Source: a virus. Taken from it: DNA of 30,033 nt. Positions 1 through 30,033 of this stretch are shown here, piece by piece. Numbering within the stretch: the first letter of the stretch is position 1; each line of letters begins with the position of its first letter. The DNA is taken from the IMG/VR virus record IMGVR_UViG_3300019776_000191, positions 1 to 30,033 of that record; one strand, 5' to 3'. Made by a program: the position numbers and the translations under genes. The notes below the pieces were generated by a model that was not told where the DNA came from, did no database searches, and was given only the letters and a program-made list of their open reading frames with translations.

Positions 1-253
1 ATTCACGCTGTGGTTGTGGGGTGGTGTAGAGGGGTTCAGCGCCATCATCTGGCTCGTTGAGCAAGTCAATGATGTTTCCTTTTGCGCTTCGCTTTATCCA
101 CGCCACAGGCTCTTGCTCTGGCTGTGCCAATCGTTCTTTGAGTGCGGCGATGGCTTCATACATTTGCGGCTCAAAGTCATCTAATATCCAGTATTCTTTA
201 TTGACAAGCTCAATGAACTCAAGCGCCAGCTTCATTGCTTCTTTGTCAGTCAT
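1..253 (-). CDS. Small accessory protein of the EPVAW/YTTPQ type (3' end outside window)
   Basis: Unknown function. The visible 84 residues begin MTDKEAMKLALEFIE, continue as a predicted amphipathic helix ending ALKERL, then EQEPVAW and PLYTTPQPQRE. I recognise this EPVAW...YTTPxQR arrangement from many small phage accessory proteins of unknown role. The start at 253 has the SD AAGGAGAA about 7 nt upstream. The gene lies at the downstream end of the leftward gene series and runs off the window. Its first 127 bases are nearly identical to those of the next gene upstream, so the two are paralogues at their N-termini. The C-terminus cannot be described. Confidence 0.75.
   Translation of the reverse strand, partial: MTDKEAMKLALEFIELVNKEYWILDDFEPQMYEAIAALKERLAQPEQEPVAWIKRSAKGNIIDLLNEPDDGAEPLYTTPQPQRE
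127..253 (-). repeat. 127-bp direct repeat, copy 1
   Basis: This segment matches 765-891 at 120 of 127 positions by eye. It encodes the first 42 residues of the gene it opens, from the start codon to ALKERLA. Identity falls sharply beyond the copy end, apart from a short shared CGCCACAGGCTCTTGCTC stretch further on. Confidence 0.9.
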
Positions 254-891
254 GTGTTCTTCTCCTTGAGTTTGGCTGAAATTCTTTGTGCAATGTGCCG
301 CTTAAGGTACAAATCTGGTGTAACGGTAAAACATTCTTCAATGTCTTCATCGCTTAAATCGACCCATGTGCGCTGTGGTGGGGTGGTGTACGCCTTTAGC
401 CGCGCAACAACATCAATGCTTGTGTGCCCATCAAACTCAAACATAGCACATTCAGTTTCTGGAACATCAAACAAGTTCCAATCCTTTGCTTCGTAATGAT
501 TGCTGATTTGTCCGTTAGGCAAGATCGCAACAACAATGAACCAACCTCCACCAAAGCACAGTTCGCCATCGTGATGTCGCCATGATTTGTGAACAGAGCA
601 TTTACCCCCAGCCGACCATTCGTTAAACAATGCGGCGTTGTATGCCTTGCGGAACTCGTACAGTTCATTAAACGTGTGATAGCCGTCTGATGTGTTTCCA
701 TCAATCGCCACAGGCTCTTGCTCAATCTCTTGCCCTAACCTTTGCATCTCACGCATGGGGTCTTCCAATCGTTCTTTGAGTGCGGCGATGGCTTCATACA
801 TTTGCGGCTCAAAGTCAGCCAATATCCAGCCTTCTTTATTGACACGCTCAATGAACTCAAGCGCCATCTTCAATGCTTCTTTGTCAGTCAT
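250..891 (-). CDS. Accessory protein with WDGH-like domain inserted between EPVA and TTPPQRTW
   Basis: 213 residues, role unknown. Residues 1-42 are the helical MTDKEALKMALEFIE segment shared with the downstream gene. EPVA follows (59-62), then a roughly 95-residue domain starting YHTFNELYEFRKAYNAALF and ending near FEFDGHTSIDVVARL, then TTPPQRTW (169-176) and a basic C-terminus. The inserted domain resembles the phage WDGH domain (here FDGH, residues 153-156), whose activity is not known to me. The start at 891 is preferred over a longer option because GGAGGA lies 6-7 nt before it. The ATG sits 2 bp after the stop of the upstream gene, and the stop overlaps the next start (ATGA), so the genes are probably co-translated. 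Confidence 0.8.
   Translation of the reverse strand: MTDKEALKMALEFIERVNKEGWILADFEPQMYEAIAALKERLEDPMREMQRLGQEIEQEPVAIDGNTSDGYHTFNELYEFRKAYNAALFNEWSAGGKCSVHKSWRHHDGELCFGGGWFIVVAILPNGQISNHYEAKDWNLFDVPETECAMFEFDGHTSIDVVARLKAYTTPPQRTWVDLSDEDIEECFTVTPDLYLKRHIAQRISAKLKEKNT
765..891 (-). repeat. 127-bp direct repeat, copy 2
   Basis: Second copy of the 127-bp element (7 mismatches to 127-253), forming the first 42 codons of the WDGH-like gene. It marks a duplication or recombination boundary within the accessory genes. Confidence 0.9.
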
Positions 892-893
892 AC

Positions 894-1082
894 TTAATCC
901 TCCGCTAAATTGCATTGCCAGTAGTGCAGTTTTGTCATCTCCAAAACGCCTATCACAGTTGCAGTAGTCATGTGGTCATACTTTGATGCATTGATAACTT
1001 CACGCAACTCATTCATCAAATCCTGCCCCATTGCTTTTTGATCGGATGATGGGATAACTGTCAGCTTTGATGTTGGTGTCAT
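894..1082 (-). CDS. Hypothetical protein, 62 aa
   Basis: Not recognised. Begins MTPTSKLTVIPSSD and ends YWQCNLAED, with a central helical stretch and no cysteine pair or membrane segment. The start at 1082 has GAGGGA about 5 nt upstream and overlaps the stop of the upstream gene as ATGA. A longer in-frame start at 1109 lacks an SD and would overlap that neighbour more. The tight spacing on both sides supports a real translated gene in the leftward accessory operon. Confidence 0.7.
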   Translation of the reverse strand: MTPTSKLTVIPSSDQKAMGQDLMNELREVINASKYDHMTTATVIGVLEMTKLHYWQCNLAED

Positions 1083-1273
1083 GTTTCCCTCGCTTTCAAC
1101 GGACACCAAGCTGGTGTGGATTCAAACTGCGCCCCGCATCCCCAAAGGATGTTTCCATACCCGCCTTGATTGTGTTGAGGGTGCTGGCATTCTTTCCAGC
1201 ATTCGCCATGCCCACGATGGTCATGGGCAAAAGGGCAATCACGGCAGTCTGTTACTTCAATTTCAGCTTTCAT
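1079..1273 (-). CDS. Cys/His-rich small protein, probable zinc binder
   Basis: 64 residues with six cysteines and several histidines: CRDCPF, HDHRGHGECWKEC, WGCG and WCPL near the end. The CxxC start and later Cys/His pairs suggest one or two structural zinc sites, although the spacing fits no classic finger I can name. I have seen similar short CxDCPF...WCPL proteins in phage accessory regions, without an assigned function. The start at 1273 has GAGGGA upstream; the start overlaps the upstream stop and the stop overlaps the downstream start, both as ATGA. Confidence 0.75.
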   Translation of the reverse strand: MKAEIEVTDCRDCPFAHDHRGHGECWKECQHPQHNQGGYGNILWGCGAQFESTPAWCPLKARET

Positions 1274-1470
1274 GCTTCCCTCGCTTTCAGCATCATGTCT
1301 GCAATTTCGTAAGCCGTTTTTGCAAGCTGTTCGTAAGATGAACCAACGCTGGTTCTTAACATAGCCTTCGCCGCAAAGTAGTCTCGCAGGGTCATGCCTT
1401 TGAACCATTGCACTTCATCACCAAGGTCAATTGATTGCGGAAACGCTGGCCCACCTGTTTCTTTATTCAT
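1270..1470 (-). CDS. Conserved small phage protein with MTLRDYFAAKAM motif
   Basis: 66 residues: MNKETGGPAFPQS at the start, MTLRDYFAAKAM in the middle, and a helix ending AYEIADMMLKAREA. This combination is very common in small phage and prophage proteins of unknown function, so family membership is fairly secure even though the role is not. The SD AGGGGG lies upstream of the start at 1470, which overlaps the previous stop by the ATGA arrangement. An internal ATG at MTLRDY is rejected because the GGPAFPQ segment is part of the conserved family. Confidence 0.85.
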   Translation of the reverse strand: MNKETGGPAFPQSIDLGDEVQWFKGMTLRDYFAAKAMLRTSVGSSYEQLAKTAYEIADMMLKAREA

Positions 1471-1718
1471 CGCTTCATCCCCCTGATGTATGCGGCAAAG
1501 CTTGCCACTGTGTCACGCCCAAACGGCCCAGTGAACTTGGTCTCCAACTCCACAGCCACCTCTTCCAAGGTGTCGTTGCGGTGCAGGTGAACAAACTCTG
1601 CTGGGTGTGAATGGACATCCATGTGTGCGATCTGTTTCTTGCGCCAGCCGCTGGTGTGGTTCCACTGGCCCTGCTTGAGCGCTAGTTCCTCAAATGCTTC
1701 GTCTTCTGCGTCTTTCAT
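1467..1718 (-). CDS. Conserved hypothetical protein, 83 aa
   Basis: Begins MKDAEDEAFEELALKQ and contains SGWRKKQIAHMD, then HPAEFVHLHRND and a C-terminus ending AAYIRGMKR. It is acidic at the N-terminus and basic at the end, and is probably a soluble helical protein. I recall relatives with the same N-terminal block in phage accessory regions, with no known function. The start at 1718 has AAGGAGA upstream; the longer ORF start at 1766 lies inside the upstream gene. Both ends overlap neighbours by ATGA. Confidence 0.8.
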   Translation of the reverse strand: MKDAEDEAFEELALKQGQWNHTSGWRKKQIAHMDVHSHPAEFVHLHRNDTLEEVAVELETKFTGPFGRDTVASFAAYIRGMKR

Positions 1719-1876
1719 GTGTTCTCCTTCAGCCAAGGCAGTTTTGTTTTGTCTACTCCGACACACATCCAGTATTCATCTGGTGCGCTTCGGTCTATGT
1801 CGATTTCTTGCGCCTCTGTTGTGCCATTAAACAGTGCGCGGAAAAATGGTGTTATATACGGCACTTTCCAGATCAT
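1715..1876 (-). CDS. Hypothetical protein, 53 aa
   Basis: Short ORF read directly from the minus strand: MIWKVPYITPFFRALFNGTT, then EIDIDRSAPDEYW and a C-terminus PWLKENT. Not recognised. A run of G (GAGGGGGG) lies 5-6 nt before the start. The ATG overlaps the stop of the 40-aa gene upstream, and the TGA overlaps the next start, so it fills what would otherwise be a gap in an overlapping chain. That arrangement is the main support. Confidence 0.65.
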   Translation of the reverse strand: MIWKVPYITPFFRALFNGTTEAQEIDIDRSAPDEYWMCVGVDKTKLPWLKENT

Positions 1877-1995
1877 CTATCCCCCCTCTCGTTTTCGTCC
1901 ATCCAGAACCATAGCTTCATCAACCCGATCAGCACAAGGCCAGCAGCGAGCATGCCCAGGCCGCCCAACAGAATTGTTACAAGGATCGTCTCCAT
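1873..1995 (-). CDS. Predicted single-pass membrane miniprotein, 40 aa
   Basis: Reads METILVTILLGGLGMLAAGL, then VLIGLMKLWFW and a charged tail MDENERGDR. The first 30 residues form one clear transmembrane segment with a negative C-terminal tail. The ATG follows the upstream TGA without a gap, and the TGA overlaps the next start (ATGA). The SD is weak (GGGGGTTGA), so translation probably depends on coupling to the upstream gene. A role at the inner membrane is inferred; it could be an anti-host or exclusion peptide, but nothing here proves that. Confidence 0.6.
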   Translation of the reverse strand: METILVTILLGGLGMLAAGLVLIGLMKLWFWMDENERGDR

Positions 1996-2634
1996 TCAAC
2001 CCCCGAACAGTTTCTGCAACTCGGTGTACAGGTAGCGTGCCTCACCTATATCCAGGTCGCGCAGTATGCACAGCGCATCGTAGACAGCACGCGCCTCACG
2101 CACAGGCTTGGCCAGCACCTTATCCAGCGCTTCCTGGCCCCTGTCTGTGTCGTGGGTAGGCTCGGGAGCCAACGCGGCAATGCCTTGCGCCTGGGGCTTT
2201 GGTTCGGCCTTGGTTCTGGCCACGCCCAGCTTCTTGTACAGCTTGTTTTTCTTGGGGCCGCTGACCAGTGGCTTATAGCGCACGCGGATTGCTTCCAGGT
2301 TGCCCACCTCGTTGCGACTAATGAGCTTGTTGCGAATCATCTGCGTGATGAGTGAGCCTACTGAACTCTCATTGGCCCCTGTTGCGACAAACAATTTGCG
2401 CACATCAGCGCTTAAGCAGCCTGGGTTTTCTCTGATGTAGATGAAAATGTCTTTGGATAGGTTGCCTGTGAGGGCAGGCGAAGGGATGGATACGATTTGT
2501 GGTGACATCAGTGATACCTGTGGTTCTATGTGTGCTTGCATGGTCTGCTGCTCCTCTTGTTCCCATTCGTTGATGGTGGTTGATAAAACTTGGTTCTTGA
2601 TTGCAGTTGAGAGTGCGGTTTGTAAGTCAGGCAT
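1996..2634 (-). CDS. Hypothetical protein with possible winged-helix segment, 212 aa
   Basis: Begins MPDLQTALSTAIKNQVLSTT; AAGGA lies 6 nt before the start at 2634. Residues about 60-130 (NLSKDIFIYIRENPGCLSAD through ISRNEVGNLEAI) have the helix-turn-helix-wing rhythm of a small DNA-binding domain, including a conditional step like those in MarR/Rrf2-type folds. A basic Lys-rich linker (GPKKNKLYKKLG) and a Pro/Ala-rich hinge follow, then a C-terminal helical segment ending LQKLFGG. It could be a phage regulator, but the assignment rests on pattern only. An upstream extension to 2727 is rejected because it has no SD and overlaps the membrane-protein gene. Confidence 0.7.
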   Translation of the reverse strand: MPDLQTALSTAIKNQVLSTTINEWEQEEQQTMQAHIEPQVSLMSPQIVSIPSPALTGNLSKDIFIYIRENPGCLSADVRKLFVATGANESSVGSLITQMIRNKLISRNEVGNLEAIRVRYKPLVSGPKKNKLYKKLGVARTKAEPKPQAQGIAALAPEPTHDTDRGQEALDKVLAKPVREARAVYDALCILRDLDIGEARYLYTELQKLFGG

Positions 2635-2636
2635 TT

Positions 2637-2852
2637 TTAATCCTTGGCTAACAGAAAAAAGATGGCGGAAAGAAACAAAGTGACGAACGCCACGTAGAGG
2701 ATGGCGCTCTCGATGAAGACGCACCAATCAGGGCGTATGCCAAGCAGTGCAGCTTGGATGCGCTCTTCTTCGCGTGTCATGGGTGGGGGCTTGGGGTTGT
2801 GCATGAGCCCGATCTTTACTTTGCCTGTGTTGTAGGGTGTGATGTGTTGCAT
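2637..2852 (-). CDS. Small membrane protein with C-terminal transmembrane segment, 71 aa
   Basis: Begins MQHITPYNTGKVKIGLMHNP, followed by a Pro-rich stretch, MTREEERIQAALLGIRPDW, and a hydrophobic segment AILYVAFVTLFLSAIFFLL with a short charged end. Topology is likely N-in with one membrane span. I recall similar small proteins with an EEERIQAALLG block in phage accessory regions, function unknown. CGGAGAA lies 8 nt upstream of the chosen start. The gene ends just before the start of the wing-helix-like protein and shares its transcript. Confidence 0.75.
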   Translation of the reverse strand: MQHITPYNTGKVKIGLMHNPKPPPMTREEERIQAALLGIRPDWCVFIESAILYVAFVTLFLSAIFFLLAKD

Positions 2853-2900
2853 GATGTGCTTCTCCGTTTTTTGAAAATGTACCTCGCAATTAAAAGTCTG

Positions 2901-3203
2901 TCAAGTGTTGGACAAGTTAGTGGGTGCTTCGTCCTCTGCCTTTGCATCGTCAATCATGTGCTGGGCGATCTCGTACCAATTCACATCGGACAGGAACGCC
3001 AGCGCGTAGTCAACGGCGATGTTGCCTTCGCCCCCGCCTGCTTCATAGATGTGCCCCTCCACATAGTCTTGCAGCACATGGCCCAAGTCCCACGCATTAA
3101 GCGTCAGGTCGAACAGTTCGGCTTTGTCCGCGCCATCAAATATCTCTAGGTTCACACGCCATGTGGCGTAGTTGGTCCAGCCGTTGTAGGTCTTGTCATT
3201 CAT
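2901..3203 (-). CDS. DUF7249-like protein
   Basis: 100 residues starting MNDKTYNGWTNYATWRVNLE, a block I associate with the DUF7249 family of phage proteins with unknown function. The rest is acidic and mostly helical (DLGHVLQDYVEGHIYE, FLSDVNWYEIAQHMIDDAKA). GAGGAGATGAAAG precedes the start at 3203, which overlaps the end of the 47-aa gene upstream by 8 bp. About 48 bp without a gene separate it from the next gene. The family call is based on memory of the N-terminal motif. Confidence 0.8.
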   Translation of the reverse strand: MNDKTYNGWTNYATWRVNLEIFDGADKAELFDLTLNAWDLGHVLQDYVEGHIYEAGGGEGNIAVDYALAFLSDVNWYEIAQHMIDDAKAEDEAPTNLSNT

Positions 3204-3339
3204 CTTTCATCTCCTCAAGTAACGCCGCCTGATCTTCGGGATAAAGATCATCGAACGGCACGAAATGGTTCTCTTGGCAGCAAGAGAAGCTGTCCCCTTT
3301 GGGGGTCAAGCAGTACACGCAATACAAAACTTCAAACAT
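3196..3339 (-). CDS. Cys-containing miniprotein, 47 aa
   Basis: Reads MFEVLYCVYCLTPKGDSFSC and ends DQAALLEEMKDE. CVYC and SCC could bind zinc as a compact CxxC...CC knuckle, although with only these residues the site is speculative. The start at 3339 has a perfect AAGGAG 6 nt upstream. The gene is preceded by a 20-bp palindrome and overlaps the start of the DUF7249-like gene. A longer ORF to 3453 would read through the palindrome and into the peptidase gene and has no SD. Confidence 0.75.
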   Translation of the reverse strand: MFEVLYCVYCLTPKGDSFSCCQENHFVPFDDLYPEDQAALLEEMKDE

Positions 3340-3364
3340 AAAAACTCCTTTGTTTATAGTAGTT

Positions 3365-3384
3365 CCCCAGGGAATTCCCTGGGG
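3365..3384. promoter_or_regulatory. 20-bp perfect palindrome between two leftward genes
   Basis: CCCCAGGGAATTCCCTGGGG is self-complementary along its whole length. It sits 14 bp after the peptidase stop and about 25 bp before the 47-aa gene. There is no T-run after it on the minus strand, so an operator or an RNA stem that separates the two cistrons fits better than an intrinsic terminator. Confidence 0.6.
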
Positions 3385-3397
3385 GAATTGACACCCG

Positions 3398-4489
3398 TCA
3401 AGCCTCTGCGTACAGGGCATCGAACGCATTGAGCAGCGCAGTGTCCGGGTCATACGCCTGGGCCTGCCGTGCTATCTCATCCACCAAGTCTTGGGTCACA
3501 CGCCGCCTGTCGAGGAAGCGCAAGGCCAAGTCCACATCTTCGGGGTACGCAGCCTCGGCCACCAAGTCCAGCAGGTACTCAGGGTAGCCAGCACGCGCCT
3601 CCTCGATGGCCTCATGGAAGCAGTCAGCCACCATGTCGGCGTAGTCATACTTGTCCGCACCCTTGTCGTACTTGGCCCACCAGCCCTTGCTCCAGCCTGT
3701 GTCGTGGATGTCCTTGGGGTCGGGCACAGTGGGGTCACGCTCAGAGGGCAGGCCGTCCCAGTCAATCAACGCACAACGCTTGGCCAGCAGGTCGAAGTGA
3801 TACACATCCAGCTCCTCCTTGTCGCTGTGCTCGAAGTCATAGCCCACGCTGATGTTGGTGCACTCGGGGATGATGTCGGTGAACTCGGCAGTGTCGGTAT
3901 ACACCCCCGTGTTGTCAGGCATATACATCAAGCGCTCATCGACATTGAGCGCATCAGCCAGGGATTGACCGAACACATCAGAGCAGCAGCGACCCCAGCC
4001 TTGGTGCGTGATGACGCTATCCACGCCCCTGCGGTCGAACGCAATGGCACGCTTGAACTGGCCGAGCAGGTCTGCGTATGTGTGGGCTATGTGCTTGGCA
4101 CCGATACCCCCGCGCTCCTCGCCTTGCGTGAAGATGTAATACCCAGGCACGCCGCTGTGCATCAGGTGCATGAGCATGGCACAACCTGCGCCGTCATCAG
4201 CGCCAAGCTGGGAGCCATCAGCGTACCACTTGTACTGTGTCTTGCGGAACTTGTTGGCACCCTCGTCCTTGTGCACGGTATCCACATGGGCTACGAACAG
4301 CGTGCGGTGGTCTTCACTGCTGCGCATATCGACATGGACATTGCCAGCAGCATCGGTGAATACCTCGGCCATGTCGGGCAGGCGAGAGACGAGCCACTGC
4401 GTGAATGACGCAACAGTCGCACCACCATGCGGACGCTTGAGCGACAACGCACGGGCCAGGGTCTTATACAGAATTGATTTCTTGTTCAT
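3398..4489 (-). CDS. M20/M42-type zinc metallopeptidase
   Basis: 363 residues. The two-metal aminopeptidase signature is complete: HVD in LFVAHVDTVH (about H68, D70), the bridging aspartate in QLGADDGAGCA (about 98-99), the catalytic EE in TQGEERGGIG (about 124-125), the Asp of IAFDRRG (about 152), and the late His in GYDFEHSDKEEL (about 221). Members of this clan hydrolyse peptides or deacylate small amides; the substrate here is unknown. Residues after about 270 form an acidic helical extension. The first ATG (4495) is too close to GGAGA, and the second (4489) has ideal spacing. It directly follows the 444-aa gene, and the SD lies inside that gene's end, so co-expression is likely. Confidence 0.88.
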   Translation of the reverse strand: MNKKSILYKTLARALSLKRPHGGATVASFTQWLVSRLPDMAEVFTDAAGNVHVDMRSSEDHRTLFVAHVDTVHKDEGANKFRKTQYKWYADGSQLGADDGAGCAMLMHLMHSGVPGYYIFTQGEERGGIGAKHIAHTYADLLGQFKRAIAFDRRGVDSVITHQGWGRCCSDVFGQSLADALNVDERLMYMPDNTGVYTDTAEFTDIIPECTNISVGYDFEHSDKEELDVYHFDLLAKRCALIDWDGLPSERDPTVPDPKDIHDTGWSKGWWAKYDKGADKYDYADMVADCFHEAIEEARAGYPEYLLDLVAEAAYPEDVDLALRFLDRRRVTQDLVDEIARQAQAYDPDTALLNAFDALYAEA

Positions 4490-4491
4490 AC

Positions 4492-5826
4492 TCATTCTCC
4501 TTCGCTTTCGGTTGTCTGTTCAGGTGCATGGTCGGGGTGGTAGTTCTCGCCATCCACAACCACAGGCTCAACGTCATCGGTCAGGTACCACTCGCCGGAT
4601 GCCTCACACTTCCACGCCTCATCGGTCAGGGCGTACTCGCCGTTCTCCAGGGCCACACAGTTGTCAAGCAGTTGGTACTCGCCGTTGTGGTCATAGACAA
4701 TGTTCTCGTCATCACTGCCGTACCACTCGCCGTCAATCTCCACAGCGTTGTCGGTGTGCTCGTACTCGCCACTCTCCAACTGCACGATGTTGTTGTCATC
4801 CAGATAGTCCTCGTCATAGTGCGCATCCCGCGACTCGACCCACACCACATAGTCGCTGTTGATGTAGCGCTCGAAGCCTCGGCGGCTTACCGCATATGTG
4901 TAGCTGTTGTTGCAGCAACTGTCGCACACCAAGACATCCTCGTCTGCGTTGACCCAGTACCCATCGCCCTCGTCCACACGGTCGCCGCAGTCCTCGCACC
5001 GCTGGCCGCTGCGCTCACTGGCTGTGCCGCCTGTGTTGTCGCACTGATACTCGGCATCGTCATCGTCCGTGATGACCAAGTAGTCGCCGTGCTTGGCAGC
5101 GTACTTGTTCTCGCCGTCAAGGTAGGGTGCCAGTGTGTCGCCGCCTCGTGTCTGGTAGTGCATGATCTTCAGGCCGTCCCATGCGTACTCCTTGTCGTAC
5201 CCTTGTTGCTCAAGCCACGCTTCGAGCGTCTCGTCAGTGGGTGAGCCACCGCCGCTTGGGTTGTACTTGTAAGAGCGCACGAATGTTTTGCCACAGCACA
5301 GCGCACGCCCGACAGTCTTGCCATACTCAATGCGCACAGCCATGTGCCAGCCAAGGTTCGGGTCATACACCTCATACGGATGGCGCACCACGCCGTCATC
5401 GCAGGTGCGCTCTCGGTCGCCAGTCATACACGATGACGGCCCACGCTTTAAGTGGTACAGCATCTCAGCCATGGTGTTCACGAACTTGCACTCACCATTG
5501 GAGCCATACAGCGCGGCCAAGTCACGCATCTTGTGGTCGGGCATATCGCTGAAGTGCCTGAACAGATACTTGCCAATGGTAGTGACAGTCTGTCTGTCGG
5601 CCTCGCCTGCACGCTCGTCTCGTGTGTATGCCAAGCGTGTGGGGTCAGTCTCGGCCACATGGGGCCACTCAAGCAACAACTGATGCCAGTCATCAGGGCG
5701 GCACACATCGAGCGCGGCCTCAATAACAGGGTGCAGTTTGTACTTGCGGGTCTCGCGTCTGAACCATTCACGATGGCAATACACAATGTCGGCGGCTTGC
5801 ATCATTACGTTAAAGATGTTGTTCAT
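4492..5826 (-). CDS. Large acidic protein with four-Cys zinc site and C-terminal GEY/GEW repeats
   Basis: 444 residues, function unknown. Three parts can be seen: a helical N-terminal region to about 120; a middle domain with the distinctive strings RGPSSCM, GWHMAVRIEYG and FVRSYKYN; and from residue 277 a CxxC...CxxC site (C277, C280, C301, C304) followed by short acidic repeats in which GEY or GEWY recurs every 13-16 residues (about 353, 366, 382, 396 and 411). The repeats look like successive beta hairpins. GGAGAAGCAAG precedes the start at 5826. The end overlaps the start region of the zinc peptidase, suggesting a functional pair. It could be a scaffold, a mimic of nucleic acid, or an inhibitor of a host factor; none of these is shown. 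Confidence 0.8.
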   Translation of the reverse strand: MNNIFNVMMQAADIVYCHREWFRRETRKYKLHPVIEAALDVCRPDDWHQLLLEWPHVAETDPTRLAYTRDERAGEADRQTVTTIGKYLFRHFSDMPDHKMRDLAALYGSNGECKFVNTMAEMLYHLKRGPSSCMTGDRERTCDDGVVRHPYEVYDPNLGWHMAVRIEYGKTVGRALCCGKTFVRSYKYNPSGGGSPTDETLEAWLEQQGYDKEYAWDGLKIMHYQTRGGDTLAPYLDGENKYAAKHGDYLVITDDDDAEYQCDNTGGTASERSGQRCEDCGDRVDEGDGYWVNADEDVLVCDSCCNNSYTYAVSRRGFERYINSDYVVWVESRDAHYDEDYLDDNNIVQLESGEYEHTDNAVEIDGEWYGSDDENIVYDHNGEYQLLDNCVALENGEYALTDEAWKCEASGEWYLTDDVEPVVVDGENYHPDHAPEQTTESEGE

Positions 5827-5856
5827 CTTGCTTCTCCAGTTTTACTAATTGAAAGC

Positions 5857-5878
5857 GCGGTGTGAGAGGGCACACCGC
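5857..5878. other. Intergenic stem-loop, 8-bp stem
   Basis: GCGGTGTG and CACACCGC flank a 6-nt loop. The element lies between the stop of the 67-aa gene (5895) and the start of the 444-aa gene (5826). On the minus strand it is followed only by CGCTTTCAATT, so it may be a weak terminator or an mRNA-processing/stability stem. Confidence 0.6.
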
Positions 5879-5894
5879 AAACCCATGCTCGTGT

Positions 5895-6098
5895 TTATTC
5901 CAATTCCTTTTCCAGTTGATTCAAGATACACATGGCCATGTCTAACTGGTTCAGCACCAGTGCACTTTGCACTTCAATCACCAAGTCAAGCAGCTTCGTG
6001 CGTTCAGCGGCGGCCAGTGCAGAGCGTGTGTCCTCTGTGTCGAGTCGGTCTAGGTGCCTGTCGAGTAATGCGTCGTAGTGTTGGTCAAGTCCTTTCAT
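5895..6098 (-). CDS. Helical hypothetical protein, 67 aa
   Basis: Begins MKGLDQHYDALLDRHLDRLD and ends CILNQLEKELE. Nearly the whole sequence is predicted helix with leucine spacing suggesting a two-helix hairpin or short coiled coil. Not recognised. The start at 6098 has AAGGAAAC at good distance and overlaps the upstream stop as ATGA. An ATG five codons earlier lies inside the SD region and is less likely. Confidence 0.7.
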   Translation of the reverse strand: MKGLDQHYDALLDRHLDRLDTEDTRSALAAAERTKLLDLVIEVQSALVLNQLDMAMCILNQLEKELE

Positions 6099-6355
6099 TT
6101 CGTTTCCTTCCATTCAAGAGTTATGTTGCTCGGTGAGTAGTTGCCAAAGTCGTAGTTGGTCATGACCAGCGTCTCGATGGCGTACTTGTCATCTGTCCGT
6201 GCCCACACACCCAGCGGCACAAAGCCATTGATGTGGCGTGAGAGGTCGCTGAAGTAAATGCGCGGGGAGTCCATCAGGTTCTCCTTGTCTACCACCGCCA
6301 CCATGCGTTGGCCATGCTCGTCGTAATGTCTGCCTGTTTTCCATTGATGTTTCAT
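6095..6355 (-). CDS. Hypothetical protein, 86 aa
   Basis: Begins MKHQWKTGRHYDEHGQRMVA, with later blocks IYFSDLSRHINGFVPLG and VMTNYDFGNYSP. Mixed alpha/beta and soluble, with no motif I can name. The start at 6355 is set by the repeated SD cassette AAGGAGAAGTGAGATG, in which the TGA is the stop of the upstream gene. Its own end overlaps the next start. The 34-residue upstream extension has no support. Confidence 0.75.
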   Translation of the reverse strand: MKHQWKTGRHYDEHGQRMVAVVDKENLMDSPRIYFSDLSRHINGFVPLGVWARTDDKYAIETLVMTNYDFGNYSPSNITLEWKETK

Positions 6356-6356
6356 C

Positions 6357-6584
6357 TCACTTCTCCTTTGGTTTAAAAAAGCCAAGCCACTGTGTGCCCT
6401 CGACCTGGGGTTGGTACATCTTGATGTCGTAGCTGGCGTTGTGTGGCAGCGGTACAAGGAACAGGTTGTATGAGTACCCGTCCTTGTCCATGAGTTTCAA
6501 CAACTGGCGCAGGTCGCGCTTGTCGTTGGTCGTTGCCCATTGCGCTACGCTGGATGCGTAGAAGTGTTGCTGTGGTTCAGTCAT
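6357..6584 (-). CDS. Hypothetical protein, 75 aa
   Basis: Begins MTEPQQHFYASSVAQWATTN, with DKRDLRQLLKLMDKDGYSYN in the middle and a C-terminus GFFKPKEK. Its last codons, PKEK, are encoded by the SD sequence that serves the next gene. The start at 6584 uses the second version of the SD cassette, AAGGAGAAAGCAAATG. The fold may be a small beta-sheet protein (LFLVPLPHNASYDIKMY). Function unknown. Confidence 0.75.
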   Translation of the reverse strand: MTEPQQHFYASSVAQWATTNDKRDLRQLLKLMDKDGYSYNLFLVPLPHNASYDIKMYQPQVEGTQWLGFFKPKEK

Positions 6585-6595
6585 TTGCTTTCTCC

Positions 6596-6841
6596 TTACT
6601 GTTGAACAATCGTTGTGAATATTGGCTCGGATAGCGCTAGTCTTTTGTAGTAGTACACCACCATCTTGAGGGCATACTCGGGAACATCCTCGGCGTGGTC
6701 TTGTCCGAAGAAGTGAAGCTCGTACATATCCCAATGCACATACTCATCAACGCCCTTAATGGACTCACCTGTGTGCTCGTCATGCAGGTGGCATCGCAGG
6801 TAGCCCTCTGCGAAGGCTGTCAGTTCGGCGTTTGTTTTCAT
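6596..6841 (-). CDS. Hypothetical protein, 81 aa
   Basis: Begins MKTNAELTAFAEGYLRCHLH, acidic with many aromatic residues (YVHWDMYELHFFGQDH), ending PIFTTIVQQ. Probably a compact helical protein; not recognised. The SD cassette AAGGAGAAGTGAAATG fixes the start, which overlaps the end of the 59-aa gene upstream. The stop lies 11 bp before the next gene's start, inside the next SD cassette. Confidence 0.75.
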   Translation of the reverse strand: MKTNAELTAFAEGYLRCHLHDEHTGESIKGVDEYVHWDMYELHFFGQDHAEDVPEYALKMVVYYYKRLALSEPIFTTIVQQ

Positions 6842-7017
6842 TTCACTTCTCCTTTGGTTATTTCACATAGTTCATTCAACCGTGAGCGCACTTGCTCAAT
6901 CTGATGGCGCACATATGTGCGCTTTTCGATACTGTCGAGGTTGTCTAACACATAGCGCAGTCGTGCCCTCATGTCATCGAGTTCGATGTGCCACTCGTGC
7001 TCTTGTCCTTCGTTCAT
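6838..7017 (-). CDS. Helical hypothetical protein, 59 aa
   Basis: Read directly from the minus strand: MNEGQEHEWHIELDDMRARL continuing as one long charged helix through YVLDNLDSIEKRTYV and EQVRSRLNELCE, then ITKGEVK. The final residues KGEVK are the translation of the SD cassette for the next gene. The whole sequence could be a short coiled coil. The start at 7017 carries the SD AGGAGAAAGCAAATG and overlaps the upstream stop as ATGA; the same arrangement occurs at the other end. Confidence 0.75.
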   Translation of the reverse strand: MNEGQEHEWHIELDDMRARLRYVLDNLDSIEKRTYVRHQIEQVRSRLNELCEITKGEVK

Positions 7018-7229
7018 TTGCTTTCTCCTGTTGAAAATGTTGTGTCTCTGCGGTACTTGCGGTAGTACTCAATGAACAGGCTGTCGAACGCACGCACCAG
7101 CTTCTCCATGTTGGTACTGTCTGCCACATAGAACGCTCGGGCTATGTGCCCTGCGAAGCTGCCGCCTTCCTTCTCCATCTGTTGCGCTGCCTTGTGCAGC
7201 ATGTTGTAGTCCAGGTCTATTGCACTCAT
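7014..7229 (-). CDS. Conserved helical phage protein, 71 aa
   Basis: Begins MSAIDLDYNMLHKAAQQMEK and contains EGGSFAGHIARAFYVADSTN and LVRAFDSLFIEYYRKY. The EGGSFAxxIAxAF...ADSxNxxxLxxAF pattern is one I recall in many small phage proteins, always without a function. The C-terminus TGESK is encoded by the SD cassette of the downstream gene. Start fixed by AAGGAGAAGTGAAATG at 7229, overlapping the upstream stop. Confidence 0.82.
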   Translation of the reverse strand: MSAIDLDYNMLHKAAQQMEKEGGSFAGHIARAFYVADSTNMEKLVRAFDSLFIEYYRKYRRDTTFSTGESK

Positions 7230-7414
7230 TTCACTTCTCCTTCGTTGGTTATCTCCACTACGCTGGGCTCCTCGCCCCAGCACCCATTGCCTCGCTCCAT
7301 CTCTCTGTGCGCTTGGCGCAGGGCTTTCCACTCGGCTTGGTCTTGGCTGTCAGCCTCGACTTCCACATCGGCGTAGTACGACAGGCGTACCCTTACAAAA
7401 TAACGATTGCTCAT
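7226..7414 (-). CDS. Small alpha/beta hypothetical protein, 62 aa
   Basis: Begins MSNRYFVRVRLSYYADVEVE followed by DSQDQAEWKALRQAHREME. The beta-strand then helix pattern with an acidic turn resembles several other small proteins in this cluster. The C-terminus EGEVK is translated from the SD cassette of the next gene. The start at 7414 has AAGGAGAAAGCAAATG. The much longer ORF to 7639 runs antisense-frame through the neighbouring 90-aa gene and is rejected. Confidence 0.75.
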   Translation of the reverse strand: MSNRYFVRVRLSYYADVEVEADSQDQAEWKALRQAHREMERGNGCWGEEPSVVEITNEGEVK

Positions 7415-7431
7415 TTGCTTTCTCCTTTGGT

Positions 7432-7704
7432 TTAGATTGACTCGACACCCATGAGGTGCTCGGCTTGGTCTTCGTACCCTTGCACGAACGCACAGACACA
7501 GGCGTGTTTCCACACCCAGCGTGCTATGTCGCCCGTGTCCCAGTCTCGGGATGTCCCGCCGCCATACCCCATGTGGTTGGCCACCTTGCGCATCGCCCCT
7601 CGCTCGGTGTTGGCGTGTACTTTGAACCGCTTGACCCACGAGTAGTTGGCTTCGCCTCCGTAGGTGTCGGTAACTTCCACAAAATAAATGTTGCTCATCT
7701 TCAT
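7432..7704 (-). CDS. Small alpha/beta hypothetical protein, 90 aa
   Basis: Begins MKMSNIYFVEVTDTYGGEAN, then a strand WVKRFKVHA, a helix ERGAMRKVANHMGYGG, and WDTGDIARWVWKHACVCAFV. The design (SNxYFV.V opening strand, then a helix) is similar to that of the 62-aa gene next to it, so they may be distant paralogues. The first ATG at 7704 is preferred because the SD cassette AAGGAGAAGTGAGATG ends on it; the second ATG two codons later is spaced less well. Function unknown. Confidence 0.78.
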   Translation of the reverse strand: MKMSNIYFVEVTDTYGGEANYSWVKRFKVHANTERGAMRKVANHMGYGGGTSRDWDTGDIARWVWKHACVCAFVQGYEDQAEHLMGVESI

Positions 7705-7715
7705 CTCACTTCTCC

Positions 7716-7952
7716 TTATGCTTGCTCAGTTACAACTCTGCCGTTTTCGTTCAACGACAGCACATAGTCGGGATACTCCACGACCTCGGCACGAGTGGGC
7801 GCAATGTGAATCGAAGCGTCAATAGCCTGCCCATAAAACGCCAACTCTTTGGCCACACATTTGTATGCGTTAATCGCATCACTCTTTTTAGAAAAGCGCT
7901 GGGCTTCCTCAAGTGTGTCGGTGCCGATACGCAAATACCAATAGTTCTTCAT
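7716..7952 (-). CDS. Small alpha/beta hypothetical protein, 78 aa
   Basis: Begins MKNYWYLRIGTDTLEEAQRF, helix AINAYKCVAKELAFYGQ, then strands DASIHIAP and YVLSLNENGRVV. Not a named family to me. The start at 7952 has the SD cassette AAGGAGAAGTGAGATG; the extension to 8090 would run through the two stem-loops upstream. First gene of the alternating-cassette series. Confidence 0.78.
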   Translation of the reverse strand: MKNYWYLRIGTDTLEEAQRFSKKSDAINAYKCVAKELAFYGQAIDASIHIAPTRAEVVEYPDYVLSLNENGRVVTEQA

Positions 7953-7970
7953 CTCACTTCTCCTTAAAGT

Positions 7971-8027
7971 ACCGCCTGAGTCGGCAGGCGGCAGACCGAT
8001 AACTTGCAGACACCATGTCTGCGAGTT
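7971..8027. other. Two adjacent stem-loops in leader between leftward genes
   Basis: CCGCCTG...CAGGCGG (7-bp stem, 6-nt loop) is followed on the plus strand by AACTTGCAGACA...TGTCTGCGAGTT (12-bp arms, one G-T wobble, loop CCA). Both lie between the stop at 8054 and the start at 7952. The second belongs to the CAGACA-N3-TGTCTG family. No T-run follows on the minus strand. Confidence 0.65.
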
Positions 8028-8053
8028 AAAACAAAAGGGCAAGAGGACACCCG

Positions 8054-8881
8054 TCAAGCGGAGTCCTCTCCCGCAAAGAACCCCCGCCACGATGTGGGCA
8101 AGGGCGTGTCATCCGTGGCAGTGTCGATAAGGTGCACGGCTTGGCGCAGTTGCTTGACGCGCAGGGTGAGCGCTTCATAGTCGGAGTCCTGGGCGACAAA
8201 GCCCCCCATGTCCTTGCGCACATCCAGTTCTTGCTCTGCCCTTTTCAAAAGACCTTCGGTTTGTTTCCTCAACCTCATGCGTGTGGTCTCGAACACCGAC
8301 AGCTTCTCTCCGTACTCGTTGACCCTGAACAGCTTGGGTATCGTGCGCTCGTATGGCACCTTGCTTCGCTGTCTGCCACCCTTGGGCATGGCGTTAAACA
8401 TGGCGCGGATTTCTTGCTTCTCTGACTCCAGCACCCAGTCTGTCCAGTGCGTGCCGTTGTTGGGCACACCCATCGGGCGTTTGGATGTTGGCCGCTTGGC
8501 GATGCGGTACGGGCTCTCCAAGGTTTCGGCCAAGCGCTTGGCCACATCGAGAAATTTATCTATTGAATAAGCGTAGGCTTCCAGCGCTTTGATGCGGGGT
8601 GCGCTCGGGCCAGTTTCCACATCCTCGTAAAACGCCTTGCGCTTGGCGGTGTTGAGCAACACGCCCACCACCTTTCGCTCACGCCGTGCAGGGGCAAGCA
8701 ACTCAGACCACAACTCATCGCACACACGCCGCTTGGCATTGGTGGATTTGGCGTGGGCTTTTTGCTCGGCGACCACGCGTTTGATTTCCTCTCGCTGTGC
8801 ATCGGTGAGTTTTCGCAGGGTCAACGCATCTTCAAGCTGCGATGCGGTCAATGCCATGTAGTGTCGGTAACGAAGTTCCAT
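8054..8881 (-). CDS. Basic hypothetical protein, 275 aa
   Basis: Begins MELRYRHYMALTASQLEDAL and is rich in Lys and Arg and in predicted helix (LTDAQREEIKRVVAEQKAHA; FETTRMRLRKQTEGLLKRAE; LTLRVKQLRQAVHLIDTA). A basic, Pro-containing middle part includes KRPTSKRPMGVPNNG and SKVPYERTIPKLFRVNEYG. It could bind nucleic acid, but no catalytic motif is visible and I do not recognise the family. GAGGAA lies about 7 nt before the start at 8881; the ATG at 8917 lacks an SD. It is the first gene after a likely promoter (8929-8934) and the AT-rich segment. Confidence 0.78.
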   Translation of the reverse strand: MELRYRHYMALTASQLEDALTLRKLTDAQREEIKRVVAEQKAHAKSTNAKRRVCDELWSELLAPARRERKVVGVLLNTAKRKAFYEDVETGPSAPRIKALEAYAYSIDKFLDVAKRLAETLESPYRIAKRPTSKRPMGVPNNGTHWTDWVLESEKQEIRAMFNAMPKGGRQRSKVPYERTIPKLFRVNEYGEKLSVFETTRMRLRKQTEGLLKRAEQELDVRKDMGGFVAQDSDYEALTLRVKQLRQAVHLIDTATDDTPLPTSWRGFFAGEDSA

Positions 8882-8928
8882 GATAGTTTCCTCGGGTTGT
8901 GTCACTGCGGTGTGCATGACGAGTGGAA

Positions 8929-8957
8929 ATTATAGGGTGTTTTTTCTAGTTTCTGTC
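8929..8957 (-). promoter_or_regulatory. Leftward sigma-70-like promoter
   Basis: On the minus strand TATAAT occupies 8934-8929. A weak -35-like GACAGA lies 17 bp upstream. Transcription would begin about 45 nt before the ATG at 8881. The -10 is a perfect consensus; the -35 is poor. Confidence 0.55.
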
Positions 8958-9280
8958 CGAAGTATCCGTTAAATTTCCAGTATCCACAGGGGAAGGACAC
9001 TTGCAACGCCAGTGCCCATGCGGGTTTGCCAGTTTCTGTCACTAGGTATATATATATTTTATGTAGAGGACTAGCCAGCTTTAAAGTTAAAAAGAAAAGG
9101 CGGACAAACATATATACACACCCCCCTATATATATAAATATATAAATAAATATATATTATGTGTCAGAAACTGAGACCGCCAGTATCCATGCGGGTTTGG
9201 AGGTGTCTTCCCCCGCAGGATAGTGGAAAAACGCGGCCTAGGTAGTATGTTTCCTGTTTTGAAGCAGGAAACTATGAGAA
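8935..9280. other. Gene-free AT-rich segment with short repeats, candidate replication origin
   Basis: No convincing gene fits here. A block at about 9046-9160 consists largely of alternating T and A with runs such as TATATATATTTT. Around it lie AGTTTCTGNC at 8948-8957, 9031-9040 and inverted at 9163-9172, and CCATGCGGGTTTG at 9016-9028 and 9187-9199 within a longer shared 19-nt context. Repeats flanking an easily melted block are typical of origins; the function is inferred. Confidence 0.45.
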
Positions 9281-9303
9281 CTTGCAGACATGGTGTCTGC
9301 AAG
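9249..9303. other. Pair of stem-loops after a leftward gene
   Basis: GTTTCCTG...CAGGAAAC (9249-9272, 8-bp stem) and CTTGCAGACA-TGG-TGTCTGCAAG (9281-9303, perfect 10-bp stem). They begin just after the stop of the 74-aa gene at 9310. The second is a member of the CAGACA-N3-TGTCTG family. Neither has a strong T-run on the minus strand. Confidence 0.65.
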
Positions 9304-9309
9304 TTGCTT

Positions 9310-9534
9310 TCACAGCAGGGGAAGTTGCACTGGTTGGCAGTTGACCTCAAGCCAGGACTCGAAGGCGGCGTCTGACGCGAAGGACATGGAGCGCAGGGTG
9401 TCACGGTTCTGTACGGACACGATGAGGAAGTCACGCTTGGGGTACTGCGGGTAGTACTCTTGAATGAGCCAGCGGCCAGTGGGCAGGGTGAGGGTGCCAC
9501 GGTCTTTGAGAAGGGGGAAGTGAGTTGAACGCAT
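9310..9534 (-). CDS. Hypothetical protein, 74 aa
   Basis: Begins MRSTHFPLLKDRGTLTLPTG, then RWLIQEYYPQYPKRDFLIV and FASDAAFESWLEVNCQPVQ. Probably a small alpha/beta protein; not recognised. AGGAGAATCAA precedes the start at 9534. The long overlapping ORFs in this area are read-through of non-coding DNA and have no SD. Confidence 0.72.
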   Translation of the reverse strand: MRSTHFPLLKDRGTLTLPTGRWLIQEYYPQYPKRDFLIVSVQNRDTLRSMSFASDAAFESWLEVNCQPVQLPLL

Positions 9535-9604
9535 TTGATTCTCCTGAGTTGAATGGGCAAGATTGCCCCCACAACCCACGCTTGGCATGGGCTGGGAGAG
9601 TGCC

Positions 9605-9793
9605 TTACTTCCAAACAGTTGTGCCAACGCCTGACGCACCGAAGTGCTCGACTGTGTACTTGTAGCCGTTTTGCTCGGCTTTGGTGGCCAGTTCGATGGC
9701 CAGCGTGCGTGCTCTTTGCCAGTCGTTGCCTTGGGTTGCGTAAGGGAACACGCGGATTTGTTTGTTGTCGTGGAAAACTGCGTAGCAGAACAT
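9605..9793 (-). CDS. Hypothetical protein, 62 aa
   Basis: Begins MFCYAVFHDNKQIRVFPYAT, then helix WQRARTLAIELATKAEQNG and strand YKYTVEHFGASG. This beta-beta-alpha-beta layout is similar in size and order to the other small proteins of the left arm. CGGAGTTTCACC is the SD for the start at 9793. About 85 bp separate it from the upstream gene and contain a CAGACA hairpin. Confidence 0.72.
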   Translation of the reverse strand: MFCYAVFHDNKQIRVFPYATQGNDWQRARTLAIELATKAEQNGYKYTVEHFGASGVGTTVWK

Positions 9794-9863
9794 GGTGAAA
9801 CTCCGTTGGACAAGAAAAGAAACAGCAGCGCACCCTCTCGGGCAAGCCGCTGGGAAAAACTCG

Positions 9864-9878
9864 CAGACAAACTGTCTG
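9864..9878. other. CAGACA-AAC-TGTCTG hairpin
   Basis: Perfect 6-bp arms with a 3-nt loop, touching the stop codon of the 144-aa gene (9879-9881). On the minus strand it is followed by CGAGTTTTTCCC, so this member could act as a weak terminator. Confidence 0.6.
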
Positions 9879-10313
9879 TCAGTCTGCTTTGAGTTGCATC
9901 GTGGTGAAGCGGCGCTTCTCGGCGGCAGACAGGGCTTTCCACTGGTCGAACAGCTTGGACACCTTGTCGGTCTTGCCACTGGCCTTGATGGGCTTGCGCT
10001 CGGCCTGCACATCGTCAAAGATTTTGCTCAGTATCCGAGTGACTTGTCGCTCGTATTTGTTGCCGTTGCCAAAGGTCACGCCACGCTGTCCCTCGTAGGC
10101 CAAGGCCATGGCACCCTTGCGAACCTCGGCGATGTAGAACACCACGAATGGCCGAGCCGTGGTCTTGTCCGCAATGCCCAGCTCAATGAGCTTGGCCGCA
10201 AGGGTCACAGACATACTGTCTGCGAGTGTGAGCGTGGGTTTCACGGCTTGGTACTGGGCATCAGTGATGCCGAGTGCAGTGCGAAGGGAGAGAGCGTTGA
10301 AGGTTTGTTTCAT
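9879..10313 (-). CDS. Hypothetical protein, 144 aa, first gene of the leftward unit
   Basis: Begins MKQTFNALSLRTALGITDAQ and contains LTLADSMSVTLAAKLIELGI, a helical middle with AMALAYEGQRGVTFGNGNKY, and a basic helical end SKLFDQWKALSAAEKRRFTT. Residues 5-45 have the feel of a small helix-turn-helix, so a regulatory role in the early unit is possible but unproved. TGGAGTATCACC precedes the start at 10313, and a likely promoter and stem-loop lie upstream. A CAGACA-N3-TGTCTG element occurs inside the gene at 10208-10222. It is probably the first gene transcribed leftward. Confidence 0.75.
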   Translation of the reverse strand: MKQTFNALSLRTALGITDAQYQAVKPTLTLADSMSVTLAAKLIELGIADKTTARPFVVFYIAEVRKGAMALAYEGQRGVTFGNGNKYERQVTRILSKIFDDVQAERKPIKASGKTDKVSKLFDQWKALSAAEKRRFTTMQLKAD

Positions 10314-10333
10314 GGTGATACTCCAATGAGGAA

Positions 10334-10353
10334 GCCCCGCAAAGTGGCGGGGC
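10334..10353. other. Leader stem-loop of the leftward unit
   Basis: GCCCCGC-AAAGTG-GCGGGGC: a 7-bp GC-only stem about 20 bp upstream of the start at 10313, inside the predicted 5' untranslated leader. It may stabilise the mRNA or control access to the SD. Confidence 0.55.
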
Positions 10354-10389
10354 AAGCACAGCGGCTAAGTCTCCCTAACCGATGCCTCT

Positions 10390-10395
10390 ATTTTA
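10390..10395 (-). promoter_or_regulatory. Leftward promoter, extended -10
   Basis: On the minus strand the sequence is GTGGTAAAAT: TAAAAT preceded by TGG, an extended -10. No good -35 is seen. It lies about 75 bp upstream of the first leftward gene and diverges from the rightward promoter at 10598-10625. Confidence 0.4.
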
Positions 10396-10597
10396 CCACG
10401 AGGGGTAGAACGATAGCTCTAAGAGAGGGGCAAAGCGGCTCAAGAACTGAAACCTTTAGACCCCACCGTACCCCCACCAACCCATATTGAGCAATCGACC
10501 CCGCCCATGTATGAACACTATTCCCCACCCGCTCCAAGCATTTCCTGTAATACTTTTCACTACCCCCATAAATTTTTAAAAAATTTTGCAAAAACCC

Positions 10598-10625
10598 TTG
10601 TCAAACGATTGACAGGTGGTATACT
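10598..10625 (+). promoter_or_regulatory. Main rightward promoter with overlapping inverted repeat
   Basis: TTGTCA (10598-10603), 16-bp spacer, TATACT (10620-10625) preceded by TGG, downstream of an A/T-rich run that could act as an UP element. TGTCAA-ACGA-TTGACA (10599-10614) is a perfect inverted repeat covering the -35 and the spacer, an ideal place for a repressor. A second TATAAT occurs at 10690-10695 without a good -35. Either promoter would transcribe the tRNA genes and the late genes. Confidence 0.65.
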
Positions 10626-10740
10626 GGCCGTGTTGGGAAAGCGGTAACGAGACAAATCGGTAACCGACGCCGTAAGTACCAACAACCTATATAATCCGCC
10701 CATCATGAACAAGTCCTCAGACCTTCCTCCACCCAGAACC

Positions 10741-10819
10741 TCTGGGTGTATTGTCAGCCCGGTAGACGGCCTGCCTTGGAAGCAGGAGGCCGCTGGTTCG
10801 AATCCAGCCACCCAGACCA
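10741..10819 (+). tRNA. tRNA-Pro (anticodon TGG), CCA encoded
   Basis: Acceptor TCTGGGT pairs perfectly with ACCCAGA. The anticodon stem CCTGC/GCAGG encloses CTTGGAA (anticodon TGG, reads CCA). The variable loop is AGGCC, the T-arm is GCTGG-TTCGAAT-CCAGC, and the 3' CCA is encoded. The D-stem is the weak part: TGTC/GACG with one wobble, and four rather than two bases between acceptor and D-stem. The false reading frame MVWVAGFEPAASC on the other strand is the usual shadow of a tRNA. CACCCAGA just upstream (10730-10737) can pair with the 5' end of the tRNA. Confidence 0.85.
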
Positions 10820-10838
10820 AACATCATTGACCGACTAC

Positions 10839-10912
10839 GGTGTCGGTAGTGTAGTGGCAGCACGGCGGATTGTGCCCCCGCCAGCGAGAGTTCGATTCTC
10901 CCCTTCACCCCA
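10839..10912 (+). tRNA. Degenerate tRNA-like element, possibly tRNA-His (GTG)
   Basis: D-arm GTG-TAGTGGCAG-CAC, anticodon region GCGGA-TTGTGCC-CCCGC (anticodon GTG), TTCGATT T-loop and encoded CCA are recognisable. However, the acceptor GGTGTCGG/CCTTCACC has two central mismatches, the anticodon stem has an A-C pair, and one T-stem base seems missing. An alternative fold gives a perfect GGCGG/CCGCC stem with a 9-nt loop. It is either a diverged functional tRNA with an 8-bp acceptor, as in His, or a decaying tRNA. Confidence 0.5.
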
Positions 10913-10916
10913 AATG

Positions 10917-10947
10917 AAAAAATCCCCTGACCGTTGCCAGTCAGGGG
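10917..10947. terminator. Stem-loop with flanking A-run between tRNAs and terminase genes
   Basis: CCCCTGAC...GTCAGGGG, 8-bp stem with an 8-nt loop (10924-10947), preceded by AAAAAAT. Read on the minus strand it is a good intrinsic terminator for transcripts coming from the right. On the plus strand it has only two T after the stem, so rightward transcripts should mostly pass; it may mark the 3' end for tRNA processing. Confidence 0.45.
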
Positions 10948-10989
10948 TTGAAGAGGGGGATAATCACAAACCCCCTGGAGGAGAAGCAA

Positions 10990-11064
10990 ATGAGCAATTT
11001 TGCTTGCTGGCCACAGGCCAACTGGCAACTGCTTGCACACTTACCAAGATTGAGTGTACATTAG
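10990..11064 (+). CDS. 24-codon leader ORF with strong SD before terS
   Basis: Reads MSNFACWPQANWQLLAHLPR then LSVH and TAG. GGAGGAGAAGCAA in front of the ATG is among the best SD sites of the window, although the ORF is tiny. It overlaps the proposed GTG start of terS (11054) by 11 bp in another frame. It may couple translation to terS, or be the true N-terminus of terS if a +1 shift or an indel in the sequence joins them. The peptide matches nothing I know. Confidence 0.45.
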   Translation: MSNFACWPQANWQLLAHLPRLSVH

Positions 11065-11719
11065 CGGCATCGCAGGTTCAAGGGCTTATGCGCGTATGCT
11101 GGATCATTTGATAGACTTTCATCCCCCCGTAGATGTCTACGAACGCAAAGCCGTGCGTGGGCTGGATGCCTCGTCTCCCGAAGAAATCCTGAACGCCCAG
11201 GTCAAGACCACCGAGTGGCTGGAGAGCATGGGCGTTGAGAGCGACCAAAAAGTACTCGAGCAAGCCCAAGCCAGTGCCGCACGCAAAGTGTTCTCCGCGC
11301 TGGCCACCGCACAACCTGTTGCGGAAACCAAACACCAACTCACCCAATTAAAAACCCCAGAGGCGGTACGCCATCTGGTCACCATGCTCTCGGCCTATGA
11401 CTGGGAGTTTGTCGAGCAGGCCAAAGAACTGCGCGGCATGGCGGTGGCCAAGATACTGGAGGAGACAAATCACCCCGACGCACGCATCCGTCTGAAGGCG
11501 CTGGACATGCTGGGCCGTGTCACAGAGATCGGGCTGTTCACCGAACGCATCGAGGTCAAGCGTGCTGACCTGTCCGACACCGAGATCGACCAAAAGATCA
11601 AGGACAAGCTCAACAAATTCATGGGCGTTATAGACGCGGCCGTGATAGAAGACATAGAAGTTAGCACTCACACACCTGCGGCTGATGAAGCTCAACGACC
11701 TGACGCTCTCCCCAACTGA
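11054..11719 (+). CDS. terS: Terminase small subunit
   Basis: DNA-recognition component of the packaging motor. About 221 residues with GTG start: VYISGIAGSRAYARMLDHLI, then YERKAVRGLDASSPEEILNA, a helical middle, and the C-terminal block AVAKILEETNHPDARIRLKA followed by LLGRVTEIGLFTE-type residues (here MLGRVTEIGLFTERIEV). That last block is one I associate with small terminases encoded directly before terL in this kind of phage. It overlaps terL by 35 bp. The start is uncertain: an in-frame TGA precedes the GTG, no good SD is near it, and the next ATG is at 11096. Confidence 0.8.
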   Translation: MYISGIAGSRAYARMLDHLIDFHPPVDVYERKAVRGLDASSPEEILNAQVKTTEWLESMGVESDQKVLEQAQASAARKVFSALATAQPVAETKHQLTQLKTPEAVRHLVTMLSAYDWEFVEQAKELRGMAVAKILEETNHPDARIRLKALDMLGRVTEIGLFTERIEVKRADLSDTEIDQKIKDKLNKFMGVIDAAVIEDIEVSTHTPAADEAQRPDALPN

Positions 11720-13220
11720 GATCGCCGCCATTCAAAAGGCGCTCCCAACGCTCTCTGTCAAGGAGAAGATTGAGCTTTTTGACATGCTGGAAGAGCGCGA
11801 GAAGCGCTATGGGGTGGCGGCGGCACGCAACAGCATGATTCCGTTCGCCCAGCGGGTCTATCCGGGGTTCAAAGTGGGGCCACACCACAGGAAACTGGCC
11901 AAAATCTTCACCGATGTGATTGAGGGGCGCAAAAACCGGGTCATCATCAACATCGCACCCCGTATGGGCAAGTCGGAATTCAGTTCTTACCTGTTCCCAG
12001 CCTTCTTTCTAGGTAAATACCCTAACAAGAAGATCATCATGGGCACGCACACCGCTTCTTTGTCGGAAGACTTTGGCCGCAAGGTGCGCAACTTGATCGC
12101 AAGCGAGGAGTACCGTGAACTATTTCCCCAAACCGTTGTTGCCGATGACCAAAAAGCGGCTGGAAAATGGTCCACCAGTGCGGGGGGCCAGTACTATGCC
12201 GCCGGTGTTGGCGGCGCACTTGCTGGACGCGGCGCTGATCTATTCGTTATTGATGATCCGCATTCGGAACAAGACGTAAAAGCCAACAGCCGACTGGCGT
12301 TTGACACGGCGTGGAGCTGGTTCCAAACCGGTCCATTACAGCGCTTGATGCCAGGGGGCGGAATCATTGTGGTGATGACCCGCTGGGGCAAGCTGGACCT
12401 GACCGGGCGGCTGATCGACTACCAAACCAAGAATCCCAACGCCCCGCCCTGGGAGATCGTGGAGCTGCCAGCCATACTCAACGAAGGCACGGAGGACGAG
12501 AAGTCGCTGTGGCCAGAGCAGTGGCCCCTGGCTGCGCTGAAGTCGGCCAAGGCGTCGATCGACCCCCAGTACTGGAACGCCCAGTACATGCAGCAGCCCA
12601 CCAGCGACAACGCGGCCATCATCTCCAGAAAGAACTGGCGCATCTGGGAGGGCGAGGAGCCGCCCACCTGCGAGTACATCATCCAGTCCTGGGACACGGC
12701 CCACGAGGTCAAGAACACATCGGACTACAGCGCCTGCACGACCTGGGGGGTGTTCTACAACGAGGAAGAGAATGACAACGCGCAGGTCATCTTGCTCGAT
12801 GCGTTCAAAGACCGGATGCCGTTCCCAGAACTCAAGCAGGTTGCGTTCAAGCACTGGAAGGAATGGGACCCAGATGCGTTCATCGTGGAGAAGAAGGCCG
12901 CTGGCGGGCCGCTCATCCAAGAGCTGCGCCAGATGGGCATCCCGGTGCAAGAGTTCAGCCCCTCCAGGGGCAACGACAAAATCGTGCGTCTGAACGCGGT
13001 TGCGGATTTGTTCACTTCGGGTACAGTCTGGGCACCAGACACACGCTGGGCCAGGGAGGTCATCGAGGAGGTGGCGTCCTTCCCCAACGGCGAGAACGAC
13101 GACTACGTGGACACAACCTCCCAAGCGTTGCTGCGGTTCAGGCAGGGCGGGTTTATCCGCTTGGACTCCGACGAGAAAGACGACCCCATCTACTTCCGCC
13201 GTAAGGCGGCGTATTACTAA
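11685..13220 (+). CDS. terL: Terminase large subunit (ATPase/nuclease)
   Basis: 511 residues, the DNA-packaging motor at the portal. ATPase domain: Walker A-like APRMGKSE (residues 91-98), Walker B LFVIDDPH (186-193), and a coupling segment near MTRWGKLDLTGRL. RNase H-like nuclease domain: SWDTA (D337), acidic VEKKAAGG (E402), and NDDYVDTTSQAL (D472/D473). All acidic residues for headful or site-specific cleavage are present, so it should be active. Length is normal. The start at 11685 lies inside terS without a strong SD, which suggests coupling. I cannot decide the packaging type from the sequence. Confidence 0.97.
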   Translation: MKLNDLTLSPTEIAAIQKALPTLSVKEKIELFDMLEEREKRYGVAAARNSMIPFAQRVYPGFKVGPHHRKLAKIFTDVIEGRKNRVIINIAPRMGKSEFSSYLFPAFFLGKYPNKKIIMGTHTASLSEDFGRKVRNLIASEEYRELFPQTVVADDQKAAGKWSTSAGGQYYAAGVGGALAGRGADLFVIDDPHSEQDVKANSRLAFDTAWSWFQTGPLQRLMPGGGIIVVMTRWGKLDLTGRLIDYQTKNPNAPPWEIVELPAILNEGTEDEKSLWPEQWPLAALKSAKASIDPQYWNAQYMQQPTSDNAAIISRKNWRIWEGEEPPTCEYIIQSWDTAHEVKNTSDYSACTTWGVFYNEEENDNAQVILLDAFKDRMPFPELKQVAFKHWKEWDPDAFIVEKKAAGGPLIQELRQMGIPVQEFSPSRGNDKIVRLNAVADLFTSGTVWAPDTRWAREVIEEVASFPNGENDDYVDTTSQALLRFRQGGFIRLDSDEKDDPIYFRRKAAYY

Positions 13221-13228
13221 GGACAGAC

Positions 13229-13915
13229 ATGGAACGACGCACATTTTTAGCAGCCGCACTATCTGCACTTGCCGCCCCTTACCTGCCTGCTGCTGATGCG
13301 GGGGTTAAGGTCAATGAGTTGGCGGTACTGAACGCACAGACTTTGACGACTGCGCTTGAGCAAATGTTTCAGTGTCAAGTGGGGCCAGTGGCCCCTATGT
13401 TTGCCATGGTGAATGGGGTGCCCAAAGAAATTGAAAAAGTTACAAAACCCCACCCTCTGTACCCCAACAGCACGATTGAAGAACTTGCAGAGCCAGCAGA
13501 CCCCAAGCAGAATTATCGCTACGTTACTTACGCATGCGCCATTGAAGGAGGGGACGCCACAGAAGCCGAAGCACGGCTGGCCCATCACTTCTACGAAAAC
13601 TTTGCCAAGCTGCCAGCAGGGCAGTTGGTGTGGCGTGTAAAGCCGCAGTTTGCGTCCCATGAGGAAATTAAATGGGGTGTGACTTACGCCACGGATGTGC
13701 AAATAGAAGACCGGTTATATGACTTGGTGAACTTGCCAGAAGATGCACAATACGACATTGCAATGGCCAGCTACCGGCAGGTACTGAGCAAAACAACTTT
13801 TCACAAAATGCGCATGCGTCTGGTGCTGCCGCACCTATACGACCATGAAGAGGAAACTGTTGCGCTGCCAGAACTGGCCAAAGCAGAAGGCGCACGTACC
13901 ACAAGGATGATTTAA
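13229..13915 (+). CDS. Hypothetical protein with Tat-like signal peptide, between terL and portal
   Basis: 228 residues. The N-terminus MERRTFLAAALSALAAPYLP carries twin arginines followed by T-F-L, a hydrophobic stretch and small residues near AADA, matching a Tat signal peptide with a likely cleavage site around residue 22-24. The rest (YRYVTYACAIEGGDATEAEA, QFASHEEIKWGVTYATD, SKTTFHKMRMRLVLPHLYD) is acidic and matches no family I can name. AAGGACAGAC gives a good SD at this start. Its place between terL and portal is normally held by virion genes. It could be exported, be processed during virion assembly, or simply resemble a signal. Confidence 0.75.
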   Translation: MERRTFLAAALSALAAPYLPAADAGVKVNELAVLNAQTLTTALEQMFQCQVGPVAPMFAMVNGVPKEIEKVTKPHPLYPNSTIEELAEPADPKQNYRYVTYACAIEGGDATEAEARLAHHFYENFAKLPAGQLVWRVKPQFASHEEIKWGVTYATDVQIEDRLYDLVNLPEDAQYDIAMASYRQVLSKTTFHKMRMRLVLPHLYDHEEETVALPELAKAEGARTTRMI

Positions 13916-16423
13916 ATGGCAACCAACATCGACAAAGCGCTCTACCAACAGCCCCAGGGCATTGACGAACTGGGGGAACAAGAAGAGCCGATCGAGATTG
14001 AGATCATCGACCCCGAAGAAGTCAACATCCACGCTGGGGACTTGGAGCTGTCCATCCGCCCGGGCGAAGACGAAGATGAGTTCAACGCCAACTTGGCCGA
14101 GGAGATGGACCAAGCTGCCATAGAGAGCATGGCCGGGGACTTGGCAAGCGACATTGAGAACGACAAGAACTCCCGCAAGGACTGGGAGAAGGCCTACACA
14201 GAGGGGTTAAAGCTGCTGGGCCTCCAGTACGAGGAGCGCACAGAGCCGTGGAACGGTGCGTCTGGCGTGTTCCACCCGATGATTACCGAAGCGGTTGTGC
14301 GCTTCCAGTCTGAAACGATCACAGAGACATTCCCCGCGCAAGGCCCGGTGCGCACAAAAATCCTGGGCAAACAGACCCCGGAGAAGCAAGAAGCGGCCAT
14401 CCGCGTTGAGTTCGACATGAACTACGAGCTGACCGAGGTGATGCGTGAGTTCCGCCCCGAGCACGAGCGCATGCTCTGGAGCCTGCCAGCCACTGGCAGT
14501 GCGTTCAAAAAGGTGTACTACGACCCAAGCCTGGGGCGTCAGGTGTCGATGTTCATCCCGGCTGAAGACATCATCCTGCCCTACGGGGCCACGGACTTGG
14601 ACACTTGTTACCGCGTCACCCATGTGATGCGCAAGACCAAGAATGAGATCGTCAAGCTCCAGCAAGCGGGGTTCTACCGCGACATTGAGTTGCCCGATGC
14701 GTCCAGAGAACAGACCAACATCCAGAAAGCCAAGGACAAGGAGACCGGGTTCAGTGATCTGAATGACGAGCGCTACATCATCTATGAGTGCCACGTTGAC
14801 CTGGACTTGGACGGCTACAAGGACAAAGACGATGACGGTGAAGAGACGGGCATTGCACTGCCATACGTAGTTACCCTTATAAAAGGGACCAACGACGTGT
14901 TGGCCATCCGCCGCAACTGGAAGGAAGACGATGAGCTGCGACTCAAACGACAACACTTTGTCCACTACCAATACATCCCAGGGTTTGGGGCTTATGGCTT
15001 TGGTCTCTTCCACCTCATCGGGGGCTTTGCCAAATCAGCCACCAGCATCATGCGCCAGCTTGTCGATGCAGGAACGCTGTCGAACCTCCCAGGAGGCCTC
15101 AAATCTCGTGGACTTCGCATTAAGGGTGATGACACACCGATTCAACCCGGCGAGTTCAGGGACGTAGACATTGGTTCTGGGGCACTGCGCGACAACATCT
15201 TGCCGCTGCCCTACAAAGAGCCAAGCGGCGTGCTGTACCAATTGCTGGGCACGATCGTGGAGGAAGGCAGACGGTTTGCTGCAACGGCGGACATGAAGGT
15301 CTCGGACATGAGCGCACAAGCGCCCGTGGGCACGACTCTGGCCCTGCTGGAGCGCCAGTTGAAGGTGATGTCGGCGGTTCAAGCCCGGCTGCACTACAGC
15401 TTCAAACAAGAACTGCAACTGCTGGCCGGGTTGATCCGGGACTACACAGACCCCGAGTACGACTACGACCCGGACAAGTCCAACCGCCGCGCCAAGCAAG
15501 AGGACTACAACCACGTTGACATCATCCCGGTGAGCGACCCCAACGCGGCCACCATGAGCCAGCGGGTTGTGCAGTACCAAGCCGTCATTCAGATGGCACA
15601 GATGGCCCCGGACATCTACGACTTACCCCAGTTGCACCGCCAAATGCTTGAGGTGCTGGGCATCAAGGACGCAGACAAGTTGGTTCCCCTGCCGGACGAC
15701 CAGAAACCCAAAGACCCGGTGGCAGAGAACATGGCCGCGCTCAAGGGCGAGCCGCTCAAGGCGTTCTTCTACCAAGACCACGAAGCACACATCAAGGTGC
15801 ACACGATGGCCATGCAAGACCCCATCGTCATGCAGTTAATTGGCCAAAACCCCAAGGCTCCAATGATTCAAGCGTCCATGCAGGCGCACATCGCAGAGCA
15901 CGTTGGGTTTGGCTACCGCCAAAAGATTGAGCAGCAGCTTGGTATGCCCCTGCCCCCGGCAGACGAGAAGCTGCCCCCGCAGATCGAGGTGGCCCTCTCC
16001 GGCATGATGGCCCAGGCAGCACAGCAAGTGCTCCAACAAAGCCAACAGCAAGCCGCGCAACAGCAAGCCCAGCAACAGCAGCAAGACCCGGTGCTCCAGA
16101 TGCAGCAGCAAGAGTTGCAGATTCGCCAGCAGGAAGTGCAGATCAAGGCACAACAAGCCCAGGCGGACATTCAACTGCGCCAGCAAGAGTTGCAGCAACG
16201 CATGGCCATGGAGAACAAGAAAATCCAGACCAACGCACTGGCGCAGGCAGGCAAGCTGAAGATGGACAACAAGAAACTCCAAGTAGAGGCGTTGACCAAA
16301 GCAGGCGACTTCAAATTCCGCAAGCAAGAAACCGGAATCGACATTGCCAAAACTGCTTCGCAGCAGCGGCATGAGCGTGACATGCAGACCAGCCAACCAC
16401 GAAAGGAAACCCCTAAAGAATGA
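13916..16423 (+). CDS. Portal protein, P22-like, with Gln-rich coiled-coil tail
   Basis: 835 residues. Forms the dodecameric ring for DNA entry and tail attachment. Family blocks include WNGASGVFHPMITEAVVRFQ, SLPATGSAFKKVYYDPSLG, HFVHYQYIPGFGAYGFGLFH, and PGGLKSRGLRIKGDDTPIQP, typical of P22-type portals. The size is larger than many portals. Residues about 700-835 form a Gln/Lys-rich barrel-like coiled coil (QMQQQELQIRQQEVQIKAQQ), encoded by CAG/CAA-rich DNA at about 16018-16215. AAGGATGATTTAA precedes the start. The stop overlaps the next start (ATGA). Confidence 0.94.
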   Translation: MATNIDKALYQQPQGIDELGEQEEPIEIEIIDPEEVNIHAGDLELSIRPGEDEDEFNANLAEEMDQAAIESMAGDLASDIENDKNSRKDWEKAYTEGLKLLGLQYEERTEPWNGASGVFHPMITEAVVRFQSETITETFPAQGPVRTKILGKQTPEKQEAAIRVEFDMNYELTEVMREFRPEHERMLWSLPATGSAFKKVYYDPSLGRQVSMFIPAEDIILPYGATDLDTCYRVTHVMRKTKNEIVKLQQAGFYRDIELPDASREQTNIQKAKDKETGFSDLNDERYIIYECHVDLDLDGYKDKDDDGEETGIALPYVVTLIKGTNDVLAIRRNWKEDDELRLKRQHFVHYQYIPGFGAYGFGLFHLIGGFAKSATSIMRQLVDAGTLSNLPGGLKSRGLRIKGDDTPIQPGEFRDVDIGSGALRDNILPLPYKEPSGVLYQLLGTIVEEGRRFAATADMKVSDMSAQAPVGTTLALLERQLKVMSAVQARLHYSFKQELQLLAGLIRDYTDPEYDYDPDKSNRRAKQEDYNHVDIIPVSDPNAATMSQRVVQYQAVIQMAQMAPDIYDLPQLHRQMLEVLGIKDADKLVPLPDDQKPKDPVAENMAALKGEPLKAFFYQDHEAHIKVHTMAMQDPIVMQLIGQNPKAPMIQASMQAHIAEHVGFGYRQKIEQQLGMPLPPADEKLPPQIEVALSGMMAQAAQQVLQQSQQQAAQQQAQQQQQDPVLQMQQQELQIRQQEVQIKAQQAQADIQLRQQELQQRMAMENKKIQTNALAQAGKLKMDNKKLQVEALTKAGDFKFRKQETGIDIAKTASQQRHERDMQTSQPRKETPKE

Positions 16424-16614
16424 TTCAAGATTTCGCACGCGTATTGCGCGAACAAATACGCACCGACATGAACAACTACGCAGACGACTGCGCTGGTGGT
16501 GGGTGTCGCAACTTTGACGAGTACCAAAAACTTTGCGGGGTCATCCAGGGTCTGGCCATTGCAGAGCGTTACATCATTGACCTTGCAGAGAAAGTGGAAA
16601 AAGCAGATGAGTGA
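16420..16614 (+). CDS. Conserved small protein after portal, 64 aa
   Basis: MIQDFARVLREQIRTDMNNY, Cys pair in DDCAGGGCRNFDEYQKLCGV, then helix AIAERYIIDLAEKVEKADE. Relatives with the same FARVLR...NFxxYxxxxGVIxGLxxAER pattern are, as I recall, common directly downstream of portal genes. A structural or assembly role is inferred from position only. It overlaps portal by ATGA and the GroES-like gene by 8 bp, so it is translated as part of the head operon. Three cysteines in 64 residues are unusual for a virion protein. Confidence 0.8.
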   Translation: MIQDFARVLREQIRTDMNNYADDCAGGGCRNFDEYQKLCGVIQGLAIAERYIIDLAEKVEKADE

Positions 16615-17044
16615 ACTCGTACTTGAACCGGGGCAATTTGCCCTGCCCGAAGTAATCCAACCCGTCGATGCCCCGGCAGAAGACGCAACCAACGAAGAAA
16701 AAGCCACCATGCTGCCAGAGCCAACAGGCTGGAAGCTGCTGTGTGCGGTGCCCGACATTTCTGAAAAGATTGAAGGCACTGAGCTTGATCTGGTGAAAGC
16801 ATCATCCGTCATGCGCCAAGAAGAACACGCCACAACTGTTCTGTTTGTGCTCAAGGTCGGCCCTGACGCATACAAAGATTCCACCAAGTTCCCCGCAGGC
16901 GCGTGGTGCAAGGCAGGAGACTTTGTGCTGGTACGTACTTATTCTGGTACGCGCTTCAAAATTTTCGGTAAAGAGTTTCGCTTGATTAACGACGATCAAG
17001 TCGATGCTGTTGTGCAAGACCCTCGCGGCTTAACCCGCGCTTGA
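16607..17044 (+). CDS. GroES-like co-chaperonin
   Basis: 145 residues; the Cpn10-like core spans about 38-138 after a 35-residue acidic extension. PEPTGWKLLCAVPDISEKIE corresponds to the opening strand PLHDRVIVKR of GroES; GTELDLVKAS is in the place of the mobile loop that binds the chaperonin; LFVLKVGPDAY matches the strand before the roof; and FVLVRTYSGTRFKIFGKEFR with INDDQVDAVV matches the closing strands (GDEV..YxGxxVKxxxEExLIxxExDILAVV). It should cap host GroEL and help fold the phage capsid protein, like T4 gp31. It lies between portal and scaffold. SD GGAAAAAGCAG is weak; the start overlaps the upstream gene. Confidence 0.85.
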   Translation: MSELVLEPGQFALPEVIQPVDAPAEDATNEEKATMLPEPTGWKLLCAVPDISEKIEGTELDLVKASSVMRQEEHATTVLFVLKVGPDAYKDSTKFPAGAWCKAGDFVLVRTYSGTRFKIFGKEFRLINDDQVDAVVQDPRGLTRA

Positions 17045-17054
17045 AGGAGTAGAA

Positions 17055-18014
17055 ATGGCTGAACAATACAAGTTCCCAGACGAACTGGAAGACGACAAGA
17101 CCCCAGAGGTCAACGTGTCTGTGGAGGACGACGGCGACGTAGAAGTCGAAGTCGTTGACGATACCCCCATCCAAGACAGAGGCCGCAAGCCCCTGGACCG
17201 GGAAGTGGAAGACCCCACGGACGACGAAATCGAGAACTACTCCGATAAAGTCAAGGGGCGCATTAAGGAGCTGACCCACGCACGTCACGACGAGCGCCGG
17301 GCCAAAGAAGCCACCATGCGCGAAAAGCAAGAACTCGAGCGTCTTGCACAGCAGCTCATCGAAGAGAACAAAAAGTTAAAACAATACGTTTCAACTGGTT
17401 CTGAGCAGTACGGTCACATGGCCAAGACAGCAGCGGAAGCAGAGCTGGACAAGGCCCGTCGCCAGTACAAGGAAGCACAGGAAGCGTTTGACACCGACGC
17501 CATCATTGCCGCCCAAGAAGCAATGACCGACGCCAAGTGGAAGCTGGAGCAAGCGAAAAACTTTCGTGCGCCCCCTTTACAAACCGAAGAATATGCTGTA
17601 CAAACGCGGCAAAGCGCACCCGAACAGGCGCAACCAGACGAAAAAACCCTGCGCTGGCAGGCCAAAAACCAGTGGTTTGGTTCCAACGGGTTCGAAGAAG
17701 TCACCAGCTTTGCACTAGGGCTGCATCAAAAACTAGTCAACAACGGGGTAGACCCCCGCAGCGATGAATATTTCGAGCAAATTGATGCTCGCGTGAAGTC
17801 AAAGTTCCCCGAAGTTTTCGGTGGTGCAGAAGACAAGCCAAGGTCGGGAGATTCCCCAAGACGACCTGCTGCCGTTGCAGCCCCCGCGACCCGTTCGTCG
17901 GGAGCCAAGAAAGTCCAACTTACTCAGACCCAGGTAGCACTGGCAAAGAAATTTGGATTAACCCCGCAGCAGTACGCTGCTCAAGTAGCAAAATTGGAGA
18001 GTCAAAATGGCTGA
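17055..18014 (+). CDS. Capsid scaffold protein
   Basis: 319 residues. Acidic N-terminus, then a long charged coiled coil (about 60-170; KEATMREKQELERLAQQLIE), a linker rich in Pro, Ala and Gln, and a C-terminal basic motif KVQLTQTQVALAKKFGLTPQ followed by QYAAQVAKLE. That last motif is common in phage scaffolds and binds the coat protein during procapsid assembly. Position between portal and major capsid protein agrees. GAAGGAGTAGAA is a strong SD. There is no protease domain. The next gene overlaps its end by 8 bp. Confidence 0.88.
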   Translation: MAEQYKFPDELEDDKTPEVNVSVEDDGDVEVEVVDDTPIQDRGRKPLDREVEDPTDDEIENYSDKVKGRIKELTHARHDERRAKEATMREKQELERLAQQLIEENKKLKQYVSTGSEQYGHMAKTAAEAELDKARRQYKEAQEAFDTDAIIAAQEAMTDAKWKLEQAKNFRAPPLQTEEYAVQTRQSAPEQAQPDEKTLRWQAKNQWFGSNGFEEVTSFALGLHQKLVNNGVDPRSDEYFEQIDARVKSKFPEVFGGAEDKPRSGDSPRRPAAVAAPATRSSGAKKVQLTQTQVALAKKFGLTPQQYAAQVAKLESQNG

Positions 18015-18459
18015 AAACCGTACCCCTCGTGACCTTGTGTCGCGCGACAAGCAAACTCGTTATGTGTATACGCCTCCCACGGCACTGCCTGATCCGACCC
18101 CGGAGCCAGGGTATGTGTACCGCTGGGTAGCCACCCACGTATTAGGGCAAGCTGAACCCACCAACGTGTCTCGAAAGATGCGCGACGGCTGGGAGCCTGT
18201 CAAGGCAGAAGACCATCCAGAATTGATGATTGCAGGTAACGAAAAGACTGGGAACGTCGAAATCGGCGGCCTCATGCTTTGCAAGATGGTGGCGGAACGA
18301 GCACGCGCTCGGGACGAGTACTACGACCGACAAGCACAAAACCAGATGGACTCGGTGGACAACCACTTCATGCGAAACAACGACCCTCGTATGCCCCTGT
18401 TTGCAGACCGCAAGTCTTCAGTCAGCGGCGGCAGAGGATTTGGTTCAGGTTCTAAGTAA
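18007..18459 (+). CDS. Conserved minor head protein, 150 aa
   Basis: Begins MAENRTPRDLVSRDKQTRYV, with blocks YVYTPPTALPDPTPEPGYVY, RWVATHVLGQAEPTNVSRKM, GWEPVKAEDHPEL and NVEIGGLMLCKM, ending in a Ser/Gly-rich tail. The pattern is highly conserved in my memory of podovirus-like genomes, always between scaffold and capsid genes, but its exact role is unknown to me (decoration, completion or assembly factor). GGAGAGTCAAA precedes the start. The low-complexity end SGGRGFGSGSK suggests a flexible tail. Confidence 0.82.
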   Translation: MAENRTPRDLVSRDKQTRYVYTPPTALPDPTPEPGYVYRWVATHVLGQAEPTNVSRKMRDGWEPVKAEDHPELMIAGNEKTGNVEIGGLMLCKMVAERARARDEYYDRQAQNQMDSVDNHFMRNNDPRMPLFADRKSSVSGGRGFGSGSK

Positions 18460-18474
18460 ACAAGGAGTCCTTAA

Positions 18475-19107
18475 ATGGCAGCAACCGCTTCTCCCTACGG
18501 CCTCAAAGCCGTAAATGAGTTGGGTGGCCTACCCTACGCAGGTAGCACTCGCTCATTTCTGATTGACCCAGCAGGGTACAACACGAATATCTACAACGGT
18601 ACTATCGTGTATGTCAACTCGTCTGGTTATTTGAACATTGTGACTGGTACTGGCGCTGACGGCACTACCAACTCATTCCCCGGCAGTGGCACTTTGACTG
18701 GTGCTGTTGGCGTGTTTGTGGGTTGCACGTACACCAACGCGCAAGGGCAGATCATTTACTCGCAGTACTACCCAGCCAACACAGCTTCTGTGCAAGGCTC
18801 GTCTATTAGTGCGTATGTGATTGATGATGACCGCGCTGTGTTCCAAGTACAAGCAAACGGCTCAATGGCACAAACCACTTTGGGCAACAACGTGTACTTG
18901 GCCAACGCCCAGAGCACTTCCACTGGTTCAACCACCACGGGCAACAGCAACATTGCTGTGTCAACCTCTTCCGTGACCACCACTGCGGCTTTCCGCATTA
19001 TTGGTTTCGTGAACAGCACGACTTCCCAAGTGGGCGACGCATACACTGACTTGCTGGTGAAGTTCAACCCCGGCTACCACTCTTACAGCAACGCTGTTGG
19101 CGTCTAA
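18475..19107 (+). CDS. Probable capsid decoration or minor head protein
   Basis: 210 residues rich in Ser, Thr, Gly and Asn with predicted beta strands: SPYGLKAVNELGGLPYAGST, GTIVYVNSSGYLNIVTGT, GAVGVFVGCTYTNAQGQIIY, and an end with LLVKFNPGYHSYSN. The barrel-like beta pattern and the location directly before the major capsid gene point to a surface or cement protein of the capsid. AAGGAGTCCTTAA is a strong SD. Functional naming is inference. Confidence 0.75.
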   Translation: MAATASPYGLKAVNELGGLPYAGSTRSFLIDPAGYNTNIYNGTIVYVNSSGYLNIVTGTGADGTTNSFPGSGTLTGAVGVFVGCTYTNAQGQIIYSQYYPANTASVQGSSISAYVIDDDRAVFQVQANGSMAQTTLGNNVYLANAQSTSTGSTTTGNSNIAVSTSSVTTTAAFRIIGFVNSTTSQVGDAYTDLLVKFNPGYHSYSNAVGV

Positions 19108-19120
19108 GGAGTAATTCAAC

Positions 19121-20050
19121 ATGGCAATCTCACGCGCACAACTACTCAAAGAGTTGCTCCCCGGCTTGAACGCTTTGTTCGGCATGGAATATGCCCGTTA
19201 CGGCGAAGAGCACAAGGAAATCTACGAGACCGAAAAGTCCGAGCGTTCCTTCGAAGAAGAGACGAAACTGGCTGGCTTTGCTGCTGCGCCTGTCAAGAAC
19301 GAGGGCTCCGCCATCGCTTACGACAATGCACAAGAAGCATTCACCGCCCGTTACAACCACGAAACCATCGCCCTGGGCTTCTCGATCACCGAGGAAGCTG
19401 TGGAAGATAACTTGTATGACTCGCTGTCTGCTCGTTACACCAAAGCCCTGGCCCGTGCAATGGCCTACACCAAGCAAGTTAAAGCTGCTGCCGTCATCAA
19501 CAACGGTTTCAACGGTTCGTACTTGGGTGGTGATGGCGTGACCTTGTTCGGTAACAACAGCTCCAGCACTCGTGTGGGTCACCCCCTGGTCTCAGGTGGT
19601 GTGAACTACAACAGCCCCACCACCGGTGTGGACTTGAACGAGACCTCCTTGGAAAATGCCGTGATTCAAATCGCTGCATGGACCGATGAGCGTGGTCTGT
19701 TGATCGCTGCCAAGCCCCGCAAGATGGTTGTGCCCCCGTCGCTGATGTTCGTTGCCAAGCGTTTGCTTGACACCGAGCTGCGCGTCTCCACTGCCGACAA
19801 CGACATCAACGCGTTGAAGCAGATGGGTGCAATTCCTGAAGGCTACACCGTCAACCACTTCTTGACCGACACGAACGGCTGGTACTTGATTACCGACGTT
19901 CCCAACGGCATGAAGCACTTCGAGCGTATGCCCCTGGCTAACTCGATGGATGGAGACTTCGATACCGGCAACGTCCGTTACAAGGCTCGTGAGCGTTACA
20001 GCTTCGGCTGGTCTGATCCCCTCGGTATGTGGGGTTCTGCCGGAGCTTAA
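19121..20050 (+). CDS. Major capsid protein (HK97 fold, Mu gpT-like)
   Basis: 309 residues, forms the icosahedral shell. Starts MAISRAQLLKELLPGLNALF; TRAYTHETIALGFSITEE-type block (here FTARYNHETIALGFSITEEA), YTKALARAMAYTKQVKAAAV, PLVSGGVNYN, and an end with YKARERYSFGWSDPLGMWGS. These blocks are typical of the Mu-type major head group, with spine-helix and P-domain strands expected for the fold. No N-terminal delta domain is visible, consistent with a separate scaffold. AAGGAGTAATTCAAC is a strong SD, and a strong terminator follows. Confidence 0.95.
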   Translation: MAISRAQLLKELLPGLNALFGMEYARYGEEHKEIYETEKSERSFEEETKLAGFAAAPVKNEGSAIAYDNAQEAFTARYNHETIALGFSITEEAVEDNLYDSLSARYTKALARAMAYTKQVKAAAVINNGFNGSYLGGDGVTLFGNNSSSTRVGHPLVSGGVNYNSPTTGVDLNETSLENAVIQIAAWTDERGLLIAAKPRKMVVPPSLMFVAKRLLDTELRVSTADNDINALKQMGAIPEGYTVNHFLTDTNGWYLITDVPNGMKHFERMPLANSMDGDFDTGNVRYKARERYSFGWSDPLGMWGSAGA

Positions 20051-20064
20051 TACTCTGGTATGTA

Positions 20065-20095
20065 GAAAAAGGGGCTTCGGCCCCTTTTTCTTTTT
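20065..20095 (+). terminator. Strong rho-independent terminator after major capsid gene
   Basis: AAAAAGGGGC-TTCG-GCCCCTTTTT followed by CTTTTTG: a 10-bp stem with a UUCG tetraloop and T-run, 15 bp after the capsid stop. It should end most transcription of the head operon. On the minus strand it also has a T-run. Confidence 0.95.
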
Positions 20096-20106
20096 GTGCA
20101 ATTTTG

Positions 20107-20136
20107 TGGTACTATTACCTGTAACTAAGTCACAGG
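20107..20136 (+). promoter_or_regulatory. Possible promoter and SD-sequestering hairpin before HNH gene
   Basis: TGGTACTAT (20107-20115) is an extended -10 with no clear -35. CCTGT (20118-20122) can pair with ACAGG (20132-20136), which contains part of the SD AGGAAAAACA. The weak stem could lower translation of the endonuclease on longer transcripts. Confidence 0.4.
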
Positions 20137-20143
20137 AAAAACA

Positions 20144-20743
20144 ATGGACACAGCACACATGCCCACCACACGGGAAGAAGCAAAGAAAACCGGCAGTAAA
20201 TACTATTTCACTGGACAGCCCTGCAAACACGGGCACGTAGCCCCACGCAAAACTAAAGGCGCTTGTGTTGAGTGTCTAAAGGTTGAGTGGGTAAAAGGGA
20301 ATGAAGCTAGGGCAGCGTACTTTCGTGAGTACAGCAAACGTGAAGATGTCAAAGACCGAAAGAATACGTGGTACATAGAAAACCGTGAAACGGTTATTCT
20401 TGCGGCAGCTACACGTCCGCAGCACGTAAAGCGGGAATACCAAAACGCATGGAAAGAACGCAATCTTGTTTGGGTACGCGCCGATACCAAAAACCGAAGA
20501 CGTAAACACCGTGAAGCCACGCCCAAATGGCTTAGTAAGAGCCAAAAAGCCCAGATGCGTGAAATGTATAAGATGGCCATAATCATGACCCAAACTACAG
20601 GTGAGCGCTATGTGGTAGACCACATCGTCCCGTTACGGTCTGATTTTGTGTGTGGGCTGCATGTGCCTTGGAACCTGCGCGTAATCACCCAAGAGGAGAA
20701 TTTGAAGAAGTCAAACAAGCTACTTGACACACCCCAAGAATAG
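20144..20743 (+). CDS. HNH endonuclease, probable free-standing homing enzyme
   Basis: 199 residues. N-terminal Cys/His site CKHGH (C27, H31) plus CVEC (C41, C44), likely one structural zinc; a basic helical middle; and the C-terminal HNH core YVVDHIVPLRS (D159-H160), PWNL (N177) and QEENLKKSNK (N187/N191). The core is complete. It lies alone between the major capsid gene and the next structural gene, flanked by a terminator and a new promoter, as expected for a mobile gene that settled in a late operon. AGGAAAAACA is the SD. The last codons overlap the downstream promoter's -35. Confidence 0.93.
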   Translation: MDTAHMPTTREEAKKTGSKYYFTGQPCKHGHVAPRKTKGACVECLKVEWVKGNEARAAYFREYSKREDVKDRKNTWYIENRETVILAAATRPQHVKREYQNAWKERNLVWVRADTKNRRRKHREATPKWLSKSQKAQMREMYKMAIIMTQTTGERYVVDHIVPLRSDFVCGLHVPWNLRVITQEENLKKSNKLLDTPQE

Positions 20744-20751
20744 TGTATATT
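20724..20751 (+). promoter_or_regulatory. Strong sigma-70-like promoter restarting late transcription
   Basis: TTGACA (20724-20729), 16-bp spacer, TATATT (20746-20751). It overlaps the 3' end of the HNH gene. It would transcribe the structural genes that lie beyond the terminator at 20065-20095. Confidence 0.75.
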
Positions 20752-20840
20752 GGCCCCATTCCGGGGTTCCCGGTGTATCTGACAGTCCCGGCTGACGACA
20801 TGCAGACAGATACGCCCCACTTGCATGTAAGGACAAAATC
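20752..20840 (+). ncRNA. Structured 5' leader upstream of late structural genes
   Basis: About 85 nt from the predicted transcription start to the ATG at 20841. CCCC-ATTCC-(C)GGGG forms a short first hairpin (20754-20766). GGTGTATCTG (20772-20781) pairs with CAGATACGCC (20807-20816), 10 bp with one wobble, enclosing GTC...GAC inner pairing. The SD AAGGA at about 20829 is outside the stem. Such an ordered leader may stabilise a highly expressed mRNA or carry a regulatory site. Confidence 0.5.
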
Positions 20841-21380
20841 ATGGCACGCACCACGTTTCAAGGCCCAGTTCGTTCATTGGGCGGCATCTATCAACAAGGC
20901 CCGGCCTCTGTTGTCGCAATCACCTCCAGCACCACGCTAAACCCCGTTGACCACGGCGGTCGCATCATTTCTGTTGGTGGTACTTTGGCCGCAGACATCA
21001 CACTGACGCTCCCCACCATTGATGCGTCTACCAATCCCGTTACTTCTGGCCCCGGTCAAGACCCCAGCACTTCAAACAACCAAGGCGTTGTGTACACCAT
21101 TTGGGTTCCCACGACCATTGCCACCAGCTCTTTGAAAATTGGTACTGACGGTACTGACAAGTACATCGGCACCATCTTTGGCGTGGACACCGACAGCTCT
21201 AACGCGTTGGTGGCCTATACCGCCGCTGCTGCAAACGACTTCATCAACTTCAACGGTGGGACCACTGGGGGCGTTGCTGGTACTTGGGTGCAAATTTACG
21301 CAATTGCTGCGCTTAAATACATGGTCAATGGTGTTGCTTTGGGCACAGGTACTGTTGCCACTCCGTTTGCCAATTCCTAA
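20841..21380 (+). CDS. Structural protein, 179 aa
   Basis: MARTTFQGPVRSLGGIYQQG then a beta-rich chain high in Thr, Ala, Gly and Ser, with IISVGGTLAADITLTLPTID, VVYTIWVPTTIATSSLKIGT and YMVNGVALGTGTVATPFANS. The style matches capsid decoration or spike-like virion proteins. AAGGACAAAATC is its SD, and it is the first gene after the new promoter and leader, suggesting high expression. I do not recognise a named family. Confidence 0.72.
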   Translation: MARTTFQGPVRSLGGIYQQGPASVVAITSSTTLNPVDHGGRIISVGGTLAADITLTLPTIDASTNPVTSGPGQDPSTSNNQGVVYTIWVPTTIATSSLKIGTDGTDKYIGTIFGVDTDSSNALVAYTAAAANDFINFNGGTTGGVAGTWVQIYAIAALKYMVNGVALGTGTVATPFANS

Positions 21381-21393
21381 GTAGGAGCACCCC

Positions 21394-21684
21394 ATGACAA
21401 TGCAGTATGACGTCAAGTCAACGCATTTGAACGCGTCTGGTACGATTTCTAATCAGCCAGCGCGTATCAAAGGGTTCTCCATTTGTGCCACGGCCAGTAC
21501 GGCAGGAACACTGGTGCTCAAAGACGGCGGCTCAAGCGGCACCGCTATGGTTGAGATTGACATTCCGTCGAATTCAAACCCCAACTCGTTTTATGTTTTG
21601 GTTCCAGGGGAAGGCGTGCGGTGCTACACCGACATCTACGCAACCATGACCAACATCGCCAGTGTGACGGTGTTCTATGGCTAA
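21394..21684 (+). CDS. Small beta-rich structural protein, 96 aa
   Basis: MTMQYDVKSTHLNASGTISN, then ICATASTAGTLVLKDGGSSG and FYVLVPGEGVRCYTDIYATM. Beta-sandwich-like composition; I recall similar small proteins of phage late regions that contain GTLVLKDGG and GEGVR blocks. GTAGGAGCACCCC is the SD. Its stop overlaps the start of the DUF6321-like gene by 8 bp, so it belongs to the same late operon. Role in the virion is inferred. Confidence 0.72.
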   Translation: MTMQYDVKSTHLNASGTISNQPARIKGFSICATASTAGTLVLKDGGSSGTAMVEIDIPSNSNPNSFYVLVPGEGVRCYTDIYATMTNIASVTVFYG

Positions 21685-21931
21685 GTCACCTGCATGGCAA
21701 CGCAAGGAAGGCAAGAACCCCAAGGGCGGACTGAACGCCAAAGGGCGTGCCTCCTACAACGCAGCCAACCCTGGGAAACCGGGGTTGAAACGTCCGCAGC
21801 CAGAAGGCGGCAGCAGGCGGGATTCCTTTTGTGCCCGGATGGAAGGCATGAAAAAGAAACTGACCAGCGCCAAGACGGCCAAAGACCCCAATAGCCGAAT
21901 TAACAAGAGCCTTCGGGCTTGGAAGTGCTGA
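21677..21931 (+). CDS. DUF6321-like small basic protein
   Basis: 84 residues: MAKSPAWQRKEGKNPKGGLN, AKGRASYNAANPGKPGLKRP, then GGSRRDSFCARMEGMKKKLT and SAKTAKDPNSRINKSLRAWK. The WQRKEGKNPxGGLNxKGRxSYN block and the following basic part match what I recall as DUF6321, found in many phages with unknown function. More than a quarter of residues are Lys or Arg and order is likely low. First of a series of tiny basic proteins in the late operon; could bind DNA inside the virion. Confidence 0.88.
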   Translation: MAKSPAWQRKEGKNPKGGLNAKGRASYNAANPGKPGLKRPQPEGGSRRDSFCARMEGMKKKLTSAKTAKDPNSRINKSLRAWKC

Positions 21932-21932
21932 A

Positions 21933-22145
21933 ATGAATCACGACACCAAAAACATGATTGATGGCGCGGCAGTTGTGATGGGCCTCGGGGGCTTCCTCGG
22001 GGTTGTAACGCCTGTTGTTGCTTTGGTCGGCGGGGTGTTGACCATCGTGTGGACTTCTATGCGTATTGCAGAAATGGTCACGGGCAAGGCGTTTTCTGAA
22101 TTGCTTCCTTGGAACAAGAAAGACGACGATGCCATCAACAAGTAA
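21933..22145 (+). CDS. Holin-like membrane protein
   Basis: 70 residues: MNHDTKNMIDGAAVVMGLGG, hydrophobic FLGVVTPVVALVGGVLTIVW, then a helix and a charged tail LPWNKKDDDAINK. One long or two closely packed membrane spans with a charged C-terminus and this size fit a small holin that lets the endolysin out of the cytoplasm. No endolysin or spanin is seen nearby in the window. GGAAGTGCTGAA is the SD. The next gene starts inside its end. Confidence 0.65.
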   Translation: MNHDTKNMIDGAAVVMGLGGFLGVVTPVVALVGGVLTIVWTSMRIAEMVTGKAFSELLPWNKKDDDAINK

Positions 22146-22455
22146 GAAACAGCACAATTTCATGGAAGCGGTGGCCCACAACCCATCGTTTGCCAAGAAG
22201 GTAGGAGTCCCACAATCCGTGGGCAAAGATTTCAGCAACGCCGATAAAGGCAAATCTTTTAAACAAGGTGACGGTATGAAAAGCATGAAAAAAATGGCAA
22301 GCGGCGGCATCACCAATGCAAAAATGGGCACGGTTCGTACCGCTGCTCCAAGCAAAGACGGCATTGCCTCCAAAGGCAAAACCAAAGGCACCATGATTTC
22401 CATGAAGGGCAGCAAGCCTCTGGGCATGAAGCGCGGCGGCAAAGCCGCTTGCTGA
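22129..22455 (+). CDS. Small basic protein of the PSTSKKQHN family
   Basis: 108 residues: MPSTSKKQHNFMEAVAHNPS, FAKKVGVPQSVGKDFSNADK, then repeated short Lys/Gly/Met stretches (MKSMKKMASGG; KGKTKGTMISMKGS; KRGGKAAC). The N-terminal block is one I recall from many phage late regions; function unknown. The C-terminal half is low-complexity and positively charged. The start at 22129 lies within the holin gene and has only a weak SD; coupling is likely. Residues before this start in the longer ORF overlap the holin and are not conserved in my memory. Confidence 0.82.
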   Translation: MPSTSKKQHNFMEAVAHNPSFAKKVGVPQSVGKDFSNADKGKSFKQGDGMKSMKKMASGGITNAKMGTVRTAAPSKDGIASKGKTKGTMISMKGSKPLGMKRGGKAAC

Positions 22456-22456
22456 C

Positions 22457-22735
22457 ATGATGGCCAGCCGTGGGATGGGCGACATCAGCCCATCCAAAAT
22501 GCCCAAGGCCAAGACGATCAAACGCAAGGATGATCCGAACGAGGTGACGATGTACAAAGAAGGCGGCAAAGTAAATGCCGCTGGAAATTACACCAAGCCC
22601 GGCATGCGTAAGTCGCTGTTTAATTCCATCAAGAATTCAGCAGTGCAGGGTACGGCGGCTGGTCAGTGGTCAGCACGCAAAGCACAGTTGCTTGCCAAGA
22701 AGTACAAGGCAAAAGGTGGGGGCTACAAAGATTGA
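22457..22735 (+). CDS. Small basic protein of the MASRGMG...AAGNYTKP family
   Basis: 92 residues: MMASRGMGDISPSKMPKAKT, KRKDDPNEVTMYKEGGKVNA, AGNYTKPGMRKSLFNSIKNS, and an end QWSARKAQLLAKKYKAKGGG. This block order is familiar from other phages, next to relatives of its neighbours. No function is known to me. Strongly basic, probably disordered except a central helix. No good SD; the second ATG (22460) is also possible. Start lies 1 bp after the upstream TGA. Confidence 0.82.
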   Translation: MMASRGMGDISPSKMPKAKTIKRKDDPNEVTMYKEGGKVNAAGNYTKPGMRKSLFNSIKNSAVQGTAAGQWSARKAQLLAKKYKAKGGGYKD

Positions 22736-22965
22736 AAGCGCCACAGGCTTCCCTTAAAAACTGGACTGCCCAGAAATGGCGCACCAAGTCGGGGAAGCCT
22801 TCGTCAAAAACAGGCGAGCGCTACTTGCCTGAAGCTGCAATCAAGTCCTTGTCTCCTGCTGAATACGCCGCCACCACCAGAGCCAAACGTGCGGGTAAGG
22901 CGGCAGGCAAACAGTTTGTGGCGCAGCCCAAAAGCATTGCAAAGAAAACAGCGGGGTTCAGATAA
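22732..22965 (+). CDS. Small basic protein starting at TTG, KAPQASLKNW family
   Basis: 77 residues: (M)KAPQASLKNWTAQKWRTKSG, KPSSKTGERYLPEAAIKSLS, then PAEYAATTRAKRAGKAAGKQ and a tail KSIAKKTAGFR. Its relatives, as I recall, start with KAPQ, which points to the TTG at 22732 as start. The codon overlaps the previous TGA as TTGA, and GGTGGGGG upstream may act as SD. No ATG gives a sensible start: the ATG at 22666 reads through the previous gene. One of the series of small basic proteins. Confidence 0.78.
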   Translation: MKAPQASLKNWTAQKWRTKSGKPSSKTGERYLPEAAIKSLSPAEYAATTRAKRAGKAAGKQFVAQPKSIAKKTAGFR

Positions 22966-23138
22966 TGGCTGAGAAGTGGATTCAGAAAGCGATCAAGAAG
23001 CCCGGCGCACTGCGTGCGTCTCTTGGTGTTAAGGGCGATAAGCCCATCCCCGCTGGCAAGCTGGCCAAAGCGGCCAAAGCCCCTGGCAAAATGGGCCAAC
23101 GTGCGCGTCTAGCGCAAACACTCAAAAAAATGAGGTAA
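22965..23138 (+). CDS. Small basic protein of the KWIQKAIKKPGAL family, 57 aa
   Basis: Read directly: MAEKWIQKAIKKPGALRASL, GVKGDKPIPAGKLAKAAKAP, GKMGQRARLAQTLKKMR. Strongly basic with about one third Lys or Arg. I recall this as one of the most constant tiny proteins of phage late regions, role unknown. The ATG overlaps the previous TAA by one base (TAATG), so translation is probably by coupling. Confidence 0.85.
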   Translation: MAEKWIQKAIKKPGALRASLGVKGDKPIPAGKLAKAAKAPGKMGQRARLAQTLKKMR

Positions 23139-23142
23139 GACC

Positions 23143-24087
23143 ATGGCAGGCGGCGCAGGAAGTGTAGGCGGTTCAGGCGGCATGGGGCAGCAGCCCATGG
23201 GCAACGCATCGGCGCAGCCACAAATGGGTGGTAGCTTTGGCCCGGCCCCAAACAACTTTGCCCCTCAGACTCAAAGCGGTAGCTACAGCCAAGCATTTGG
23301 TGGCGGCTCCCAGGGAAACAGCCCGTTTGGCATGCAGCAACAGCAGCCATACGGCATGCAGCCCATGCAGAACCCGTTTGCGGGGCAAAACCCCTATATA
23401 AATTCAATGCCCGGGCCGTCATGGGCGGGTGGGTATTTGGGCCAGCAACAAATGGGACAACTTGGTGCTCCCAATCAAATGGCGCAACCCATGCCGCAGC
23501 CGCAGCAGCCCTCGTACCAAAGCAACCCGGACTTCCAAGCATACCAAACGCAGATGAACGACCTCAGTCGTCAGATGGACGACTACGTGAAGAAAGCGCC
23601 CATGTATCAGCAGTTGCAAGATTTGCAGGGCAAGATGCGCGGATTCCAACAACCGCAGGGGCAGATGGGCGACACAGGGTTCAATAAAGCCATGCCTGCG
23701 GTAATGCCGCGGCAACCCGACTCAGGTATGCTGGGCGAACTAGGCTTGTCTACCCCTGAAACTTACGGCAATCAGCGCATGGACTACAGAATGGGCATGC
23801 CTGGCTATGGTGGTCGTGGCGGCTATGGTCAGCGCCCCCAGCAAGACTATGGCTACGGCCAGATGCAAAATCAAATGCGTCAACAAGCAGCGTTTGGGCA
23901 GCAACAACGCCAACAGTATGGCGGCTTGAGTGCGTTGCAGCAGTATTTGCAGCCGCCGTCGTATCGCCCCCCAGTTGTGGCCCCATTGCCTCTTGACCAA
24001 AATCTGACAATGCCAAAACCCACTCCTGCGCCTGTTAATACTGGGGGCTATGACAGTGGGTACACGGGCGTATCCAGCGGGTTTTAA
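23143..24087 (+). CDS. Disordered Gly/Gln/Met/Pro/Tyr-rich protein, 314 aa
   Basis: MAGGAGSVGGSGGMGQQPMG at the start, then many short motifs such as PYGMQPMQNPF, YGRGGYGQR-like strings (here GYGGRGGYGQRPQQDYGYGQ) and Met/Gln repeats. Only residues about 125-170 (SNPDFQAYQTQMNDLSRQMD followed by KKAPMYQQLQDLQGKMRGF) look helical. The rest is intrinsically disordered with prion-like composition. No known family. It lies in the late region directly before the gp4-like adaptor, so a virion or assembly role is plausible. There is no clear SD. Confidence 0.72.
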   Translation: MAGGAGSVGGSGGMGQQPMGNASAQPQMGGSFGPAPNNFAPQTQSGSYSQAFGGGSQGNSPFGMQQQQPYGMQPMQNPFAGQNPYINSMPGPSWAGGYLGQQQMGQLGAPNQMAQPMPQPQQPSYQSNPDFQAYQTQMNDLSRQMDDYVKKAPMYQQLQDLQGKMRGFQQPQGQMGDTGFNKAMPAVMPRQPDSGMLGELGLSTPETYGNQRMDYRMGMPGYGGRGGYGQRPQQDYGYGQMQNQMRQQAAFGQQQRQQYGGLSALQQYLQPPSYRPPVVAPLPLDQNLTMPKPTPAPVNTGGYDSGYTGVSSGF

Positions 24088-24089
24088 TC

Positions 24090-25031
24090 ATGGCAGTCAC
24101 CTCTGGACAATCAGGCTTTAACCTTGACCTCACTGAGTTGGTCGAGGAGGCGTTTGAGCGTGCGGGCTCAGAGATGCGCACGGGGTACGACCTCAAGACA
24201 GCGCGGCGGTCTCTTAACTTACTGTTCGCTGACTGGGCCAATCGCGGCGTCAATATGTGGACGTTTGAGCAGGGCACAATCACGCTCACACAGGGGTTGA
24301 ACACCTACGCTGTTCCAACGGACACAGTTGACTTGCTTGACCATGTGATCCGCACCAATGCCAACATCCTGGCCAACCAAGCGGACTTGACAATCACGCG
24401 CATCAGCGTCTCAACCTACGCCACCATTCCCAACAAACTCAACCAAGCACGGCCCATTCAGGTCTGGTATCAGCGCCTGGACGGGCAGGTGGCTACCACC
24501 GCTTCGACGTTTGTGTCCCAGGACTTAACTGCCGCAACAATCACGCTGAATTCAGTTGTTGGGCTTCCCGCAATTGGGTACGTGGACATCGTGACCTCTG
24601 GCGGCACAGAGACGGTGTTTTACAACTACATCTCAGGGAATACCCTGAGTAACGTGTTTCGTGCACAAAACGGCACAACCCAGCAAACACCTGCGGCGGG
24701 CAACCCCATTCGCGTCAACAACGTCCCCCGTGTCACCGTGTGGCCAACACCTGATGGGTCGCAGACCTACCAGTTTGTCTACTGGCGCATGCGCCGGGTG
24801 CAAGACGCTGGCGGCGGTGTGAACGTCATGGACGTGCCCTTCCGGTTTATCCCCTGCATGGCCGCAGGGCTGGCGTACTACATTGCCCTCAAAGTACCGG
24901 GCGGCATGGATCGGTTGGCTGTGCTCAAACAGCAGTACGACGAAGCCTGGATGACAGCGGCGGACGAAGACCAAGAACGTGCAGCCCTGCGGCTGGTGCC
25001 CAGGCAGATGTTTATTGGTAGCGGAACGTAA
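24090..25031 (+). CDS. Head-tail connector, gp4-like tail accessory protein
   Basis: 313 residues: FNLDLTELVEEAFERAGSEM, YDLKTARRSLNLLFADWANR, GVNMWTFEQGTITLTQGLNT, and the helical end MDRLAVLKQQYDEAWMTAAD. These helix-rich flanks are those of P22 gp4-type ring proteins that sit below the portal. A beta domain of about 60 residues (DLTAATITLNSVVGLPAIGY through NVFRAQNGTTQ) is inserted in the middle, probably exposed on the ring surface. No SD of note; it follows the previous stop closely. Confidence 0.82.
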   Translation: MAVTSGQSGFNLDLTELVEEAFERAGSEMRTGYDLKTARRSLNLLFADWANRGVNMWTFEQGTITLTQGLNTYAVPTDTVDLLDHVIRTNANILANQADLTITRISVSTYATIPNKLNQARPIQVWYQRLDGQVATTASTFVSQDLTAATITLNSVVGLPAIGYVDIVTSGGTETVFYNYISGNTLSNVFRAQNGTTQQTPAAGNPIRVNNVPRVTVWPTPDGSQTYQFVYWRMRRVQDAGGGVNVMDVPFRFIPCMAAGLAYYIALKVPGGMDRLAVLKQQYDEAWMTAADEDQERAALRLVPRQMFIGSGT

Positions 25032-25459
25032 TGGGTAACAGGTTTGCGTCTGGCAAGAACTCGATTGCGGAGTGCGATCGGTGCGGCTTTCGCTTTAAGC
25101 TGACCACGCTGCGCAAAGAAGTCGTCAAGACCAAGGTATATGATCTCAAAGTGTGCCCTCAGTGCTGGGACCCGGATCAGCCGCAGTTGCAATTGGGCAT
25201 GTACCCGGTGGATGACCCGCAAGGGATTAGAGACCCACGGCCCGATCTCAGCTACAAAGTGTCTGGACGCACGGGGTTGCAGATCGTGTTGACCAACAGT
25301 TCAGGCGTGGATGCTCAAGGCGTACTTAGCGGGGGCAGCCGGATTTTTCAGTGGGGATGGAACCCGGTTGGGGGTTCTGAGTTTTTTGACGCAGCTTTAA
25401 CGCCAAATAACTTGGTTTTGGGCGTGCAATTGGGTACAGTCACGGTATCAACGACATAA
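25031..25459 (+). CDS. Zinc-ribbon structural protein
   Basis: 142 residues: MGNRFASGKNSIAECDRCGF, CxxC then CPQC about 28 residues later (ECDRCGF...KVCPQCWDPDQPQL), forming a zinc ribbon at residues 15-45. GMYPVDDPQGIRDPRPD follows, then a Gly/Ser-rich beta C-terminal part. The ribbon plus DPQxxRDPRPD block is one I recall between connector and tail genes in podovirus-like genomes. It overlaps the upstream gene by one base (TAATG). Exact place in the virion unknown. Confidence 0.82.
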   Translation: MGNRFASGKNSIAECDRCGFRFKLTTLRKEVVKTKVYDLKVCPQCWDPDQPQLQLGMYPVDDPQGIRDPRPDLSYKVSGRTGLQIVLTNSSGVDAQGVLSGGSRIFQWGWNPVGGSEFFDAALTPNNLVLGVQLGTVTVSTT

Positions 25460-25469
25460 GGAGTCGAAC

Positions 25470-25661
25470 ATGGACAAGAAAGACTTGGCACAAGACAAGA
25501 AGATGATCGCAGGCGCGGTGCATAAGCATGAGAAAAAGATGCACCCCGGCAAGCCCATGACCAAGCTTCGTGCTGGTGGCAAAACCAACAGCGACATGCT
25601 GAAATACGGGCGCAATGTGGCCAAAATTATGAACCAGCGTAGCGTTGGTCGCGGGGGCTGA
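25470..25661 (+). CDS. Small basic protein of the DKKMIAGAVHKHE family, 63 aa
   Basis: MDKKDLAQDKKMIAGAVHKH, EKKMHPGKPMTKLRAGGKTN, and an end NVAKIMNQRSVGRGG. The HKHEKxMHPGKPxTKLRxGGKTN block is familiar from small proteins of phage late regions. Basic, His/Lys-rich. ATAAGGAGTCGAAC is a strong SD. Again of unknown function, and similar in style to the basic cluster at 21677-23138. Confidence 0.85.
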   Translation: MDKKDLAQDKKMIAGAVHKHEKKMHPGKPMTKLRAGGKTNSDMLKYGRNVAKIMNQRSVGRGG

Positions 25662-25662
25662 T

Positions 25663-25863
25663 ATGGCGACATACAAGCAACCAACCAAAGTGGCCAGCGT
25701 AGTTGTTGGCGAAGAGCCAGCCAAAGAGACGATGCGCAAAGCAAACGTGTCTGTGGCCAACACGCGCAGTCAAGACTATCCGCCCACCAAAACCAGCGGC
25801 ATCAAAATCCGTGGCACTGGCGCGGCTACTAAAGGCGTGATGGCCCGAGGCCCGATGGCATGA
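25663..25863 (+). CDS. Small basic protein of the MATYKQPTKVAS family, 66 aa
   Basis: MATYKQPTKVASVVVGEEPA, KETMRKANVSVANTRSQDYP, then PTKTSGIKIRGTGAATKGVM and ARGPMA. Recognised as a recurring small protein of phage late regions (KETMRKAN and RGTGAATKG blocks), function unknown. The start at 25663 lies 1 bp after the preceding TGA; the ATG six codons earlier overlaps the upstream gene. The stop overlaps the next start as ATGA. Confidence 0.85.
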   Translation: MATYKQPTKVASVVVGEEPAKETMRKANVSVANTRSQDYPPTKTSGIKIRGTGAATKGVMARGPMA

Positions 25864-26573
25864 ATTACACCGAGTTGTACAACACAATTCAGAGCTACAC
25901 CGAGAACCAGTTTCCCGATGTGTATCTTGCGAATGGGAGTACTGTGTCTGCAACGACACAGATCAATACTTTCATTACGCAGGCTGAACAACGTATATAC
26001 AACTCGGTTCAGTTTCCATCGCTGCGCAAAAACGTGACGGGATTTACGACTACCAACAACAAGTACTTGGCTTGTCCGTCAGACTTCTTGGCTACATACT
26101 CAATGGCTGTGATTGCCGCAGACGGTTCATATGAATATTTATTGAACAAGGATGTGAACTTCATCCGTCAAGCGTACCCGCAGCCCACAGACACGGCTAT
26201 CCCGAAGTACTACGCATTGTTTGGCCCGTCCTACACCAACAGCGATGAGCTGTCGTTCATTCTTGGCCCCACGCCCGATGCGCAGTACAACATGGAGTTG
26301 CACTACTTCTTTTACCCGGAATCCATTTCCACCACTGCGGATGGCCGCACTTGGTTGGGCGACAACTTTGACACGGTGTTGTTGTATGGTTCGCTGGTTG
26401 AAGCGTACACCTTTATGAAGGGCGAACAAGACATGATTGCTTTGTATGACGCCAAGTACAAAGAAGCACTTGCACTGGCCCAGCGTTTGGGAGATGGCTT
26501 GGAGCGCAGCGACGCATACCGCAGTGGGCAGTATCGCCAGTCTCCTCTGCCGCAAAATAGCGGGGTTCGCTGA
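25860..26573 (+). CDS. Phage adaptor protein (SU10-like)
   Basis: 237 residues: MNYTELYNTIQSYTENQFPD, TFITQAEQRIYNSVQFPSLR, YLACPSDFLATYSMAVIAAD, YEYLLNKDVNFIRQAYPQPT, LELHYFFYPES-type block (MELHYFFYPESIS), ending in a long helix. I recognise these as the SU10-type adaptor family, a ring that joins portal and tail nozzle in podoviruses. It begins by ATGA overlap with the previous gene. A gp4-like adaptor gene lies 0.8 kb upstream, so the two probably build successive rings. Confidence 0.88.
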   Translation: MNYTELYNTIQSYTENQFPDVYLANGSTVSATTQINTFITQAEQRIYNSVQFPSLRKNVTGFTTTNNKYLACPSDFLATYSMAVIAADGSYEYLLNKDVNFIRQAYPQPTDTAIPKYYALFGPSYTNSDELSFILGPTPDAQYNMELHYFFYPESISTTADGRTWLGDNFDTVLLYGSLVEAYTFMKGEQDMIALYDAKYKEALALAQRLGDGLERSDAYRSGQYRQSPLPQNSGVR

Positions 26574-26995
26574 TGGCGTTCACAGGCAACTTCAGTTGCA
26601 ACACCCTTCGCTCCGGGCTGGCAAACGGCACAATCAATTTTGCGACAGACACGTTTCGTTTGGCGCTGTACACCAACGCCGCCACACTGGACCAGAACAC
26701 CACCGCGTACACTACGGACGGTGAAGCGTCTGGGGGCGACTATGCTGCGGGAGGTCAGGTTGTCACCGCTACTATTGGCACTGAACTGGCCTCATCTGGA
26801 AGCGTTGTGTACATCAACTTCTCAGCGCCGTCTTGGACGGGGGTAATCACTGCCAGGGGCGCACTGATCTATAAGGCGGGGGCCAATGGCGCTGTGTGCG
26901 TTTTGGACTTCGGCAGTAACAAAACGTCTGTCAACACTTTCACCGTGACGATGCCTGCAAACACCAGCACATCAGCACTCATTCGACTTGTTTAA
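26573..26995 (+). CDS. Small tail/virion protein, 140 aa
   Basis: MAFTGNFSCNTLRSGLANGT, INFATDTFRLALYTNAATLD, TTDGEASGGDYAAGGQVVTA, ARGALIYKAGANGAVCVLDF and an end with FTVTMPANTSTSALIRLV. Beta-rich; the LALYTNxATL...TTxGExxGGxYxAGG pattern is one I recall in tail regions of many phages. Function not known, probably part of the tail tip or fibre attachment. The start overlaps the previous stop (TGATG). Confidence 0.8.
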   Translation: MAFTGNFSCNTLRSGLANGTINFATDTFRLALYTNAATLDQNTTAYTTDGEASGGDYAAGGQVVTATIGTELASSGSVVYINFSAPSWTGVITARGALIYKAGANGAVCVLDFGSNKTSVNTFTVTMPANTSTSALIRLV

Positions 26996-27004
26996 GGAGC
27001 GACC

Positions 27005-27583
27005 ATGTTCAACGAAAAAGTTAAGTCTCAAGACACCGCCGCAAGCAGCTTGACTGCTGGTGGCTCCACCGCTGATAGCGCAAGCGCAAAAGGCGTGTAC
27101 AAAATCCAATGCCACGACAAAGACGGCAATCTGAAATGGGAAGACGAAGCTCCCAATCTGGTGGTCAATGGCGGCTTGCAAGACATGAACGCCAAGTACT
27201 TCACAGGCAGCGCCTATACCGCAACTTGGTATCTTGGCTTGTACGGGGCCGCGGCTTCCAACAACCCCGCTGCTGGGGACACCATGTCTTCCCACGCTGG
27301 CTGGACTGAGGTGACTGCGTACAGCCAAGCCACACGGCCTGCTTGCACGTTTGGAACCCCCACGACTGCCAACCCATCGGTTGCCACCAACTCAGCTTCT
27401 CCTGCTACGTTCAGCATCAACGCTACGACGACTGTGGGCGGAGCTTTTCTGACCAGCAACAGCACCAAAGGCGGCTCAACGGGTACGCTGTACTCAGCCG
27501 CTGACTTCAGTTCACCTGGGGATCGTGCTGTTGTTTCGGGCGACACTTTGTCGGTTACTTACACTCTGAGCTTGGCAGGTTAA
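27005..27583 (+). CDS. Tail/virion protein, 192 aa
   Basis: MFNEKVKSQDTAASSLTAGG, then YKIQCHDKDGNLKWEDEAPN, LVVNGGLQDMNAKYFTGSAY, TATWYLGLYG, and a Thr/Ser-rich beta end with LSVTYTLSLAG. The DGNLKWEDExxNLVVNxGLxDMNxKYF block recurs in phage tail regions in my memory, always unnamed. TTTAAGGAGCGACC is a strong SD. Probably exposed beta protein of the tail. Confidence 0.8.
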   Translation: MFNEKVKSQDTAASSLTAGGSTADSASAKGVYKIQCHDKDGNLKWEDEAPNLVVNGGLQDMNAKYFTGSAYTATWYLGLYGAAASNNPAAGDTMSSHAGWTEVTAYSQATRPACTFGTPTTANPSVATNSASPATFSINATTTVGGAFLTSNSTKGGSTGTLYSAADFSSPGDRAVVSGDTLSVTYTLSLAG

Positions 27584-27585
27584 TC

Positions 27586-27765
27586 ATGGCAACAACTTTT
27601 AAAAAAGGCGACGTTGTTAAAGCTGTCGCAGTTATTCCTGAAGGCCCGGTGCTTGCTCTGCGCATGAGCGAAGAGGGTGTGGTGTCGTACTTGATTGAGT
27701 GGACGGACACTGATGGCGCAGTTCAACAGCGTTGGTTTGAAGAGTCTCAACTGACAGGAGCATGA
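27586..27765 (+). CDS. Conserved small protein, 59 aa
   Basis: Read directly: MATTFKKGDVVKAVAVIPEG, PVLALRMSEEGVVSYLIEWT, DTDGAVQQRWFEESQLTGA. Looks like a small SH3-like beta barrel of the KKGDVVxL...EGxVxYLVxWTDxxG type, common in phage late regions. No strong SD. The stop lies 3 bp before the tail fibre start. Function unknown. Confidence 0.8.
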   Translation: MATTFKKGDVVKAVAVIPEGPVLALRMSEEGVVSYLIEWTDTDGAVQQRWFEESQLTGA

Positions 27766-27768
27766 TCT

Positions 27769-29775
27769 ATGGCTTTAGTCCTTGCGGATCGAGTCCGTGA
27801 AACCACCACCAGCACAGGCACAACTGCAATAACGCTTGCTGGCGCGTACACGGGGTTCCAGACCTTTTCTGCGGCTGTAGGCACAGGTAACAGCACGTAC
27901 TACACCATTGCCAACGTAAGCACGGGGGAGTGGGAAGTAGGTATTGGTACGTACACGTCTGGCGGAAACACACTGTCTCGCACGACTGTGCTGGCTTCCA
28001 GCAACAGCGGTTCGCTTGTGAATTTTGGCGCAGGCAGCAAGGACGTGTTTGTCACGCAGCCCGCTGAAAGAGCACTGTACGTGGCCAGCGCAGGAACCGG
28101 CCTGAGTTCCAAAGTCACGGCCTTCACCAACGGCGGGGTTGTCTACGCTTCGGACACGTCTACGTTGGCTACGGGTAGTGCGCTGACTTTTGATGGAACA
28201 ACTTTTCAATACACTGGCGCATCAAACTTTGCAACATCTACAGGCAATGTGGGTATTGGGACAAGTTCGCCAAGCGAAAAACTCCACGTTGTTGGAAAAA
28301 TTGCCGTTAGTGGTACTAACCCATCTATCCGACAAACTGTTCAAAATGCGTATTTAGATTTGTGTGGCGGTACAACAGTTGGTACTGACCCAGCAATTCA
28401 GATTGCTGGTAGCACAACCACATCTGACGCAAACAAAATTTTCTACAATGCCAACGCTCATGTGTTTCGTACATCATCTGGTGGGTCAACTTACGCCACC
28501 ATAGATACCAGCGGTAACTTGGGATTGGGTGTTACGCCTAGTGCTCAATACAGCACAGTTAAAGCGATGCAAATCGGTGCGTTAGGTGCAACAGTAATTA
28601 CAGGCAATACCAGTGCAGGTGGCACAAGTTCTTTTGGACAAAACTGGTACGTTGACCCTACTACGGCAAATTTCTTTTATGCTGCCGCAACGTCACAGCC
28701 TGCATCTCGATATTCACAATATGCTGGCCAACATCAATGGTTTAACGCCGCCGCTGGCACAGCAGGCAACGCCATCACCTTCACCCAAGCAATGACCCTT
28801 GATGCAAGCGGTAACTTGGGTGTTGGTAGCACATCTCCAAACATTGCTGGTGTAAATAAAGCCATTACGCTAAATACAACAAACGGTACAGCAGGTGCTA
28901 TTTATGAAATTGCTATAAATGGAACAAATTATGCTTACCTGTTTTCTAACGCATCAAACACAGTTCTAAGCAGCGTTCAAAACCTACCATTGTTATTTAA
29001 TACAAACAACACAGAACGCGCCCGTATCGACTCCAGCGGTAACTTGGGTGTTGGTGTTACATCTATGTCACAGCGTTTAGTTGCTGGTGGTAGTGCAAAT
29101 ACCAGAATTCAAGTTGATGGCTCATCAACTGGTGGTATTTATTTCACTCAATCAGGTTCTAATGCAGGAACGATTTCTGGTTCTACATCTGCAATGATGT
29201 TTTATGCGCCCGGCGCAAGTGAATCAATGCGTCTTGACAACAGCGGTAACTTGCTGGTGGGGACTACGAGTGCTACAACCGGAAATGGAGGATTTCGAGT
29301 TAGGGTTAATACAAATGGGAACAGTGGATATACCAATGTTCAGTCTGAAAACCCAACAACATCTTCCATTTTTTCTACTTGGGATGTTTACGCTAGTAGC
29401 GCGTATCGCTTTTATGTAACCTATAACGGCGGTGTTAACAATTACCAAGCCAACGATACAAACCTGTCAGACCGCCGAGAAAAAACTAACTTTGCTCCGG
29501 CAGGTGATTACCTTTCCAAGATTTGCTCTATTCCTGTTCAGACCTTCAACTACATCGACCAGAACCTTGAAGAAGATGCTGGCCTGACGCTTGGTGTTGT
29601 AGCGCAGGATGTACAAGCTGTTGCTCCTGAGTTGGTAACTGAATCAAATTGGGGAACAGAAGAAGAACCCAAGATGCGTTTGTCCATCTACCAAACCGAT
29701 TTGCAATATGCGCTGATGAAAGCATTGCAAGAACTCAAAGCAGAATTTGATGCCTACAAAGCATCTCACCCATAA
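27769..29775 (+). CDS. Tail fibre/spike with C-terminal S74 self-processing chaperone domain
   Basis: 668 residues, receptor-binding. N-terminal attachment domain (VLADRVRETTTSTGTTAITL through FVTQPAERAL, about 1-100), then a shaft of modules that each open with (D)xSGNLGVGxTS or similar, at about residues 158, 247, 345, 421 and 490. From residue 567 the S74 domain follows: SDRREKTNF with S567 and K572 in the Ser-x4-Lys spacing of the catalytic dyad that cleaves just before the Ser; then VQTFNYI, GVVAQDVQAVAPELV and a coiled-coil end. The domain guides trimer folding and is released. The shaft DNA (about 28250-29460) is visibly richer in A/T than the flanks. Confidence 0.92.
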   Translation: MALVLADRVRETTTSTGTTAITLAGAYTGFQTFSAAVGTGNSTYYTIANVSTGEWEVGIGTYTSGGNTLSRTTVLASSNSGSLVNFGAGSKDVFVTQPAERALYVASAGTGLSSKVTAFTNGGVVYASDTSTLATGSALTFDGTTFQYTGASNFATSTGNVGIGTSSPSEKLHVVGKIAVSGTNPSIRQTVQNAYLDLCGGTTVGTDPAIQIAGSTTTSDANKIFYNANAHVFRTSSGGSTYATIDTSGNLGLGVTPSAQYSTVKAMQIGALGATVITGNTSAGGTSSFGQNWYVDPTTANFFYAAATSQPASRYSQYAGQHQWFNAAAGTAGNAITFTQAMTLDASGNLGVGSTSPNIAGVNKAITLNTTNGTAGAIYEIAINGTNYAYLFSNASNTVLSSVQNLPLLFNTNNTERARIDSSGNLGVGVTSMSQRLVAGGSANTRIQVDGSSTGGIYFTQSGSNAGTISGSTSAMMFYAPGASESMRLDNSGNLLVGTTSATTGNGGFRVRVNTNGNSGYTNVQSENPTTSSIFSTWDVYASSAYRFYVTYNGGVNNYQANDTNLSDRREKTNFAPAGDYLSKICSIPVQTFNYIDQNLEEDAGLTLGVVAQDVQAVAPELVTESNWGTEEEPKMRLSIYQTDLQYALMKALQELKAEFDAYKASHP

Positions 29776-29793
29776 ACATTAAAGGAGTAAACC

Positions 29794-30033
29794 ATGAGTA
29801 CCATAGTCTGGAATGTGAGTCAGTTAGACCGACAAACCTCAGATGGCTTTGTCACCACCGCACATTGGCAAGCAAATGCAACAGATGGAGATTATTCCGC
29901 ATCTGTGTACAGCACTTGCTCATGGCAACCCGGTACACCCACAATTCCCTATGACAGCGTAACCATGCAAGAGGTTCTGGATTGGTGCTGGGCATCGGGC
30001 GTAGACAAGGATGCCACGGAAGCATCTTTGGCG
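29794..30033 (+). CDS. DUF7936-like conserved phage protein (3' end outside window)
   Basis: The visible 80 codons read MSTIVWNVSQLDRQTSDGFV, TTAHWQANATDGDYSASVYS, TCSWQPGTPTIPYDSVTMQE, then VLDWCWASGVDKDATEASLA. The WNVxQxDRxxxDGFVTTAHWxxxAxDGDYxASxY block matches what I recall as DUF7936, a frequent phage family near tail fibre genes, role unknown. AAAGGAGTAAACC is a strong SD. The gene is cut by the window end, probably only shortly before its stop given the usual family size. Confidence 0.85.
   Translation, partial: MSTIVWNVSQLDRQTSDGFVTTAHWQANATDGDYSASVYSTCSWQPGTPTIPYDSVTMQEVLDWCWASGVDKDATEASLA

Follow-up and report, generated by a model that had tools for sequence, protein, structure and literature searches.

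Encapsulins, which are not viral, take up their cargo by means of cargo-loading peptides, short C-terminal peptides borne by unrelated proteins that enter a shell of the HK97 fold. In phage T4, the internal proteins IPI, IPII, IPIII and Alt share a capsid-targeting sequence; they are basic and small or variable, are made with the head, and join divergent bodies to one short terminal sequence, located at the N-terminus and cut off by the head protease (PMC9026906). The window analysed here, the whole of a virus contig of 30,033 bases, comes from an uncultured, podovirus-like phage whose metagenomic relatives point to a freshwater origin. It carries a series of short basic proteins and a C-terminal peptide, hereafter the tag, that ends many other proteins in related contigs. 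As in the T4 internal proteins, unrelated bodies (86 clusters) are joined to one short terminal sequence (a single tag), but the tag of the window's group is C-terminal rather than N-terminal and is unrelated in sequence to that of T4. The encapsulin peptides are like the putative phage loading tag in being short, C-terminal and placed on unrelated cargo, although no relation in sequence is claimed. This shared tag and the hypervariable locus into which tagged genes are inserted are the more unusual features of the region, and both had been missed in the initial annotation, which described the basic genes.

A late module of small basic genes and its relatives

The late block of the window lies on the plus strand, in the order terminase, portal, scaffold-like protein, major capsid protein (MCP) and, later, tail fibre (terminase, portal, MCP and fibre were named from PHROG matches, and the scaffold from its position alone). 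The initial annotation had placed seven basic genes at 21677, 22129, 22457, 22732, 22965, 25470 and 25663, and all of them were confirmed as open reading frames. They are listed here with gene B and the tag.

21677-21931, plus strand: gene A, 84 aa, net charge +17, DUF6321 domain
21933-22145, plus strand: gene B, 70 aa, hydrophobic, an optional member
22129-22455, plus strand: gene C, 108 aa, net charge +17, with a conserved N-terminal domain (about 42 aa) and the tag near the C-terminus
22357-22389, plus strand: motif of the tag within C (DGIASKGKTKG), 21 residues from the C-terminus
22457-22735, plus strand: gene D, 92 aa, net charge +14, phrog_17747
22732-22965, plus strand: gene E, 77 aa, net charge +15, TTG start, phrog_14910, predicted compact helical domain
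22965-23138, plus strand: gene F, 57 aa, net charge +14, N-terminal part resembling SSV1 VP2
25470-25661, plus strand: gene G, 63 aa, net charge +11
25663-25863, plus strand: gene H, 66 aa, net charge +7, variant tag at the end
25795-25836, plus strand: variant of the tag within H (SGIKIRGTGAATKG), 8 residues from the C-terminus

The stop-start overlaps described earlier were also found (B/C 17 nt, D/E 4 nt, E/F 1 nt and H/L 4 nt), and the start of gene A falls within the 3' end of the gene before it. The other late proteins examined were acidic or near neutral, with the sole exception of a +17 ORF at 20144.

Viral contigs were scanned three times, with F, C and E as baits, which gave 233 new loci; the homolog sets are the best 80 of each scan, and hence biased to close relatives, and the completeness of the contigs is not known. 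In iterated HMM searches over the 237 loci then collected (best 80 per scan), each basic family was present in 100-200 loci and in a fixed order. The order T P S M (X) Y A (B) C D E (F) K W G H L was displayed by most of about 200 contigs among the matches listed. When intact loci were defined as contigs spanning MCP to gene L (n=85, among the matches listed), A was present in 84, C in 82, D in 85, G in 81 and H in 82, while E was found in 68, B in 31 and F in 26. A, C, D, G and H are near universal and travel together (81-85 of these loci). In the six families measured (A, D, E, F, G, H), pN/pS was 0.13-0.29 with synonymous sites near-saturated. Because of the fixed order in 100-200 loci and the low pN/pS, we regard A and C to H as true genes; chance or low-complexity ORFs are ruled out by synteny, pN/pS and homologs, and the seven basic genes plus B make up a real late module. 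This gene order is a property of the window's phage group. Independent occurrence, which the initial annotation had named, together with absence from virions, as an argument against a joint virion function, was not seen within that group, but in other phages the families do occur singly or in pairs.

Several of the families are fused in relatives. C and A are joined in one frame in three loci, one of these fusions having an extra basic module in between, which in P-SCSP1 cyanophages is a separate gene behind A; C and G are fused in about 20 relatives, with G inside C; and D is fused to F in four loci and to E in two. Such fusions of A with C, C with G, D with E and D with F suggest that the families work together. 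Gene B had been called holin-like, but it matched no holin family in Pfam or PHROG, its best matches being DUF6556 (Pfam, E 0.25) and phrog_11374 (E 0.09); its hydrophobic stretch was judged by eye only.

The initial annotation has to be corrected in that A already bears a Pfam name, DUF6321 (PF19846), since it passes the gathering cut-off over the whole domain (68.7 bits, cut-off 28.5, profile 1-72 of 72). The A family was found in 531 INPHARED phages, mostly cyanophages. Whereas in the window the domain makes up a gene of its own (84 aa) within a head operon of podovirus-like type, in cyanophages it ends larger basic proteins, among them T4-like cluster GC119 and S-CREM2 gp137, of which latter it forms the C-terminus (E 4e-12). 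S-CREM2 gp137 (ORF137) was detected in CsCl-purified virions, with 4 unique peptides and 4.1% coverage (PMC10665884, Table 3); these peptides, which cover 4% of the protein, possibly lie outside the DUF6321 domain.

The N-terminal domain of C (first 42 residues) recurs in phiKZ-like and other jumbo phages. It stands alone as phiKZ gp165.1 and starts CBB gp322, GAP32_317 and 121Q gp51, whose first 40-42 residues, like those of gp165.1, align with C at 50-79% identity; the remainder of each jumbo-phage protein is unrelated and, in the loci checked, these proteins carry no tag. CBB gp322 has been found in purified virions by mass spectrometry (30 unique peptides, 43.6% coverage; PMC5259590, Table 4), the numbering of paper and record being tied by CBB_325, topoisomerase gp52.

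Phage HMO-2011 as well as pelagi-, roseo- and methylophages contain D and E, and several of them have the two close together; G and H had no relatives among cultured phages. The seven basic proteins are protamine-like in being short (57-108 aa) and highly basic (pI 10.3-11.7), but an unstructured polycation of drifting sequence does not describe them all, and the low complexity ascribed to them earlier proved only partly right. E was modelled as a compact alpha-helical domain (mean pLDDT 88, from alignments built without rows from annotated phage records), the alignments of E and F contain invariant positions, and in F these amount to 18 columns across 37 sequences. At least E is, as modelled, more than a simple polycation. 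The E model had no match in the PDB; that of F was helical and of low confidence (68). Searches for solved structures related to A, C (through phiKZ gp165.1), E and F found none that was convincing.

F and VP2 of virus SSV1 are both short basic proteins opening with a KW[IV]QKAIK[KR]PG motif. Fusello_VP2 (PF25632) was weakly matched by 28 of 37 F members (best E 7e-4), the window's F scoring 16.9 bits, under the Pfam cut-off of 27. Comparison of F with SSV1 VP2 gave an hhalign probability of 92.3 over 36 columns and a score of 18.1 bits, versus at most 9.2 for 2000 shuffled VP2 sequences. To judge from these scores, the similarity exceeds an effect of composition, although it is limited to the N-terminal half of F. 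VP2 belongs to the structural proteins of the virion and has homologs among unrelated viruses of bacteria; one study found that it can be dispensed with (PMC9608457).

A C-terminal tag on otherwise unrelated proteins

The tag has the consensus SSASxR[AG]DGIAQRGKTRG[KR]-hydrophobic-x-COOH or, more fully (263 ORFs), S-S-A-S-x-R-[AG]-D-G-[IC]-A-Q-[RK]-G-K-T-[RK]-G-[KR]-[MIFY]-[VCIL]. It occurs near the C-terminus of C, as a variant at the end of H, and at the ends of many unassigned ORFs, and A carries it in some relatives. The regular expression used to find it fixes part of the motif, but positions left free were also conserved (such as R at position -2, 86%, and K at position +7, 97%), and it matched 475 ORFs versus 2 in composition-shuffled ORFs (first 237 loci, best 80 per scan). 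In 263 of 484 unique ORFs the stop codon came exactly three residues after the motif. When tags of different genes on the same contig were compared, pS was 0.74 and pN 0.16; since synonymous sites are saturated (74% versus 16% non-synonymous differences), the tag is selected as a peptide, and a DNA repeat is rejected.

At least 230 tagged, otherwise unrelated ORFan proteins were found in relatives, falling into 86 clusters by BLAST. Among the matches listed, 186 (175 unique) were outside known families, and nearly all of these family-free ORFs lay between A and K, most of them between C and D; six lay between K and W. An independent nucleotide-pattern scan retrieved 121 loci, 120 of them with module families and as many as five tagged genes within one 5.9-kb contig, the single locus without the module (L373) being rejected as a chance match. 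The tagged bodies had a median of 108 residues, were near neutral (median +0.04 per residue) and rich in disorder-promoting residues, and 87 tagged representatives yielded no convincing family in Pfam or PHROG. We also considered that the tagged proteins might be membrane-inserting ejection proteins, and discarded this because, of 235 bodies, no more than 2 had a strong hydrophobic segment. In 27 of 108 intervals a rough gene call gave no tagged gene, so that tagged cargo is not essential; this call picked some antisense ORFs, its inside/outside table was left out, and the tag counts come from other scans.

The tag was absent from about 1500 conserved structural ORFs of the same loci, and a search of cultured phages gave nothing convincing. 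Cellular genomes (257 Gb) contained three matches, two of which were contigs with the module, and a literature search with five tag peptides retrieved no relevant paper.

Proposed role in the virion and rival explanations

We give about an even chance to an explanation in which the module encodes minor basic head proteins together with a hypervariable cargo locus between A and K, whose tag loads the cargo into the head. A, C, D, E, F, G and H would be expressed late, alongside the capsid genes, and would most likely end up inside the particle; between A and K, relatives insert as many as about five unrelated ORFans, all of them with the tag at the end. The tag would most likely bind the inner face of the prohead, the scaffold or a conserved module protein already there; tagged proteins would then be taken up ahead of DNA packaging and reach the host along with the genome. 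Capture in the prohead is proposed because the pattern is that of the T4 internal proteins with their capsid-targeting sequence. For the phage of the window, the presence of these proteins in the head, the loading function of the tag and the ejection of cargo are inferences. It is possible, though we put it forward tentatively, that in this lineage of tailed phages a C-terminal peptide serves as a general capsid-loading label, and that a dedicated locus in the head operon supplies interchangeable ORFan cargo carried into the host with the genome.

About 200 contigs (among the matches listed) keep the module at a fixed place between the capsid genes and those in adaptor position, which favors a head role, as do the F-family and C-family genes that adjoin the portal gene in HTVC027P and BUCT555; membership of the module in the virion receives indirect support from relatives of A, C and F. 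Between the two roles suggested in the initial annotation, internal virion peptides or host-directed late peptides, the former seems the better and is partly supported, as proteins detected in virions by mass spectrometry contain distant relatives of A and C, and F resembles VP2. Against the proposal counts that a 64.5-kb relative encodes elsewhere both a DNA-ejection-like protein and a protein of 2206 residues (virion-RNA-polymerase-like, with LPD38 matches); the ejection machinery thus seems separate from the module. If the tag does load cargo, it would allow virion cargo to be listed from sequence alone for a widespread uncultured phage lineage, would be a C-terminal counterpart of the T4 capsid-targeting sequence, and might serve as a peptide for loading proteins into phage heads. 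Small hypothetical genes, three families of which have relatives in known virion proteins, become testable head components.

Other explanations assign a different task to the same genes. The basic proteins might be in the virion only for bulk neutralisation or condensation of DNA, in the manner of protamines, with the tag as another DNA-binding basic tail. All seven are strongly basic, F resembles a protein, SSV1 VP2, that the older literature describes as DNA-binding, and the tag carries 4-5 Lys/Arg; we nevertheless hold this unlikely, because charge alone would not keep specific residues such as the invariant columns of F, a compact fold is predicted for E, the tag also keeps D, G, A, T and the exact distance to the stop codon, and the tagged bodies are near neutral. 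Quite unlikely in our opinion is a role in head assembly (helping scaffold, portal or packaging, with little or none of the proteins left in mature particles), with the tag recruiting accessory factors to the assembly site. The module does adjoin the capsid genes, and comparable positions recur elsewhere: an F-family gene lies directly 3' of the portal gene in pelagiphage HTVC027P, a C-family gene does so in BUCT555, and in S-CREM2 an A-family gene sits between the terminase genes. However, relatives of A and C are detected in mature virions, and hypervariable ORFan passengers would be unusual among assembly factors.

The same virion detections, together with the position in a late head operon, make it very unlikely that these peptides act late on the host and remain within the cell (for lysis timing, takeover or anti-defence), the tag marking them for a host target or machinery. 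An arms race would fit the hypervariable tagged proteins, and gene B may be counted for this explanation as a membrane protein, but A or C domains are common to phages of very different hosts, which argues against one host target. Finally, the exchange of tagged genes at one place with a constant 3' end could recall a recombination or cassette-exchange sequence, acting as DNA at gene ends and translated by chance. This is hardly credible and already largely refuted, since tags of the same contig differ at 74% of synonymous positions with the peptide kept, and the tag is in frame and right at the stop codon.

Neighbouring genes and observations on relatives

Three other genes of the late block deserve mention. 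The ORF at 20144-20743, immediately 3' of the MCP gene, encodes a 199-aa protein of charge +17 that looks HNH-endonuclease-like by eye; a Pfam search gave no match, and it is possibly a homing-type insertion. Between F and K, 23143-24084 encodes an untagged 314-aa protein rich in Gly, Gln and Met, with homologs in few relatives (5 ORFs, among the matches listed). The K family (24090-25031 in the window) gave two matches in succession (KK) in many relatives, which may represent a duplicated or interrupted K gene.

Two other relationships were discarded: E as a homolog of the N-terminal module of cyanophage GC119, suggested by eye (hhalign probability 0.8, unsupported), and giant-virus homologs of E and F, for which the top hits in a viral structure library were phage or unnamed entries. 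As regards C, cyanophage S-SCSM1 ORF93 (L379:11627-11836) is a 69-aa "virion protein" starting MPAVSKAQQRFM, weakly like the C start (E 0.001). CBB gp321 and gp322 (L248:3391-7544) match one another's PHROG families, as paralogs would, and of the two gp322 alone has the C domain at its start.

Regarding A, its relative Greip gp45 (L245:3876-4127) bears the GenBank name "RecA-like recombination protein"; this identity was rejected for A of the window, which matches DUF6321 alone in Pfam, and the Greip label is probably a mis-annotation. The T7-like P-SCSP1 cyanophages (L246 and L382) have, between MCP and the tail tubular gene, A together with another tiny basic gene, a placement equivalent to that in the window; the cryo-EM paper on P-SCSP1u, in which gp14, gp20, gp21 and the internal or ejection proteins were looked up, contained nothing on an A-like protein. 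In S-CREM2, gp160 (L381:31843-32736) is a +30 protein detected in virions, and by eye it has further basic modules (CWxGY..., ...VWPSAYASGALVKC...) in common with P-SSM2 GC119.
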